Shown one piece after another: positions 1-64,000 of a stretch of DNA of 64,000 nucleotides. The notes beneath the pieces are model-generated. The model was not told where the DNA came from. It saw only the letters and a list, made by a program, of their open reading frames with translations, and made no database searches. Position numbers and translations under genes: made by a program. Source of the DNA: Mesorhizobium sp. B2-1-1 (GTDB lineage: Bacteria; Pseudomonadota; Alphaproteobacteria; Rhizobiales; Rhizobiaceae); the NCBI RefSeq assembly GCF_006442975.2, contig NZ_CP083954.1, positions 372,001 through 436,000 of the forward strand, given 5' to 3'. Every line of letters starts with the position of its first letter. The stretch's first letter is position 1.

Positions 1-401
1 AGTGAACCGATCTGGCCGCCGCTTATGTTGAAGTCGTCTATGCCCGAGCCTTGCTGCACATTGCCGATGACGGTGCCAGCGCCGATGGTGAAGAAATCGG
101 CGCCACCGCCCTGGTCGACCGTGCCGGTGATGGTACCGGATTGCATGTTGATGCGGTCCGAACCAACGCCGAAGGTGACATTGCCGCTCACCTGGCCGGT
201 GCCGCCGGCGGGAAAGGTGAGCGTGTTGTCGCCGTTCAGATCGTTGAGGCTCCCGCCCGAATCGCCGCTGTCGCAGATGAAGGTGTCGTTTCCGGCGGTC
301 GGAACGAGCAGGCATGCGGCGAAGGCGGCGGAATTGGGCAGCAACGCCAGTGACGTCGCGGCAAAAACGCCAAGCATTCGAGGAAGAAACATCACCGGCA
401 T
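1..401 (-). CDS. N-terminal fragment of a secreted repeat-rich (autotransporter-like) protein
   Basis: The reading frame enters from beyond the left edge and ends its N-terminus here, so only about 133 residues are visible. It starts with a convincing Sec signal peptide (MFLPRMLGVFAATSLALL, then a small-residue cleavage region around SAAFA). The mature part becomes a regular Gly/Asp/Thr-rich repeat of about 20 residues (SGTITGTVDQGGGADFFTIG, then GTVIGNVQQGSGIDDFNISG), the kind of repeat that folds as a parallel beta-helix in autotransporter passengers. The second in-frame ATG at 392 is an equally good start; neither has a strong ribosome binding site. The C-terminal barrel that would prove an autotransporter lies outside the window. 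Confidence 0.7.
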   Translation of the reverse strand, partial: MPVMFLPRMLGVFAATSLALLPNSAAFAACLLVPTAGNDTFICDSGDSGGSLNDLNGDNTLTFPAGGTGQVSGNVTFGVGSDRINMQSGTITGTVDQGGGADFFTIGAGTVIGNVQQGSGIDDFNISGGQIGS

Positions 402-789
402 ATGCCGTTTCAGAACAACTAATTTAGCGATGTCTTCCGAATCGCCATTCGGAAGCCTGTTTTCAAAGCGCCGCACCGCGTCCCTCCAAGATTCGCGATT
501 GCAAGCCCCCACCCTACGCCGCAATGAAGACACAATTCGTTCCGTTTTACAAAGCCTAATCTGCCCGTCATGGTTGATGAACTGGAAAACGGGCCGGACA
601 GAGCTGTGCTTTGATTGAGCCAGAATTGGTGCTTGGCGTGCGTCTCGCCAACCCTCCAAAGCGTGTTGGTGGCGGCGCGTACGCTGGCGCGGCCTCACAG
701 CCCGCCGTCGGCGTTGTTTTCGTGATGCGCGGCCGATTGTCAGAGAATTGACCCGCGGCGGATCTTGGCTTAAAAACTGCCTCGGCCAT
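402..789. other. Intergenic region without a recognised gene
   Basis: This stretch separates the divergent secreted-protein gene and xylB. Frames on both strands here lack coding character, with no credible ribosome binding sites or recognisable products. It must hold the promoters of both genes, but no unambiguous -35/-10 pair stands out by eye. Confidence 0.5.
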
Positions 790-813
790 ATTTTTTCGAG
801 ATCCGAAAAAAAT
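790..813 (+). promoter_or_regulatory. AT-rich inverted repeat before the xylB ribosome binding site
   Basis: Arms TTTTTTCG (791-798) and CGAAAAAA (804-811) form a perfect 8-bp inverted repeat around a 5-bp centre, just upstream of the AGGGAGGAAA ribosome binding site of xylB. It could be a repressor operator or a leader hairpin. No regulator gene for xylose use is in the window, so its partner is unknown. Confidence 0.4.
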
Positions 814-832
814 AATGGCAAGGGAGGAAAAC

Positions 833-2287
833 ATGTATCTCGGCCTCGACCTTGGCACGTCGGGCGTCAAGGCGCTGCTGATCGATGCCGAACAGACCGT
901 CATCGGTTCCGGCCATGGCGCGCTCGACGTTTCGCGGCCGCATCCCGGCTGGTCCGAACAGGATCCAGCCCACTGGCTACGCGCCTGCGAAGACGCGATT
1001 GCCGAACTGAAGGCCTCCCATCCCTGGCAGTTCGCGGCGGTGAAAGGCATTGGCCTATCCGGTCAGATGCATGGCGCCACCTTGCTCGATGCCTCTGACA
1101 AGGTGCTGCGCCCCTGCATTCTGTGGAACGATACGCGCAGCCATGCCGAGGCAGCCGCGCTCGACGCCGATCCGCGGTTTCGCGAGCTGACCGGCAACAT
1201 CGTCTTTCCCGGTTTCACCGCGCCGAAGCTCGCCTGGGTGAAGAACAACGAACCCGCCATTTTCGCCAAAGTGGCCAAGGTGCTGCTGCCCAAGGATTTC
1301 CTGCGGCTGTGGCTGACCGGCGAACATATTTCGGAAATGTCGGACTCGGCTGGCACTTCCTGGCTCGACGTTGGGAAGCGGCGCTGGTCCGCCGACCTGC
1401 TCGCGGCCACGTCGCTCGACGAAAAGCACATGCCATCCCTGGTCGAGGGTACGCAGAAGGCCGGTGGGCTGCGCGGCGAGCTGGCGTCGAAATGGGGCGT
1501 CGAAGCCGGCATCCCGATTGCCGGCGGCGCCGGCGACAATGCGGCTTCCGCCTGCGGCATGGGCACGGTCCGTGCCGGCCATGCGTTCGTGTCTCTGGGC
1601 ACGTCAGGCGTGCTGTTTGCCGCCAATGCCTCCTATCTGCCCAACCCGGCAAGCGCGGTCCACACTTTCTGCCATGCGCTGCCTGACACCTGGCATCAGA
1701 TGGGCGTCATCCTGTCGGCCACCGATTCGCTCAATTGGCTGTCCGAGATTACCGGCAAGGGCGCAGGCGAGTTGACATCGGAACTGGGCGATACACTGAA
1801 GGCGCCGACCGGCGTGTCCTTCCTGCCCTATCTCTCGGGCGAGCGCACGCCACACAATGATTCCGTCATTCGCGGCTCCTTTACCGGACTGGCGCATGAA
1901 TCGAGCCGCGCCGTCCTGACCCAGGCCGTGCTGGAAGGCGTGGCCTTCGCCTTTCGCGACAGCCTCGAGGCGTTGAAGACTGCGGGCACGAGCTTGATGC
2001 GTGTGACGGCGATCGGCGGCGGCTCGCGCTCGCGCTACTGGCTGAAGGCCATCGCCACCGCGCTTCAGCTGCCTGTCGACATTCCCGCCGACGGCGATTT
2101 CGGCGCCGCCTTCGGCGCGGCCCGGCTCGGCCTGATCGCAGCGACGGACACTGATCCGCTCGATGTCTGCACGGCGCCGAGGACCGATGCAACGATCGAA
2201 CCGGATGCCGGCTTGGATGGTGCATTTGCCGATGCCTACCAGCGCTACCGCGGGCTTTATCCGGCGATCAGGGCGGCAACGGCGTGA
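833..2287 (+). CDS. xylB: Xylulokinase
   Basis: Phosphorylates D-xylulose with ATP to xylulose 5-phosphate, the second step of xylose use, in the cytosol. The 484-residue protein has the FGGY-kinase layout: an N-terminal phosphate-binding loop (LGLDLGTSGVKALLID, from residue 2), the xylulokinase signature GLSGQMHGATLLD, a second lobe with GAGDNAASACGMGT, and the adenosine-binding motif AIGGGSRSRYW near the C-terminus. Start chosen at the ATG at 833 because AGGGAGGAAA lies just upstream; the ATG at 815 would place that site inside the gene. xylA follows about 0.7 kb downstream on the same strand. Confidence 0.95.
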   Translation: MYLGLDLGTSGVKALLIDAEQTVIGSGHGALDVSRPHPGWSEQDPAHWLRACEDAIAELKASHPWQFAAVKGIGLSGQMHGATLLDASDKVLRPCILWNDTRSHAEAAALDADPRFRELTGNIVFPGFTAPKLAWVKNNEPAIFAKVAKVLLPKDFLRLWLTGEHISEMSDSAGTSWLDVGKRRWSADLLAATSLDEKHMPSLVEGTQKAGGLRGELASKWGVEAGIPIAGGAGDNAASACGMGTVRAGHAFVSLGTSGVLFAANASYLPNPASAVHTFCHALPDTWHQMGVILSATDSLNWLSEITGKGAGELTSELGDTLKAPTGVSFLPYLSGERTPHNDSVIRGSFTGLAHESSRAVLTQAVLEGVAFAFRDSLEALKTAGTSLMRVTAIGGGSRSRYWLKAIATALQLPVDIPADGDFGAAFGAARLGLIAATDTDPLDVCTAPRTDATIEPDAGLDGAFADAYQRYRGLYPAIRAATA

Positions 2288-2296
2288 GCAGGTGCC

Positions 2297-2462
2297 ACGC
2301 GCCCCCCTCTGCCCTGCCGGGCATCTCCCCCTCTAGGGGGAAGATCGGCAGCTTTGGCGGCTACGCTAGCCTTGCAAGGCCGGAGGTTGGCGAAGGTATA
2401 AAAATCAGCCAATCTCCCCCCTTGAGGGGGAGATTGCCGGCAGGCCAGAGGGGGGCGCCTGG
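2297..2462. repeat. Nested inverted-repeat (MITE-like) intergenic element, copy 1
   Basis: Two GC-rich arms in opposite orientation bound this element: the left arm begins GCGCCCCCCTCTGCCCTGCC, and the right arm is its approximate reverse complement ending CCAGAGGGGGGCGCC. Each arm contains its own small hairpin (TCTCCCCC ... GGGGGAGA). The same architecture recurs at 12625-12793, with half of it at 19994-20023, so this is a dispersed repeat family. It lies between the convergent ends of xylB and the NTF2-like gene and could also end transcription as a hairpin. Confidence 0.75.
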
Positions 2463-2484
2463 CGCCTACCTTAGCCGTGAAGCC

Positions 2485-2847
2485 TCACTGCGCCGGCACC
2501 TTGTCGAGGAAGCCGGTAATGCTCTTCAGGCGGCCGTTCTCGATGACGCCGATATCGGTGCCTTCGATGATGGACGGTGTGCCCTCCGGGCCGAGGTTCC
2601 AGGAAAAGCGGATTTTGTCGGCAAACCCGTCCGGTGTGCCTTTCAGCGAGAAGCGGAAGCCGGCAAAGCGCTGCTGCACGCCGTCGATCAGCGCCGCGAC
2701 GCCTTCATGGCCGTCGCCCTGCATGATGGGATCGCGATAGCTGACGTCTTCGGTGAAAGTCGCCTTGAGCAGCGCCTGACGGCGCGCGGCGTCGCTCTCG
2801 TTCCAGGCGGTGATGTAGCTTTCGGCGATCTTGTTGAGATCGGTCAT
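2485..2847 (-). CDS. NTF2-like / SnoaL-type polyketide cyclase-fold protein
   Basis: A 120-residue single-domain protein with the SnoaL/NTF2-like pattern: N-terminal helices (LNKIAESYITAWNESDAA), then RYxD-like and beta-sheet segments (VSYRDPIMQGDGHEG, FRFSLKGTPDGFADKIRFSW, IEGTDIGVIENGRLKSITGF). Members of this fold are small isomerases, hydrolases or ligand-binding proteins; the substrate cannot be read from sequence. A good AAGGAG site precedes the ATG. It sits on the opposite strand between xylB and xylA, sharing a short divergent promoter region with xylA, which hints at but does not prove a sugar-related role. Confidence 0.8.
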   Translation of the reverse strand: MTDLNKIAESYITAWNESDAARRQALLKATFTEDVSYRDPIMQGDGHEGVAALIDGVQQRFAGFRFSLKGTPDGFADKIRFSWNLGPEGTPSIIEGTDIGVIENGRLKSITGFLDKVPAQ

Positions 2848-2957
2848 GATCTGTCTCCTTCGTTGGCTTTGACATGACCCTTTTCACCCAACGGACGAAC
2901 GGAACCAATTACGCCTGAGGTAATCAGGCGGAGCCATTTCGGAGAGGAAGGAAATCC

Positions 2958-4283
2958 ATGAGCAGCGGCTTTTTCGGCGACATCCAGAAGATCAAATATG
3001 AGGGGCCGGATTCGGCTAATCCGCTGGCTTACCGGTTCTACAACCCGGACGAGCTGGTGGCCGGCAAGCGGCTGGAAGACCATCTGCGCTTCGCCGTCGC
3101 CTACTGGCATTCCTTCGCCTGGCCGGGCGGCGATCCGTTCGGCGGCCAGACCTTCGATCGGCCGTGGTTCCCCAAGGCCGGCGGCATCGACACGATGGAA
3201 CTGGCAAAACTGAAAGCAGACGTCGCCTTCGAGATGTTCTCGCTGCTCGGCGCGCCCTATTTCTGCTTCCACGATGCCGACGTGCGGCCCGAGGGCAAGG
3301 ATTTTTCGGAAAGTTCCGCGCGCCTCGACGAGATCGCGGACTATTTCGCCACCAAGATGAAGCAGACTGGCGTCAAGCTCTTGTGGGGCACGGCGAACCT
3401 GTTCTCGCACCGCCGCTTCATGTCGGGCGCCGCGACAAACCCCGATCCGGATGTGTTTGCCTATGCGGCGGCGACGGTGAAGAGCTGCATCGACGTCACC
3501 AAGCGGCTGAAGGGTGAGAACTATGTGCTTTGGGGCGGACGTGAGGGCTATGAGACGCTGCTCAACACCGACCTTGCCCGCGAGCAGGAGCAGGCCGGCC
3601 GTTTCCTCAACCTCGTCGTCGACTACAAGCACAAAATCGGCTTCAAAGGCACGATCCTGATCGAGCCGAAGCCGCAGGAACCCACAAAACACCAGTACGA
3701 CTACGATGTCGCGACCGTCTATGGCTTCCTCAAGCGCTTCGGCCTGGAGAAGGAGGTCAAGCTCAACATCGAGCAGGGCCACGCCATCCTCGCCGGCCAT
3801 TCCTTCGAGCACGAGCTGGCGTTGGCCAATGCGCTCGGCATCTTCGGCTCGATCGACATGAACCGCAACGACTACCAGTCGGGCTGGGACACCGACCAGT
3901 TCCCCAACAATGTGCCGGAGATGGCCCTGGCCTATTACCAGATCCTGCAGGCGGGCGGCTTCAAGACCGGCGGCACCAATTTCGACGCCAAGCTGCGCCG
4001 CCAGTCGCTCGATCCGCAGGACCTGCTGATCGGCCATATCGGCGGCATGGATGCCTGCGCGCGCGGCCTGAAGGCAGCCGCCAAGATGGTCGAAGACAAG
4101 GCGCTGTCGGCTCCACTCGCCGAGCGCTACGCAGGCTGGAACAGCGGCGAGGCCAAGGCGATGCTTGCCGGCAAGCGCACGCTGGAGGACATCGCCGAGC
4201 GCGTGGTGAAGAAGAAGATCGAACCGCAGCCGCGCTCCGGCCGTCAGGAACTGCTGGAAAACATCGTCAACCGCTACGTGTAA
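2958..4283 (+). CDS. xylA: Xylose isomerase
   Basis: Interconverts D-xylose and D-xylulose in the cytosol, feeding xylulokinase. The 441-residue protein is a class II xylose isomerase: it carries the catalytic His/Asp segment [12 protein letters not shown], the metal-ligand motif [17 protein letters not shown], and the conserved [18 protein letters not shown] and [20 protein letters not shown] segments. The ATG follows a GAGAGGAAGGAAATCC ribosome-binding region. Length and motifs are those of an intact enzyme. No xylose transporter or XylR gene is present in the window. Confidence 0.97.
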
Positions 4284-4297
4284 GGGATGAAAGGCGG

Positions 4298-4320
4298 GCG
4301 GCGGCTCGTTCAGCCGCCGC
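4298..4320 (+). terminator. Strong hairpin after xylA
   Basis: GCGGCGGCT (4298-4306) pairs perfectly with AGCCGCCGC (4312-4320) around a 5-nt loop, 14 nt past the xylA stop codon. There is no clear T-tract afterwards, so it may stabilise the mRNA 3' end rather than act as a full intrinsic terminator. Confidence 0.5.
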
Positions 4321-4577
4321 TCCGCTTACCCACGCCGCTTCGCGGGGAGAAGTTCCCGGCGTCGCGCTTATTTGCCTGCCGCCCTGTTCGCCATTGAACG
4401 GAAAAGGTGCCGGCGGGCGGACGAGGGTGGCGCCGAGACCGGGTGAAGGGCTTTGCGCCAGTGCGGAATCGACGACAAGGTTTTGCCCACTGACGCCCCT
4501 CAATCGCCTCTCTCTTGCCTTCAAACTGCCGTCACGAATCTCCTATAAGAAGGTGCTCGTGGCGGGAGAGGAAGAAG
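4321..4577. other. Intergenic region with degenerate GC-rich repeat remnants
   Basis: With the preceding hairpin this makes about 300 bp without a gene between xylA and a small downstream gene. It contains short pieces of rhizobial intergenic repeat sequence (CGCCGCTTCGCGGGGAGAAG at about 4331, and a GCCGAGACCGGGTGAAGGGC segment at about 4432). The last 60 bases presumably carry the promoter of the small downstream gene, which has a strong ribosome binding site. Confidence 0.45.
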
Positions 4578-4590
4578 GAGGCGAACCGAT

Positions 4591-4800
4591 ATGCAGAACG
4601 AACGTGAAATCGACGCCCTGCTCTCAAATGGCGAGGCCGGGTCGATTATCGACCGGCTGATGGCAATGCCGCATCCGAAGGATGGTGCGCGCCGCTCCAA
4701 CGAATGGGACCGCGCCGTTGCCAGCCGTTTCGAGACCCATCTGGCAAGACAGATGCGCTCGCAGATCGATAGTGGCGGCGACCGGCAGAAAGCTGCCTGA
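4591..4800 (+). CDS. Small conserved-looking hypothetical protein
   Basis: A 69-residue hydrophilic protein (MQNEREIDALLSNGEAGSII at the start) with no membrane segment and no family I recognise. It is supported as a gene by a very good ribosome binding region (GGAAGAAGGAGGCG, ending about 7 nt before the ATG), balanced codon use and predicted helical character throughout. It is probably monocistronic: the next gene downstream is on the opposite strand and converges on it. Function unknown. Confidence 0.6.
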   Translation: MQNEREIDALLSNGEAGSIIDRLMAMPHPKDGARRSNEWDRAVASRFETHLARQMRSQIDSGGDRQKAA

Positions 4801-4857
4801 TCAACCGCCTCCCACCCTCGGGTCAAGCCCGTGGGCATGCTTTGGACGACATGTACA

Positions 4858-5838
4858 TCAACCCCGGCGTAGCCTGACCGGGGCTTCACCGAAAGCTCTT
4901 GAAAACGCCCTCGAAAATGCCGCGGCGGATGAAAATCCGGTCCGCCCGGCAATGTCGGCCATGGCCACTCTGGTGTCGATCACCAGCCGCCGCGCAGCGC
5001 CCAGGCGCAGCCTGAGATAGTAGGCGCCGGGCGTCTCGCCGATCGACTTGCGGAAGATGCTCTCCAGTGTCCGTGCCGTAACCCCGGCGCGCTTTGCCAC
5101 GGCGGCGACCGTCAACGGCTGGTCCACATGCGCTTCCATCAGCCGGATGGCTTGCGCCAGGCGCGGATCATAGCCGTCTAGCCGGCCAAGCGAGACCAGG
5201 GGCTGAGCGTCGGTGGCCGCACGGGCCTGATCGTAGATGAAGACGCTGGCCACATCGAGCGCCACGGCCATGCCGAGGCGGGTGCGAACGAGGTGCAGCA
5301 TCAGGTCGAAGGTGGGCGAGGCGCCACCGGAGGTGAAGACCGGCCCGTCGATGACGTAACGGTCCGGGCGGACGTCGACGCCCGGAAAGGCCGACGAGAA
5401 ATCCTCCATGTCTTCCCAGTGGGTGGTGGCGCTGCGGCCTTCGAGCAAGCCGGCCCGCGCGACCAGCCATGTACCGGCCTCGACGCCGCCGCAGGCGCGC
5501 GCCGAACGGGCGGCGCGGCGCAGGCCCGAGAGCAGAGCCGACGTCGCATAATTCTGCGTGCCGAAACCGGCGACGACGACAAGAACGTCGGTCGGTTCGG
5601 CCGCGTCGAAGCGGCCGCTGACCGCCACTGGCAGGCCGCAAGTGGTGACCGGCGCCTCGCCGGTTACGGAAACCAGCTTGAAATCGAACAATGTCTCGCC
5701 GGAGATGCGGTTGGCGGCGCGCAGCGGGTCGACCGCCGAGGCCACGCACATGATGGACGAGCCGGAAAACACCAGCATCGTCACCTTGAGCGGCAGACGC
5801 TCGGCGCGAAAGATCGTCAGTTTTTCGCCTTTAGTCAT
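4858..5838 (-). CDS. GlxA/CdhR-family AraC-type transcriptional regulator
   Basis: A 326-residue regulator with two domains: an N-terminal DJ-1/PfpI-like (class I amidotransferase-like) sensor domain, residues about 15-185, with the family hallmark LLEGRSATTHWEDMEDF, and a C-terminal AraC helix-turn-helix pair, residues about 225-320 (LTVAAVAKRAGVTARTLESI, then MADIAGRTGFSSAAAFSRAF). This is the architecture of CdhR, the regulator of carnitine dehydrogenase in Pseudomonas. It is transcribed divergently from the BKACE gene with about 80 bp between start codons, so it very probably controls the carnitine operon. Start at 5838 is chosen because the longer frame runs into that shared promoter region. 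Confidence 0.88.
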   Translation of the reverse strand: MTKGEKLTIFRAERLPLKVTMLVFSGSSIMCVASAVDPLRAANRISGETLFDFKLVSVTGEAPVTTCGLPVAVSGRFDAAEPTDVLVVVAGFGTQNYATSALLSGLRRAARSARACGGVEAGTWLVARAGLLEGRSATTHWEDMEDFSSAFPGVDVRPDRYVIDGPVFTSGGASPTFDLMLHLVRTRLGMAVALDVASVFIYDQARAATDAQPLVSLGRLDGYDPRLAQAIRLMEAHVDQPLTVAAVAKRAGVTARTLESIFRKSIGETPGAYYLRLRLGAARRLVIDTRVAMADIAGRTGFSSAAAFSRAFSRAFGEAPVRLRRG

Positions 5839-5917
5839 GGAAGCTTCGTAAAACGCAAAGCAGTTTTCGGCAAGCCGGGCGATGCTTGGCGCCTGTTTCG
5901 ACTGGGAGGAGAGTTCC

Positions 5918-6835
5918 ATGCCGCTTGCGATGAACCGTGAGGTTTTCATTACCTGTGCCGTGACCGGGTCCGGCGGCACGCAGGACCGCAGCCCGCATGT
6001 GCCGCGCTCGCCCAAAGAGATCGCCGATTCGGCCATCGACGCGGCCAAGGCGGGGGCGGCGATCGTGCATTGCCATGTGCGCGATCCCGAGACCGGCAAG
6101 CCCAGGCGCGACGTTCATCTCTACCGCGAGGTGACCGAGCGCATCCGCGAGGCAGACGTCGACGTGGTGCTGAACCTTACCGCCGGCATGGGTGGAGACA
6201 TGGTGTTCGGCTCGCCCGAAGCGCCGCTGCCGCTGAATGAAAAGGGCACCGACATGGGCGGCGCCACCAACCGCATGGAGCATGTGCGCCAGTGCCTGCC
6301 GGAGATCTGCACGTTGGACTGCGGCACCATGAACTTCGCCGAGGCCGACTATGTCATGACCAACACACCCGGCATGCTGCGCGCCATGGGCGGCATGATG
6401 ACCGCGCTCGGCGTCAAGCCGGAGATCGAGGCCTTCGACACAGGCCATCTGTGGTTCGCCAAGCAGTTGGTCGAGGAACAGGTTCTGAAGCCGGATGCGC
6501 TTGTGCAGCTTTGCATGGGCGTGCCATGGGGGGCGCCTGACGACCTCAACACCTTCATGGCCATGGTCAACAACGTGCCGTCGACCTGGAGCTGGTCGGC
6601 CTTTTCGATCGGCCGCAACCAGATGGCCTATGCCGCCGCCGCAGTGCTGGCCGGCGGCAATGTCCGCGTCGGTCTCGAAGACAATCTCTGGCTCGACAAG
6701 GGCGTGCTTGCCACCAACGCGCAGCTGGTCGAACGTGCCGCCAGCATCGTCACCAATCTCGGCGCCAGGATTCTGGGGCCGGAGGAAGTGCGCAGGAAGC
6801 TCAACCTCACCAAGCGGGCGCCACTAGCGGCATAA
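5918..6835 (+). CDS. Beta-keto acid cleavage enzyme (BKACE), likely 3-dehydrocarnitine:acetyl-CoA trimethylamine-transferase type
   Basis: A 305-residue TIM-barrel enzyme of the BKACE (formerly DUF849) family, which condenses a beta-keto acid with acetyl-CoA to give acetoacetate and a new CoA ester. Visible hallmarks are the N-terminal strand VFITCAVTGSGG, the zinc-binding HCHVRDPETGKPRRD, MNFAEADYVMTNTPGMLR, and the C-terminal GGNVRVGLEDNLWLDKG. Next to carnitine dehydrogenase the expected substrate is 3-dehydrocarnitine, giving betainyl-CoA plus acetoacetate. Start chosen at 5918 because GGGAGGAGAG precedes it. It heads the operon; the HD gene follows after 22 bp. Confidence 0.88.
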   Translation: MPLAMNREVFITCAVTGSGGTQDRSPHVPRSPKEIADSAIDAAKAGAAIVHCHVRDPETGKPRRDVHLYREVTERIREADVDVVLNLTAGMGGDMVFGSPEAPLPLNEKGTDMGGATNRMEHVRQCLPEICTLDCGTMNFAEADYVMTNTPGMLRAMGGMMTALGVKPEIEAFDTGHLWFAKQLVEEQVLKPDALVQLCMGVPWGAPDDLNTFMAMVNNVPSTWSWSAFSIGRNQMAYAAAAVLAGGNVRVGLEDNLWLDKGVLATNAQLVERAASIVTNLGARILGPEEVRRKLNLTKRAPLAA

Positions 6836-6857
6836 ATTATTCGCGGGGAGGGTCGAT

Positions 6858-7481
6858 ATGGCTACCGTAAAATTCACGGCGATGAAGGATGGCGACAGGG
6901 AAGACTACGAATTCCTGACCGCGCACGAGATCGACTATGCAGCCAGGACCGGCGAGCGGCTGCTCGACGCGCTGGTGCAGCTCGATGAGGGCCTGTCGGG
7001 CTACAAGATCACCCGGCTCGGCCATTCGCTGCAGGCGGCGACGCGCGCCTGGCGTGATGGCGCCGACACCGACTGGATCGCCTGCGCGCTCCTGCACGAC
7101 ATCGGCGACATCTACGCACCCTACAACCACGACGAATACGCCGCGTCGATCCTGAAGCCTTTCGTGCGCGAACAATGCACCTGGGTGGTGGAGAAGCACG
7201 GCGATTTCCAGCGCCTCTACTATGCCCATCATCTTGGCGGCAACCGCCATGCGCGCGACCGCTTCGCCGGTCATGCCTATTTCGACGATTGCGACCAGTT
7301 CTGCGAGCGCTGGGACCAGTCGAGCTTCGACCCCGACTACGAGACGCTGCCGATCGAGTTCTTCCGGCCTTTCGCGCTCGAAGTCTTTGCCCGCAAGGCC
7401 TACGACCCATCAGTGATCCGCATGGGCGAGCGCGTGCCTCTGACGGATCCACAAACAGCCGCCAAAAGAACCGGAGCCTGA
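6858..7481 (+). CDS. HD-domain protein, possible MIOX/PhnZ-like diiron oxygenase
   Basis: A 207-residue protein in the middle of the carnitine operon. Candidate metal ligands appear in the order His56, His80-Asp81 (in CALLHDIGD), His91, His114 and Asp153, the H...HD...H...H...D set of HD-fold diiron oxygenases such as myo-inositol oxygenase and the phosphonate oxygenase PhnZ. Ordinary HD phosphohydrolases often lack the two middle histidines. The segment WDQSSFDPDYETLP near the C-terminus is strongly patterned. GGGAGGGTCGAT precedes the start. The next gene begins 2 bp after its stop. Activity is unknown: oxygenase on a trimethylammonium substrate, or a phosphatase/phosphodiesterase, are both open. 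Confidence 0.75.
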   Translation: MATVKFTAMKDGDREDYEFLTAHEIDYAARTGERLLDALVQLDEGLSGYKITRLGHSLQAATRAWRDGADTDWIACALLHDIGDIYAPYNHDEYAASILKPFVREQCTWVVEKHGDFQRLYYAHHLGGNRHARDRFAGHAYFDDCDQFCERWDQSSFDPDYETLPIEFFRPFALEVFARKAYDPSVIRMGERVPLTDPQTAAKRTGA

Positions 7482-7483
7482 CC

Positions 7484-8578
7484 ATGAGCATCATCAACAA
7501 GGCGGCCGCCATCGGCGGCGGTGTCATCGGCGCAGGCTGGGTGGCGCGCCTGCTCTTGAATGGCATCGACGTGTCGATCTTCGACCCTGATCCCGAGGCC
7601 TCGCGCAAGGTCTCAGAAGTGATGAAGGGCGCGCGCCGCGCCTACAAGCAGATGGTTCCGGGCGGCCTGCCGAAAGAAGGCAGGCTGACCTTCGCCAAGA
7701 CCATCGCCGAGGCGGTGGCCGATGCCGATTTCATCCAGGAGAGCGTGCCGGAACGGCTCGACCTCAAGCATAAGGTCCTGTCCGAGATCGATATCCACGC
7801 GCCGGCCAACGCCATCGTCGGCTCGTCCACATCAGGCATCAAGCCGACCGACATGCAGGTGGCGATGAAAAAACACCCGGAGCGGCTTGTCGTCGGTCAC
7901 CCGTTCAACCCGGTCTATCTCCTGCCGCTGGTGGAAATCGTCGGCGGTGACCAGACATTCCCCGAGGCGGTCGAGGTCGCCAAGGAGATCTATGCCTCGA
8001 TCGGCATGAAGCCTGTCGTCATCCGCAAGGAGATTGAAGCCTTCGTCGGCGACCGCCTGCTGGAAGCCGCCTGGCGCGAGGCGCTGTGGCTGATCAAGGA
8101 CGGCATCTGCACCGTCGAGGAACTGGACGACATCATGCGCTATGGCTTTGGCCTGCGCTGGGCACAGATGGGCATGTTCCAGGTCTATCGCGTCGCCGGC
8201 GGCGAAGCCGGCATGCGCCACTTCATGGCGCAGTTCGGCCCCTGCCTGAAATGGCCGTGGACCAAGCTGATGGACGTACCGGAGTTCAACGACGAACTGG
8301 TCGACCTGATCGCCACGCAGTCGGACGACCAGGCGCATGGCCTGTCGATCCGCGAACTGGAAAAGATCCGCGACGATAATCTGGTCGCCATCATGGATGC
8401 GCTCTCGAAGCAGAACAAGGGCAAGGGCTGGGGCGCCGGCGCCCTGCACAGGGACTATAGGAAGCAGTTGGCCAAGCTGGCGGCGAAAAAGCCGGCCGCC
8501 TCCAAGGCGGCCGAGAAGGCGAAGGCATCGAAGCCGGTGAAGAAAGCCGAAAAACCGAAGAAAAAGAAGAAAGGCTGA
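7484..8578 (+). CDS. L-carnitine 3-dehydrogenase (3-hydroxyacyl-CoA dehydrogenase fold) with lysine-rich tail
   Basis: Oxidises L-carnitine with NAD+ to 3-dehydrocarnitine. The 364-residue protein has an N-terminal Rossmann domain (AAIGGGVIGAGWVARLLL, residues about 8-25, acidic FDPD ending the second strand), VGHPFNPVYLLPLVEIVGG, and the carnitine-dehydrogenase-like MRHFMAQFGPCLKWPWTKLM in the helical domain. Some rhizobial enzymes carry a fused C-terminal thioesterase domain. Here, after about residue 330, the chain becomes a low-complexity Lys/Ala/Pro tail ending KPKKKKKG. It lies between the HD protein and the acyl-CoA dehydrogenase with gaps of 2 and 4 bp, so translation is probably coupled. 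Confidence 0.88.
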   Translation: MSIINKAAAIGGGVIGAGWVARLLLNGIDVSIFDPDPEASRKVSEVMKGARRAYKQMVPGGLPKEGRLTFAKTIAEAVADADFIQESVPERLDLKHKVLSEIDIHAPANAIVGSSTSGIKPTDMQVAMKKHPERLVVGHPFNPVYLLPLVEIVGGDQTFPEAVEVAKEIYASIGMKPVVIRKEIEAFVGDRLLEAAWREALWLIKDGICTVEELDDIMRYGFGLRWAQMGMFQVYRVAGGEAGMRHFMAQFGPCLKWPWTKLMDVPEFNDELVDLIATQSDDQAHGLSIRELEKIRDDNLVAIMDALSKQNKGKGWGAGALHRDYRKQLAKLAAKKPAASKAAEKAKASKPVKKAEKPKKKKKG

Positions 8579-8582
8579 GACC

Positions 8583-9746
8583 ATGGATTTCGGTCTGTCG
8601 GAGGAACAGAAGCTCATTGTCGAGACGACGCGCGCCTTCGTCGAGAATGAGCTTTACCCCCATGAGCGCGAGGTCGAGCGCACCGGCGTGCTGCGCCGCG
8701 AACTGATCGAGGAGCTAAAGGCCAAGGCGATCGAAGCCGGTCTCTATGCCGCCAACATGCCGGCCGATGTCGGCGGCGCGGGGCTCGATACGGTGACCTG
8801 GCTGCTCTACGAGAAGGAACTCGGCCGCGCCAACTACGCGCTGCACTGGACCTGCGTCGCGCGCCCCTCCAACATCCTTTTGGCCGGCACGCCGGAGCAG
8901 CGCGAAAAATATCTGTTCCCGTGCATCCGTGGCGAGAAATGGGATTGCCTGGCGATGACCGAGCCGGGCGCCGGCTCCGATCTGCGCGGCATGAAGGCGA
9001 CCGCCGTGCAGGACGGCGACGACTGGGTATTGAACGGCACCAAGCACTTTATCTCCCACGCCGACCTCGCCGACTTTGCCATCGTCTTCATGGCCTCGGG
9101 CGAAGAGGATTCGCCGCGCGGCAAACGCAAGAAGATCACCGCCTTCTTCGTCGACAAGGGCACCAAGGGCTTCACGGTGCGCGACGGCTACCGCAACGTC
9201 TCGCATCGCGGCTACACCAACGCCATCCTCGAATTCGACGATTGCCGCCTTCCGGCAAGCCAGGTGTTGGGTGAAGTCCACAAGGGTTTCGACGTCGCCA
9301 ATTCCTGGCTCGGCGCCACCCGCCTGCAGGTCGGCGCCACCTGCCTCGGCCGTGCCGAGCGGGCGCTTGGCCATGCGGTCGAGTACGCCGCGCAGCGTCA
9401 GCAATTTGGCCAGCAGATCGGCAAGTTCCAGGGCGTGTCGTTCAAGCTCGCCGACATGGCAACCGAACTCAAGGCCGCGGACCTGATGGTGTTCGAAGCC
9501 GGCTGGAAGTACGATCAGGGCACCGTCACCGACCAGGACATGGCCATGGCCAAGCTGAAGGCCACAGAAATGCTGGCTTACGTCGCCGACGAAGCGATCC
9601 AGATCCATGGCGGCATGGGGCTGATGGACGACCTGCCGCTGGAGCGCATCTGGCGCGACGCCCGGGTCGAGCGCATCTGGGAAGGCACGTCGGAAATCCA
9701 GCGCCACATCATTTCGCGGGCGCTGCTGCGCCCGTTCGGGGCCTGA
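8583..9746 (+). CDS. Acyl-CoA dehydrogenase, probable gamma-butyrobetainyl-CoA dehydrogenase
   Basis: A 387-residue FAD-dependent acyl-CoA dehydrogenase. It has the family signatures CLAMTEPGAGSDLRGMKATA (flavin/substrate loop), an FGQQIGKFQ segment, EAIQIHGGMGLMDDLPLERI and the C-terminal IWEGTSEIQRHIISRALL. Beside a CaiD-like hydratase and carnitine dehydrogenase, the best guess is oxidation of gamma-butyrobetainyl-CoA to crotonobetainyl-CoA; the reverse, CaiA-like crotonobetainyl-CoA reduction, is less likely in a catabolic aerobic operon. Tightly packed: 4 bp after the dehydrogenase gene and 3 bp before the CoA ligase gene. Confidence 0.85.
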   Translation: MDFGLSEEQKLIVETTRAFVENELYPHEREVERTGVLRRELIEELKAKAIEAGLYAANMPADVGGAGLDTVTWLLYEKELGRANYALHWTCVARPSNILLAGTPEQREKYLFPCIRGEKWDCLAMTEPGAGSDLRGMKATAVQDGDDWVLNGTKHFISHADLADFAIVFMASGEEDSPRGKRKKITAFFVDKGTKGFTVRDGYRNVSHRGYTNAILEFDDCRLPASQVLGEVHKGFDVANSWLGATRLQVGATCLGRAERALGHAVEYAAQRQQFGQQIGKFQGVSFKLADMATELKAADLMVFEAGWKYDQGTVTDQDMAMAKLKATEMLAYVADEAIQIHGGMGLMDDLPLERIWRDARVERIWEGTSEIQRHIISRALLRPFGA

Positions 9747-9749
9747 TCC

Positions 9750-11828
9750 ATGCACAAACTTGAACGCCTTCTGCGCCCTAAATCGATCGCCGTGTTCGGC
9801 GGCGCGCAGGCCGCCGCGGTCGTGGCACAGTCGATCAAGATGGGCTTTGCCGGCGAGATCTGGCCGGTGCACCCGAGCAAGGAAGAGGTCGCCGGCCGCA
9901 AGGCCTATCGTTCGATCGCCGATCTGCCCGGCGCGCCGGACGCCGCCTTTGTCGGCGTCAACCGACACCTGACCATCGACGTGATCAAGGCCTTGGCCGA
10001 ACGCGGCGCCGGCGGGGCCGTCTGCTTTGCCGCCGGTTTCCTCGAAACCGAAGCCTATGACGCGCATGGCGAGCGCCTGCAGGCCGAACTCGTCGCCGCC
10101 GCTGGCGAGATGCCGATCATCGGACCGAACTGTTACGGCCTGATCAACTATGCCGACGGCGCGCTTTTGTGGCCCGACCAGCATGGCGGCATAAGATTGG
10201 CCGACGGCGGCAAAGGGGTGGCCATCATTACCCAGTCGTCCAACATCGCCATCAACATGACGATGCAGAAGCGCGGCCTGCCGATCGCCTTCCTGATGAC
10301 CGCCGGCAACCAGGCGCAGACCGGCCTCTCCGAAATGGCGCTCGGCCTGATCGAGGACGAGCGCGTCAGCTCGCTCGGCCTGCACATCGAGGCTTTCGAT
10401 TCGGTAGCCGGCTTCGAGCGGCTGGCGGCACGGGCGAGGGAATTGAAAAAGCCGATCATCGCCATGAAGGTCGGCCGCTCCGAACAGGCCAGGCAAGCGA
10501 CCGTCTCGCACACCGCGTCGCTCGCCGGCTCGGACGCAGCGTCCGGGGCCTTCCTGAAACGGCTCGGCATCGCGCGCGTCGATTCCATCCCCGCCTTCAT
10601 CGAGGCGCTGAAGCTGCTGCATGTCACCGGTCCGCTGCCCGGCTACAGCCTGTCATCGATGAGCTGTTCGGGCGGCGAGGCTTCGGTCATGGCCGACAGC
10701 GCCGAAGGCCGCTGGGTCAACTTCCCGGTGCTGACGGAAGAACACCGTGCCCACGTCAAGTCGACGCTCGGGCCGCTGGTCGCGGTCGCCAATCCATTGG
10801 ACTACCACACCTTCATCTGGAACAACGAACCGGCAATGACCGCCACCTTCACCGCCATGGTGTCGGGCGGCTTCGACCTCAACATGCTGGTGCTCGACTT
10901 CCCGCGCCCGGACCGCTGCTCGGTGACCGACTGGTGGGCAACGCTGCGCGCCTTCGAATCGGCGCTCAAGACCAACAAGGCGCATGGCGCGATCGTCTCG
11001 TCGCTGCCCGAGAACCTGCCCGAGGAATACACCGCCGAGCTGATGGCGCGGGGCATGGTGCCGCTGTTCGGCATTTCCGAAGCGATGGATGCCGCCCAGG
11101 CGGCCGCCTTCATCGGCTGGGCCTGGCGCGAGCCGCAGGCGCAGCCGGTCGACACCTCCGCTTCCGGCGCTGCCGGCGGCGAGCATGTCACGCCTGACGA
11201 GGCGCAAGCCAAGGCGCGGCTGATCAAGGCCGGGCTGCCGGTGCCCAAGGGCGAGCGCGCCGACAGTGCCGTCGAGGCGGTGATCTCGTCCATGGCGCTC
11301 GGCTTCCCCGTGGCGCTGAAGGCGCTAGGCGTCACCCACAAATCCGAGGTCGGCGCCGTCAGGCTCAACCTCAGGGACGCCGAATCCGTCAGCACCGCCG
11401 CTCACGACCTTTTGCCGCTCGGCACCGGCCTTTATGCCGAGCGCATGGTGCGCGACGGCGTCGCCGAGCTGATCGTCGGCTTCACCCGCGATCCGATGTT
11501 CGGCGCTGTCATGACGCTGGGCACCGGCGGCGTGCTGGTCGAATTGCTGCGCGACAGCGTCACCTTGATGCTGCCGGCGACCCGCGACGACATCGAGGCA
11601 GCACTTCGCGGTCTCAAACTGTTCCCGCTGCTCGAAGGCTATCGCGGTCGGCCGAAGGCCGACGTCCAAGCTGCCATCGACGCCATCGCGGGCATTGCTG
11701 CCTTCGTGCAGACGAATGCCGGCGAGATCGAGGAACTCGACATCAATCCGCTGATCGTCTGCAGCGAGGGCAAGGGCGCCTGGATCGCCGATGCGCTTTT
11801 GGTGCTGGGAGAGAACAAGAATGCCTGA
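9750..11828 (+). CDS. Acyl-CoA synthetase (NDP/ADP-forming), probable betaine-CoA ligase
   Basis: A 692-residue fused ADP-forming acyl-CoA synthetase. Order of parts: CoA-binding Rossmann domain (PKSIAVFGG, residues about 8-130), succinyl-CoA-ligase-like domain with GPNCYGLINY and TQSSNIAINM, the phosphohistidine segment TVSHTASLAGSDAASG, and a C-terminal ATP-grasp domain (LKALGVTHKSEVGAVRLNL, LDINPLIV near the end). It is expected to make the CoA thioester of gamma-butyrobetaine or crotonobetaine. Known carnitine operons often use AMP-forming CaiC instead. This class is reversible, so it might also release carnitine from carnitinyl-CoA with gain of ATP. Its stop overlaps the hydratase start by 8 bp. 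Confidence 0.85.
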   Translation: MHKLERLLRPKSIAVFGGAQAAAVVAQSIKMGFAGEIWPVHPSKEEVAGRKAYRSIADLPGAPDAAFVGVNRHLTIDVIKALAERGAGGAVCFAAGFLETEAYDAHGERLQAELVAAAGEMPIIGPNCYGLINYADGALLWPDQHGGIRLADGGKGVAIITQSSNIAINMTMQKRGLPIAFLMTAGNQAQTGLSEMALGLIEDERVSSLGLHIEAFDSVAGFERLAARARELKKPIIAMKVGRSEQARQATVSHTASLAGSDAASGAFLKRLGIARVDSIPAFIEALKLLHVTGPLPGYSLSSMSCSGGEASVMADSAEGRWVNFPVLTEEHRAHVKSTLGPLVAVANPLDYHTFIWNNEPAMTATFTAMVSGGFDLNMLVLDFPRPDRCSVTDWWATLRAFESALKTNKAHGAIVSSLPENLPEEYTAELMARGMVPLFGISEAMDAAQAAAFIGWAWREPQAQPVDTSASGAAGGEHVTPDEAQAKARLIKAGLPVPKGERADSAVEAVISSMALGFPVALKALGVTHKSEVGAVRLNLRDAESVSTAAHDLLPLGTGLYAERMVRDGVAELIVGFTRDPMFGAVMTLGTGGVLVELLRDSVTLMLPATRDDIEAALRGLKLFPLLEGYRGRPKADVQAAIDAIAGIAAFVQTNAGEIEELDINPLIVCSEGKGAWIADALLVLGENKNA

Positions 11829-12603
11829 CGTCATTTCGACCCGCCGTGAAGGCTCGATCCTCGAGGTCACGCTCGATCGGCCCAAGGCCAACGCCATCGA
11901 CCTGAAGACCTCTCGGCTGATGGGCGAGACCTTCAAGGCGTTTCGCGACGACCCCGGCTTGCGCGTCGCCATCATCAAGACCGCCGGCGACAAGTTCTTC
12001 TGCGCCGGATGGGACCTGAAGGCCGCCGCCGGCGGCGACGCCGTCGACGGCGACTATGGCGTCGGCGGCTTTGCCGGGCTGCAGGAACTGCGCGACTTGA
12101 ACAAGCCTGTCATCGCCTGCGTAAACGGCATGGCGGTGGGGGGCGGCTTCGAGCTGGCGCTGTCCTGCGATCTCATCTACGCCTCCGATCACTCCTCCTT
12201 CGCATTGCCCGAGATCCGCGCCGGCACGCTTGCCGATGCCGCGACCATCAAGCTGCCGAAGCGCATCCCCTATCATGTCGCCATGGACCTTTTGCTCACT
12301 GGCCGCTGGATGGACGTTGCCGAGGCGCATCGCTGGGGCCTGGTCAACGAGGTGCTGCCGAAGGAGAAGCTGGAGGACCGCGTCTGGGAGATCGCCCGCC
12401 TGCTCGCCAGCGGCCCGCCGCTGGTCTTCGCCGCGATCAAGGAAACCGCGCGGGTGGCCGAAGCGCTGACTTTCCAGGACGCTATGAACAGGGTGACGCG
12501 CCGGCAGTTGCCGACGGTCGATGCGCTGTACGGTTCCGAGGACAATATGGAAGGGTTCCGGGCTTTTGCGGAGAAGCGGGAACCGGTGTGGAAGGGGAAG
12601 TAA
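11821..12603 (+). CDS. caiD: Crotonobetainyl-CoA hydratase (CaiD-like)
   Basis: A 260-residue crotonase-fold enzyme that hydrates crotonobetainyl-CoA to L-carnitinyl-CoA. It matches Escherichia coli CaiD closely from memory: GSILEVTLDRPKANAID, DDPGLRVAIIKTAGDKFFCA, GWDLKAAAGG, GGFAGLQELRDLNKPVIACV, GMAVGGGFELAL (oxyanion-hole loop) and the ending FAEKREPVWKGK. The catalytic region around SFALPEIRAG is present. Start 11821 overlaps the ligase gene by 8 bp, consistent with translational coupling. A repeat element follows its stop and separates it from the hydrolase gene. Confidence 0.92.
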   Translation: MPDVISTRREGSILEVTLDRPKANAIDLKTSRLMGETFKAFRDDPGLRVAIIKTAGDKFFCAGWDLKAAAGGDAVDGDYGVGGFAGLQELRDLNKPVIACVNGMAVGGGFELALSCDLIYASDHSSFALPEIRAGTLADAATIKLPKRIPYHVAMDLLLTGRWMDVAEAHRWGLVNEVLPKEKLEDRVWEIARLLASGPPLVFAAIKETARVAEALTFQDAMNRVTRRQLPTVDALYGSEDNMEGFRAFAEKREPVWKGK

Positions 12604-12624
12604 AGCAATGCCAGAGATGACGGC

Positions 12625-12793
12625 GCGAGGCACCCCCCTCTGGCCTGCCGGCCATCTCCCCCGCAAGGGGGGAGATTGGATGTCATTTCCGCTTTCGCCA
12701 ATCGTCAACGCTGCAATAAGGGCGATGTCGATTGAACTGCCAATCTCCCCCCTTGCGGGGGAGATGGCCGGCAGGACAGAGGGGGGTGCCTGG
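12625..12793. repeat. Nested inverted-repeat (MITE-like) intergenic element, copy 2
   Basis: The clearest copy of the family. The left arm (12625-12679, beginning GCGAGGCACCCCCCTCTGGC) is almost perfectly complementary to the right arm (12740-12793, ending GAGGGGGGTGCCTGG). Each arm has an internal hairpin with CTCCCCC/GGGGGAG. About 60 bp of non-repeated sequence lies between. RNA through it could fold into a long cruciform-like structure between caiD and the hydrolase gene, separating their expression. Confidence 0.85.
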
Positions 12794-12819
12794 GCTCGCC
12801 GTTCACAGTCGGCGCGGCC

Positions 12820-13758
12820 ATGACCGACTACAGCAAACTCATCGATGCCGAGACCCGGGCCTTCATCGAGCGGACCAATTCCTATTACCCGCCGGATACG
12901 ATCGACTACACGATTGCCGAACAGCGCGAGATCTATGACCGCATGTGCCGGGAGTTCTTTGCCGGCTATCCCGAGGGAGTGACAGCGGAAACCACCGCTA
13001 TTGCCGCACAGGCGTGCAATATCCCGATCCGCATCTATCGCAGCGCCCCGCAGGCAGTGGCAACGGTGCTCTATTGCCACGGCGGCGGGTTCATCCTTGG
13101 CGGGCTCGACAGCCATGACGACGTTTGCGCCGAGCTATGCGGCCGCACCGGTTATGACGTCGTCTCGGTCGACTACCGGCTGGCGCCGGAGCATCTGCAT
13201 CCGGCCGCGTTTGACGACGCGATGAACGCCTTCGAGTGGGCGGCAGCCACCCGCGATCATCCCATCCTGCTCTGCGGCGACAGCGCCGGCGGCAATCTCT
13301 GCGCCGCGGTCAGCCATGCGACGCGCGGCCATGCGAAGAAACCGATCGGGCAGGTGCTGATCTATCCCGGGCTCGGCGGCGACCGTTCGCGTGGCTCCTA
13401 TCTGAAGCATGCCGAAGCGCCTATGCTGACCACGCGCGACCTCGAATTCTACAAGCACATCCGTACCGGCGGCGTGGACCAGACCGGCGACATCACGCTT
13501 CAGCCGCTGGCCGACGCCGATTTCGCCAACCTGCCGCCGACCGTGCTGATCACCGCCGAGTGCGATCCGCTGTCGTCGGACGGCGAGGCCTATCGCGACC
13601 GCATCGTGGCGGGCGGCGGGCGAGCCACTTGGTTCGAAGAAAAAGGGCTTGTGCACGGCTATCTCAGGGCGAGGCACACGGTCGGCCGCGCCCGCGCCAG
13701 CTTTACCCGCATCGTCGAGGCGGTGTCGGCGCTCGGCAAAAGCGAGTGGATCTGGTGA
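12820..13758 (+). CDS. Alpha/beta hydrolase of the hormone-sensitive-lipase (HSL) esterase family
   Basis: A 312-residue esterase with the oxyanion motif LYCHGGGFILGG (residues about 85-95), nucleophile elbow CGDSAGGNLCAA and a C-terminal EKGLVHGYLRA carrying the catalytic His. Substrate unknown. It follows the carnitine operon on the same strand after the 170-bp repeat, so it may be read through from it. Since no classical thioesterase is present in that operon, this enzyme could in principle hydrolyse betainyl- or carnitinyl-CoA, but HSL esterases usually act on short carboxylic esters. That link is inference only. Confidence 0.85.
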   Translation: MTDYSKLIDAETRAFIERTNSYYPPDTIDYTIAEQREIYDRMCREFFAGYPEGVTAETTAIAAQACNIPIRIYRSAPQAVATVLYCHGGGFILGGLDSHDDVCAELCGRTGYDVVSVDYRLAPEHLHPAAFDDAMNAFEWAAATRDHPILLCGDSAGGNLCAAVSHATRGHAKKPIGQVLIYPGLGGDRSRGSYLKHAEAPMLTTRDLEFYKHIRTGGVDQTGDITLQPLADADFANLPPTVLITAECDPLSSDGEAYRDRIVAGGGRATWFEEKGLVHGYLRARHTVGRARASFTRIVEAVSALGKSEWIW

Positions 13759-13822
13759 GGGCCTCCTCGCATGACAATCGACAGACGATGATCAACCCAG
13801 CGACTGCCAAGCCGTTCGGCGC

Positions 13823-15481
13823 TCAGCCTACCGAACGAGCCGCCGCCCGGCCGGCGCTGCGGCCGGAGAAGATACAGCCGCCCAGGAACGTGCCTTCGAG
13901 CGCCGCATAGCCATGCACGCCGCCTCCGCCGAAACCGGCGGCTTCGCCGACCGCATAGAGGCCCTGAACCGGCTCGCCATCGCTCCCCAGCACGCGGCTT
14001 TCGAGATCGGTCTGCAGGCCACCCAGCGTCTTGCGGGTCAGGATGTTGAGGCGAACCGCGATCAGCGGGCCGTTCGCGGGATCGAGCATCTTGTGCGGCC
14101 TGGCCGTGCGGATCAGCCGGTCGCCGAGATAGGCCCGCGCTCCGCGCAGCGCGGTGACCTGCATGTCCTTGGAGAAGGGATTGTCGAGTTGCCGGTCGCG
14201 GGCGCGGATCTCGCGCTCGACATGGGCGACGTCGAGCAGCGGTTCGCCGCCGGCCAGCTTGTTCATGCGCGCCACCAGATCGGGCAGTTCGGCCTCGATG
14301 ATGAAATCCTCGCCCTTCTCCATGAACGCCTTGACCGGGCCCGGAATGCCCGACGTGGCGCGGCCGAGCACCTGGCGCCAGCTCTTGCCGGTCAGGTCCG
14401 GGTTCTGCTCGGAGCCCGAGAGCGCGAACTCCTTCTGGATGATTTTTTTGGTCAGGATGAACCAGGAATAGTCGAAGCCGGTGCTCATGATGTGGCTGAG
14501 CGTGCCGAGCGTGTCGAAACCGGGGTAAAGCGGCACCGGCAGGCGCTTGCCCCTGGCGTCGAGCCACAGCGACGACGGACCGGGCAGGATGCGGATGGCA
14601 TGATCGGTCCAGATCGGCGCCCAGTTCCTGATGCCCTCGACATAGTGCCACATGCGGTCGCGGTTGATGACGCTGCCGCCGGCCTGTTCCGTGATCGCCA
14701 GCATGCGGCCGTCGACATGGTCGGGCACGCCGGTGATCATGCACTTCGGCGCCGCGCCCAGACGCTTCGGCCAGTTTTCCCGGACCAGCTGGTGGTTGCC
14801 GCCGATGCCGCCGGAGGCGACGATCACGGCCTGCGCATGAACCTCGAAATCACCTGATATCTCACGCGAACTCTTGTGGCCGCGCTCGACGGTGCTTGGT
14901 TGCAGGATGTCGCCGCGCACCCCGTCGATCCTCGTGCCGGTGCGGATCAATTCGTTGACGCGGTGGCGGAACTTGAAGCGGATCAGTCCCTTCTTCTCGG
15001 CTTCGCGGACGCGCAGCACGAAGGGCTCGAGCACGCCGGGACCGGTGCCCCAGGTGATGTGAAAGCGGGGCACGGAATTGCCATGGCCAATGGCATTGCC
15101 GCCGCCGCGCTCGGCCCAGCCGACCACGGGAAAGAATTTCATCCCGCGCTCCAGCAGCCAGGAGCGCTTCTCGCCGGCGGCGAAGCCGACGTAGGCCTCG
15201 GCCCATTTGCGCGGCCAGTGATCCTCCGGCCGGTCGAAAGCGGCGGTGCCCAGCCAGTCCTCGAGCGCCAGCTCGTGCGAATCGCGGATGCGCATGCGCC
15301 GCTGCTCGGGCGAATCGACGAGGAACAGACCGCCGAACGACCAGAAGGCCTGGCCGCCCAGCGACTGCTCCGGTTCCTGGTCGACGATGACGATCTTCTT
15401 GCCGGCCTCGGCCAGTTCGGCGGCGGCGACCAGCCCGGCAAGGCCGGCGCCGACAATGATGACATCCGCGTCGTCAGCCAA
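13823..15481 (-). CDS. FAD-binding dehydrogenase (fumarate reductase/3-ketosteroid dehydrogenase-like)
   Basis: A 552-residue flavoprotein beginning with a perfect dinucleotide-binding motif (DVIIVGAGLAGLVAAAELAE, residues about 5-24) closed by KIVIVDQE. It has QAFWSFGG, AVIVASGGIGGNHQLV (second FAD contact) and the C-terminal GEAAGFGGGGVHGYAALEGT that closes the FAD site. Relatives are annotated as FAD-binding dehydrogenases of the fumarate reductase/KstD group; the substrate is not predictable. It converges on the hydrolase gene and lies 59 bp downstream of the Gfo/Idh/MocA gene on the same strand, so the two may be co-transcribed. Confidence 0.85.
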   Translation of the reverse strand: MADDADVIIVGAGLAGLVAAAELAEAGKKIVIVDQEPEQSLGGQAFWSFGGLFLVDSPEQRRMRIRDSHELALEDWLGTAAFDRPEDHWPRKWAEAYVGFAAGEKRSWLLERGMKFFPVVGWAERGGGNAIGHGNSVPRFHITWGTGPGVLEPFVLRVREAEKKGLIRFKFRHRVNELIRTGTRIDGVRGDILQPSTVERGHKSSREISGDFEVHAQAVIVASGGIGGNHQLVRENWPKRLGAAPKCMITGVPDHVDGRMLAITEQAGGSVINRDRMWHYVEGIRNWAPIWTDHAIRILPGPSSLWLDARGKRLPVPLYPGFDTLGTLSHIMSTGFDYSWFILTKKIIQKEFALSGSEQNPDLTGKSWRQVLGRATSGIPGPVKAFMEKGEDFIIEAELPDLVARMNKLAGGEPLLDVAHVEREIRARDRQLDNPFSKDMQVTALRGARAYLGDRLIRTARPHKMLDPANGPLIAVRLNILTRKTLGGLQTDLESRVLGSDGEPVQGLYAVGEAAGFGGGGVHGYAALEGTFLGGCIFSGRSAGRAAARSVG

Positions 15482-15540
15482 TTTCCCCTCCCGTTAGCTG
15501 GCTACCGTATGAATCTCGAACCGGAATATATTAATGATGG

Positions 15541-16527
15541 TCAGACCGCCTCCCAGCCATCCTTGCCGCCGGCGCGGAAGATGGCGTCGATGACCTTCTG
15601 GTTGAGCACGGATTCCTCCAGCGTGAAGACGCGCTCCTTACCGCCCTGGGCCGCCCGCGCGAAGGTCTCGACCTCGAGCCGGTACTGCTGCGTACCGGGA
15701 AAGCGGAACACCTGCGCCTCCGTGTGGTTCTGATTGTGCAACTCGACGCGGTGGTGATCGTAGAGCCCGGCATTGAACGGCGAGAACACCTCGATGAACC
15801 CGTTCTCGCCATGGAATACCATCACCTGGCGCGCGGCCATCTGGGTCGAGAGATAGAAGGACAGTTCGAAGTCGCCGAAATCGGCGCGGATCGAGGAATA
15901 GATGTCGGTGCCGAATTTTTTGTCGCGCTCGATCGTCGCCTGCACGCGCAGCGGCTCCTTGCCGGTGGAAAAGCGCGTCGACACGGTCGGGTAGACGCCG
16001 ATGTCGGGCAGCGCGCCGCCGCCAAGGTCGAGCTGGTTGCGCATGTTGTTGGGATCGACATTGTAATAGGAGAACGCGCCCTGCACATGGCGCAGCCGGC
16101 CGATGACGCCGCTGGCGATCAGGTCGCGCACCTTGATCCATTGCGGATGGTAGACGACCATGAAGGCTTCGCAGACCAACACCTTGCTGGCATCGCGCAG
16201 CTTGATCAGCGGCGGAATGTCCTTGGCGTCGAGCGCCAACGGCTTTTCGACCAGCACATGTTTTCCCGCCTGAATGGCCTTGGCCGTCCATTCGACATGC
16301 TGCGATGTCGGCAGCGGGATATAGACGCCGTCGACCTCGTTCGAGGCGAGCAACTCCTCATAGGAACCGAAAGCATGCGGCGCGCCGAAGCGATCGGCCA
16401 ACCCACGGGCCTTCGACTGATCGCGGCTGGCGATTGCGGACAGCACGCCATTTTCCGCCTCCACGATCGCAGGTAAAAGCTGCTCGCGACCGATCTTGGC
16501 CGTCGATAACACACCCCATCGGAACAT
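15541..16527 (-). CDS. Gfo/Idh/MocA-family NAD(P)-dependent oxidoreductase
   Basis: A 328-residue oxidoreductase. N-terminal Rossmann domain ([20 protein letters not shown]) with the family EKP motif at the end of the nucleotide domain ([15 protein letters not shown], residues about 93-107), followed by the C-terminal alpha/beta substrate domain. [13 protein letters not shown] is typical of the trans-1,2-dihydrobenzene-1,2-diol/glucose-fructose oxidoreductase-like branch. The usual substrates are sugars, inositols or their derivatives; the exact one is unknown. Probably transcribed with the FAD dehydrogenase. Confidence 0.85.
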
Positions 16528-16629
16528 CAGGCTTCTCCTCTCGATTACAGGCGAGGAGGTTTGCCTGAAATCGGGGCAAAAGCCAATGCGGGGGCCAAGT
16601 TCCTCGCCCCACGAGCGGGGAGCGATGGC

Positions 16630-17205
16630 TCAACCCCTCTTCCCCGTCAGCCTCATGTCGAAACCGACGACGTTGGAATAGATCGGCGTGCCGACATCCA
16701 TTCCGTAGCGCGACCGCAGCACCTTGCCGGTGACGTGGAACCCGATCGTGCCGGACTTCAGGCCATCGAGCTCGGCGGTGAACTTTTCCGCAAACGTCTT
16801 GCCGCGCGCCGTCAGCCGGCCGGTGACAAGCGCCGTCGTATCGCCGGTGCGGGTCACGCTGGTCGAGCGGAACTGGATTTCGGGGCTGTTGGCCGCATCG
16901 AACACGGCGTCTGAACGCAGGAAAGCGTCGATGCGGCCCTGGCCGGTGCCGACGCTTTCGGGAAAAATGGTAAGGTTGACCTTCGAGCGGCTGACGTCGT
17001 CATTGTCGATGCGGATCGTGCCCTTGAAGTGAGCAAACGCACCATCGAAACCGCCGCCGCCGGCCTTGCCGATGGTGAAGCGGATCGAGGAGTCAGCCTG
17101 GCTGATCGTGTAACTGCCGGCGGCATCATCGAGGACAACTGCTGCCCAGACAGGCACGGCAAGGCAAGCGGCAAGGGCCGCCGATCCGAGGAGTCGCGCA
17201 TACAT
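16630..17205 (-). CDS. YceI-family periplasmic lipocalin-like protein
   Basis: A 191-residue exported protein with a clear signal peptide (MYARLLGSAALAACLAVPVW, cleaved near AWA/V). The mature part has the YceI pattern: YTISQADSSIRFTIGKAGGG, then alternating beta-strands (GTIRIDNDDVSRSKVNLTIF), EIQFRSTSVTRTGDTTALVT, and the closing GVDIRLTGK-like strand. YceI proteins are lipocalin-like beta barrels that bind polyisoprenoid or amphiphilic ligands in the periplasm. It is encoded 68 bp downstream of a cytochrome b561 gene, a pairing often seen in proteobacteria. The start is set by the signal peptide, which excludes the much longer open frame. Confidence 0.88.
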   Translation of the reverse strand: MYARLLGSAALAACLAVPVWAAVVLDDAAGSYTISQADSSIRFTIGKAGGGGFDGAFAHFKGTIRIDNDDVSRSKVNLTIFPESVGTGQGRIDAFLRSDAVFDAANSPEIQFRSTSVTRTGDTTALVTGRLTARGKTFAEKFTAELDGLKSGTIGFHVTGKVLRSRYGMDVGTPIYSNVVGFDMRLTGKRG

Positions 17206-17273
17206 GAGATTATTTCCTTCTTCGGAGGCAACGCTCTTCGCGTCCTCGCTTACAAACGAGGCCGAACCCCGTT

Positions 17274-17846
17274 CTATTCCCCGCCTGAGGAAGGCGTGAC
17301 GATGCGTGTAAGCACATTGTCCCTCAGTCGGAAATGATGGCGCAGTGCCGCCGTGACATGCAGCGCCACAAGTGCTGCGCCGGCATAGGCAAGGTACCAG
17401 TGCGCTGCCGCCCAAAAACTCTCGGCGGCATCGGATTCCGCGAGCGGCAGGTTGGGCATCACGAACAGGTTGAACGGCATGCTTGGAATTTCCAGCGTCG
17501 AGACCGAAACCAGCGCCCAGCCGGACAGAGGCAAAGCGATCTGGAAGGCATAGAGCGCCAGGTGAGCGAGCGGCGCCGCCCGGCGCTCCAGGGATCCGAC
17601 CGAGGATGGCAAGGCCGGCGCGGCATTGCCGAGCCGCCAGGCGATGCGCAGGATGATCAGGCCGAGCAGCAGGAAGCCCAGCGATTTGTGCAGCTGGATG
17701 AGCTCGAAAGCCGTGCGCTGGCTGCTGATGCGGACCATCGCGAAACCGAGCGCGAACTGGCCGATGAAGGCAAGGCCGATCAGCCAATGAAGCAGGATTG
17801 CCGCCCAACCGTAGCGGGTCGGGGTATTTATGATCGAAGCTCGCAT
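17274..17846 (-). CDS. Cytochrome b561 (di-haem membrane protein)
   Basis: A 190-residue integral membrane protein with four hydrophobic helices. Potential haem ligands are the histidines in AAILLHWLIGLAFIGQFALG, ELIQLHKSLGFLLLG, AHWYLAYAGAALVALHVTAA and the following HHF. These proteins move electrons, often from the quinone pool, in the inner membrane. Start at 17846 (MRASIINTPTRYGW) is chosen because it places helix 1 normally; upstream codons belong to repeat-like intergenic sequence. It probably forms an operon with the YceI gene. Confidence 0.88.
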   Translation of the reverse strand: MRASIINTPTRYGWAAILLHWLIGLAFIGQFALGFAMVRISSQRTAFELIQLHKSLGFLLLGLIILRIAWRLGNAAPALPSSVGSLERRAAPLAHLALYAFQIALPLSGWALVSVSTLEIPSMPFNLFVMPNLPLAESDAAESFWAAAHWYLAYAGAALVALHVTAALRHHFRLRDNVLTRIVTPSSGGE

Positions 17847-17905
17847 GGAAGGTGAACGAATGTCGCGTCGGCTTTCTTCCACCCTCCCACAAGGGAGAGG
17901 GCAGC

Positions 17906-18796
17906 CTATCCGCTCACCCTGAAGAAATCGATGAAGGCCCTGAGCGCAGGCCGCATCTGGCGGCGACTCGGATAGTAGACGAAGAAACCCTCGAAGGACG
18001 GACACCAATCCTCCAGCACGCGAACCAGCCGGCCATCGCGGAGCGGCTCGCGGACATAATCCTCGAAGACGAAGGCAAGCCCGGCCCCGTCGACCGCCGC
18101 CTGGGCGATCAGATGGTCTTCGTCGAGAATCAATGGTCCTTGCGCGGCAATCTCGATCTCCTCGCCATCCCTGGCGAATTCCCAGCGGTAGAGGATGCCG
18201 CTGGAGAAGCGGAAGCGGATGCAGCGATGGTCGGACAGGTCACGCGGGTGGCGAGGCCTCGGCATGGTGTCGAAATAGGAGGGCGAGCCGACCACGGCGC
18301 CGCGGATATCGGGCCCGATGCGCAGCGCGATCATGTCGCGCTGCAGGCTTTCGCCAAGCCGCACGCCGGCGTCGAAACCGCCTTCCACGACGTCGGTGAA
18401 GCGGTCCTCGATGACGATCTCCAGCACGATATCGGGGTAAGCCGCGGCAAAGGCGCCGAGCCGCGGGGTCAGCACCAGATGGGCTGCCGTGCGCGGCACG
18501 CTGAGCCGCAGATTGCCGGCCGGCCGGTCGCGCGCCTCGACCGCCGTCTCCAGTGCCAGGTCGATCTCCGACAGCGCCGGCCGCAATCGTTCCAGCAACC
18601 GCGCGCCCTCTTCGGTCGGGGCAACGCTGCGGGTGCTGCGTGCCAACAGCCGCACGCCAAGCCGCGCCTCAAGGCTGGACACGGCATGGCTGACCGCCGA
18701 CGGCGCGATCGCCAGTTCCCTGGCCGCGCCGCGAAAGCTGCCGCATTGGGCAACAGTTGCCAGCACCGCAAGCTGTGAAAGATGTGCCCGGTTCAT
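17906..18796 (-). CDS. LysR-family transcriptional regulator
   Basis: A 296-residue LysR regulator. The N-terminal winged helix-turn-helix (LSQLAVLATVAQCGSFRGAA, RELAIAPSAVSHAVSSLEAR, residues about 5-50) is followed by LLARSTRSVAPTEEG and a two-lobed effector domain (RLSVPRTAAHLVL ... FSSGILYRWEF ... GLAFVFEDYV). Its start lies 96 bp from the divergently transcribed aldo/keto reductase gene, the classical arrangement of a LysR protein with its target. Effector unknown. Confidence 0.92.
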   Translation of the reverse strand: MNRAHLSQLAVLATVAQCGSFRGAARELAIAPSAVSHAVSSLEARLGVRLLARSTRSVAPTEEGARLLERLRPALSEIDLALETAVEARDRPAGNLRLSVPRTAAHLVLTPRLGAFAAAYPDIVLEIVIEDRFTDVVEGGFDAGVRLGESLQRDMIALRIGPDIRGAVVGSPSYFDTMPRPRHPRDLSDHRCIRFRFSSGILYRWEFARDGEEIEIAAQGPLILDEDHLIAQAAVDGAGLAFVFEDYVREPLRDGRLVRVLEDWCPSFEGFFVYYPSRRQMRPALRAFIDFFRVSG

Positions 18797-18892
18797 TGAT
18801 CTATTTCCTAGAACGCCCCGTGCACAGATGAGCCGATTATCGAACATAAGGCAAGGCGCTATTTCCTGGGCATCGCAACAAGGAGACGCGTG

Positions 18893-19888
<996 letters not shown>

Positions 19889-19993
19889 GCTTTCACCCTC
19901 CCCCCTGTGCGGAGGTCGGCTCGCTGTCGCAGCGAAGCGAAGACAGGGGTGGGGTGGCGATGCGCGATACAGAAGATCACGGATGTCCGCGCG

Positions 19994-20023
19994 AGGCACC
20001 CCCCTCTGTCCTGCAGACATTTC
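19994..20023. repeat. Half copy of the MITE-like intergenic repeat
   Basis: GCGAGGCACCCCCCTCTGTC and the following CTGCAGACAT match the left arm of the element at 12625, but the copy stops exactly at the stop codon of the neighbouring nucleotidyltransferase gene and no right arm follows. A second GC-rich fragment (CACCCTCCCCCCTGTGCGGA) lies just before it at about 19893. Confidence 0.65.
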
Positions 20024-20626
20024 CTACCATGGCACGACCGTAATCTCCGGCCAGTAATCCCGCGCCCGCTGGCCCTTCGCCTCATGCGTCCGCTGATTGT
20101 CCATCGCCCGGTTCGGCGTGATGCGGAACGAGAAGACGTCGTCGAGACCGAACGGCGCCAGCAGTTCCAGTTGACAATCCGCGTCGTATCGCACCCCGAC
20201 CGCATGTGTCTTCGACGCAAAAAACCGGACCGACTCGCTCGAACTCGTGTAGCGCGGACAGGGCCGCCCGAACTTCTGCGGGTACCACAAATGCACCCGC
20301 GCTTGGTTGCGCACCTCGATCGGCAGGGGCAGCCCCTGGAAATGCTTCGCCGCCCGGCGGATGACGGCGTCCTCGGCCTCGTAGGACAGGTCGCTATCGT
20401 CGAAATAGAACAGGTCGACATCCTTGATGCCATAACCCGACGGCTTCCCCGTCAGATGGTTCCAGACCGAGTTATAGAGCACGCCGGAGACCGCCAGCCA
20501 GTCCGGAAGATCGAGCGTGCGGGCACATACCAGCGCTTGGCGCACGAGCGCATCCGACAGCAGGATGTCGAGAAACGCAGCGCGTTGTGCTTCGAACGGG
20601 AGCCCGGAATAGTGCAAATGGTCCAT
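20024..20626 (-). CDS. Nucleotidyltransferase-family protein (PF06042-like)
   Basis: A 200-residue protein that resembles the NTP_transf_6 nucleotidyltransferase family. WLAVSGVLYNSVWNHLTGKP (residues about 43-62) followed by the acidic motif IKDVDLFYFDDSDLSYEAED fits the nucleotidyltransferase-like G-S ... D-x-D active site. R-N-Q-A-R-V-H-L-W-Y-P-Q-K-F-G follows, typical of this family. The substrate is unknown. It is on the same strand as pheT, ending its own transcription at a truncated repeat; gap to pheT is 48 bp, so it may be read as the last gene of the pheST unit. Confidence 0.8.
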   Translation of the reverse strand: MDHLHYSGLPFEAQRAAFLDILLSDALVRQALVCARTLDLPDWLAVSGVLYNSVWNHLTGKPSGYGIKDVDLFYFDDSDLSYEAEDAVIRRAAKHFQGLPLPIEVRNQARVHLWYPQKFGRPCPRYTSSSESVRFFASKTHAVGVRYDADCQLELLAPFGLDDVFSFRITPNRAMDNQRTHEAKGQRARDYWPEITVVPW

Positions 20627-20674
20627 CGCCCTTTGGAGGGCGATTCGCCGTGCTCCCGCAATCCCGGAAAGAGG

Positions 20675-23083
20675 CTATGCCCTGAGCACGCCTCCAGTCT
20701 GCTTGCCGACATTCTCGACGACGCGCCTGGCCAACGCCTCGAAATCCTCGTCGGTCAGCGTCTTCTCGACCGGCTGGATCGACACTTCGATGGCGATGGA
20801 CTTCTTGCCCTCGCCGAGCGCCGCACCTTCGAAAACATCAAAGACCGAGACGCCGGTGACCAGCTTCTTGTCCGCGGCGAGCGCCGCGCGTACCAGCGTG
20901 CCGGCCTCGACCGCCTTGTCGACGACGAAGGCGAAGTCGCGCTTCACCGCCTGGAAGGCGGAGAGATCCAGCCTGGGCTTGGTTTTCGTCGGCTTTGCCT
21001 TGGGCTCGGGCACGGCATCGACATACACTTCGAAGCCGCAGAGCGGGCCGGAGACGTCGAGCCCTTCCAGCGTTTTTGGATGAAATTCACCGAACGTGCC
21101 GAGCACCGTCTTCGGTCCGAGCTTGATCGTTCCGGAACGACCAGGATGGTACCAGGACGGGCCGCCGGCCTCGATCTGCAGCCGCTCGACCGGCGCGCCG
21201 CAGGCTTCGAGTGCGGCGATGGCATCAGCCTTGGCGTCGAACACGCCGACCGGACCGGAATTGCCAGCCCAGTTGCGGCCGGAACCGTCGAGCTTGGCGG
21301 TGCCGCGCCGCACGCCGGCGGCAACGCGCCGTTGCTGGTCGGCGCCGTCGCCCTCATAGGTGCCGGAGACCTCGAACAACGCCACGTCGCCAATGCCCTT
21401 GTCGGCATTGCGCTGGGCGGCTGCGATCAGGCCGGGCAGCAGCGAGGGCCGCATGTCGGACATGTCGGCGGCGATCGGGTTGGCGAGCTTGAGCGAAGCC
21501 TGCCCGCCGCCGAATAGTTCGGCGTGCCTGGCGGGGATGAACGACCAGGTGACTGCCTCCATCATGCCGCGCACGGCCAGCGCCCGCTTGGCCGCGCGGG
21601 TGCGGATCTGCAGCGTCGTCAGGATCTTGCCGTTGACCGCGTCATGCGCGCCGAGCGGCTGCGAAGCGATGTTGTCGACGCCGTGGATGCGCATCACCTC
21701 CTCGACCAGGTCGGCCTTGCCGTCGACATCGGGACGCCAGGACGGCACGGCGATTTCGACGACATCGCCCGAACCCTCAGGCTTGAAGCCGAGGCGCGTG
21801 AGAATATCGAGGCTTTCCGCCGTCGGCACTTCTATGCCGGTCAGCCGCTTCACTTCCGACAGTGGGAAGGAGACGATCTTGGGCTGATGGCCGGCATAGC
21901 CGGCCACCTCGATTTCCGTCGGCGTGCCGCCGCAGAAATCAAGCACCAGCCGGGTCGCAAGCTCAACGCCCGGCACCATGAATTCGGGGTCGACCCCGCG
22001 CTCGAAACGATAGCGGGCATCGGTGATGATGCCGAGCGCGCGCCCGGTGCGGGCCGTGGTGATCGGGTCCCAGAGTGCGGATTCGATCAGCACGTCGGTC
22101 GTGTTCTCGTCGCAGCCGGAACGCTCGCCGCCCATGATGCCGGCGATCGATTCCACCCCGTTGTCATCGGCGATGACGCACATCTCCGGCGTCAACGTGT
22201 ATTCGCGGCCGTCGAGCGCCAGTACCTTTTCGCCATCCCTGGCGCGACGCACGACAAGATTGCCGGCGACCTTGCCGGCATCGAAGACATGCAGCGGCCT
22301 GCCACGATCGAAGGTGACGTAGTTGGTGATATCGACCAGCGCGCTGATGGGCCTCAGCCCAATGGCGATCAGCCGCTGCTGGAGCCATTTCGGGGACGGG
22401 CCGTTCTTGACGCCGCTGACCAGATTGAGCGCGAAGCCGGGGCAGAGTTCCGGCGCTTCGATCGTCACCTTGACGGGGCACATTCCATTGCCGACATGCG
22501 GCATGATCGCGCCGCCGACGAGGCGGCCGAGACCGCTCGCCGCGAGATCCCGGGCGATGCCGTAAACGCTGGTGGCATCAGGCCGGTTTGGCGTCAGATT
22601 GATCTCGATGACCGGATCGTCGAGATGCGCGTAAGCGGCGAAGCTGGTGCCGACCGGCGCATCTTCGGGCAGGTCGATGATGCCGTTGTGCTCGTCGGAA
22701 AGTTCCAGCTCGCGCTCGGAACACATCATGCCGTGGCTTTCGACGCCCCTGATCTTGCCAACCGTCAGCGTCACATCGATGCCGGGCACATAAGTGCCGG
22801 GCGCGGCGAAGGCGCCGATCATGCCCGCCCGCGCATTGGGTGCGCCACAGACGACCTGCACGGGCGGCTTGCCGTCGCCGGTGTCGACGGTCAGCACCCG
22901 CAGCCGGTCGGCGTCGGGATGCTGCACCGCCGTCAGCACCCTGGCGATGACGAAGGGCTTCAGGCTCGCCTTGTCGTCGACATGCTCGACCTCGAGGCCG
23001 ATCGAGGTCAGCCGCTCGACGATCTCGCCGAGCGAGGCGTCGGTCTCGAGATGGTCCTTGAGCCAGGAGAGGGTGAATTTCAT
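20675..23083 (-). CDS. pheT: Phenylalanine--tRNA ligase beta subunit
   Basis: The 802-residue beta subunit of the alpha2-beta2 enzyme that charges tRNA-Phe. Domains in order: tRNA-binding (EMAP-like) domain residues about 40-150 ([11 protein letters not shown]), B3/B4 editing domain with the central B5 domain ([31 protein letters not shown]), catalytic-like core ([20 protein letters not shown]), and the C-terminal ferredoxin-fold anticodon-binding domain ([16 protein letters not shown]). Full family length. It follows pheS after 43 bp on the same strand. Confidence 0.98.
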
Positions 23084-23126
23084 GATGCTGTTCCGTAATG
23101 TATCGCAGCAGGAATCGTCTTGACCG

Positions 23127-24224
23127 TCACGCGCTCAGGCCCCCGAACAAAGTCGGCATGTCGAGCGGCCGGAAGCCGTAATGCGACAGCCAGCGCACAT
23201 CGGCATCGAAGAAGGCGCGCAGATCCGGCATGCCGTATTTCAGCATGGCGATGCGGTCGATGCCCATGCCCCAGGCAAAGCCCTGATATTCATCGGGATC
23301 GAGCCCGCCAGCGCGCAGAACGTTGGGGTGCACCATGCCGCAGCCAAGGATCTCCATCCAGTCGGAGCCTTCGCCGAAGCGCACCTCGCCTGGCCGCGAG
23401 CGGTCGCACTGGATATCGACCTCGAGGCTTGGCTCGGTGAACGGGAAGAAGGACGGCCGGAAGCGCATCTTGACCGACGGCACCTCGAAGAAGGCCTTGC
23501 AGAACTCTTCCAGCACCCACTTCATGTTGGCGACGTTGGCCGATTTGTCGATCACCAGCCCTTCGACCTGATGGAACATCGGCGAGTGGGTGGCGTCGGA
23601 ATCCTGCCGGTAGGTCTTGCCCGGAATGACGATGCGGATCGGCGGCTTCTGCTTCTCCATGGTGCGGATCTGCACCGGCGAGGTGTGGGTGCGCAGAAGC
23701 TTGCGCTCGCCCTTCTCGTCCGGCTGGAAGAAGAAGGTGTCATGCATCTCGCGCGCCGGATGGCCTTCCGGGAAATTCAGCGCGGTGAAATTGTAATAGT
23801 CGGTCTCGATGTCGGGCCCTTCGGCGATGGCGAAGCCGAGATCGCCGAAGATCGCCGCGATCTCGTCGATGACCTGGCTGATCGGATGAATGCGGCCGCG
23901 CTCGGCCGGCGACTGCCGCACCGGCAGCGTCACGTCGACCTTCTCCGCGGCGAGGCGGGCAGTGATGGCAACATCCCTGAGTTCCGCCTTGCGCGCGGTG
24001 AGCGCATCGGTGACGCGGTTCTTGAGGCCGTTGATGGCGGGGCCTTTGACCTGGCGCTCCTCAGCGCTCATCGAGCCGAGCGTCTTCAGCATTTCCGAGA
24101 TCGACCCCTTCTTGCCAAGGGCTGCCACGCGCACGGCTTCTATCGCGGCCTCGTCAGCAGCCGACGCTATGTCGGCGAGCAGCGAAGCTTCCAGGCTTTC
24201 AAGATTTCCAGCGGTGGCGTTCAC
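23127..24224 (-). CDS. pheS: Phenylalanine--tRNA ligase alpha subunit
   Basis: The catalytic alpha subunit, 365 residues from the chosen GTG. The N-terminal coiled coil ([20 protein letters not shown]) is followed by the class II synthetase core: motif 2 region [20 protein letters not shown] with [20 protein letters not shown], and motif 3 [24 protein letters not shown] start at 24224 is preferred because the protein then has the usual length and GAGAGAG lies upstream; a TTG at 24248 is the only longer option. pheT follows. Confidence 0.96.
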
Positions 24225-24293
24225 GGCGAAACTCTCTCGATCGGGCAACCCACCATCACCGGGCGTGTCACCAATTTGGTTACATCAGGCATA

Positions 24294-24327
24294 AGAAAAA
24301 CCCGCGCCAGCCGTGCCAGCGCGGGTT
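24294..24327 (-). terminator. Intrinsic terminator after rplT
   Basis: On the minus strand AACCCGCGC pairs with GCGCGGGTT around an 11-nt loop, followed by TTTTTCT. It lies between the rplT stop codon and pheS, so the ribosomal-protein transcript ends here and pheS-pheT need their own promoter or read-through. Confidence 0.85.
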
Positions 24328-24366
24328 CCCCAAATCAGAATTTCGAATGCTTGGGAAGCGCTGGTC

Positions 24367-24768
24367 TTAGGCGACAGCGCTTTCAAAAGCATTCGGGGTG
24401 GTGTTCTTGAGGTACTCAAGAGCAACCTTGGCCTTGGCCACGAGCGCGGCGAAAGCCTGCGGCTCGTGGATGGCCATATCCGACAGGATCTTGCGATCGA
24501 TCTCAATGCCAGCCTTGTTGAGGCCGTCGATGAAACGGCCATAGGTCAGGCCGTGCTCGTGCGTCGCGGCGTTGATGCGCTGGATCCACAGCGCGCGGAA
24601 CGAGCGCTTGCGGTTCTTGCGGTCGCGATAGGCGTATTGCAGCGACTTTTCCACCGCCTGCTTGGCGATGCGGATGGTGTTCTTGCGGCGGCCGTAGAAG
24701 CCTTTCGCGGCTTTCAGGACCTTCTTGTGCTTGGCGTGCGAGGTGACGCCTCTTTTTACGCGTGCCAT
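24367..24768 (-). CDS. rplT: 50S ribosomal protein L20
   Basis: A 133-residue basic ribosomal protein needed for early 50S assembly. It starts [20 protein letters not shown] and contains [40 protein letters not shown] and the C-terminal [20 protein letters not shown], all canonical for L20. In other bacteria the C-terminal domain also binds its own mRNA leader as a repressor. Preceded by rpmI, with a palindromic repeat in the intergenic gap. Confidence 0.98.
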
Positions 24769-24786
24769 GTCATGATCTCCTTAAAA

Positions 24787-24830
24787 GCAATTCCAGGAAA
24801 AGTGCCTTGCGGTTTTCCGTTCGGAATTGC
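24787..24830. repeat. Rhizobial intergenic palindrome, copy A (between rpmI and rplT)
   Basis: Outer arms GCAATTCC (24787-24794) and GGAATTGC (24823-24830) enclose a core with GGAAAAGTG and GCGGTTTTCC. The same plan is found at 34905-34948, and related cores at 32634-32676 and 53662-53706. Here it lies inside the rpmI-rplT transcript and could affect the relative output of the two proteins. Confidence 0.75.
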
Positions 24831-24859
24831 GTAAAACAAATTCGTGTTCGGCCGAATGC

Positions 24860-25063
24860 TCAGAGGCCGTTCGGCAGAAAATTCTTGATGACCTTCTTGC
24901 CGTCCGGTTCAGCCAGAACCATCGTGCCGCGGGCATTTCGAATGAACTTGTTGGAACGCTTGATCATGCCGTGACGCTTGCCGGCCGCAGCCGACAGGAC
25001 TTTACCCGTACCGGTGATCTTGAACCGCTTCTTGGCGGCCGATTTGGTCTTCATCTTGGGCAT
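24860..25063 (-). CDS. rpmI: 50S ribosomal protein L35
   Basis: A 67-residue basic protein of the large ribosomal subunit: [20 protein letters not shown] at the start, then [20 protein letters not shown] and the ending [12 protein letters not shown], all typical of L35. It is the first gene of the rpmI-rplT unit. A promoter and a leader hairpin lie upstream, and an insertion sequence begins just beyond that promoter. Confidence 0.97.
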
Positions 25064-25138
25064 TTTGCTACTCCGTATTGTGGCGCACCATCGCGCTTCT
25101 TGTTCGCTTCGGGCCGACCAAAGCCCGAAAAGCAAATG

Positions 25139-25170
25139 AAACCGCCACGGCATGCCCTGCCGGGCGGTTT
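25139..25170 (-). promoter_or_regulatory. Leader hairpin before rpmI
   Basis: In the rpmI leader, AAACCGCC pairs with GGCGGTTT (25163-25170 with 25139-25146), and an inner CGGCA/TGCCG stem extends it around a 5-nt loop. A loosely T-rich stretch (CATTTGCTTTTC) follows in the direction of transcription. The position between promoter and rpmI start suits an attenuator or an L20-type autoregulatory leader. Which of these it is cannot be told from sequence. Confidence 0.55.
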
Positions 25171-25185
25171 TCTTGGAACGGCGGT

Positions 25186-25214
25186 CCTATACGTCAAAGC
25201 AGGCGACTGTGCAA
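25186..25214 (-). promoter_or_regulatory. Candidate sigma-70-type promoter of rpmI-rplT
   Basis: On the minus strand TTGCAC (25214-25209) and TATAGG (25191-25186) are separated by exactly 17 bp, a good housekeeping-type -35/-10 pair. It lies about 125 bp upstream of the rpmI ATG and ends exactly where the left target duplication of the insertion sequence begins. Confidence 0.6.
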
Positions 25215-25231
25215 CACCCACCGCGCCGCGC
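25215..25231. repeat. Left target-site duplication of the insertion sequence
   Basis: The 17-bp sequence CACCCACCGCGCCGCGC occurs here and, identically, at 26580-26596 on the other side of the insertion sequence. Such a long perfect duplication marks a simple transposition event and fits the IS1202-related group, some of whose members make 15-17-bp or longer duplications. Confidence 0.85.
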
Positions 25232-26579
25232 TGTCGTAAGCACATGAGTTGTCCGGATTAGGTAGCACGTGAGTTGTCCGGTTTTATCGCCAGCGGATGG
25301 AGGCTGGGGATGAAGCGGACAGCATGGCTACAGGACCGGAGAATGCAAAAGTTTCGGGACGTATTGAGCCGCTGGAATGGTGGCGATCTTTCGATGATGG
25401 AGGCAGGGGAGTTGCTTGGCATGTCGGAGCGGCAATTCCGACGCTACCGCGACCGGTACGAAGAGGCTGGGGACGCAGGGTTGCTGGATCGGCGCTTGGG
25501 CAAGCTTTCGACGCGTCGGGTGCCGGCGGAAGCGATTGAGGAGATGCTGGAGCTTTACCGTCATCGCTACCTCGGCTGGAATGTGAAGCATTTCCACGAG
25601 CACCTGCTGCGCGATCACCATTTCAGCTGGGGCTACACCTTCATCAAGACGCAGCTCCACGCGGCGGGCCTTGTGGAACGGGCCAAGCGGCGCGGTGCTC
25701 ACCGGCGCAAGCGGGAGAGGAAGCCTTGCGAGGGGATGATGCTGCATCAGGATGGCAGCCGTCATCGATGGCTGGCGGGTGAGCCGATGCTGGACCTGAT
25801 CGTGACGATGGACGATGGACGATGCGACGAGCACGATCTATTCGGCCTTCCTGATCGAGGAGGAAGGCACGGCGTCGAGCTTTCAGGGCCTTCTGGAGAC
25901 ATTCGTCGCCAAGGGATTGCCATCGAGCCTCTACAGCGATCGCGGCAGCCACTATTTCGTGACGCTGAAGGCCGGCGAGGCGGTCGACAAAAGCCGGCTG
26001 ACCCAGGTCGGCCGGGCGCTCGAGCGGCTGGGTATCGAACATATTCCAGCCTATTCCCCTGAAGCGCGAGGCCGCTCGGAGCGGATGTTCTCCACCTTGC
26101 AGGATCGGCTGCCGAGGGAGCTGGCGCTGGCCGGAATTGCCGACATCGAGGCCGCCAACCGGTTCATCGCACAGACCTACCTACCAGCTCACAATGCCCG
26201 CTTCGCCAGGCCGGCCGCGGTCGAGGACAGCGCCTTTGTCGCCGCAGACCCGCAACAACTGGCCCAGATCCTGTGCATCGAGGAGGAGCGCGTCGTTGCC
26301 CGCGACAACACACGGTCGCCTTCGCGCGGCTGCGATTGCAGCTGCCGCAGAGCCCGATCCGGCATCACTTCGTCAAAGCCACCGTCAAGGTCAGGCACTA
26401 CCCGGATGGAACCCTGGCGATCTTTCACGGGCCGCGCCGCATCGCTCGCTACAGCTCTGACGGCGCCGCAATCGAAGACACTTGCCCCATCAGGCAAGCC
26501 GCGTGAACCGCTTCGACGCCAAAACAGAAGCGGACAGATCATGTGCTACCAAACCGGACAACTTGATTAGCTACCGACA
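25232..26579 (+). mobile_element. IS1202/ISNCY-type insertion sequence with a dead transposase
   Basis: A 1348-bp element with TGTCG...CGACA ends. Imperfect terminal inverted repeats of about 45 bp are visible. Each end holds two staggered copies of a GAGTTGTCCGG-like unit: left at 25246 and 25271, right at 26554-26564 and about 26530-26540 in reverse. Perfect 17-bp target duplications flank it. The single transposase frame is interrupted twice, so the element cannot move by itself unless helped in trans. It inserted between the rpmI promoter and the isoprenylcysteine-methyltransferase-like gene. Confidence 0.88.
25310..26506 (+). pseudogene. Frameshifted ISNCY/IS1202-family transposase
   Basis: Pieced together, the frame encodes a DDE transposase: an N-terminal helix-turn-helix (MMEAGELLGMSERQFRRYRD), an IS481-like linker (KHFHEHLLRDHHFSWGYTFI), and a catalytic core with DLIVTMDDATSTIYSAFLIE, SSLYSDRGSHYF and YSPEARGRSERMFSTLQDRL giving the D, D, E residues. 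Two lesions break it: the heptamer ATGGACG is duplicated in tandem at 25808-25821 (+7), and one extra AC dinucleotide lies in the AACACACGG run near 26308 (+2). The C-terminal part (VKVRHYPDGTLAIFHGPRRI) is in the third piece. Confidence 0.88.
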
Positions 26580-26596
26580 CACCCACCGCGCCGCGC
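26580..26596. repeat. Right target-site duplication of the insertion sequence
   Basis: Exact 17-bp repeat of 25215-25231 (CACCCACCGCGCCGCGC), defining the right boundary of the element. No substitutions have accumulated between the two copies. Confidence 0.85.
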
Positions 26597-26634
26597 GTTT
26601 CCCCGAACGCCCGGATGCGGCGCCCGGCCCTTCA

Positions 26635-27261
26635 TCAGGGGAGCGTAAACAACACCGGCAACATACCCGACTGCTGGGCGCCGTCGATCAGTTCGAAGGC
26701 CGGCAGCGCGATGAGGAACACCAGGCCGTCGAGAAGCGTTGTCAACAGCAGGCGCGGCTTGAAGCTGCCGGTGTCGCCTTCCTGGTAAAGGGAAAGCTTC
26801 GGAAAGAAGCGCGGCACTCTTGCCAGATAGGCCTGATAGGGCTCGCCGAGCGCTTCCTTAAGGAATTTCTCCTCGCGCAGGATGACGATATGGAAGGCGC
26901 CCGCACACAGGACAGCGAACAGAATGATGCCGGAGAACGAGCCGATCTGCGCGCCGACGCCGGCCGCGGCCACAGTCGAGAACACATAGAGCGGGTTGCG
27001 GGTGATCGAATAAGGCCCGCCCGTCACAACTTCGGAAGATTTGCGCCCACCTATGTAGAGCGTCGACCAAAGGCGGCCGCAGATACCTAGGAAAATCAGC
27101 AGCACGCCGAACATCTCGATCGTTTCATGCATCGCCGTATCAGGCGGAAAGCTCGATTGCCCGAACAGCAGGGCTGCGAACAGCACCACCACGAGCACGG
27201 CAAGCACCAGCCTGCGCGTGCGCTGGTAGCTACCCAGCCCGTATTTGAGTTTTTTGTCCAA
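26635..27261 (-). CDS. Isoprenylcysteine carboxyl methyltransferase-like membrane protein
   Basis: A 208-residue polytopic membrane protein with about five hydrophobic segments. The catalytic region of the ICMT/phospholipid-methyltransferase superfamily is visible as VVTGGPYSITRNPLYVFSTV (residues about 79-98) and ILREEKFLKEALGEPYQAYL, the SAM-binding R-N-P-x-Y and E-E-x-x-L motifs. Bacterial members methylate lipids or small molecules; the substrate is unknown. It sits between infC and the insertion sequence. Confidence 0.82.
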   Translation of the reverse strand: MDKKLKYGLGSYQRTRRLVLAVLVVVLFAALLFGQSSFPPDTAMHETIEMFGVLLIFLGICGRLWSTLYIGGRKSSEVVTGGPYSITRNPLYVFSTVAAAGVGAQIGSFSGIILFAVLCAGAFHIVILREEKFLKEALGEPYQAYLARVPRFFPKLSLYQEGDTGSFKPRLLLTTLLDGLVFLIALPAFELIDGAQQSGMLPVLFTLP

Positions 27262-27317
27262 GGGAGGAATCCGATCGTCGAGAGCTTAGCCGGCGACCGC
27301 AGCTATGGCCGAGAAAT

Positions 27318-27345
27318 GGGCGTCCCGCCGATCGCCGGGACGCCC
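27318..27345 (-). terminator. Hairpin after infC
   Basis: A perfect 10-bp stem (GGGCGTCCCG / CGGGACGCCC, 8-nt loop) lies 57 bp past the infC stop codon on the minus strand and is followed only by ATTTCTC, a weak U-tract. It is a probable transcription terminator of infC. Confidence 0.6.
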
Positions 27346-27401
27346 TGTAGCACAATTCAGGCGGAATTGGAGCGCGTCGGTCGCGCTAACCTTATCGTGA
27401 T

Positions 27402-27938
27402 CTAGCGCGGCGCCAGCACCATCATCATCTGGCGGCCTTCCAGCTTCGGCTCCGCTTCCACCTTGGCGATGGTAGCCACTTCCTCACGCACCTTGTTCAG
27501 AAGCTGCATGCCGAGCTCCATATGCGCCATCTCGCGGCCACGGAAGCGCAATGTCAGCTTGACCTTGTCGCCTTCCTCGAAGAAGCGGCGCACCGCCTTC
27601 ATCTTGGTCTCGTAGTCGTGGCTGTCGATGTTCGGGCGCATCTTGATCTCCTTGATCTCGATGACCTTCTGGTTCTTGCGCGCCTCGGCCGCCTTCTTCT
27701 GGTTGGCGTATTTCAACTTGCCGAGATCGAGGATTTTTACGACGGGCGGCTGCGCGTTGGGCGATATCTCGACGAGATCGAGCCCTGCCTCTTCGGCGAG
27801 CAGCAATGCGTCGTTGATGGAAACATCGCCACGGTTCTGGCCTTCGGCGTCGATAAGCTGGACCCGGGGAACCCGGATGTCACGATTGGAGCGCGGCCCA
27901 TCCTTGGTCGGCGCCGCTGCTTTGAAAGGTCTGCGAAT
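27402..27938 (-). CDS. infC: Translation initiation factor IF-3 (AUU start codon)
   Basis: Binds the 30S subunit and checks start codon and initiator tRNA. The full 178-residue protein is recovered only by starting at ATT (27938): [20 protein letters not shown], then the N-domain [24 protein letters not shown] region, the linker [20 protein letters not shown] and the C-domain [26 protein letters not shown] lies 9 nt upstream of the ATT. In Escherichia coli infC also begins with AUU and this permits autoregulation by IF-3, so the same control is likely here. A start at the first conventional in-frame codon would delete about 45 conserved residues. Confidence 0.95.
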
Positions 27939-28156
27939 GGTCGTGGTCTCCTTGGCCGTTTCGTTCTGGATTTGCAGGTCTTGATATGTGGACGCGCCAA
28001 TGTGGGGAGCGCGCGGGCGGAGTCAATAGCACAGCATTGACAGAAAATCACCTGATCGCTGCCTGCACCAAACAAAGAAAGATGGCGAGCACTTTTCGCC
28101 ACGCCACTGGCTGTGTCACAAGACCCTGCGCCGAAAGACGGCGCGAGGAAAAAGCC

Positions 28157-28921
28157 ATGACTGCCCCTGTTTTTCTGGATGTCGACGGATCGAGCATCGC
28201 GGTGCGCCATATTGCGGGCGCGACGCCTGGCGTCGTCTGGCTCGGCGGCTACAAGTCGGACATGCTGGGCACGAAGGCTGAAACGCTTTCGGACTGGGCG
28301 GCAAAAGACGGCCGCGCCTTCCTGCGTCATGACTATTCCGGACACGGCGAATCCGGCGGCGCCTTTGCCGACGGCACGATCTCGAAATGGCTTTCGCAAA
28401 GCCTGGCCGTGTTCCGGCATTTCACCAGCGGCAGCCAGATCCTGGTCGGCTCGTCGATGGGCGCCTGGATCGCCCTGCGCATGGTGCAGGAATTGCGCAA
28501 GGCAGGCGACGCAAGCGTCGTCGGTCTGGTGCTTCTGGCGCCGGCGCCGGATTTTACCGCAGAACTGGTCGAACCGGTGCTGACCAAAGCGCAGAAGCGC
28601 GACCTTGCCAAAAAAGGCTTCTTCGAGGAGCCGTCGGACTATTCCACCGAGCCCTACATCTACACGCGCGCGCTGATCGAGGATGGGCGCGACAACCTGG
28701 TCATGACAGGCCCGCTCGACACGCACTGCCCCGTACACGTCTTGCAGGGCCTGGCCGATCGGGACGTGCCGTCGAGCCATGCGCTGAGGCTGGTCAGCCT
28801 GCTGCCGGCCGACGATGTCACGCTGTCGCTGATCCCCGACGGCGACCACCGGCTATCGCGGCCGCAGGATCTCGACATGCTGGTGCGGGCGGTCGGCGAC
28901 ATGGCCGCGCGGAGCAAGTGA
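28157..28921 (+). CDS. Alpha/beta hydrolase
   Basis: A 254-residue serine hydrolase. The oxyanion-hole region VVWLGGYKSDMLGTKA, the RHDYSGHGESGG strand-loop, nucleophile elbow LVGSSMGAWIAL (Ser), HVLQGLADRDVPSSHA with the acid, and IPDGDHRLSRPQ with the His are all present. It resembles the palmitoyl-acyl carrier protein/ABHD10-like thioesterase group of proteobacteria, but the substrate is not certain. Start at 28157, with GAGGAAAAAGCC upstream. It is divergent from infC and overlaps nothing; the BenE-type gene begins 2 bp after its stop. Confidence 0.85.
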   Translation: MTAPVFLDVDGSSIAVRHIAGATPGVVWLGGYKSDMLGTKAETLSDWAAKDGRAFLRHDYSGHGESGGAFADGTISKWLSQSLAVFRHFTSGSQILVGSSMGAWIALRMVQELRKAGDASVVGLVLLAPAPDFTAELVEPVLTKAQKRDLAKKGFFEEPSDYSTEPYIYTRALIEDGRDNLVMTGPLDTHCPVHVLQGLADRDVPSSHALRLVSLLPADDVTLSLIPDGDHRLSRPQDLDMLVRAVGDMAARSK

Positions 28922-28923
28922 CG

Positions 28924-30066
28924 ATGCGCCTTTCCATCCCGATCTCAGCCTTTGTCGCGGCCATCGTCGGTTTCGGCGGCACGCTGGCCATTGTCATTGC
29001 CGCCGCCCACGCGGTTGGCGCGACGCAAATCCAGACGGCGAGCTGGGTGACCACCATCTGCCTGGCGATGGCGGTCGAAAGCCTGTGGCTATCCTGGCGA
29101 ACGAAAATGCCGGTCATCACCGCCTGGTCGACGCCGGGCCTGGCGCTGATGGCGGCGTCGAGCGGTTTTTCGATCGGCGAGGCCGTCGCCGCCTTCATCG
29201 TTACCGGCATTCTTTTGGTCGCCACCGGGCTGTTCCGGCCGCTGACGAAACTGATCTCGGGGATACCGCCCTCGGTCGCTTCAGGAATGCTGGCCGGCAT
29301 TGTCGTCACCTTCGCGCTTAATGCGGTCAAAACTGTTCCCGCCGATCCCTGGCTGATCCTGCCGTTGATCGCCGCCTTCTTCGTCATCCGCCTGTTCAAT
29401 CCGGCGCTGTCGGTGCTGGCAGTGCTGGTCGGCGGCGGTCTCGCCGCGTTTCTCACCGGCCGCATCGGCGGTTTGCCCACTCCTGAACTGTCGACGCTCA
29501 CTCTGATCGCGCCTGTGTTCACCGCCAAGGCGATAATCGGCCTGGCAGTACCGCTCTACCTGGTCACCATGGCTTCGCAGAACCTGTCGGGCCTCGCCGT
29601 GCTGCGCGCCGCCGGCTACCACCCGGAACCCGGTCCGCTGATCGGCATCACCGGCCTGTTTTCGCTGCTTTCGGCGCCGTTCGGCGGCTCGACCACCAAT
29701 CTGGCGGCAATTTCGGCGGCTATCTGCACCGGGCCCGACGTTCATCCAGACCCCACCGAGCGCTGGAAGACAGGGCCGTTCTATGCCCTTGCCTACCTGA
29801 TCTTCGCGATTTTCGGCGCTTCTCTGGTGGCGATCTTCGCCGTCCTGCCGCAGAGCCTGATCGTGCTGGTTGCGGGTCTTGCGCTGATGGCCTCGCTGGC
29901 CAACGCGCTGGCGATCGCGCTCAAGGACGAAAGCGAGCGCATGGCCGCCACCGTCACTTTTGTCGTCACCGCCTCCGGGCTGACCTTGTTCGGCGTCGGC
30001 GCCGCATTCTGGGGACTGATTGCCGGGCTGGTCGTGCTTTTCCTCGATATGCTCAAAAAGCGATAA
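28924..30066 (+). CDS. BenE-family benzoate/aromatic-acid transporter
   Basis: A 380-residue inner-membrane protein with about twelve hydrophobic segments. It has the BenE pattern, related to the nucleobase/ascorbate transporter fold: ISAFVAAIVGFGGTLAIVIA at the start, MPVITAWSTPGLALMAASSG in the third helix region, GIPPSVASGMLAGIVVTFAL, and SAPFGGSTTNLAAISAAICT, the BenE hallmark. Expected to be a proton-coupled importer of benzoate or a similar acid. It is co-transcribed with the hydrolase gene 2 bp upstream; no benzoate-degrading genes are near, so the substrate is open. Confidence 0.88.
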   Translation: MRLSIPISAFVAAIVGFGGTLAIVIAAAHAVGATQIQTASWVTTICLAMAVESLWLSWRTKMPVITAWSTPGLALMAASSGFSIGEAVAAFIVTGILLVATGLFRPLTKLISGIPPSVASGMLAGIVVTFALNAVKTVPADPWLILPLIAAFFVIRLFNPALSVLAVLVGGGLAAFLTGRIGGLPTPELSTLTLIAPVFTAKAIIGLAVPLYLVTMASQNLSGLAVLRAAGYHPEPGPLIGITGLFSLLSAPFGGSTTNLAAISAAICTGPDVHPDPTERWKTGPFYALAYLIFAIFGASLVAIFAVLPQSLIVLVAGLALMASLANALAIALKDESERMAATVTFVVTASGLTLFGVGAAFWGLIAGLVVLFLDMLKKR

Positions 30067-30183
30067 TCATTTCAGCAGCTTGTCCGGTTTTAGCCGACAT
30101 TGTCTTGAATCGCCGTTTTTGCCTTCCCATTTCGATTCCACGCAGCCGGTCCTGGCTGTCTCCAACCGAAGGAATGGGAGAAA

Positions 30184-30666
30184 ATGAACACATCTGCATT
30201 GATCCGCCCGGCCTGGACGCCGGCAACCATCGCGTTGATGGTGATCGGCTTCATGGTGTTCTGGCCGCTCGGCTTTGCCATGCTCGCCTACATCATCTGG
30301 GGCGACCGGCTCGAGGGCTTCAAGCGTGACGTCAACCGCGCGACCGACGGCATCTTCGCCGGCTGCCGCCGCGGTTCCGACAAAGCCGCGCGCTGGGGCC
30401 ACGGCTCCGCCCGGACCGGCAACGTCGCGTTTGACGACTGGCGCGAAAAGGAGCTTGAACGCCTGGCCGAGGAACGCCGCAAGCTCGACGATATGTTGAC
30501 CGAGTTCGACGACTACGCCCGCGAATTGCGTCGCGCCAAGGATCAGGACGAGTTCGATCGCTTCATGGCGAACCGCAACAAGTCGACCGCTCCGGCAAAG
30601 AGCGACCCGAGCACAGACACGACCCCCACCAAGCGTGGCAAAGGCTCGAACCTGCTTGACGACTGA
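30184..30666 (+). CDS. DUF2852 membrane-anchored protein
   Basis: A 160-residue protein of the alphaproteobacterial DUF2852 family. One or two hydrophobic segments at residues about 14-40 (TPATIALMVIGFMVFWPLGF) anchor it, followed by GDRLEGFKRDVNR, a short Cys/Arg/Gly linker, a conserved acidic coiled coil (DWREKELERLAEERRKLDDM, residues about 82-125) and a disordered C-terminus. Function unknown. GAATGGGAGAAA serves as ribosome binding site. A good terminator follows, so it is probably monocistronic. Confidence 0.88.
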   Translation: MNTSALIRPAWTPATIALMVIGFMVFWPLGFAMLAYIIWGDRLEGFKRDVNRATDGIFAGCRRGSDKAARWGHGSARTGNVAFDDWREKELERLAEERRKLDDMLTEFDDYARELRRAKDQDEFDRFMANRNKSTAPAKSDPSTDTTPTKRGKGSNLLDD

Positions 30667-30693
30667 GGCCGAGCGACAGGCCCGATCGTGAAA

Positions 30694-30728
30694 AAACGGC
30701 GTCGCGCGAGCGGCGCCGTTTCTTTTTT
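30694..30728 (+). terminator. Intrinsic terminator after the DUF2852 gene
   Basis: AAACGGCG (30694-30701) pairs with CGCCGTTT (30714-30721), followed by TTTCTTTTTT. This is a clear rho-independent terminator 27 bp past the stop codon. Confidence 0.88.
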
Positions 30729-30766
30729 GTTCTATTCGTTTTTCTCGAATCGCGTATCGTCCGGCC

Positions 30767-31525
30767 ATGACCCTCGGATTCTTCCGCAATCTGACGAAGC
30801 CCAAGCCCACGCCTGTCGTGGAGCGAGAATACTGCGTTGCCGGCCGCACGCTGCCGCTCAAGATCATCGAGAGCGCCAGGGCGCGGCGTCTGACGCTGCG
30901 CATCGATTCCGGCGGCCAGGGCCTGCGTATCACCGTGCCGCCGGGCCTGCGCCGCGGCGAGGTGGAGCGGTTCCTCGATCGTCATCAGGACTGGCTGGAG
31001 CAGCGGCTGGCCAAGGTGCCAACGCGGCCGCAGGTACGGCCCGGCATCAAGATCCCCATACGCGGCGTGCCGCACCGCATCGTGCATGAGCCGTCAAGGC
31101 GCGGCACCGTCACCGTGTCGTGCGACGAACGCGGCCCGCTGCTGATCGTGCATGGCGAGCGCATCCACCTGCCGCGCCGCATCGCCGATTTTTTGAAGCG
31201 CGAGGCCAAGAAGGAGATCGAGAAGCTGGTGGCCAGGCACACCGAGGCGCTTGGCAAGCGCGCCAAGGCGATCCGCTACAAGGACACGTCCAGCCGCTGG
31301 GGCTCGTGCACTTCCGAAGGCAATTTGTCCTTTTCCTGGCGCATCATGATGGCGCCGCCACCCGTCATCAACTACCTCGTCGCGCATGAAGTAGCGCATC
31401 TGAAAGAGATGAACCACGGCCCGAAATTCTGGAAATTGTGCGAAAAGCTCTGTCCCGACACCGACCGCTGCAAGGACTGGCTGAAGCGCAATGGCGGCGC
31501 CCTGCAGGCGATCGTTTTCGAGTAG
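30767..31525 (+). CDS. YgjP/SprT-like zinc metallopeptidase (M48-family annotation)
   Basis: A 252-residue cytosolic protein with the YgjP-like metallopeptidase domain. RARRLTLRIDSGGQGLRITV at the N-terminal side, YKDTSSRWGSCTSEGNLSFS (the conserved RWGSCS motif), and the zinc site NYLVAHEVAHLKEMNHGPKF with HExxH at residues about 205-209 and a third ligand in NHGPKFW. These proteins are predicted proteases of unknown target. Preceded by a terminator and followed by a convergent small gene, so it stands alone. Confidence 0.9.
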   Translation: MTLGFFRNLTKPKPTPVVEREYCVAGRTLPLKIIESARARRLTLRIDSGGQGLRITVPPGLRRGEVERFLDRHQDWLEQRLAKVPTRPQVRPGIKIPIRGVPHRIVHEPSRRGTVTVSCDERGPLLIVHGERIHLPRRIADFLKREAKKEIEKLVARHTEALGKRAKAIRYKDTSSRWGSCTSEGNLSFSWRIMMAPPPVINYLVAHEVAHLKEMNHGPKFWKLCEKLCPDTDRCKDWLKRNGGALQAIVFE

Positions 31526-31629
31526 CGCAATCGCGAAGCGTCGCACGGTGCCTGAGGATAAGCTGTTGCGTGGTGATCCTTCACACCTCCTGTCGCGCCA
31601 GCGTTTACGTTCTTACTGGCCGCACGAAC

Positions 31630-31848
31630 TCAATCGTCATTCGCGGCGTTTAGCTCTTCAGGCCGCAGCCCCTCTTCGCTATGATGCGGCCACGGTAAAA
31701 AATTCCGATCGAAGGCGTCGGTGTCGAAATAACCGAGCGCCCGATGCGCCTCGGCGCCGTTGAAGGCGGCCTTGTCCATCAAATGCGCGATCACCTCGCG
31801 CGCCTGCGCGATCTTCTGCCTGAGTTCGGCAACGGTTCTGTCAGTCAT
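31630..31848 (-). CDS. Small hypothetical protein
   Basis: A 72-residue hydrophilic protein starting MTDRTVAELRQKIAQAREVI, with an amphipathic helix followed by a region rich in aromatic and acidic residues (YFDTDAFDRNFLPWPHHSEE). GGCGGGAGAACATC is a proper ribosome binding region before the ATG at 31848, which argues for a real gene rather than the end of the much longer frame that runs antisense through trpB and trpF. No family recognised. Confidence 0.6.
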   Translation of the reverse strand: MTDRTVAELRQKIAQAREVIAHLMDKAAFNGAEAHRALGYFDTDAFDRNFLPWPHHSEEGLRPEELNAANDD

Positions 31849-31959
31849 GATGTTCTCCCGCCTTGCATGCTTTCCCATGATAGGTAGCGCCTTTGGCCCT
31901 GCCGGCAAACAGCATGCTTTTTCTCGACTCTGCCTCGATTTCATGTCAATTCCCGCGCC

Positions 31960-32619
31960 ATGGCACTCGACGTCAAAATCTGCGGCTTGAAGACCGACCA
32001 GGCAATGGCCGCGGCGCTGGTCGGCGGCGCCAGCCATGTCGGCTTCATTTTCTTTGCCAAGAGCCCGCGTTACATCGAACCGGCTGCAGCCGGGCGGTTG
32101 CGCGAAGCCGCGCGCGGCAAGGCTTTGGCGGTTGCCGTTACCGTCGACGCCAACGACACCTTCCTGGACGACATCATCGACAGCATGCGCCCGGACATGC
32201 TGCAGCTGCACGGCTCGGAAACGCCCGAACGGGTGGCCGAACTGAAAGCCCGCTATGACCTGCCGGTCATGAAGGCGCTGCCGCTCAGCGAAGCCGCCGA
32301 TCTCGAGCGCATCAAACCGTTCGTCGGGGTCGCGGACCGGTTCCTGTTCGACGCCAAGCCGCCGAAGGGCTCCGAGTTGCCGGGCGGCAATGGCGTTGCG
32401 TTCGACTGGCGCATCCTGACCGGCCTTGACGCCGGGCTCGATTACATGCTTTCCGGTGGGCTCAACGCCGCCAATATCGGCGATGCCCTTCGGCTTGCCA
32501 GCCCGCCCGGAATTGATATTTCCTCCGGCGTGGAAAGCGCGCCGGGCATCAAGGATCCGGCGCTGATCGAGCAGTTTTTCCGGGCCGTCAAGGCAGCGCG
32601 AGACGACCGCGCCGCCTGA
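31960..32619 (+). CDS. trpF: Phosphoribosylanthranilate isomerase
   Basis: Catalyses the third step of tryptophan synthesis, isomerising N-(5-phosphoribosyl)anthranilate. The 219-residue TIM barrel begins LDVKICGLKTDQAM with the catalytic Cys in KICG, has VGFIFFAKSPRYIEP, VAVTVDANDTFLDD (catalytic Asp), DMLQLHGSETPERV, and the phosphate site DYMLSGGLNAANIGDAL with GIDISSGVES. First gene of a trpFBA-accD-folC cluster. The ribosome binding site is weak. Confidence 0.97.
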   Translation: MALDVKICGLKTDQAMAAALVGGASHVGFIFFAKSPRYIEPAAAGRLREAARGKALAVAVTVDANDTFLDDIIDSMRPDMLQLHGSETPERVAELKARYDLPVMKALPLSEAADLERIKPFVGVADRFLFDAKPPKGSELPGGNGVAFDWRILTGLDAGLDYMLSGGLNAANIGDALRLASPPGIDISSGVESAPGIKDPALIEQFFRAVKAARDDRAA

Positions 32620-32633
32620 CCGGCTCAAACCCG

Positions 32634-32676
32634 AGCATGTCCCGAAAGTGGAAAACGGTTTTCGACAGGACATGCT
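32634..32676. repeat. Rhizobial intergenic palindrome, copy B (trpF-trpB gap)
   Basis: AGCATGT (32634-32640) and ACATGCT (32670-32676) bracket a core with CCCGAAAGTG and AACGGTTTTCGA. Same family as the copies at 24787, 34905 and 53662. It separates trpF from trpB in an otherwise tight operon. Confidence 0.75.
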
Positions 32677-32706
32677 TAAGAAAATCGAGATGCCAGGAGA
32701 TCGGCG

Positions 32707-33957
32707 ATGAACAAGCCGGCGACACTCAATTCCTTCCGCACCGGACCCGACGAACAGGGCATGTTCGGCATTTTCGGCGGTCGTTTCGTGGCCGAAACGC
32801 TGATGCCGCTGATCCTCGACCTCGAACGGCACTGGAACGAGGTCAAGGACGATCCGGATTTCAGGGCCGAGCTCACCGACCTTTCGACCCACTATGCGGG
32901 GCGGCCGTCGAAACTCTATTTCGCCGATGGCCTGACGAAATATCTTCGTGAAGTTTCCTCGGCGAAGGGCCTCGGGGGCGGTGCAAAAGTCTATTTCAAG
33001 CGCGAGGACCTGAACCATACCGGTTCGCACAAGATCAACAATTGCCTCGGCCAGATCCTGCTGGCCAAGCGCATGGGCAAGACGCGCATCATCGCCGAGA
33101 CCGGGGCCGGCCAGCACGGCGTGGCGTCGGCCACGGTCGCTGCCCGTTTCGGCTTTCCCTGCGTCGTCTACATGGGTGCCACGGACGTTGCCCGCCAAAG
33201 CCCCAATGTCTTTCGCATGAAGCTGCTTGGCGCCGAAGTGCGGCCGGTGACCGCTGGCCACGGCACGCTGAAGGACGCCATGAACGAGGCGCTGCGCGAC
33301 TGGGTGACCAATGTCGAGGACACTTATTACCTGATCGGCACCGCCGCCGGCCCGCACCCCTATCCGGAGCTGGTGCGCGACTTCCAGTCGGTGATCGGTT
33401 CGGAGGCGCGCGCGCAGATCCTCGAGCAGGAAGGCCGGTTGCCCGACACCATCATCGCCGCCGTCGGCGGCGGCTCCAACGCCATCGGCCTGTTCCATCC
33501 GTTCCTCGACGACAAGGATGTCCGCATCATCGGCATCGAGGCCGGCGGGCGTGGCCTCGACGGCATCGAGCACTGCGCCTCGATGAACGCCGGCGCGCCG
33601 GGCGTGCTGCATGGCAACCGCACCTATCTCCTGCAAAATGCCGACGGCCAGATCATGGACGGCCATTCGATCTCGGCCGGCCTCGATTACCCCGGCGTCG
33701 GCCCGGAGCATTCCTGGCTGCGCGACTCTGGCCGCGTCGAATATGTGCCGATCCTCGACGATGAGGCGCTGGAGGCCTTCAAGCTGACCACACGCGTCGA
33801 AGGCATCATCCCGGCGCTCGAATCGGCGCACGCCATCGCACATGCGGTGAAGATCGTGCCCGCCATGGACACGGACCAGATCGTCATCGTCAACCTGTCC
33901 GGCCGCGGCGACAAGGACGTGCATACGGTGGCTTCGATGCTGGGCATGGAGATCTGA
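32707..33957 (+). CDS. trpB: Tryptophan synthase beta subunit
   Basis: Joins indole and serine to tryptophan with pyridoxal phosphate. The 416-residue protein has [17 protein letters not shown], the PLP lysine segment [20 protein letters not shown] (Lys in HTGSHK), [20 protein letters not shown], and the phosphate-binding [17 protein letters not shown]. Ends [11 protein letters not shown]. trpA begins 2 bp after its stop, so the two subunits are translationally coupled. Confidence 0.98.
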
Positions 33958-33959
33958 TC

Positions 33960-34799
33960 ATGGTGACCCGCATCGATCGCCGCATGGCAAAGCTCAAGAA
34001 CGAAGGCCGCTCGGCGCTCGTCACCTATTTCATGGGCGGCGACCCGGACTATCAGACCTCGCTGTCGATCATGAAGGCGCTGCCAACGGCCGGCGCGGAC
34101 ATCATCGAACTCGGCATGCCGTTCTCCGATCCGATGGCCGATGGCCCGGCGATCCAGGCCGCGGGCTTGCGGGCGCTGAAAGGCGGCCAGACGCTGGTCA
34201 AGACGCTCAAGATGGCGGCTGACTTCCGCACCGGCGACAATGAGACGCCGATCGTTCTGATGGGCTACTACAACCCGATCTACATCTACGGCGTCGATCG
34301 CTTTCTCAAGGACGCATTGGCCAGCGGCATCGACGGGCTGATCGTCGTCGACCTGCCGCCTGAGATGGACGAGGAGCTGTGCATCCCGGCGCTGAAAGCC
34401 GGCATCAACTTCATCCGGCTGGCGACGCCGACCACCGACGACAAGCGCCTGCCCAAGGTGCTGCAGAACACGTCCGGCTTCGTCTATTACGTGTCGATGA
34501 CCGGCATCACCGGTTCCGCGCTGGCCGACACCGGCAAGGTGGCTGCGGCGGTCAAGCGCATCAAGGGCCATACCGATCTGCCGGTCTGCGTCGGCTTCGG
34601 CGTCAAGACCGCCGAACAGGCGCGCGTCATCGGCGCCAATGCCGACGGCGTCGTCGTCGGCACCGCAATCGTCAATGCGGTCGCGAATGTGCTGGGGCCG
34701 AAGGGCGAAAAGACCGCCGACCCGGCCGAGGCCGTCGCCACGCTGGTCAGCGGCCTCGCGCAGGGCGTGCGGTCGGCCCGCCTTGCTGCCGCCGAATAG
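33960..34799 (+). CDS. trpA: Tryptophan synthase alpha subunit
   Basis: Splits indole-3-glycerol phosphate and channels indole to TrpB. The 279-residue TIM barrel carries catalytic Glu in [20 protein letters not shown] and catalytic Asp in [14 protein letters not shown], plus [14 protein letters not shown] and the phosphate loop [20 protein letters not shown]. Complete and typical. Follows trpB directly. Confidence 0.98.
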
Positions 34800-34904
34800 T
34801 TTTCCTACCTCAGGTCTTGTGCACGTCGCCATCCCGGGCGGCATGCGCTGGATCGGTTTGCCGTTTCACGGAAACGCCGAACCGCTCTATCTTTTTGCTT
34901 TATC

Positions 34905-34948
34905 GCAATTCCGGTCGGAAAACCGGTTCACACTTTTCCTGGAATTGC
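34905..34948. repeat. Rhizobial intergenic palindrome, copy C (trpA-accD gap)
   Basis: GCAATTCC and GGAATTGC form the outer arms; the core reads GAAAACCGGTTCACACTTTT. It ends about 30 bp before the accD start. The outer arms match copy A and the inner core matches copies B and D, which shows that the two arm types belong to one repeat family. Confidence 0.8.
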
Positions 34949-34980
34949 TCTAACTCTTCGTCAGGACAGGAGCCGAAGCG

Positions 34981-35907
34981 ATGAACTGGATCACCAACTA
35001 CGTTCGCCCGAAGATCAATTCGATGCTCGGCCGGCGCACCGACATGCCCGAGAACCTGTGGATCAAGGATCCCGAGACCGGGGAGATGGTGTTCCACAAG
35101 GATCTGGAATCCAACCAGTTCGTCATCCCGTCTTCGGGCCATCACATGAAGATCTCGGCCAAGGAGCGGCTGAAATACTTCCTCGACGACGGCAAATACG
35201 AACAGCTCGAAAATCCCAAGGTCATGCTGGACCCGCTGAAATTCCGCGACGAGAAGCGCTACACCGACCGGTTGAAGGACGCCAAGGCCAAGACCGGCCT
35301 GGAAGATGCCATCGTCAACGCGCTGGGCACCGTAGAAGGCCTGCCGGTGGTGGTGACGGTGCAGGATTTTGCCTTCATGGGCGGTTCGCTCGGCATGGCC
35401 GCGGGCGACGCCATCGTTCATGCCTTCGAGGTGGCCGTGCAGCGCAAGCGGCCGCTGATCCTGTTTGCCGCTTCCGGCGGCGCGCGCATGCAGGAAGGCA
35501 TCCTGTCGCTGATGCAATTGCCGCGCACCACGGTTGGCGTCGACCGGCTGAAGGAAGCCGGCCTTCCCTACATCGTCGTGCTGACCAATCCGACGACCGG
35601 CGGCGTCACTGCCTCCTACGCCATGCTGGGCGACGTGCATATAGCCGAGCCCGGCGCACTGATCGGCTTCGCCGGACCGCGTGTCATCGAGCAGACCATC
35701 CGGGAAAAACTGCCGGACGGCTTCCAGCGCTCCGAATATCTGATGGAGCACGGCATGGTCGACATGGTGGTGTCGCGACTGGAGATGCGCCGGACCATCG
35801 CGCGGCTCTTGAAGATGCTGCTCAAGATGCCGGAAGAGCACAAGCCCCTGGAGCCGGAAATCCTGCCGCCGGCGGTGGTCGCGACGGAAGCACGGCCGCA
35901 GGCCTGA
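34981..35907 (+). CDS. accD: Acetyl-CoA carboxylase carboxyltransferase subunit beta
   Basis: With AccA it moves the carboxyl group from biotin to acetyl-CoA, the committed step of fatty-acid synthesis. The 308-residue protein has the crotonase-like core: [60 protein letters not shown] and the acyl-CoA site [18 protein letters not shown]. The N-terminal zinc ribbon of Escherichia coli AccD has four cysteines; here the matching region ([20 protein letters not shown], then [16 protein letters not shown]) has none. Ribosome binding site CAGGAGCCGAAGCG. In the trp-acc-fol cluster, folC follows. Confidence 0.96.
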
Positions 35908-35969
35908 CGCGACACTCTTTGCCGCGAACCGCGATTGCGCGCGATCCATCGCGCGCTTAGGACTCCTAC

Positions 35970-37295
35970 ATGACCACGCTTGCCGCCGACCGTGAAATCG
36001 AAGCGCTGATGGCGCTTCACCCGAAAGGCTTCGACCTTTCGCTCGACCGCATTTCACGACTGCTGGAGCGGCTGGGCAATCCTCAGGACTTGCTGCCGCC
36101 GGTGATCCACATCGCCGGTACCAACGGCAAGGGCTCTTGCGCCGCCTTCTCGCGAGCGCTTCTGGAAGCATCCGGCCGACTCGTGCACGTGCACACCTCG
36201 CCGCATCTGGTCAGCTGGCACGAGCGCTACCGGCTGGCGGCTGATGGCGGCGGCAGGCTGGTCGAGGACGATATCTTCGCCGAGGCCATCGCCCGCGTCG
36301 CCAAGGCCAATGGCGGCGAGAAGATCACCGTTTTCGAGATCCTCACCGCCGTCACCTTCATCCTGTTTTCGGAGCATCCGGCCGATGCCGCCATCATCGA
36401 GGTCGGTCTCGGCGGCCGCTTCGACGCCACCAATGTCATCGCCAGGCCGGCCGTCTCGGTGATCATGCCGGTGTCGATGGACCACGAAGCCTATCTCGGC
36501 GACCGCGTCGAACTGATCGCCGCCGAGAAGGCCGGCATCATCAAGCGCGGTTGCCCGGTGGTCATCGGCGCGCAGGAAACCGAGGCGGCGCAGCAGGTGC
36601 TGATCGAAACCGCCGAGCGGCTCGGCTGCCCGACCCTGGTCTATGGACAGGATTTCCTCGCCTTCGAGGAGAACGGCCGCATGGTCTATCAGGACGATGA
36701 TGGCTTGATGGATCTGTCGCCGCCGCGGCTGCCCGGGCGCCACCAGTTCGCCAACGCGGCCGCCGCGATCGCCGCCGTCAAGGCAGCCGGCTTCGAGATC
36801 AGCCACCGTGCCGCCGAGAAGGCGATGACCACTGTCGCCTGGCCGGGGCGGATGCAGAAGCTGTCGCAAGGCAGGCTGACGGAACTGGCGCCCAAGGGCG
36901 CCGACATCTGGCTCGACGGCGGCCACAATCCGGGCGCCGGCGTGGTCGTCGCCGAGGCGCTGGCCGAGCAGGAAGAGAAGAACCCCAGGCCGCTTTTTCT
37001 CATCTCCGGCATGATCAACACCAAGGACCAGAGCGGCTATTTCCGCGCCTTCAATGGCCTCGCCCGGCACGTCTATACGGTGCCGGTGAGCCTGAGCGAC
37101 GCCAGCGTGCCGAACGACGAACTGGCGGCCCGTGCCACCGAGGCCGGGCTGACGGCCGAGCCGGTGAGTTCCGTCGCCAGCGCGCTGATGTTGCTGCGCG
37201 ACACCTGGGACGGCCCGCCGCCGCGCATCCTGATCGGCGGTTCGCTCTATCTGGCTGGAGCGGTGTTGGCGGAGAACGGCACGCCGCCGACGTGA
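35970..37295 (+). CDS. folC: Bifunctional folylpolyglutamate synthase / dihydrofolate synthase
   Basis: Adds L-glutamate to dihydropteroate and then extends the glutamate chain of folates. The 441-residue Mur-ligase-family protein has the P-loop VIHIAGTNGKGSCAAFSRAL (residues about 44-63), HVHTSPHLVSWHERYRL, AIIEVGLGGRFDATNVI, MDHEAYLGDRVELIAAEKAG and the C-terminal WLDGGHNPGAG. Last gene of the trpF-trpB-trpA-accD-folC run, 62 bp after accD. Confidence 0.96.
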   Translation: MTTLAADREIEALMALHPKGFDLSLDRISRLLERLGNPQDLLPPVIHIAGTNGKGSCAAFSRALLEASGRLVHVHTSPHLVSWHERYRLAADGGGRLVEDDIFAEAIARVAKANGGEKITVFEILTAVTFILFSEHPADAAIIEVGLGGRFDATNVIARPAVSVIMPVSMDHEAYLGDRVELIAAEKAGIIKRGCPVVIGAQETEAAQQVLIETAERLGCPTLVYGQDFLAFEENGRMVYQDDDGLMDLSPPRLPGRHQFANAAAAIAAVKAAGFEISHRAAEKAMTTVAWPGRMQKLSQGRLTELAPKGADIWLDGGHNPGAGVVVAEALAEQEEKNPRPLFLISGMINTKDQSGYFRAFNGLARHVYTVPVSLSDASVPNDELAARATEAGLTAEPVSSVASALMLLRDTWDGPPPRILIGGSLYLAGAVLAENGTPPT

Positions 37296-37405
37296 CATAG
37301 CGATAATCGGAAATCTATCCTACCCGCCCCCGGGAAACGATCTCGGCTTGGGAAAACGTCATGGCACAACATACCAAAGACGCTTCGCGTGAATCCGTTT
37401 CAACG

Positions 37406-37814
37406 CTAGAAATCCCACGGTGAGATCAGGTCGAGGTTGGCCGCGCCAAAGTCATTGAGGTTGCGCGTCGCCAGCCGACCACCGTTTAAACGCGCGATCG
37501 CGGCGATCATGCCATCGGGAGCCGACATTCCACGGCCCAGGCGGCTGGCGGTTCCCATGATCTCGCCGTAAGCCAGCGCAGCCTCTTCGGTCAGCCCAAA
37601 AATCCGGTCGGCGAAGCGACGGCGCCATTGAGAAAGCCCCTGCTCCAGGCGATCCGCGCGCTCATCAGGTCGGATTTTGTGAATGCCGAAAGCGATTTCA
37701 GCAATCGTCACCGTGGGCCAATTCAGCATCGTTGCGGACAAGCCAGGCGAGAACGGCTTCGTCCGGTGCCTTCTTGAGTGTCTCTGAAATCACATCGGTG
37801 TCGACGAAAATCAA
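37406..37814 (-). pseudogene. Frameshifted VapC-like PIN-domain toxin
   Basis: A PIN-domain RNase toxin in two frames. The first frame (from TTG at 37814) gives LIFVDTDVISETLKKAPDEA with the first acidic residue of the PIN site, and runs on to DAELAHGDDC before a stop. The second frame gives PTVTIAEIAFGIHKIRPDER and continues to RGMSAPDGMIAAIARLNGGR with the remaining acidic residues, ending LISPWDF. The switch lies near 37715-37722 and needs a loss of 2 or gain of 1 nt. The TTG start overlaps the antitoxin stop codon (TTGA). Either the toxin is dead or the frameshift is a sequencing error. Confidence 0.8.
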
Positions 37815-38059
37815 AGCTCGGGTCCAGCATGAACCAGGCGGCCGTCGCGGATGATTTCCTTCAGATCGATATCGACGCCACAACTGGCCGTGAGGCGGGC
37901 GTAGAAGGTGGTGGCGGGCTCGCGTCCCGCCTCACGGATCTCGTACGATTCAAGCGCTCGCTCGACGACATCTGCTATCGAGCGATTTTCGCGACGAGCA
38001 AGTCTATGAGCCAGGTCGCGTGCTTTTGCGCTACGGACCGAGAGCTGAGGTTCGGCCAT
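37811..38059 (-). CDS. VapB-type antitoxin
   Basis: An 82-residue protein whose N-terminal half (LSVRSAKARDLAHRLARREN, then RSIADVVERALESYEIREA) has the pattern of the Rv0623-like VapB DNA-binding domain, and whose C-terminal half (GVDIDLKEIIRDGRLVHAGP) would wrap the toxin. It lies directly upstream of, and overlaps by 4 nt, a PIN-domain toxin frame, as usual for vapBC. VapB normally neutralises VapC and represses the operon. Since the partner carries a frameshift, this antitoxin may be an orphan. Confidence 0.82.
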   Translation of the reverse strand: MAEPQLSVRSAKARDLAHRLARRENRSIADVVERALESYEIREAGREPATTFYARLTASCGVDIDLKEIIRDGRLVHAGPEL

Positions 38060-38123
38060 CTCAAACTCCGTTGTTGGAAGACATATATACCGGTTTCCGC
38101 TGCGGTATTCGAGGCGAACGCCG

Positions 38124-38405
38124 CTATTTCAGCTCGATCTCAATGAAGGCATATTCGCCCTCATTGGCGCTGATGACGTCGTGCTCGACGCCTTCCCTGC
38201 GGAAATAGGGCGCGCCTTTCTTCATTTCGGCGAAGGATTCGCCGTCCTTGGTCAGAAGCTTTACCTTGCCGTCCATCAGCGGCACGACAACATAGTCGTG
38301 GCCATGGCGGTGCCAGCCGGTGTTGTCGCCCGGCTGAAAGCGGTATTCCGTGACGATGACGCGCTCATTGTCGATGAAGACGGTGGCCTTGGCGGATCCG
38401 GTCAT
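38124..38405 (-). CDS. Small cupin-domain protein
   Basis: A 93-residue single cupin: TEYRFQPGDNTGWHRHGHDY carries the first cupin motif (G-x5-H-x-H-x3-4-E-like, with H-R-H-G-H) and YFRREGVEHDVISANEGEYA the second with its His. Such proteins bind a metal and act as small enzymes or sensors; this one has no enzymatic assignment. Ribosome binding site GGGAGAGGAAAA precedes the ATG. It lies between the toxin-antitoxin pair and the trxA terminator. Confidence 0.85.
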   Translation of the reverse strand: MTGSAKATVFIDNERVIVTEYRFQPGDNTGWHRHGHDYVVVPLMDGKVKLLTKDGESFAEMKKGAPYFRREGVEHDVISANEGEYAFIEIELK

Positions 38406-38488
38406 TTTTCCTCTCCCTGCATCTGCTTCCAGCAGAAGACATGGAGGCCCCGGACGTCAGGGCCAGAGCGGGCGACCAATGACGCCAA

Positions 38489-38517
38489 CAAAAAGCCCGG
38501 CGCGATCGGCCGGGCTT
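38489..38517 (-). terminator. Intrinsic terminator after trxA
   Basis: On the minus strand AAGCCCGGC pairs with GCCGGGCTT around a 7-nt loop and is followed by TTTTTG. It lies 22 bp past the trxA stop and closes the long divL-to-trxA gene run. Confidence 0.87.
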
Positions 38518-38539
38518 GATGTCAGGAATTTCGGATTGA

Positions 38540-38863
38540 TCAGGCGAGATTACCGTTGATCCAGTGCGACAGCGCGGTCTTGGGCGCGGCGCCAACCTTC
38601 ACATCGGCTCTTTCGCCGCCCTTGAAGATCATCAGCGTCGGGATCGAGCGCACGCCGAATTCCGCTGCCAGTTCGGGATTCTCGTCGATGTTGAGCTTGG
38701 CGATCTTCACCTTGCTGCCGAGCTCATTGGCGATGTCTTCCAGCGCCGGCGCGATCATCTTGCAGGGACCGCACCATTCCGCCCAGAAATCCACCACGAC
38801 CGGCTCCTTGGCGTCGAGCACAGCGGTCTGGAAATTGTTCTTGTCGACCTTGACGGTAGCCAT
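38540..38863 (-). CDS. trxA: Thioredoxin
   Basis: A 107-residue cytosolic dithiol-disulfide oxidoreductase with the active site [20 protein letters not shown] (WCGPC, residues about 31-35) and the cis-proline segment [14 protein letters not shown]. Start at 38863 ([11 protein letters not shown]) with AAAGGA upstream; longer frames enter the addA gap. It lies 74 bp downstream of addA on the same strand. Confidence 0.97.
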
Positions 38864-38937
38864 GCGGAAATCCTTTCGAAATTTTTCGTCGCACCAAATG
38901 TGGTGGTTGCCGCGCCCTTCTTCAAGCAGTTCTTGTG

Positions 38938-41900
38938 TCACGCTCGCGTGAGTCGGGCAAGAGCGTCATCCATGGCCCGAGCCGGTAGTTCGATCAGCCG
39001 CGGCGCCTCCGTGAACAGCAAGGCCGCCGTGACTTCGCGGCCGGGATAGAGCGGCCGCAGCAAGGCGCGATAGAGCGCGAGCTGCAGCAGATAGGCGGGC
39101 GGAACCTCGCCCAGCGAGGCGGGCGCCGGCCGATTGGTCTTGTAATCGATGATGGATACGCGGTCCGGCGTCACCGCCAACCTGTCGATCTTGCCGGAAA
39201 TCGAGCGTTTCGTGCCCTTGACGTCGAGGCTGCCCATGACCGCCACTTCGGCGCGCGAAGAGGGTCCGAAAAGCGGCGCGAAACGCGGATCGGCAAGGAT
39301 CGCCATCACCGAGGCGACCGCCTTTTCGCACTCGCCGGCCGGCCATTGCGCGCCGGCGCGGGCGAGATAGCGTTCGGCTGCGCCCTGGCGTTCGTTTTGC
39401 GCCACGCCGGGCAGCATCTGCAGCAGTTTGTGAAGCGCCAGGCCTCGCATGACGGCGAAGCCGGGTTCGGCGTCGCCATCCAGCACTGGCGAGCCGGTGT
39501 CGATGACGCTTTCCTTGCCCTCGTCGATCAGGGCGGAGGCTCCGGATGGCGACAGCGGGCGCGGCAGGTCCTCGTATGGCGGCAGCGGCTTGAACAAGAT
39601 TTCGGGCGGCGGCTCGAAGTCCCGCGTCTGCCTGGCTTCGCTCTCGGCGACCGGTGCAAACGGCGGCAATCCGGTCACCTGGAAGCGATGCACTGAGACG
39701 CCGCCGCCGGCCGGATGCGGATACTCGGCACTCTCCGGCGCCCCGACCAGGGCACGGCTGACGACCGAATGCCAGGTGCCGGTGTTCGGTGCGCGCTTGC
39801 CGTGATAACCGCAAACGATCAGCCTGTCCTCGGCCCGGGTCATGCCGACATAGAGCAGCCGCCGGTACTCGTCATCGGCGAGATCGCGCGCCCTTGCCGC
39901 GGCAGCCTTCGAAATGCCGTTGGCGACGTCGCTGGCCGAGCGCCAGAGAAAGCCCTTGCCGCTCCAGTTCAGCCCCGAACCCTCGAACGGCATCAGGCGC
40001 GGCAGGTGCTGATCGCTGAACGGAGCCGAACCGCCATCGACCAGGAAGACGACAGGCGCTTCGAGCCCCTTGGCTGCATGCACGGTCATGACGCGGACCT
40101 CGTCGCGGGTCTGGTCCATCTCGCGCTTGATTTCTGGGCCGGCGCTCTCCAGCGTCGACAGGAAGGCTTCCAGCCCGGGTAAGCCGGCCCGCTCCTCGGC
40201 AAGGCAGAAACTCAGGAATTCGTCGAGAATGTCGCCGGCCTCCGGCCCGAGCCGCGCAACCATCTTGCGGCGCACGCCACCGCGTGCCAGCAGGCCGGCA
40301 TAGAATTCGAACACCGGCTTGAAGACGGCCTCGTTGGCCCAGATGTCGAGTTGAGCGGCGACCGCCGCGAGCGCTTCGCTTTGGCTGGCATGCTGGCGCA
40401 GGGACCCGGCCAGCGACAGGCCGGATGGTCTTTGCGCGGCCAGTGTGAAAAGCGTCTCTTCCGACAGATCGAAGATCGGGCTCCGCAGCACGGCGGCGAG
40501 CGACAGATCGTCCTGCGGCTGGATCAGGAAATGGCCGAGCGCGATCAGGTCCTTGACCGCGATGTGGCCGGGCAGGCTCAACCGGTCGGCGCCGGCGACC
40601 GGGATGTCACGACGTTTCAGGGCACGCGTCAGAGCATGGACGAAGCGATCGCGCTTGCGCACCAGCACCAGCACGTCGCCAGGGCGCAGCTTCTTGCCGC
40701 GGCCTTCGATGACCTCGCCATTGCCGATCCAGCCGGCAATGGTGGCGGCGACGTTTTCGGCAACCCGAACCGCCGGCGCGCGGGCATGGTCGACTGCCTG
40801 GGTCCAGTCGTCCGGCTCGTCGACGACGTCGGCGCCGATGGATGGCCAGACCTCGACATAGCCCGGCGCATCGGTGCGTATCGCCTTGTGGCTCAGCGGA
40901 TCGGGGTCATGGCTGATGCCACGCCGCACGACCGGATCGGCGAAGACGCGGTCGACGGCGGCCAGAACATCGTCGGTCGAGCGGAACGACCAGGTGAGCT
41001 TCAGATCGGCGAAGGGCGCATCGGCGTCGCGCACCTTGCTTGCGAACAGGAGCCTGCTGTCGGCGAAGGAATCCGGCGCCGCTCCCTGGAAGGAATAGAT
41101 CGACTGTTTTTCGTCGCCGACAGCGAAGATCGTCCGATGCGCGGTGTCGCGGGCGCCGATGCCGGCAAAGAATTCCTCGGCCAGCCGCTTCACCACCTCC
41201 CATTGGTCGGGGCTGGTGTCCTGCGCCTCGTCGAGCAGGATATGGTCGATGCCCTGGTCGAGCTTGTATTGCACCCACGGGCCGGCATCGGGCCTGGCCA
41301 GGAGACTGACGGTGCGGGTGATCAGGTCGTTGAAGTCGAGGAACCCGCGGCCACGCTTCAACTGCTCGTAGCGGGCGACCAGCCAGTCGGCCAGCGTCAG
41401 CGCGGCGCGCGTGCCCTCCAGCATCCGGAACAGGGCGAGCCGGTCGACCGTCTCGACGATTGCGGTGGTCGCCGAGAGATAGCGCTCCGCCAGGTCCGGC
41501 AGCCGGTCGAGCAGCGCCTTCTTGAAGGCCTTGGCTGGATCGTAGACGTCGCCGTCGGCCTTCAGGAAAGCCCGCGAAAGCAGCTGCAGGCGGCGCACGG
41601 GGTCGGTTTCCGCGAAAGCCAGGCGCGCATGAGGCAAGATGTTGTTGAGCACCGTCCTGGCGTCGGCGGCCTCCGCCGCCTGGGCGAAGCCGGCAAAATA
41701 ATCCGGCAGGAAGCCGGGCAGCGGCCAGATGGCGGCCGCTATGCCTTCGGCGGTCTGGCCGGGGCGGAATTGGAATTCGTCGAACAGCGTCTGGAAGTTC
41801 GGGCCGCCTCGATCGATTTCACCGATGAAGGCGCCCAGTTCGTCGCGCTTGCGGACGATCTCACCCAGCAAGGCGTCGAGCCCGGCCTCGCCACCGCGCT

Positions 41901-42459
41901 CGAGCACGGCGGCGAAAGCTTCGGCGAGGTCCGGCCGATCCGCCGCGCTGCCCGAAATCATTTCACGGCGCGCGGCGGCGAACAACGATGCCTCCATCTG
42001 CGGGTCGAGCATCTCGAAATGCGCGGGGATGTTGGCTTCCAGCGGGAACTGGTGCAGCACCGATTCGCAGAAGGCATGAATGGTCTGGATCTTCAGGCCG
42101 CCGGGCGTTTCCAGCGCCTCGGCAAACAGGCGGCGGGCGCGGCGCATGGTTTCGCGGTCGGGCCGGCGGCCATCGAGCGCCTCGACCCTCACCGCCAATT
42201 CGGCATCGCCGAGCGCGGTCCATTCCGACAATGTCGAGAAAACCCGGTTCGACATGTTGGCGGCGGCGGCGCGCGTATAGGTCAGGCACAGTATCTTCGA
42301 CGGATCGGTGCCGCGAAGCAGGAGCCGGATGACGCGCTGGGCCAGCACATGGGTCTTGCCGGACCCGGCATTGGCCGACACCCAGGCGGAATTCCTCGGA
42401 TCCGAGGCGCTGGCCTGCCTAGCGGCGGTTTCGCCGGGGATGGGATAGGCTTTCTTCAT
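38938..42459 (-). CDS. addA: AddA helicase-nuclease subunit
   Basis: The 1173-residue helicase/nuclease of AddAB, the RecBCD-type double-strand-break processing enzyme. UvrD-like motor with Walker A at about residues 29-36 ([20 protein letters not shown]), motif Ia/II segments including [35 protein letters not shown] (motif III) and [20 protein letters not shown] (motif V). The C-terminal RecB-like nuclease has [20 protein letters not shown]. Its start overlaps addB by 4 bp, so the subunits are translationally coupled. Confidence 0.97.
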
Positions 42460-45400
42460 GCCTCCCCTCCCTCATCGTCCGCATCGCCGCCCGCCGACCA
42501 TTCGAGCACGCGGGCGAGATGGTCGTAGTCGCCGTCGGTCTCGCCTTCGCGGAACGGCAGTGCCCGCGACAGATAGCCGGCCGCCGGATCGGCATAGTGG
42601 ATGAGCAATTTCTCCAGCCGCGCCCAGGCCTCCTCGGCGAGGTCCGTGGCGGTGCGTGGCTGCCGGTTGTATTCGAGGATCGATTCCTCGAAAACCTCGC
42701 CATTCGGCTTCAGCCTGACGAAAGCCAATTGCGAGGGCTCGCGCGCGCCGAGTTCCTGGAAAGCGCCGCGCCTGAGCAACGCGCCCTCCAGCGCCAGTTG
42801 CGGCGACAGCAGCGTGTGCGCCTGGGCCTTGGAAGGCGAGGAGCCGGTCTTGTAGTCCAATATGTCGGCCATGCCGCCATGGAGAAGATCGACCCGGTCG
42901 GCATAGCCCGACAGGGTGATCCCGGATTGGCCGACCATGGTCTTGCCCGCTCGCGCCTCGGCGTGGCGCCGGGCCACGGCCCCAGCGCGGCCGCGTTCCC
43001 ATTCGATGATGCTGGCGGCGAGTTTTTCGAAACGCGGCCACCAGACCGCCTCGACATCGGCGGGAAGTGCTGCCTCGGCGAAGCAGGTCCGGCCGGCGGC
43101 GAGCAGGCCGGCCAGCGCATCGGGAGCACGCGGATCGGCCACGCTGCCCGAGAACAGATGCAGGATGGCGTGGAACAGCGTGCCGCGCTCGGCCGCACCC
43201 GGGTCGCGGATGACCGGGTCGAGCGGCAGCAGGCCGAGGACGCGCCTGGCATAGACGGCGTAGGGATCGCGACGCAGCGTCTCGATCTCGGTGACCGAGA
43301 AATGGGTTGGACGCAGCGCGACCGGAGGCTTCGGCTGCGGGCGCGGCGCGAAATCCCGCCGCGGGCCGGTATCGAGCGCGCGCGCCCAGGCGATGAGCTC
43401 GTCGCCGCGTTCGGCAAGCCTGGCTGCCTGGTCCTTGCCGATATAAGTGAGAATGCGCTGCAGCCAGCGCGAGGGCACGGCGGGCGCGTCACCGGCGCGT
43501 GCGGAGCGCGACAGCACCACCTTCGCCGCCCCCATGGCCATCTGGAAATCATGCGCGGCAAGCCCAATGCGCCGTTCGGGCGGCTCCAGGTCGATGCCTG
43601 TCTTCATCAGCCGCGACATGAAGCGGTCGCTTTCGGGTTTGCGCGGCCACACGCCTTCGTTCATGCCGCCGATGACCAACGTGTCGACATTCTGCAAGCG
43701 GGCTTCCAGCGCCCCCCAGATGGCAACGTTCCTGTCTGTGCCTTGCGCCGGCTTGACCGTCTCGGGCGCGATCAGCGCGTCCATGACGTCGGGCCATTCG
43801 TCGGCGGCAAACGACAGCGGCACGGGCGCCGCGACCAGTCCACGCAACAGGTCGGCGAGCTTCTCGCCGGCATCGCCGGCATAGAGCGCGCCAAGCCCGC
43901 CATCGGCCGCACGGCCGAGATTTTCCAGCACCACGACGCTGGCCCCGACCAGCGCCACAAGACCGGCGTCGGCCTGACCGCGAAAGGCGGCAAGCGGCGC
44001 CAGCGCTTCGTTGAGACGTCCGAGCAAATTCCGCGCGCCTTCGATGGCGCGCACGGTCAGCCGGGTAAACCAGAAAGGCCGCCTGCTGTCGGCGCCGAGG
44101 TCAACCAAGCGGGCTTCGAACAGGTCCGGCAGCGACGCGATGTCGGGGCGGCCGGTGCCGCCGCGCAGCGCCACCAGCTCGATCAGTTCCGCCGCATGGC
44201 GAACGCTCGTCCGGTCCAGGCCAAGGGCAAGCAGGGGATGCTTGAGCAACGACAGCAGGCCGACGGGGTCACCGGGGCGGAACACCGCCTGCAACGCCAG
44301 CCCAAGCAGGCCGGCGGCGGGCGTGTTGGAAAGCGGCACACCGCCGGAATCGTCGGCGACGACGCCGAAGCGGGCGAGTTCGACCGAGACGCGGCGCGCC
44401 AGCGCCCGGTCGCCGGTAACGAGAGCCGCCCTTTGGCCGGGCTGCTCGACCGCGCGCTTGAGCGCGACGGCGATCGCCACGGCTTCATCGCGTTCGCCGG
44501 CCGCCTCCAGCAGGCTCACGCCGGAAAACGCCTGCTCGATGTCGGAGGCGGAAAAGCCGCTGCGCGTCTCGGCCCACAATTCGGTGGTCTCGGCCGGCCG
44601 CAGCGCTTCGCCGACGAGGGCGGCGCGAAGCGCGAGTTCATGTCCGGCCGCGCCTATCTCCTCGACATCGCCGCGCAGCACCCCGATGGTGCCGATCAGC
44701 TTGGCGAGGCCGTATTGCGGATGGCCGAGCACGGCCGGACGTGCGCCCGGCGCCGTGATGGCCTGGAAGGACGGCTCATCCATCGTCCGGTCGAGGCCTG
44801 GCAGCACGATGGCTCCGCCCGCCAAGCGGGCGATGGCGGCCAGCAGCTCTGCCGTGGCGGGGATGGAGCCCGTGGAACCGGCGGCGATAACCGGCCCGGC
44901 GGGCGGATTGCGCCGCAACCGCGCCGCTTCCAGCCGGAGCAGGGCGCTGCGATGCGCGGCCGGGTTGGAGAGGTTCCGTTCCCCAAGGAATTTCGGCCAG
45001 GCTTCGGTGACGATGCCGAGGAAATCGAGCGTGACCTGCCACCATCCCGCGAGATTGCCGCTCACCAGATCGGCGAGCCGCGTCCAGTCCGTGCCTTCCG
45101 TCTCGATCTCATCCATAAGCCGGGCGAGATCGCGCGCCAGCCAGATCGCATCGGCGGCGGAGGCCGGAATGACGATCTCCTCGTCGAAAAGCGCCGCCAC
45201 ATGCGCCGGCAGCCGGCGTTTCCAGGCACGCACCAACGGCGCCAGCAGCAACAGGCGTTCGGTCGCCGCGATCGGCGGCGCGAGGTCGATGGCCGCCGAC
45301 GCTTCCGTCTCGAACGCGGCCTCGTCCTCATCGAACTCGCCGAGCGGCCGGATGACTGGCAGAATCGCCGAACCGCCGCCGCCCCTCGCCGACAGGCTGT

Positions 45401-45590
45401 CGACGAAGACGCCACGCAAGGCGCGCGCGGCGCGGCGCGTCGGCACATAGATGATGACATCGGCCAAGGCGAGCGGGTCGCCATCGAAGCGAAAGCCCGG
45501 AACAAGACGCCCGGCCAGCAGCGCCTCGGCAAGCGTCGGCAGAAACGGCGCACCGGGCGGAATGGAGAAAACGCGGCCCGGGCCGCTCAT
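42456..45590 (-). CDS. addB: AddB helicase-nuclease subunit
   Basis: The 1044-residue partner of AddA. N-terminal part FSIPPGAPFLPTLAEALLAG and VIIYVPTRRAARALRGVFVD are typical of alphaproteobacterial AddB, followed by an inactivated helicase-like core and a C-terminal RecB-family nuclease with MADILDYKTGSSPSKAQAHT (the D-Y-K active-site strand). No four-cysteine iron-sulfur arrangement like that of Bacillus AddB is apparent. Overlaps murU by 4 bp upstream and addA by 4 bp downstream. Confidence 0.95.
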   Translation of the reverse strand: MSGPGRVFSIPPGAPFLPTLAEALLAGRLVPGFRFDGDPLALADVIIYVPTRRAARALRGVFVDSLSARGGGGSAILPVIRPLGEFDEDEAAFETEASAAIDLAPPIAATERLLLLAPLVRAWKRRLPAHVAALFDEEIVIPASAADAIWLARDLARLMDEIETEGTDWTRLADLVSGNLAGWWQVTLDFLGIVTEAWPKFLGERNLSNPAAHRSALLRLEAARLRRNPPAGPVIAAGSTGSIPATAELLAAIARLAGGAIVLPGLDRTMDEPSFQAITAPGARPAVLGHPQYGLAKLIGTIGVLRGDVEEIGAAGHELALRAALVGEALRPAETTELWAETRSGFSASDIEQAFSGVSLLEAAGERDEAVAIAVALKRAVEQPGQRAALVTGDRALARRVSVELARFGVVADDSGGVPLSNTPAAGLLGLALQAVFRPGDPVGLLSLLKHPLLALGLDRTSVRHAAELIELVALRGGTGRPDIASLPDLFEARLVDLGADSRRPFWFTRLTVRAIEGARNLLGRLNEALAPLAAFRGQADAGLVALVGASVVVLENLGRAADGGLGALYAGDAGEKLADLLRGLVAAPVPLSFAADEWPDVMDALIAPETVKPAQGTDRNVAIWGALEARLQNVDTLVIGGMNEGVWPRKPESDRFMSRLMKTGIDLEPPERRIGLAAHDFQMAMGAAKVVLSRSARAGDAPAVPSRWLQRILTYIGKDQAARLAERGDELIAWARALDTGPRRDFAPRPQPKPPVALRPTHFSVTEIETLRRDPYAVYARRVLGLLPLDPVIRDPGAAERGTLFHAILHLFSGSVADPRAPDALAGLLAAGRTCFAEAALPADVEAVWWPRFEKLAASIIEWERGRAGAVARRHAEARAGKTMVGQSGITLSGYADRVDLLHGGMADILDYKTGSSPSKAQAHTLLSPQLALEGALLRRGAFQELGAREPSQLAFVRLKPNGEVFEESILEYNRQPRTATDLAEEAWARLEKLLIHYADPAAGYLSRALPFREGETDGDYDHLARVLEWSAGGDADDEGGEA

Positions 45591-46351
45591 TGCAACTCGG
45601 CTAGCGCGTCGGCGACCGCCGCTTCCGCGCTCGCAATAGCGTCAGGCGTGCCGACGGTGATCCAATGGCCATGCATCGGCATGCCGGACAGCCGGCCGGC
45701 GGCGATCGCCTTGTCGAAGTAGGCGTTAAGCGAATGAGGTTCCGGCAGGGCACCCTTGAAGATGCGCGGATGGACGATCGCCGCCCCGGCATAGATCAGG
45801 CCCGCCGGATCGCCCTTGGAACGCCGCAGGGTGCCGTCCGGCGCCACCAGGAAATCGGTGCTGCCGCAGTGTCCGGTCGCCTGATGGAGATCCGCCAGCA
45901 TCAGCAGAATATCCATTTTCGCGGCGTCCCATGCAAGGGCGAGACGGTTGAGATTGGGCGTTCCTTGGTCGATCCAGAAGGTGTCGGCGTTGAGGATGTA
46001 GAAGGGCTGTTGGCCGAGCTCCGGCAGCGCCTTGACGATGCCGCCGGCGGAATCGAGCAACCGCTCGCTCTCGTCCGAAATGACGATCCGCGGCGCATGG
46101 CGCGCGCCGAGATGAGCGACGATCTGTTCGGGAAGATAGTGCACGTTGACGACGGCCTTGCCGATGCCGGCCGCGGCGAGACTGTCGAGGCCCCAGTCGA
46201 GCAGCGTCTTGCCGGCGATCCTGACCAGCGGCTTGGGGATCGTGTCGGTGATCGGCCGCATGCGCTTGCCGAGCCCTGCGGCAAGCACTATCGCAGTTTT
46301 GGGCACGATCGCAGTTTTGGGCACGCTCGCTGCGTCCGGTATCGATGTCAC
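45587..46351 (-). CDS. murU: MurNAc-1-phosphate uridylyltransferase (MurU-type nucleotidyltransferase)
   Basis: A 254-residue sugar-1-phosphate nucleotidyltransferase. IVLAAGLGKRMRPITDTIPK holds the nucleotide-binding signature, then PLVRIAGKTLLDWGLDSLAA, and FYILNADTFWIDQG with the metal-binding Asp. Next to an amgK-like kinase domain this is MurU, which makes UDP-MurNAc in the peptidoglycan recycling bypass of Pseudomonas and alphaproteobacteria. The N-terminus carries a tandem 18-bp duplication (PKTAIVPKTAIV). 4-bp overlaps with the fusion gene upstream and addB downstream. Confidence 0.88.
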   Translation of the reverse strand: MTSIPDAASVPKTAIVPKTAIVLAAGLGKRMRPITDTIPKPLVRIAGKTLLDWGLDSLAAAGIGKAVVNVHYLPEQIVAHLGARHAPRIVISDESERLLDSAGGIVKALPELGQQPFYILNADTFWIDQGTPNLNRLALAWDAAKMDILLMLADLHQATGHCGSTDFLVAPDGTLRRSKGDPAGLIYAGAAIVHPRIFKGALPEPHSLNAYFDKAIAAGRLSGMPMHGHWITVGTPDAIASAEAAVADALAELQ

Positions 46352-47859
46352 GGCGTTTGCTCCTCCAGCAGACCGTGAGCGGTATAGAACTCGCGAAGGC
46401 CGGCCAAGGCAGGATGAGACAGCGCCCGGCGCAGATAGTCGCGGATACGCGGCAAGTGCTTCAGATAATAGGGCTTGCCGTCGCGTTTTTCGAGCCGGAC
46501 GAAGATGCCGAGGATCTTGGAATTGCGCTGCGCCGCCATGATCGCATAGGCCTCGAGGAATGCCGCCTCGTCAAATGGGCCGGCCGCGTGGCGGGCGGCG
46601 ACATAGGCATCGAGCGTGCGTTTCTCGATGCCTGGCGGGATGGTGACGCGCGCGTCCATGGCCAGCGAGGCGACGTCGTAAGCGGCGGGGCCGATCAACG
46701 CGTCCTGGATATCGACGATACCGAGCCGGTCATGGCCGGAGCGCTCAGCGCGCCAGATGATGTTCGGCGAATGAAAGTCACGCAGCATCAGCGTGTATTG
46801 GCTGTCAGCGAGCCGGTCGAGAACCGCGTTCCACTCCTTGTGGTAGCCGACGCGCAAGGCATCGCCCGCCGGAGCGCCCGTCAGCATCGGCACGTACCAA
46901 TCGACCAGCAGGTCCGCCTCGATCAGCATGGCGTCGCGGTCGAAGGGCGGCACATCGTGAAACACGCCGGGCGCGGCCTCCATCCGGTGGGGCCAGGTCT
47001 TGCCATGCATCATGGCGAGCAGTTCGGCCGCCGCCTCATAGCGCTCGGCGACCGGCCTGCCATGCCCGTCCAGGAAACCTTCGGAGCCCAGATGTTCGAG
47101 CAGCAGGAATCCCTGGTCGAGATCCTGCGCATGGATTTCGGGAACGCTGACCCCGGCGGCGAGCAGCGCGCGGTCGATGGCGGCGAAGGCTGACACCGAC
47201 TGGGCGGTGTGGGCGATGACGCCATAGGGCTTGCCGTCGCGCACCGGCGGGCCTAGCACCAGCCGCGGCGAGTTCATCAGCACCCTCGCGGCATGGCCTG
47301 GAAGCGAGACAATTTCGTAGGAGCGGGCAGAGGCATCGCCGATGAAATGGCGGCGGCTGGCCTCGCCCCATCCAGCGCCTTCGAGGAAATCACGCATGGC
47401 GAGCGACCGCGCCACCCGATCGTAGGCAGCGCCTTGCCCGGACAGTCTCGCCAATCGGCCATCGCCATGCTGGACGAGTTCGATCAGCACGGCGGTCCCA
47501 GGCAAATAACCCTCGGCCCGTTCCGGCCATTCGACAAGGGCCGCGCCTTGCGCCAACGCCTCGTCGAAGCCCAGTTCATCGAGCTCGGCTGCCGAGGACA
47601 GGCGGTAGAGGTCGAAATGATGGACCGGGATGCGCGTATCGTAGCTTTGCACAAGGGTGAAGGTAGGACTCGGCACGTCGAGACCGGCATCGTCGGCCAA
47701 GGCCCTGATCAGCGCCCGCGCCAGCGTCGATTTGCCCGCGCCGAGATCGCCCTTCAGCGCCAGGACGTCGCCGGCGCGCAACGCCAGCGCCAGATCCTCA
47801 CCCAGCCGCGCTGTCTGTGTTTCGTCGGCGAGTAAACGCTCGAGCATCAATGCGGCCAT
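46348..47859 (-). CDS. TsaE-AmgK fusion: t6A synthesis ATPase plus MurNAc/GlcNAc anomeric kinase
   Basis: A 503-residue two-domain protein. Residues about 1-150 are TsaE: Walker A ALKGDLGAGKSTLARALI (about 35-52), PSPTFTLVQSYDTRIPVHHF, DLYRLSSAAELDELGFDEAL and VEWPERAEGYLPG. TsaE is an ATPase of the complex that makes N6-threonylcarbamoyladenosine in tRNA. Residues about 160-495 are an APH-fold kinase: SLPGHAARVLMNSP, FLLLEHLGSEGF, catalytic LMLRDFHSPNIIW and metal-binding GIVDIQDALIGPAAYDVASL, the AmgK type that phosphorylates MurNAc at C1. Such fusions seem characteristic of rhizobia; whether the chain stays joined is unknown. divL ends 8 bp upstream. Confidence 0.9.
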   Translation of the reverse strand: MAALMLERLLADETQTARLGEDLALALRAGDVLALKGDLGAGKSTLARALIRALADDAGLDVPSPTFTLVQSYDTRIPVHHFDLYRLSSAAELDELGFDEALAQGAALVEWPERAEGYLPGTAVLIELVQHGDGRLARLSGQGAAYDRVARSLAMRDFLEGAGWGEASRRHFIGDASARSYEIVSLPGHAARVLMNSPRLVLGPPVRDGKPYGVIAHTAQSVSAFAAIDRALLAAGVSVPEIHAQDLDQGFLLLEHLGSEGFLDGHGRPVAERYEAAAELLAMMHGKTWPHRMEAAPGVFHDVPPFDRDAMLIEADLLVDWYVPMLTGAPAGDALRVGYHKEWNAVLDRLADSQYTLMLRDFHSPNIIWRAERSGHDRLGIVDIQDALIGPAAYDVASLAMDARVTIPPGIEKRTLDAYVAARHAAGPFDEAAFLEAYAIMAAQRNSKILGIFVRLEKRDGKPYYLKHLPRIRDYLRRALSHPALAGLREFYTAHGLLEEQTP

Positions 47860-47867
47860 CGAGTGCG

Positions 47868-50423
47868 CTACTCGGCCGCGGCGCGGATGCCCGGCATGTC
47901 GGGAAAGGTGCAGATGACGGTCGTGCCCTTGTCCTTGCCGGTTTCGATGCGGACGCTGCCGCCATGCAGCTCGACGAAGCTCTTGACGATCGACAGTCCG
48001 AGCCCGGCGCCGCGCCGGCGGCCGCCATTGGCGCGCGGCTCGAAGCGGCGGAACACCGAGTCAAGCACGTCGGGCGGCATGCCGGGTCCATCGTCATGGA
48101 CCGAGAATTCCACCCCGTCCGCCAACTGACGGCAGGCGAGCCGGATGGCGCTGGCCTCCGGCGCGTAGTTGGCGGCGTTGCTGAGCAGGTTGTAGAGGAT
48201 CTGGCGGATGCGGATTTCGTCACCGTGGAAGGTCTTCGGCGCCGCGGCGGCATCGACCTCGAGCCTGATTGAATGCTCTTCCAGCCGGTCGGCAACCAGT
48301 TCGGCGGCGGCGGCGATCGTGCGGTCGACATGGACCTCGGAAATGTCGAGCTGCATGATGCCGGCATCGACCGTGGCCAGGTCGAGTATGTCGTTGACGA
48401 TGGTCAAAAGCACCGAGGACGACGAGCCGACATGCTCGACATATTCGCGCTGCTTCTGCGTCAGCGGACCGGTGGCCGGCAGCGACAGCAGTTCGGTGAA
48501 GCCGATGATGTTGGTCAGCGGCGAGCGCAGTTCGTAGGACACGTGCTGGACGAATTCGTTCTTGAGCTGGTCAGATTTCTCCAGCGCCTCGTTCTTGTCC
48601 TTGAGCGCGCGTTCGACACGGACGCTGTCGGTAACGTCGACGAAGGTCATCATCACCTGCCCGTTGGGCAGGGGGATCACGGCGTAGCGCAGCACGGTGC
48701 CGTTGTTGAGCTCGGTCTGACCGTGGCGGTCGCGGCGCTCGTCGTCGAAGCCGGTGATGGCGGCGACGAAGCTGCCCCACGGGCTGTCGATCGCTTGCAG
48801 GTCGCAAAGCTCACGGATTGCGGAAACATGGACATTGGGCCGGGCGGTTTCGGCGTCCAGGCCCCACAAAGTAGCAAATGCCGGGTTCGACAGGCGCAGC
48901 CTGCCGTCGGGACCGAACACCGCCACGCCTTCGGCGAGGTTGTCGAGTGTTTCGCCCTGGACCCGCACCGCGGTGCGGTAGCGGCTTTCGAGGTCCATCT
49001 TCTCGGTCAGGTTCTCGAACACCCAGGTGACGCCGCCCTTGGGCTGCGGGTTGGCGACGACGCGGATGGTCTTGCCGTCGGGCAGGTGCCACCAATGCTC
49101 CTGCGATTCCACCGCGCGGTAGGCGCCGAGCAGGCCTTCCTTCCAGCGACGCCACTCCGGCTGCTCGGCGATCTTGCCCTCGCTGCGCAGCCGATCCAGC
49201 AGCAAAGCGTTATCGGGCGCGCTGTGCAGGAAGCCTGCATCGAGGCCCCAGAGCTTCTGGAAAGCCTGGTTGAAGAAGCGCAGCTTCTCGTCGGTGTCGA
49301 AGATCGCGACCGCCGTGTTGAGCTGGTCGAGCGTGTCGGCGTGGCTGCGCACGGTGCGCTCATATTCGCTGCGGATGGTTTCGATGGCACTGGTGTCGCA
49401 GGCAAGTCCCGCCGAACCGTCGGCGCCGGCGAAATCGGTCACCGCGAAAACGCGGCGGTCGCCTTCGATCACCGTGGAAAGCGTCTGTTCGAAGACCGGG
49501 TGCGACTTGTGCTGGGCAGCGATCGCGTCGCGCGCCTGGCCGCCGAGGAATTCCTTGGCGTCGCGGACGGCCATCTCCGCGCTTTCGGCCTCGACCGCTT
49601 CGGCATAGGCCCGGTTCACCCATCTCAGGCGGCCGTCCTCGCCGCGCAGCCATGCCGGCATCTTCAGCGCCTCGAGCAGGCCGATCATCGTATCATGATC
49701 GGCGGCCAGCCGCTGGTTTTCGATCTTCAGCCGGGCCTGGCTGCGTTGCGTCTCGGAAAGGGAAACGAACCGCACCAGCACATGCGCCGCGCTCTTGCGG
49801 CCATGCACTTCCAGCGGAGCGCCGGTCTGCGTTTCGATGACGAGGTCGAAGGACACGGCTCTTTCGCGCAGCCCCGCGACGGCATGCTCGAGTGCCGCAG
49901 CCGAGCGCGGCATCAGCCAGCGGCCGAAGGCAAGGAAGGCGGCCCGCTCCTCGGGCGCGCCGCTTTCGACCGGCAGCGTGCCGATGAGCTCGGGTTTCTT
50001 GTTCTCCGAGGCCCAGACGACGACACGCTGGTCGCGCAAGTTGAGCAGCGCCTCCGAACGGCGCAGCGCCGCGTTGATGTCCGCGATGCGGCTCCTGAGC
50101 TCGACATTTTCGGCCGAGGTGCGCGCTCTCTCCCGGATCAGAACGATGGCCGACAGGAATGCCGCTCCCATCACTCCGACAAAGACGGCAAGCTGCACGA
50201 CCTCGACCGTGCTCACCGATAGGCTTGCGGCCTCCGCACCAGCAGCCTGGGCGTGGGCCACCGTGCCGGCCAAAGGCCAGCCAAGTGCGGAGCCGGCAAG
50301 GAAAAGTCCGGCGCGCGCGCGCCATGAAGGGCGCCCGCCTCGCGTGGCGGTGCCGGTAATCCTCGAATCGTCATGGCCGCCGGAAACGGCCCGTCCCGCG
50401 CAAAGCGGGTTATCCCCCGGCAT
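47868..50423 (-). CDS. divL: DivL-type PAS sensor pseudo-histidine kinase (tyrosine in the H-box)
   Basis: An 851-residue membrane-bound signalling protein. Two hydrophobic segments (residues about 38-57 and 75-96) are followed by several PAS domains (for example AVFGPDGRLRLSNPAFATLW), a dimerisation helix and a C-terminal HATPase domain (HDDGPGMPPDVLDSVF, GAGLGLSIVKSFVELHGG). The H-box reads FVQHVSYELRSPLTNIIGFT: Tyr630 stands where kinases have the phosphoaccepting His, the mark of DivL. In Caulobacter and related bacteria DivL controls the CckA-CtrA cell-cycle pathway together with DivK. Start at 50423 has GAAGAGGACC upstream. It heads the run leading into tsaE-amgK, murU and addBA. Confidence 0.9.
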   Translation of the reverse strand: MPGDNPLCAGRAVSGGHDDSRITGTATRGGRPSWRARAGLFLAGSALGWPLAGTVAHAQAAGAEAASLSVSTVEVVQLAVFVGVMGAAFLSAIVLIRERARTSAENVELRSRIADINAALRRSEALLNLRDQRVVVWASENKKPELIGTLPVESGAPEERAAFLAFGRWLMPRSAAALEHAVAGLRERAVSFDLVIETQTGAPLEVHGRKSAAHVLVRFVSLSETQRSQARLKIENQRLAADHDTMIGLLEALKMPAWLRGEDGRLRWVNRAYAEAVEAESAEMAVRDAKEFLGGQARDAIAAQHKSHPVFEQTLSTVIEGDRRVFAVTDFAGADGSAGLACDTSAIETIRSEYERTVRSHADTLDQLNTAVAIFDTDEKLRFFNQAFQKLWGLDAGFLHSAPDNALLLDRLRSEGKIAEQPEWRRWKEGLLGAYRAVESQEHWWHLPDGKTIRVVANPQPKGGVTWVFENLTEKMDLESRYRTAVRVQGETLDNLAEGVAVFGPDGRLRLSNPAFATLWGLDAETARPNVHVSAIRELCDLQAIDSPWGSFVAAITGFDDERRDRHGQTELNNGTVLRYAVIPLPNGQVMMTFVDVTDSVRVERALKDKNEALEKSDQLKNEFVQHVSYELRSPLTNIIGFTELLSLPATGPLTQKQREYVEHVGSSSSVLLTIVNDILDLATVDAGIMQLDISEVHVDRTIAAAAELVADRLEEHSIRLEVDAAAAPKTFHGDEIRIRQILYNLLSNAANYAPEASAIRLACRQLADGVEFSVHDDGPGMPPDVLDSVFRRFEPRANGGRRRGAGLGLSIVKSFVELHGGSVRIETGKDKGTTVICTFPDMPGIRAAAE

Positions 50424-50545
50424 GTCTTGGTCCTCTTCGCCGCCTGAATGCAAGACCGCCCTGATGCGTACGCCGGTCCTCGTCCCCGGACCGCGAATCA
50501 CAACAATAGCGCCTGCTGGAATCGGCGTGAAGAATCATTCGGCGC

Positions 50546-50580
50546 AAAAATAAAGCCGGGCGAAAAGTCAATCGCCCGGC
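50546..50580 (-). terminator. Intrinsic terminator after ahcY
   Basis: On the minus strand GCCGGGCG pairs with CGCCCGGC (10-nt loop), followed by TTTATTTTTG. It lies 30 bp past the ahcY stop and isolates ahcY from divL downstream. Confidence 0.88.
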
Positions 50581-50610
50581 GTCAATATCTGGTAGTAAAT
50601 TCAGCTTTGG

Positions 50611-52011
50611 TTAATAGCGGTAGTGTTCCGGCTTGAACGGACCCTGCGGGGTCACGCCGATATAGGCTGCCTGTTCGCCCGACAGTTCGGTCAGGCGAGC
50701 GCCGAGCTTGTCGAGATGCAGGCGCGCGACCTTCTCGTCGAGATGCTTGGGCAGCACGTAGACCTGGTTCTGGTACTGCTCGCCCTTGGTGAACAACTCG
50801 ATCTGCGCCAGCACCTGGTTGGTGAAGGACGCCGACATGACGAAGCTCGGATGGCCGGTGGCGTTGCCGAGGTTGAGCAGGCGGCCTTCCGACAGCAAGA
50901 TCATGCGCTTGCCATCGGGGAAGGTGATCATGTCGACCTGAGGCTTGACGTTGGTCCATTTCAGGTTGCGCAGCGATGCCACCTGGATCTCATTGTCGAA
51001 GTGACCGATGTTGCCGACGATCACCATGTCCTTCATCGAACGCATGTGGTCGAGGGTGACGACATCCTTGTTGCCGGTGGTGGTGATGACGATGTCGGCG
51101 GTGGGTGCGGCATCTTCGAGCGTGACGACCTCGAAGCCGTCCATCGCCGCCTGCAGGGCGCAGATCGGATCGACCTCGGTGACCTTGACGCGGGCGCCGG
51201 CGCCCTTCAGCGAGGCGGACGAGCCCTTGCCGACGTCGCCATAGCCGCAGACGACGGCGACCTTGCCGGCCATCATGGTGTCGGTGCCGCGGCGGATGCC
51301 GTCGACCAGCGATTCCTTACAGCCATATTTATTGTCGAATTTCGACTTGGTGACGGAGTCGTTGACATTGATGGCCGGGAAAGGCAGCAAGCCCTTCTTC
51401 TGCAGCTGGTAGAGCCTGTTGACGCCGGTGGTCGTCTCTTCGGTGACGCCCCGGATCGCTTCCTTCTGCTTGGTGAAGAAGCCGGGCGAAGCCTTCATGC
51501 GCTTCTTGACCTGGGCATAGAAATATTCCTCCTCCTCGCTGTGCGGATTGGACAGCACGTCCTCGCCGGCCTCGGCGCGCGCGCCGATCAGGATGTACAT
51601 GGTGGCGTCGCCGCCATCATCGAGGATCATGTTGGAGGTGCCGCCGTCGGCCCACTGGAAAATCCTGTCGGTGTAGTCCCAGTACTGCTCAAGCGTCTCG
51701 CCCTTGACGGCGAAGACCGGGATGCCGGCCTCGGCGATGGCAGCAGCCGCATGGTCCTGGGTCGAGAAGATGTTGCAGGAAGCCCAGCGTATATCGGCAC
51801 CGAGCGCCTTCAGCGTCTCGATCAACACCGCGGTCTGGATGGTCATGTGCAGCGAGCCGGTGATGCGCGCGCCCTTGAGCGGCTTCTTGGAGCCGAATTC
51901 CTCGCGGCAGGCCATCAGGCCCGGCATTTCGGTTTCGGCGATCTCGATTTCCTTGCGGCCCCAGCCGGCAAGCGAGATGTCGGCGACCACATAGTCCTTG
52001 CTACCCGTCAT
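50611..52011 (-). CDS. ahcY: Adenosylhomocysteinase
   Basis: Hydrolyses S-adenosylhomocysteine to adenosine and homocysteine, removing the product of methylation reactions. The 466-residue protein has [20 protein letters not shown], the NAD-binding loop [20 protein letters not shown], and the C-terminal [12 protein letters not shown] ... PFKPEHYRY that reaches the neighbouring subunit. It contains the roughly 40-residue insert common to the bacterial/plant type. Preceded by a 173-bp gap with a candidate operator, and followed by a terminator. Confidence 0.98.
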
Positions 52012-52137
52012 GGCAGTGCTCCGATGCGAATTGTTACGCTATTGAATTGTTTGCGGATGCGCCCGCGCCGGCAGGCGCGTCGAAGGGCGCGAATTGCCCG
52101 CCTGACTAGCAGATCGGCGTCAAGACGACAATGGGAT

Positions 52138-52153
52138 ATAAAGAAATCTTTAT
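52138..52153. promoter_or_regulatory. Candidate operator upstream of ahcY (ATAAAGA-NN-TCTTTAT)
   Basis: A perfect inverted repeat, ATAAAGA (52138-52144), two centre bases, TCTTTAT (52147-52153), 127 bp before the ahcY start, in an AT-rich patch within GC-rich surroundings. ArsR-type SAH/SAM regulators of the methionine cycle in alphaproteobacteria recognise palindromes of a similar kind, so ahcY control by such a regulator is plausible. The regulator is not in the window. Confidence 0.55.
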
Positions 52154-52184
52154 CCCTGCATGTCTTTCATGCGGAGGTAAGGGA

Positions 52185-52481
52185 TCAGCATTCCTCGCCG
52201 AAGCGGGACGCCACCAGCTGCTCCAGCGCATTCATGACCTCAAGCGCTTCGGGACCGCTGGCGGTGACGCGAATCGAATAGCCCGGACTTGCCGCCAGCA
52301 TCATCAGGCCCATGATCGAGGTGCCGCCGACCTTGACGCCGTCCTTCTCGACGTGGACCGACGCGTTGTAGCCGCTGGCGAGCTGCACGAACTTGGCCGA
52401 GGCGCGCGCGTGCAGGCCGCGTTGATTGACGATCGGAAATTCGCGGACGATCTGGTCCTTTTCCGACGACATCGTGCTCAT
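52185..52481 (-). CDS. ptsH: HPr-family phosphocarrier protein
   Basis: A 98-residue phosphocarrier. His24 in NQRGLHARASAKFVQLASGY is the PEP-dependent phosphorylation site, and Ser55 in KVGGTSIMGLMMLAASPG is the site targeted by HPr kinase. In rhizobia there is no sugar permease coupled to it; HPr serves a regulatory phosphorelay with EI-Ntr and EIIA proteins. The ATG overlaps the stop of the upstream EIIA gene by 4 bp. Confidence 0.96.
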   Translation of the reverse strand: MSTMSSEKDQIVREFPIVNQRGLHARASAKFVQLASGYNASVHVEKDGVKVGGTSIMGLMMLAASPGYSIRVTASGPEALEVMNALEQLVASRFGEEC

Positions 52482-52879
52482 TTGCTGCTCAGGAGCTGGC
52501 TGGCGACATTGATGTATTTGCGCCCCGCCGCCTGCGCCTCGTCGAGGGCCGCCGCCATGTTGTCGCCCTTGCGGATCGAGGATAGCTTGATCAGCATCGG
52601 CAAATTCATGCCGGCGATCACCTCGGTGCGGCCGGACTCCATCACGGAAATGGCAAGGTTCGAAGGCGTGCCGCCGAACATGTCGGTCAACACGATCACG
52701 CCCGTCCCGGTGTCGACACGGGCAACGGCATCGACGATGTCGCGCCGGCGCTGCTCCATATCGTCGTCAGCCCCGATCGCCACGGTTTCGAAATTGTCTT
52801 GTGGCCCGACGACATGTTCCACGGCATGTCGGAACTCGGTGGCCAGTTGACCGTGCGTTACAAGCACGAGTCCGATCAT
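52478..52879 (-). CDS. EIIA(Man)-type PTS regulatory protein
   Basis: A 133-residue mannose-family EIIA domain. MIGLVLVTHGQLATEFRHAV places the phosphorylated His at residue 9, and GVIVLTDMFGGTPSNLAISV is the typical second motif. It accepts phosphate from HPr. No EIIB, EIIC or EIID is encoded next to it, so its job is regulatory, as known for the EIIA linked to ChvG/ChvI in alphaproteobacteria. Lies between hprK and ptsH with a 4-bp overlap to ptsH. Confidence 0.94.
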   Translation of the reverse strand: MIGLVLVTHGQLATEFRHAVEHVVGPQDNFETVAIGADDDMEQRRRDIVDAVARVDTGTGVIVLTDMFGGTPSNLAISVMESGRTEVIAGMNLPMLIKLSSIRKGDNMAAALDEAQAAGRKYINVASQLLSSK

Positions 52880-53043
52880 TCTTTGGTGGCTCCCGTCATC
52901 GCCGCTTCACAGGCGCATTTTATGCTCGCCAGCCATTCCAGGCGGCGGGAGCGCTATCTTGTCGACGCGCGGCTCGTTGACAAGCCCAAAATTGCGCCGG
53001 CCCATGCCATTTTGACGCATTGCAGCAAAAAACCCCGGTCGCA

Positions 53044-53490
53044 TCATAGAAAAGGCGCGATCGACAGATGCGCCATCACGGCGGGCAAGGCAGCGGCAAT
53101 ATTGCGTTCCGCAACGTCAATCCGCGGCACCAGGCAGCCGGCGATGGTGTCGTCGGCATCCTCCTGAAAGCGTGCTACTTCGCCGGCCGGCAAAAGCCTG
53201 ACATGCAGATCGATGACGGCACCCGCTTCAAACGGCACGGATCGCGGACCAAGCCCGGGCACCTCGACCAGGCCCTCGATCGCGGCGGGCGCGCGGCACA
53301 CCAGCCGTCCCGCATGTGCCATGACGAAAAGCTGGTCGTCGCCGACGAGCCGTGAGAACAAGCCTCGCGGGTGGCAATGGTCAATGAGCGCCAGCGCCAG
53401 CGTCGTCTTGCCCGAACCGGATGCGCCGCTGACGAGAACGCCGCGCTCGCCGATCAGGATGGCCGTTGCGTGGATGTTTTCAGGCTGCAT
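53044..53490 (-). CDS. hprK: Short HPr kinase/phosphorylase
   Basis: A 148-residue protein with the P-loop ILIGERGVLVSGASGSGKTT and the HprK-specific EVPGLGPRSVPFEAGAVIDL segment. It contains only the C-terminal catalytic domain of the roughly 310-residue HprK of Firmicutes; such short forms are usual in alphaproteobacteria. It phosphorylates the regulatory Ser of HPr, encoded two genes downstream. The start is uncertain: MQPENIHATA at 53490 is chosen since the fold begins there, but in-frame ATGs lie upstream to about 53580. Ribosome binding sites are weak. Confidence 0.88.
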   Translation of the reverse strand: MQPENIHATAILIGERGVLVSGASGSGKTTLALALIDHCHPRGLFSRLVGDDQLFVMAHAGRLVCRAPAAIEGLVEVPGLGPRSVPFEAGAVIDLHVRLLPAGEVARFQEDADDTIAGCLVPRIDVAERNIAAALPAVMAHLSIAPFL

Positions 53491-53661
53491 GAGCGTGCCC
53501 GCTTGTGTATTTCGGAAATCCTGATCCAACGCCGTCATCCCGAGGATCTGCAGGTCTTCCAATAGTGTTCGCACCATAGTCACGCTGTGCGGCGGGTCCT
53601 CGAGACAAGCCCGAGGATGACGGCCGTAAGGCCGCGATATCCGGGATCATTTTTGCATGAG

Positions 53662-53706
53662 GCATGATCTGATCCGAAAACCGGTTCCCACTTTTCGGGA
53701 TCATGC
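53662..53706. repeat. Rhizobial intergenic palindrome, copy D (overlaps the chvG stop codon)
   Basis: GCATGATC and GATCATGC arms enclose CCGAAAACCGGTTCCCACTT and TTCGGG. The right arm covers 53698-53706 and so supplies the last codon and the stop codon of chvG (53701-53703). Located in the chvG-hprK gap, it could form an RNA hairpin limiting read-through into hprK. Confidence 0.78.
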
Positions 53707-55485
53707 TTCGGCCGGCAGCGTAACCACGAAGCGGGCGCCCTTGATCTCGCCTGGCTTGGTGCCGGGGATGTTCTCGGCGGTCAGCGTGCCGCCATGGGCC
53801 TCGACGATCTGCCTGGATATCGACAGGCCAAGGCCTGAATTCTGGCCGAACGCCTCGCCGGCGGGCCGGTCGGTGTAGAAACGTTCGAAGATGCGGTCGA
53901 TGTTGTCGGCACGGATGCCGGGACCATTGTCATCGACGGTGAGGATGTTGAACTTGCCGGTGCGCGCCAGCGACAGGATGATGTGGCCGCGCTCCTCTGG
54001 CACGAAGGAGCGGGCGTTCTCGATCAGGTTGGTGATGACCTGGCCGATGCGCAGGTCGTGGCCGACGACGAAATAGCCCTTGACGCCCTGCGGCAGCTTG
54101 GCGACCCTGAGCTCGATCTCGACCGCCTTCTTGTTGCGCGTCGTTTCACGCGAGACGGCGACGAGGTCGGTGATGAACTTCTTCAGGTCCACGGTCCCCG
54201 CGTCATCCCGCGCCAGCTCGGCGTCGAGACGGGAGGCATCCGAAATGTCGGTGATGAGGCGGTCCAGCCGCCTGACGTCGTGCTGGATGATCTCCATCAG
54301 CCGGCTGCGCGAATTGTCGTTCTTGGCCAGCGGCAAGGTCTCCACCGCGCTGCGCAGCGAGGTCAGCGGGTTCTTCAATTCATGGGAAACATCGGCGGCG
54401 AAGCTCTCGATCGCCTCGATGCGCGCATAGAGCGCGTTCGTCATGTCGCGCACGGCAATCGACAGATTGCCGATCTCGTCCTGACGGTCGGAGAAATCAG
54501 GAATTTCCTCGCGGCTCTTGACGCCGCGCCGTACCCGCACGGCCGCCGCAGACAGCCGGCGCAGCGGATTGGCGATGGTGGAGGCCAGAAGCATCGACAG
54601 GATGGCGGTGACGAGCGCCGCGATGCCAAAGACGCGCAGGATCGCCTTGCGTTCGGCGGCGACGATCTTGTCGATGTCGCCGCCTTCGGTCGACAGCATC
54701 AACACGCCGAGAACGGCGCGGAAGCGCTGGATCGGCACCGCGACGGAAACGATCTGCTCGCCCTGTTCGCTGATCCGGACGATGGTCGACGGGCTGCCGG
54801 TCAGCGCCTTGACCACTTCCGGGAAGGCGGCGCCATTGCCGCCCGGCTGCTCGTGATAGACCGGCAGATCGGTGTTGCGGAAGAAGTCGAAGATGAACTT
54901 CTGGATGCGTTCGACAAGGTCGGGCTCTTCCTCGTCGACCGGGGGCAGATCGTACCGAAGGATCTGGCCGCGCGAATAGAGATGGCGCGAATCGAGCAGC
55001 AAATTGGCGTCGCGGTCGTAGATGCGGGCGCGGGTGCGGGTCGGCGAGATCAGCCGGCGCAGCACCGGGGCGACGCGTTCAGGATTGATCGGGAAATCCA
55101 GATTGTCGAGCTGGTCGGAGCCCGGTCCCAGGCTTTCGCCGGCCTGCAGCTCAAGCAGCTTTTCCGGATCGATGCTGATCGAATCGGTCTCGACCGTCGC
55201 CGAGGCAGCGATCGCGCCGGCGATGATCTCGCCCTGGGTCATGAGGCTTTCGACGCGGGCGTCGATCAGCCCGTCGCGGAAGGTGTTGAGATAGAGAATG
55301 CCGGTGACCAGGACTGCGAGGCCGGCGAGATTGAGGAAGAGGATACGCCGCGTCAGGCTGGAAAAGATGTGATGGCCGAGGAAGCGGCGCATGGGCACGG
55401 TGAGCTTCGACAGGAACGCGGGCATGATGCGCGCCGGCCGCCTTGCAACGCCCGCCGATCTGCTCCGCTGTGCTTCCACTGCCAT
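53701..55485 (-). CDS. chvG: ChvG/ExoS sensor histidine kinase
   Basis: A 594-residue inner-membrane sensor kinase of the acid/envelope-responsive ChvG-ChvI system. TM1 (ILFLNLAGLAVLVTGILYLN), a periplasmic sensing domain of about 220 residues (DRDANLLLDSRHLYSRGQIL), TM2 (GIAALVTAILSMLLASTIAN), HAMP, the H-box ESFAADVSHELKNPLTSLRS with His368, and a HATPase domain (TNLIENARSFVPEERG, DDNGPGIRADNIDRIFERFY, GLGLSISRQIVEAHGG). Its partner ChvI is encoded upstream. Length matches Sinorhizobium ExoS; AGGGAA lies upstream of the start. Its stop codon lies inside a palindromic repeat. Confidence 0.96.
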   Translation of the reverse strand: MAVEAQRSRSAGVARRPARIMPAFLSKLTVPMRRFLGHHIFSSLTRRILFLNLAGLAVLVTGILYLNTFRDGLIDARVESLMTQGEIIAGAIAASATVETDSISIDPEKLLELQAGESLGPGSDQLDNLDFPINPERVAPVLRRLISPTRTRARIYDRDANLLLDSRHLYSRGQILRYDLPPVDEEEPDLVERIQKFIFDFFRNTDLPVYHEQPGGNGAAFPEVVKALTGSPSTIVRISEQGEQIVSVAVPIQRFRAVLGVLMLSTEGGDIDKIVAAERKAILRVFGIAALVTAILSMLLASTIANPLRRLSAAAVRVRRGVKSREEIPDFSDRQDEIGNLSIAVRDMTNALYARIEAIESFAADVSHELKNPLTSLRSAVETLPLAKNDNSRSRLMEIIQHDVRRLDRLITDISDASRLDAELARDDAGTVDLKKFITDLVAVSRETTRNKKAVEIELRVAKLPQGVKGYFVVGHDLRIGQVITNLIENARSFVPEERGHIILSLARTGKFNILTVDDNGPGIRADNIDRIFERFYTDRPAGEAFGQNSGLGLSISRQIVEAHGGTLTAENIPGTKPGEIKGARFVVTLPAEA

Positions 55486-55521
55486 CGAACAGCAGTTCCC
55501 TGCTTAGTATTAGTGAGTAGC

Positions 55522-55622
55522 GGGTAGCGAATAGAGAAATGGTTGGCTGAGATCGCGGCGATGCACGGGTGGCCGCTCGCACCATTCAAAACTGACTACC
55601 GACTATTCTCTATTGCCTACCC
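55522..55622. repeat. Inverted repeat between chvI and chvG
   Basis: GGGTAGCGAATAGAGAA (55522-55538) faces TTCTCTATTGCCTACCC (55606-55622), complementary at 15 of 17 positions, with about 67 bp between. The arms are made of TAGCGAATAG-like short repeats. RNA of the chvI-chvG transcript could form a long hairpin here, lowering chvG expression relative to chvI. Confidence 0.7.
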
Positions 55623-55628
55623 GCCTAT

Positions 55629-56330
55629 TCACGCCTCGCGGAACCGGTATCCGACTCCGTAAAGGGTTTCGATCATCTCGAAGTCGTCGTCGACGGCCTT
55701 GAACTTCTTGCGCAGCCGCTTGATGTGGCTGTCGATGGTACGGTCGTCAACATAGACCTGCTCATCATAAGCCGAATCCATCAGCGCATCACGACTTTTT
55801 ACGACGCCGGGGCGCTGTGCCAGCGAATGCAGGATCAGGAATTCGGTGACGGTGAGCGTCACCGGTTCCCCCTTCCAGGTGCAGGTGTGGCGTTCCTGGT
55901 CCATGACGAGCTGGCCGCGCTCGAGCGAGCGCGCCTGCTGGCTGGGCGCTTTTGCCGCGGCCTCACGGGCGCTGGCACGACGCAACACCGCGCGCACCCG
56001 CTCGACCAGCAAACGCTGCGAGAAGGGTTTGCGGATGAAGTCGTCGGCGCCCATCTTGAGGCCGAACAGCTCGTCGATCTCGTCGTCCTTGGAGGTCAGG
56101 AAGATGACCGGCAGGTCGGATTTCTGGCGCATCCGGCGCAAGAGTTCCATGCCGTCCATGCGCGGCATCTTGATGTCGAGGATGGCGAGATTCGGCGGGC
56201 GCGCCGCCAGGCCTTCCAGCGCGGACGCACCATCCGTGTAGGTTTCGACGCGATAGCCTTCCGATTCGAGGGCGATCGACACCGAGGTCAGAATGTTGCG
56301 GTCGTCATCGACAAGCGCGATTGTTGCCAT
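55629..56330 (-). CDS. chvI: ChvI response regulator
   Basis: A 233-residue OmpR-type response regulator. Receiver domain [20 protein letters not shown] with phosphoacceptor Asp52 in [20 protein letters not shown] and Lys in [18 protein letters not shown]-binding winged helix [39 protein letters not shown]. Almost identical to Sinorhizobium ChvI where I can compare from memory. Start at 56330 is chosen because GAGGGAG lies upstream and the receiver begins there. It lies divergently from pckA across a 342-bp AT-rich region. ChvI controls envelope, exopolysaccharide and host-adaptation genes. Confidence 0.97.
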
Positions 56331-56672
56331 TTCAAGCGGCTCCCTCATGAGCTGTCCCTTCTTTGGTAGAGAAGGGGCTTTTGCAGGACAAATTAGGTAC
56401 AAAATGTGGCATAGGCCTTCGCCGCTGTCACGGGCGGCATGCCGGCGGCCACGATCGCACCTCGATATGGATTGGACGAACCAGCGCCGCCAATCCTTTG
56501 GGCAACCACGAAACTTTTTGCACATATAAACGATTTAAACAACTTTCAAAATATTTAAATCGATTAATGATTTGATATCATTCGGCTTTTCTGGTTCTGA
56601 CCATCTAAGCTCGCGTAGTGGGCGTGCCGGAAGGCGCCGGCAAAGATGCGGCAAATCGGAGAAGGGTCACCT
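56331..56672. promoter_or_regulatory. AT-rich divergent control region between chvI and pckA
   Basis: 342 bp without a gene. Two inverted repeats stand out: CGATTTAAA (56531-56539) with TTTAAATCG (56554-56562), a perfect 9-bp pair, and AATGAT (56566-56571) with ATCATT (56577-56582). Both lie in a patch (about 56500-56590) far richer in A/T than its surroundings, 90-140 bp before pckA. They are candidate operators for pckA control. Confidence 0.6.
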
Positions 56673-58283
<1,611 letters not shown>

Positions 58284-58310
58284 TCGCCCGCCAGGCTCAG
58301 CCATCCTCGC

Positions 58311-58343
58311 AAGGCCCGGTCCCGATCGGGCCTTTTCTTTTTT
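58311..58343 (+). terminator. Intrinsic terminator after pckA
   Basis: AAGGCCCG (58311-58318) pairs with CGGGCCTT (58327-58334), followed by TTCTTTTTTC. Clear rho-independent terminator 27 bp after the stop codon. Confidence 0.9.
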
Positions 58344-58367
58344 CGTGCGCCGCGCCATGACTGCGGC

Positions 58368-58805
58368 ATGACGAGCGACGACACAATCATCATTGCCGAC
58401 GATGCCGTGATCCATCCGGGTGATCTCCACGAGGATTTCATCCGCTCCTCCGGCCCCGGCGGGCAGAACGTCAACAAGGTGGCGACGGCGGTGCAGCTGC
58501 GCTTCGATGCACGCAACGCACCCGGCCTGTCGGAGCGCGTGCGCGAACGCACGATCAGGCTTGCCGGCCAGCGCGCCACCAAGGACGGCGTCATCGTCAT
58601 CGAAGCCGGACGCTTCCGCACGCAGGAGCAGAACCGGGCGGATGCACGGGCGCGGCTGACGGCGCTGGTCGCCAAGGCGGCCGAGCCGCCACCGCCGCCG
58701 CGCAAGAAGACGAGACCGTCGAAAGGCGCGGTCGAACGGCGGCTGAAGAGCAAGGCCGGACGCGGCACCATCAAGAAACTGCGCGGCCGGGTAGAGAACG
58801 ATTAA
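58368..58805 (+). CDS. arfB: ArfB-type peptidyl-tRNA hydrolase (ribosome rescue)
   Basis: A 145-residue codon-independent release factor that frees stalled ribosomes. The catalytic GGQ is at residues 31-33 (SSGPGGQNVNKVATAVQLRF), followed by RIRLAGQRATKDGV-like strands, and the basic C-terminal tail (KGAVERRLKSKAGRGTIKKL) that enters the empty mRNA channel. No clear ribosome binding site, and a tight start after the pckA terminator. Confidence 0.93.
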   Translation: MTSDDTIIIADDAVIHPGDLHEDFIRSSGPGGQNVNKVATAVQLRFDARNAPGLSERVRERTIRLAGQRATKDGVIVIEAGRFRTQEQNRADARARLTALVAKAAEPPPPPRKKTRPSKGAVERRLKSKAGRGTIKKLRGRVEND

Positions 58806-58894
58806 GCAACACACCAATCGCGCGCGTGAACCCGCTTTCAATTTCGCTTTGCAGATGCAAGGTTTACTCATTGCCACAGCAAGGAGACCTGGAG

Positions 58895-59368
58895 ATGGGT
58901 ATGTTCGATTTCGTCAAGAGCGTCGGCAAAAAGCTCGGCATAGGCGGTGACGAGGAAGCGGCACCCAGCGCCGATACGCTCAAGAAAGAACTCGATTCGC
59001 ACAAGCTCGGTACCGACGGCGTGCAGGTCGTCGTCCAGGGCGACACGGCGGTGCTGAAGGGCGTGGTCAAGGACCAGTCGGTTTTCGAAAAGGCGGTCAT
59101 CGCCGTCGGCAACACGCTAGGCGTCTCCAAGGTGCAGGCGGACGAGTTGCAGGTCGCGCCGGCCTCCGGTTCGGCGGCGGCCGCGGCCAAGGAGCCGACT
59201 TTCTACACCGTCCAGAAGGGCGACAATCTCTGGAAGATCGCCGAGAAAAGCTATGGCAAGGGCAAGGGCGCCAAGAACACGGTCATCTTCGAGGCCAACA
59301 AGCCGATGCTGACCCATCCCGACAAGATCTATCCGGGGCAGGTCCTGCGCATTCCAGACCTCACCTGA
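58895..59368 (+). CDS. lysM: BON-LysM domain protein (LysM/Kbp-like)
   Basis: A 157-residue protein: short N-terminal segment MGMFDFVKSVGKKLGIGGDE, a BON domain (residues about 30-85: GVQVVVQGDTAVLKGVVKDQ), an Ala-rich linker, and a C-terminal LysM domain (FYTVQKGDNLWKIAEKSYGK to DKIYPGQVLRIPDL). This is the layout of the Escherichia coli potassium-binding protein Kbp (YgaU). It lacks an obvious signal peptide. AAGGAG at 58881 fixes the start at 58895. Probably monocistronic with its own terminator. Confidence 0.93.
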   Translation: MGMFDFVKSVGKKLGIGGDEEAAPSADTLKKELDSHKLGTDGVQVVVQGDTAVLKGVVKDQSVFEKAVIAVGNTLGVSKVQADELQVAPASGSAAAAAKEPTFYTVQKGDNLWKIAEKSYGKGKGAKNTVIFEANKPMLTHPDKIYPGQVLRIPDLT

Positions 59369-59393
59369 TCAAGGGAGACGCGAATTTTTCGGG

Positions 59394-59425
59394 AACGGCG
59401 GCTTTCGGGTCGCCGTTTTCATTTT
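59394..59425 (+). terminator. Intrinsic terminator after the BON-LysM gene
   Basis: AACGGCG (59394-59400) pairs with CGCCGTT (59411-59417), followed by TTTCATTTTC. It lies 25 bp past the stop codon. Confidence 0.82.
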
Positions 59426-59471
59426 CAGATGGCATGCTCGAACCGACGAAACGGAGCTAGCGACCGACCTC

Positions 59472-60089
59472 ATGCTCGTTCTGCCCAAGGGCGTCCGCCA
59501 CATGCCGGCCTATCTGTCCCGCGACGTGCAGGAGGCGCTGGTGGAGGATGTGAGAGGCATCGTCCAGCAGGCGCCGCTATTCGTGCCGGCCATGCCGCGC
59601 ACCGGCAAGGAAATGAGCGTGCGCATGACCAATTGCGGCCCGCTCGGCTGGGTCACCGACAAGGAACGCGGCTATCGCTACCAGCCGACGCACCCCGTGA
59701 CAGGGACGCCGTGGCCGCCGATCCCGGATGTGCTGATGCGGTTGTGGCGAGAGGTCTCGGCCTACCCGCATCCGCCGCAGGCATGCCTGGTCAATTTCTA
59801 CGCGCCGGATGCGAAGATGGGTCTGCATCAGGACCGCGACGAGGAGGATTTCTCAGCACCCGTCGTCTCGGTCTCGCTGGGCGACGACTGCCTGTTCAGG
59901 GTCGGCCAGACGACGCGCGAGGGGGCGACCCGGTCGTTCCGGCTGAAGAGCGGCGACGTCGTCGTGCTCGGCGGCGAAGGACGCCTCTGCTTTCACGGCG
60001 TCGACCGCATCTACCCCTCGACCTCGGCGCTGCTGAAAAATGGCGGCAGGATCAATCTGACGCTGCGGCGGGTGACGAGGGGTCAGTGA
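59472..60089 (+). CDS. alkB: AlkB-family alpha-ketoglutarate-dependent DNA-repair dioxygenase
   Basis: A 205-residue Fe(II)/2-oxoglutarate dioxygenase that removes methyl adducts such as 1-methyladenine from DNA or RNA. ACLVNFYAPDAKMGLHQDRD with the metal ligands H-x-D, a distal His in LCFHGVDRIYP, and the 2-oxoglutarate-binding R-x-N-L-T-L-R near the end are all present. Its stop codon overlaps by 7 bp the 3' end of the convergent membrane-protein gene. Confidence 0.95.
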   Translation: MLVLPKGVRHMPAYLSRDVQEALVEDVRGIVQQAPLFVPAMPRTGKEMSVRMTNCGPLGWVTDKERGYRYQPTHPVTGTPWPPIPDVLMRLWREVSAYPHPPQACLVNFYAPDAKMGLHQDRDEEDFSAPVVSVSLGDDCLFRVGQTTREGATRSFRLKSGDVVVLGGEGRLCFHGVDRIYPSTSALLKNGGRINLTLRRVTRGQ

Positions 60090-61675
60090 GCACTGCTGCG
60101 CCGCGCATAGACCTCGATGTAGTCTCCTAGCGCGATCTCTTCGTAATTGCTCATCAAGGCCTGGAAGTCAGCGTTCTGACGCATCCAGGTAGTCCATATT
60201 GGAGGATAATTCGCCGCCAACGACAACACGGATTTCTTCTTGTCCAAGCGATCGACAAGGATGATGTCCGGCTTGTTGTCGCGGATCAAGGAGTTGACAT
60301 AAAGCGTATAGTTGTCGAGGTCGTGCCGCGCTATTCGTTCGTCTTCGCCGTGATAGTTGCCTTTCATCAAACCCCAAAGCGCATGGGCGCCAACCCAATC
60401 ATGAGCGTAGGCTGAAAGCCAACGGCCATTGACCATCCTCGCCAGCGGATTCCCGACGGAAAGATCCGAACTGACCTGAACAATGGACGGCGAGGAGTAT
60501 CGGGCCTTGATTGCATCGACCAGGCTCTTTTCCGGCATCTGGTAAAACTGGTGGTGCGTTACCGTGAGAGCGACAACCACGGCAAAGGCGGCGCTAGAAT
60601 GAAGTCTCGCATTGGCGCGCTCCGAGGCCGCTTCTTCTCCTGAAAGCGCGAGCACTTTTTGCCGTCGCGATGCAACAGCCAACAGCATCGCGACCAGCAA
60701 CGCAAGCTGATACGGATACTGGTGATTGGGCCAATATTTGCCAAGATATGCCATTGAGACAAAGAAGCCTGCGCCACTTGTTACCGCAATTGCCACATCA
60801 CTTCGCCAAGCAGATTTCCGCATCTGGAAGGCTATAAAAACGACGAACACCGCAAAGGTCGGCAGCGCCAACAGAATATTTATGTTGGCCCGCAGACTGA
60901 CATAGTAGCGCATCAGCAAAGGCAAGAATGTATCAAGAAATTCTGGGAACCATATTCGCACGCTGGCGAGATACCCCGTGCAGATCGCGCCTATGACGAT
61001 ATTCTCAACAGTCAGGCAGGCCAGAAGCGACCGCCTTCGCCAGGCGATGACAAGATAAGGCAGTGCGATGCCAAGTGCCCAGTGGGGCTTAACGAGCAGC
61101 AACACGCTTGCCGCCAGCCCAACGGTGAATGCAAGTGCAACTGGTATATGCTGGCCTGGACTATCGTTGGAACGCCACATCATCAGGAACAGCATCGGCA
61201 TGAACAGCATCATACCGATATGCTCGCGTTGTCCGAAAATATTCCCTGGCATGATCAGAAGCAGAACCGCGAGCATGGGATAGACCCACTGGGTTCTGAG
61301 ATCGACAAAGATCCTGCCTTTCTCGATCACAAGGGCCGACAACAAAATCGAAACGACGAAGATAAGATAGATGAAATATTCGATCGCCAATTCCGGCGAA
61401 ATTCCCAACCTATGGGACAACCACACTGGTCCGATATACAGAGCGACCGAAAAAGGCGGGTTGGTTTCTAAAATGTCGACATAGAGTTTCTGACCAGAAA
61501 AAATCTTCTCGCAGATAATGATTATCCAACTCACATCGGTGTTGTCACCCGCTGTCCAAGGCATGAAAAAGGAGATCACGACGACCAGTCCAACGAGCGA
61601 GAATTGCCGCAGACTGCCGATACGGTACTGGGATGCGACCATCGCATCGAACGTTCTTGCGCCCGACAAGCTCAT
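60083..61675 (-). CDS. Polytopic membrane protein, possible GT-C-type glycosyltransferase
   Basis: A 530-residue inner-membrane protein with roughly ten hydrophobic helices and a soluble C-terminal domain of about 150 residues (GRWLSAYAHDWVGAHALWGL, KPDIILVDRLDKKKSVLSLA). The first periplasmic loop KLYVDILETNPPFSVALYIG resembles the D-x-x-E-x-N-P-P loop of GT-C mannosyl/arabinosyl-transferases, and GNIFGQREHIGMMLFMPMLF is conserved-looking. Lipid-linked sugar transfer to a surface glycan is the best guess, but I do not recognise the exact family. Its base composition is visibly more A/T-rich than its neighbours, hinting at acquisition. Confidence 0.6.
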   Translation of the reverse strand: MSLSGARTFDAMVASQYRIGSLRQFSLVGLVVVISFFMPWTAGDNTDVSWIIIICEKIFSGQKLYVDILETNPPFSVALYIGPVWLSHRLGISPELAIEYFIYLIFVVSILLSALVIEKGRIFVDLRTQWVYPMLAVLLLIMPGNIFGQREHIGMMLFMPMLFLMMWRSNDSPGQHIPVALAFTVGLAASVLLLVKPHWALGIALPYLVIAWRRRSLLACLTVENIVIGAICTGYLASVRIWFPEFLDTFLPLLMRYYVSLRANINILLALPTFAVFVVFIAFQMRKSAWRSDVAIAVTSGAGFFVSMAYLGKYWPNHQYPYQLALLVAMLLAVASRRQKVLALSGEEAASERANARLHSSAAFAVVVALTVTHHQFYQMPEKSLVDAIKARYSSPSIVQVSSDLSVGNPLARMVNGRWLSAYAHDWVGAHALWGLMKGNYHGEDERIARHDLDNYTLYVNSLIRDNKPDIILVDRLDKKKSVLSLAANYPPIWTTWMRQNADFQALMSNYEEIALGDYIEVYARRSSAH

Positions 61676-61818
61676 ATGATTGCCTCTAAAAGGACGAGCC
61701 TCCGCAAAAGATTAAAGGTCATGATCGAAACTGGGACAGAGGCATAGCTGCTTGCGATCCCATTAAGATTGCATCGGAAACTAGCTCGGATAGCCTAAAG
61801 TGCCGTTAATCGCGCCAG

Positions 61819-62778
61819 CTAAAGCTTGCGCAGCGCCACTTCCTCGACGAGGTGGTCGGCGCCTTTGCGTAGGATCAAGTCGGCGCGGGCGCGTGTCGGC
61901 AGGATGTTTTCGCGCAGGTTCTTCAGGTTGATGTTGGTCCACAGGCCTTCGGCAATCGCCCGTGCCGAATCCTCCGACAGTTGCGAATAGCGATGGAAGA
62001 ACGATTCCGGATTGCGGAAAGCGGTCTCGCGCAGCCGCATGAAGCGGGAAATGTACCATTCGTGGATCAGCTTCTCGTCGGCATCGATGTAGATGGCGAA
62101 GTCGAAGAAGTCGGACAGGAAAGGCACGATCTTGCCGTCCTGCGGCAGCTTGCCCGGCTGCAGCACATTGATGCCCTCGAAGATCAGGATGTCGGGCCGG
62201 TCGATGGTGACGAACTCGCCGGGGATGACGTCATAGGTGAGGTGCGAATAGACCGGCGCGCGGATATCCGGCAGCGCCGACTTGATGCCCGAGAGGAAGC
62301 GCAGCAGCGCGCCGACGTCGTAGCTGTCGGGAAAGCCCTTGCGCTCCATCAGGTTTTCGCGGCGCAGCACCTCGTTGGGCAACAGGAAACCGTCGGTGGT
62401 GATGAGATCGACCTTGGGGCTGGACGGCCAGCGCGCGAGCAGCTCCTTCAGCACGCGCGCCGTGGTCGATTTGCCGACCGCGACCGAACCGGCGATGCCG
62501 ATGATGAAGGGCGTCTTGACCACGTCCGAGGCGTTGAAGAAAGCCTGGCGCTGCCGGAACAGCAGTTGGCTGGCCTCGACATGCGCCGACAGAAGCCGCG
62601 ACAGCGACAGATAGATGCGCTTGACCTCTTCGAGATCGATTGGATCGTTCAGCGACCGCAGGCGGCGGAATTCATCCTCGCTCAGCGTCAGCGGCGTGTC
62701 GGCGCGGAATTGCGACCATTGCTCGGCCGAGAAGAAACGAAAAGGGGAATATTTCTCGGTCGGTGCGAGCTGATCCAT
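61819..62778 (-). CDS. coaA: Pantothenate kinase (type I)
   Basis: Phosphorylates pantothenate, the first and controlled step of coenzyme A synthesis. The 319-residue P-loop kinase has [76 protein letters not shown] and [14 protein letters not shown], all signatures of prokaryotic type I PanK. Last gene of the his-region transcript, 23 bp after hisE. Confidence 0.97.
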
Positions 62779-62801
62779 CGAGATTCCTGCCCTCCTCGCG
62801 G

Positions 62802-63125
62802 TCAGCGCTTGGACCGTGACGCCTTCTCGGCGATACCCGAACGCCCGGTGCGGCTTTCGAGCTCCCTAAGCACGTCGTCCAACGGCACACCCGAAATGCC
62901 GAGAACGACGAGCCAATGATATATAAGATCGGCACTTTCCGAAACGAGCGCCTGTTTGTCGCCCTTGATGGCGGCAATCACCGTCTCGACCGCCTCTTCG
63001 CCGAGCTTCTGCGCCGCCTTCTCGATGCCGCGCGCGTAAAGCTTGGCGGTCCACGAGTCCGGATCGCCGGAATGGGCGCGTTCGCTGATGATTGTCTCCA
63101 GGTCGGAGAGTGAAAACTCAGTCAT
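62802..63125 (-). CDS. hisE: Phosphoribosyl-ATP pyrophosphatase
   Basis: Second step of histidine synthesis, hydrolysing phosphoribosyl-ATP to phosphoribosyl-AMP. The 107-residue all-alpha MazG-like enzyme has [40 protein letters not shown] with the metal-binding E-E-x-x-E, and [20 protein letters not shown]. Separate from hisI, as usual in alphaproteobacteria. 33 bp after hisF. Confidence 0.97.
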
Positions 63126-63158
63126 GGCGCCTTGGCCCTGTTTCTTAGCCGCAAGCCT

Positions 63159-63950
63159 CTAGGGCCGATCGCCCGAGGAGTCCAGCCGCATCGGCAGGCC
63201 GGCTTGCGCCATATGGGCCTTGGCCTCGGCGATCGTATAGGTACCGAAATGGAAGATGGAGGCCGCCAGCACGGCACCTGCATGACCGTCGCGAATGCCT
63301 TCGACCATATGGTCGAGCGTGCCGACACCGCCCGAAGCGATCACCGGGGCGCGCACCGCGTCCGATACCGCGCGGGTCAGCGCGATGTCGTAACCGGCCT
63401 TGGTGCCGTCGCGATCCATTGAAGTCAACAGGATCTCGCCGGCACCGCGATCGACCATTTTGTGGGCGAATTCGACCGCATCCATGCCGGTTTTTTCCCG
63501 TCCGCCGTGGGTGAAGATCTCCCAGCGGTCGGCCTCGCCGGCGCCCGACACTTTCTTGGCGTCGATGGCGACGACGATACACTGGTTGCCGAACTTGTCG
63601 GCGGCCTCGGCGACGAAATCCGGGTTCTTCACCGCCGCCGTGTTGATCGACACCTTGTCGGCGCCGGCCAGGAGCAATTTCCTGATATCGGCAACCTGGC
63701 GCACCCCGCCGCCGACGGTGAGCGGCATGAAGCATTGCTCGGCCGTGCGGGCGACGACATCGAAGATGGTCTCGCGATTGTCCGATGACGCGGTGATGTC
63801 GAGGAAGCAAAGCTCGTCGGCGCCAGCCGCGTCATAGGCCTTGGCGGCCTCGACCGGGTCGCCGGCATCGACGAGATCGACGAAGTTGACCCCCTTGACG
63901 ACGCGGCCGCCCTTAACGTCGAGACAGGGGATGACGCGGGCTTTCAGCAT
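63159..63950 (-). CDS. hisF: Imidazole glycerol phosphate synthase cyclase subunit
   Basis: With HisH makes imidazole glycerol phosphate and AICAR. The 263-residue TIM barrel has catalytic Asp in [20 protein letters not shown] and Asp in [13 protein letters not shown], plus [20 protein letters not shown] and [18 protein letters not shown] for the phosphates. The start codon shares one base with the stop codon of the upstream gene. Confidence 0.97.
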
Positions 63951-64000
63951 CAGCGGCCTTCTATCGTGGCTATGAGATCGTTGAGCAGCTGCCCGACCAG
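63950..64000 (-). CDS. C-terminal end of an unidentified gene upstream of hisF
   Basis: Only the last 16 codons are in the window ([16 protein letters not shown], then TGA). The stop overlaps the hisF start (TGATG), so it is translationally coupled to hisF and very probably part of the histidine operon. The sequence does not match the C-terminus of HisA or HisH that I would expect, so I leave it unnamed. Confidence 0.5.

What the first reader, a model, noticed from the sequence alone, without database searches (positions are those of the whole stretch)
6858..7481. HD-domain protein with a MIOX/PhnZ-like metal-ligand set inside a carnitine-degradation operon
Seen: His56, His80-Asp81, His91, His114 and Asp153 in this order, in a gene lying between BKACE and carnitine dehydrogenase with gaps of 22 and 2 bp. 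Known: myo-inositol oxygenase and PhnZ use H, HD, H, H, D to bind two irons and cleave C-C or C-P bonds, and TmpB acts on a trimethylammonium phosphonate. Inference: this protein may catalyse an unrecognised oxidative step on a trimethylammonium substrate, or may act as a hydrolase filling the missing thioesterase step. Its place in the operon makes a pathway role likely.
Basis: partly seen in the sequence, partly recalled or inferred. Interest (0 to 1): 0.7.

Follow-up and report, generated by a model that had tools for sequence, protein, structure and literature searches.

The report
Uncharacterised HD-type oxygenase in carnitine operon
A small iron-site protein sits inside the carnitine-breakdown operon of Mesorhizobium bacteria; its sequence and predicted shape match a rare class of oxygen-using, bond-cleaving enzymes rather than a hydrolase, but what it cleaves is not yet known.

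The parts
6858..7481 (+). HD-domain oxygenase-like protein, 207 aa (P0001)
   Evidence: ligands in 80 of 80 and 141 of 141
7023..7025 (+). codon of H56, first metal ligand (aligns with residue 34 of the PhnZ chain)
7095..7100 (+). codons of H80-D81, the HD pair
7128..7130 (+). codon of H91, third His
   Evidence: aligned with a His of same-genome TmpB; invariant
7197..7199 (+). codon of H114, fourth His
   Evidence: aligned with a His of same-genome TmpB; invariant
7314..7316 (+). codon of D153, last ligand
   Evidence: invariant; weak alignment to PhnZ
6993..7004 (+). codons of L46-S47-G48-Y49, the place of the YxxE loop of PhnZ/TmpB (absent here)
   Evidence: loop described in PMC8177086 (section read)
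5918..6835 (+). BKACE (beta-keto acid cleavage enzyme), predicted 3-dehydrocarnitine cleavage
   Evidence: PF05853 330.3 bits; start read
7484..8578 (+). carnitine 3-dehydrogenase without the C-terminal thioesterase part
   Evidence: NF005716 592.3 bits (cut-off 592), profile 1-346 of 495
8583..9746 (+). acyl-CoA dehydrogenase (gamma-butyrobetainyl-CoA dehydrogenase role inferred)
9750..11828 (+). NDP-forming acyl-CoA synthetase (CoA ligase for gamma-butyrobetaine or carnitine inferred)
11821..12603 (+). enoyl-CoA hydratase, best curated match crotonobetainyl-CoA hydratase (314.6 bits, cut-off 500)
   Evidence: start by the gene caller in sister loci
12820..13758 (+). alpha/beta hydrolase of the hormone-sensitive-lipase type, found in 76 of 80 sister loci
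4858..5838 (-). divergent AraC-family regulator, nearest curated model GbdR (205 bits, cut-off 480); start uncertain

Best explanation
The protein is an HD-domain diiron oxygenase of an undescribed subfamily, sister to PhnZ, TmpB and MIOX. It most likely binds two irons through H56, H80, D81, H91, H114 and D153, uses O2 without an outside reductant to take the hydrogen from a CH-OH carbon and cleaves the neighbouring C-C (or C-X) bond, turning that carbon into a carboxylate. Its substrate is most likely a small hydroxylated trimethylammonium compound of the form Me3N+-CH2-CH(OH)-X, giving glycine betaine. In this operon the only free metabolite of that form is L-carnitine, so the specific proposal is an accessory, CoA-free cut of L-carnitine between C2 and C3 to glycine betaine plus a two-carbon acid (glycolate expected), beside the CDH-BKACE route. 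Shown: predicted fold, ligand set, family, operon conservation, exclusion from known curated families. Inferred: iron, mixed valence, oxygenase activity, trimethylammonium substrate. Conjecture: L-carnitine and the products.
Against: 145 of 166 surveyed loci have no 2-oxoglutarate hydroxylase of the three query types within 400 bp on the same strand, and 141 of 166 have no quaternary-amine marker within 5 kb; in the fresh set of 20 loci only 2 had a partner, both PhyH. Rieske genes are no commoner beside HD (5 of 110) than the control allows for (3 of 110). Even relatives of 67-75% identity sit in varied contexts. The YxxE loop that binds the amine in PhnZ/TmpB is missing. Cleaving a C-C bond next to an unhydroxylated CH2 has no precedent among the known HD oxygenases as far as I recall. 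Operons with CDH and BKACE exist without HD, so carnitine breakdown presumably does not need it. Metal, redox state and activity are untested; ligand geometry is unmeasured.
Confidence: 0.5

Rival explanations
1. HD oxygenase, but for a substrate that has nothing to do with carnitine; the gene came to lie between BKACE and CDH in Mesorhizobium by chance or for shared regulation, and its true substrate is some other small hydroxylated acid or phosphonate.
For: Homologues occur in many contexts: beside class II aldolases (7 of 110 neighbours), urate-oxidase-type, AlkZ-like, M20 peptidase and glutathione-synthesis-type genes. Non-Mesorhizobium carnitine operons fetched, and one Mesorhizobium operon (L261), lack it.
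Against: Order and frame kept in 80 of 80 loci under purifying selection; further carnitine- or choline-type contexts.
Confidence: 0.3
2. A betainyl-CoA or acyl-CoA hydrolase that supplies the thioesterase step missing from the unfused carnitine dehydrogenase.
For: CDH here ends before the thioesterase part of the 495-position model; most known HD proteins are phosphohydrolases (PMC8177086, section read).
Against: Stand-alone 4HBT_2 gene in the same genome (G000:C1:3010980-3011414) that matches positions 344-495 of the fused model at 120 bits; L149 has both genes; 13 of 20 fetched CDH loci have neither in the stretch held.
Confidence: 0.05
3. A second TmpB-type enzyme that cleaves (R)-1-hydroxy-2-trimethylammonioethylphosphonate or a similar phosphonate, supplying glycine betaine and phosphate.
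For: Fold close to TmpB; some relatives adjoin TmpA-like enzymes.
Against: TmpB model 22.1 bits against cut-off 300; YxxE absent; the same genome has canonical TmpA (554.3, cut-off 400) and TmpB (324.4, cut-off 300) side by side; no TmpA in this operon.
Confidence: 0.07
4. An ordinary HD metal-dependent phosphohydrolase or nucleotidase.
For: Pfam HD above cut-off; 13 of 55 members match HDIG; some sources name relatives predicted HD phosphohydrolase.
Against: Structural Z to the rows other than PhnZ, TmpB and MIOX is 8.1 or less against 16-17; the third and fourth His of the dinuclear set are invariant.
Confidence: 0.08

Closest known systems
TmpB, (R)-1-hydroxy-2-trimethylaminoethylphosphonate oxygenase (PDB 6npa; NCBIfam NF049941)
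   Different: 22.1 bits against cut-off 300, no YxxE loop, no TmpA in the operon; both proteins coexist in one genome
PhnZ, (R)-2-amino-1-hydroxyethylphosphonate oxygenase (PDB 4mlm, 4mln, 4n6w, 4n71; TIGR03276)
   Different: 32.8 bits against cut-off 214.6; YxxE replaced by LSGY
Myo-inositol oxygenase (PDB 2huo, 2ibn; PF05153)
   Different: PF05153 19.4 bits against cut-off 25; 15-16% identity
Fused carnitine dehydrogenase-thioesterase
   Same: Same operon setting; fused form in L262, L263, L264, L266, L268
   Different: The thioesterase part is a 4HBT-type domain, not an HD domain

Membership tests
HD-domain oxygenases (MIOX/PhnZ/TmpB kind) | H...HD...H...H...D ligand set (as stated in PMC8177086, section read) | tested here: met
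   141 of 141; 80 of 80
HD-domain oxygenases (MIOX/PhnZ/TmpB kind) | Fold nearest to the three solved oxygenases | tested here: met
HD-domain oxygenases (MIOX/PhnZ/TmpB kind) | Mixed-valent Fe(II)/Fe(III) cofactor, O2-driven four-electron C-X cleavage | not testable with these tools
   needs purified protein
HD-domain oxygenases (MIOX/PhnZ/TmpB kind) | Ligand side chains converge on one dinuclear site | not tested
   no model coordinates among the files laid for scripts
TmpB | NF049941 score of at least 300 | tested here: not met
   22.1 bits
TmpB / PhnZ | YxxE substrate loop | tested here: not met
   L46-S47-G48-Y49 in P0001; 4 of 141 relatives have Y and E at the aligned places
PhnZ | TIGR03276 score of at least 214.6 | tested here: not met
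   32.8 bits
MIOX | PF05153 gathering score 25 | tested here: not met
   19.4 bits; some relatives carry PF05153 in the precomputed table
PhnY/PhnZ-like pair | 2-oxoglutarate hydroxylase gene next door | tested here: not met
   none among the operon genes scanned; 21 of 166 loci of the wider family have one
Betainyl-CoA thioesterase | 4HBT (hotdog) domain | tested here: not met
   Pfam finds HD and, weakly, MIOX only; HD fold

The most novel reading that the evidence does not exclude
A further kind of HD oxygenase that cleaves L-carnitine itself between C2 and C3 to glycine betaine and a two-carbon acid, an O2-driven, CoA-free bypass of carnitine dehydrogenase, BKACE and thioesterase; and, more widely, a large family of such enzymes that turn hydroxylated quaternary amines into betaines and may be counted as phosphonate enzymes (phnZ) in surveys.
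Probability: 0.15. Interest if true: 0.85.

Novelty: new variant of a known kind. Interest (0 to 1): 0.55.

Why it matters
Few HD oxygenases are characterised, and those named in the two reviews seen act on myo-inositol or phosphonates (PMC8177086, passages and one section; PMC10574752, passages). This protein has at least 7,839 database relatives at E 0.001 (only 8,000 candidates were scored, and other HD oxygenases may be among them), and 109 of 385 alphaproteobacterial genomes have a match at E 1e-20 or better, yet the names seen are HD domain-containing protein, predicted HD phosphohydrolase, peptidase or inositol oxygenase family protein. A carnitine operon in Mesorhizobium gives a short list of substrates to test. 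If the family is not for phosphonates, homology counts of phnZ in the ocean may be inflated: PMC10574752 reports estimates from under 1% to about 20% of cells (passage), and members occur here in genomes of 1.2-1.4 Mb. That link is my inference.

Tried and rejected
Thioesterase hypothesis: tested by looking for the domain in the genome and in 20 carnitine loci; rejected as above. Second-TmpB hypothesis: tested by cut-offs and by finding the canonical pair; set aside. 3-dehydrocarnitine or trimethylaminoacetone as substrate: set aside because they have no CH-OH hydrogen; trimethylaminoacetone on carnitine is reported in Citrobacter (PMC12482172, passages seen). Phages: no relative in 50,697 records at E 1e-5. 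The first gene callers were poor in GC-rich DNA and were replaced, after which HD genes were called in 141 of 144 loci (137 of the 140 non-carnitine ones).

What was left out: contexts were fetched for 140 loci (L121-L260) and 20 fresh ones (L288-L307); not fetched were 21 class-set matches, 12 order-set matches and 6 phylum-set matches. The control used 110 of 125 sampled genes out of 584 candidates. A2 used 55, chosen by hand, of the 241 proteins held. CDH matches were far more numerous than the 20 loci fetched, which I chose for high identity and for unfused or fused length.

Papers: the searches listed no paper that, by title or abstract, links an HD oxygenase with carnitine; the two papers holding both 'carnitine' and 'PhnZ' hold each word once (listing only). 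PMC5806209 gave one reference-list passage. The library lacks most subscription papers, among them the S. meliloti carnitine paper (looked up by a DOI from memory) and the PhnZ PNAS paper.

Full report
What was checked. The ORF, residues and spacing reported are exact. The gene lies in an operon BKACE - HD - carnitine dehydrogenase - acyl-CoA dehydrogenase - NDP-forming acyl-CoA synthetase - enoyl-CoA hydratase, with a divergent AraC regulator whose nearest curated model is GbdR. The window lies in a genome of Mesorhizobium type: the nearest named protein is from M. helmanticense (92%) and 77 of 80 relatives' loci are titled Mesorhizobium.

Conservation. In 80 of 80 loci from public genomes BKACE, HD and CDH lie on one strand in this order, BKACE match to HD match 18-105 bp, HD to CDH 0-7 bp. 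The acyl-CoA dehydrogenase was found in 80, the synthetase, hydratase and regulator in 79 each, the esterase in 76. All 80 keep the six ligands and Y49; median dN/dS against the window is 0.086 (HD), 0.060 (CDH), 0.049 (BKACE). In a genus sample, 31 of 37 genomes have a match of 90% identity or more; their contexts were not all read. One Mesorhizobium genome, G660, has the operon without HD, with 93 bp between the BKACE and CDH matches (L261). Operons of other genera with the order BKACE-CDH-ACAD-ACS-ECH (L265, L267, L269, L270, L271) also lack it. So HD is an accessory gene, gained in this lineage or lost in others.

Where relatives occur. Matches at E 1e-20 or better: 109 of 385 Alphaproteobacteria genomes, 41 of 249 of the order, 40 of 299 of the phylum; the samples overlap. 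I read contexts in 166 loci outside the carnitine operon of Mesorhizobium. A 2-oxoglutarate oxygenase lies on the same strand within 400 bp in 21 of 166: TauD type 10, PhyH type 8, a third type 3. Neighbours against control genes of the same loci: 17 of 110 against at most 3 of 110. In the 20 fresh loci the count was 2, both PhyH. The 5 TauD-type proteins scanned score best with the TmpA model and second with gamma-butyrobetaine dioxygenase, both below cut-off. This is the pairing known from PhnY/PhnZ and TmpA/TmpB: hydroxylate first, cleave second. GbcA-like Rieske genes lie within 400 bp in 4 of 166, but Rieske domains are hardly commoner beside HD (5 of 110) than among control genes (3 of 110). 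Loci with TauD, CDH, BKACE, choline-binding protein or GbcA-like gene within 5 kb: 25 of 166, without a control. The remaining 141 show no such link, which limits the inference.

Telling single loci. Plasmid pF045_1, labelled P. aeruginosa, has TauD ending 1 bp before HD, then a choline-binding protein, choline dehydrogenase and an aldehyde dehydrogenase whose best curated model is betaine-aldehyde dehydrogenase, below its cut-off. A Rhizobium megaplasmid has HD at 69.6% identity with a BetI-like regulator, choline dehydrogenase, choline-binding protein and the same kind of aldehyde dehydrogenase. L149, from a 1.6-Mb genome, has HD, a 4HBT thioesterase on the other strand, BKACE and a gene nearest to L-carnitine dehydrogenase, below its cut-off. 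L243 and L245, one genus, have a branched-chain-type ABC transporter, a CDH-like gene (39-40%) and HD.

The thioesterase idea. Of 20 CDH loci fetched, 5 have the fused CDH-thioesterase (L262-L264, L266, L268), 1 a separate thioesterase gene after CDH (L276), 13 an unfused CDH with BKACE and neither thioesterase nor HD found, and 1 (L280) no BKACE. The window's genome carries a separate 161-aa 4HBT_2 protein matching the thioesterase part of the fused model. The step is therefore probably not missing, and HD does not track it.

Mechanism. HD oxygenases take the hydrogen of a CH-OH carbon, and PhnZ and TmpB end with glycine and glycine betaine (PMC8177086, section; PMC10574752, passages). In this operon L-carnitine and carnitinyl-CoA are the expected CH-OH metabolites; L-carnitine shares Me3N+-CH2-CH(OH)- and, by my own assignment, the spatial arrangement of TmpB's (R) substrate. 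Hence the proposal of a direct cut to glycine betaine and a two-carbon acid. Against it, the leaving carbon bears no hydroxyl, unlike MIOX. I hold the oxygenase class at about 0.8, a trimethylammonium substrate at about 0.55, and L-carnitine itself at 0.15-0.2.

Novelty. No paper listed in the searches made links an HD oxygenase with carnitine by title or abstract, and no NCBIfam model scores this protein above its cut-off. The chemistry would be a variant of a known kind.

Noticed in passing
L002 284-2022 (G000:C1, about 3,048,112-3,049,850; outside the window): A canonical TmpA/TmpB pair with overlapping stop and start (both above NCBIfam cut-offs) in the same genome, TmpB with a YLGE loop; the TmpA also exceeds the gamma-butyrobetaine dioxygenase cut-off.
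   Followed up: yes
window 12820-13758 (+): A hormone-sensitive-lipase-type esterase follows the carnitine genes in 76 of 80 sister loci; it may be an acylcarnitine esterase like HocS of P. aeruginosa (recalled).
   Followed up: no
L222, L223, L224, L244: A second HD copy of about 70% identity in some Mesorhizobium genomes; in L222-L224 an amidohydrolase-cluster gene lies upstream, in L222 and L224 also a small gene whose L222 member resembles NirD below cut-off.
   Followed up: partly
L169, L170, L173, L182: Two HD genes of this family side by side (37-46% identical to P0001), a possible two-subunit or two-substrate arrangement.
   Followed up: no
L131, L134 (genomes of 1.2-1.3 Mb): HD gene in a run with a glutamine-amidotransferase protein and a glutamate-cysteine-ligase-type protein (L131), and, by the tally, glutathione-synthetase-type domains.
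   Followed up: no
L124, L126, L128: HD gene after an AlkZ-like gene and before genes overlapping by 4 bp, among them a polysaccharide-deacetylase-type protein (L126) and, by the tally, probably a urate-oxidase-type one.
   Followed up: no
L164, L171, L176, L198, L217-L219: Class II aldolase-type genes next to HD (7 of 110 neighbours), a recurrent partner that the trimethylammonium reading does not explain.
   Followed up: no
window 2958-4283 (+): Xylose isomerase (xylA, above cut-off) upstream of the carnitine operon.
   Followed up: no
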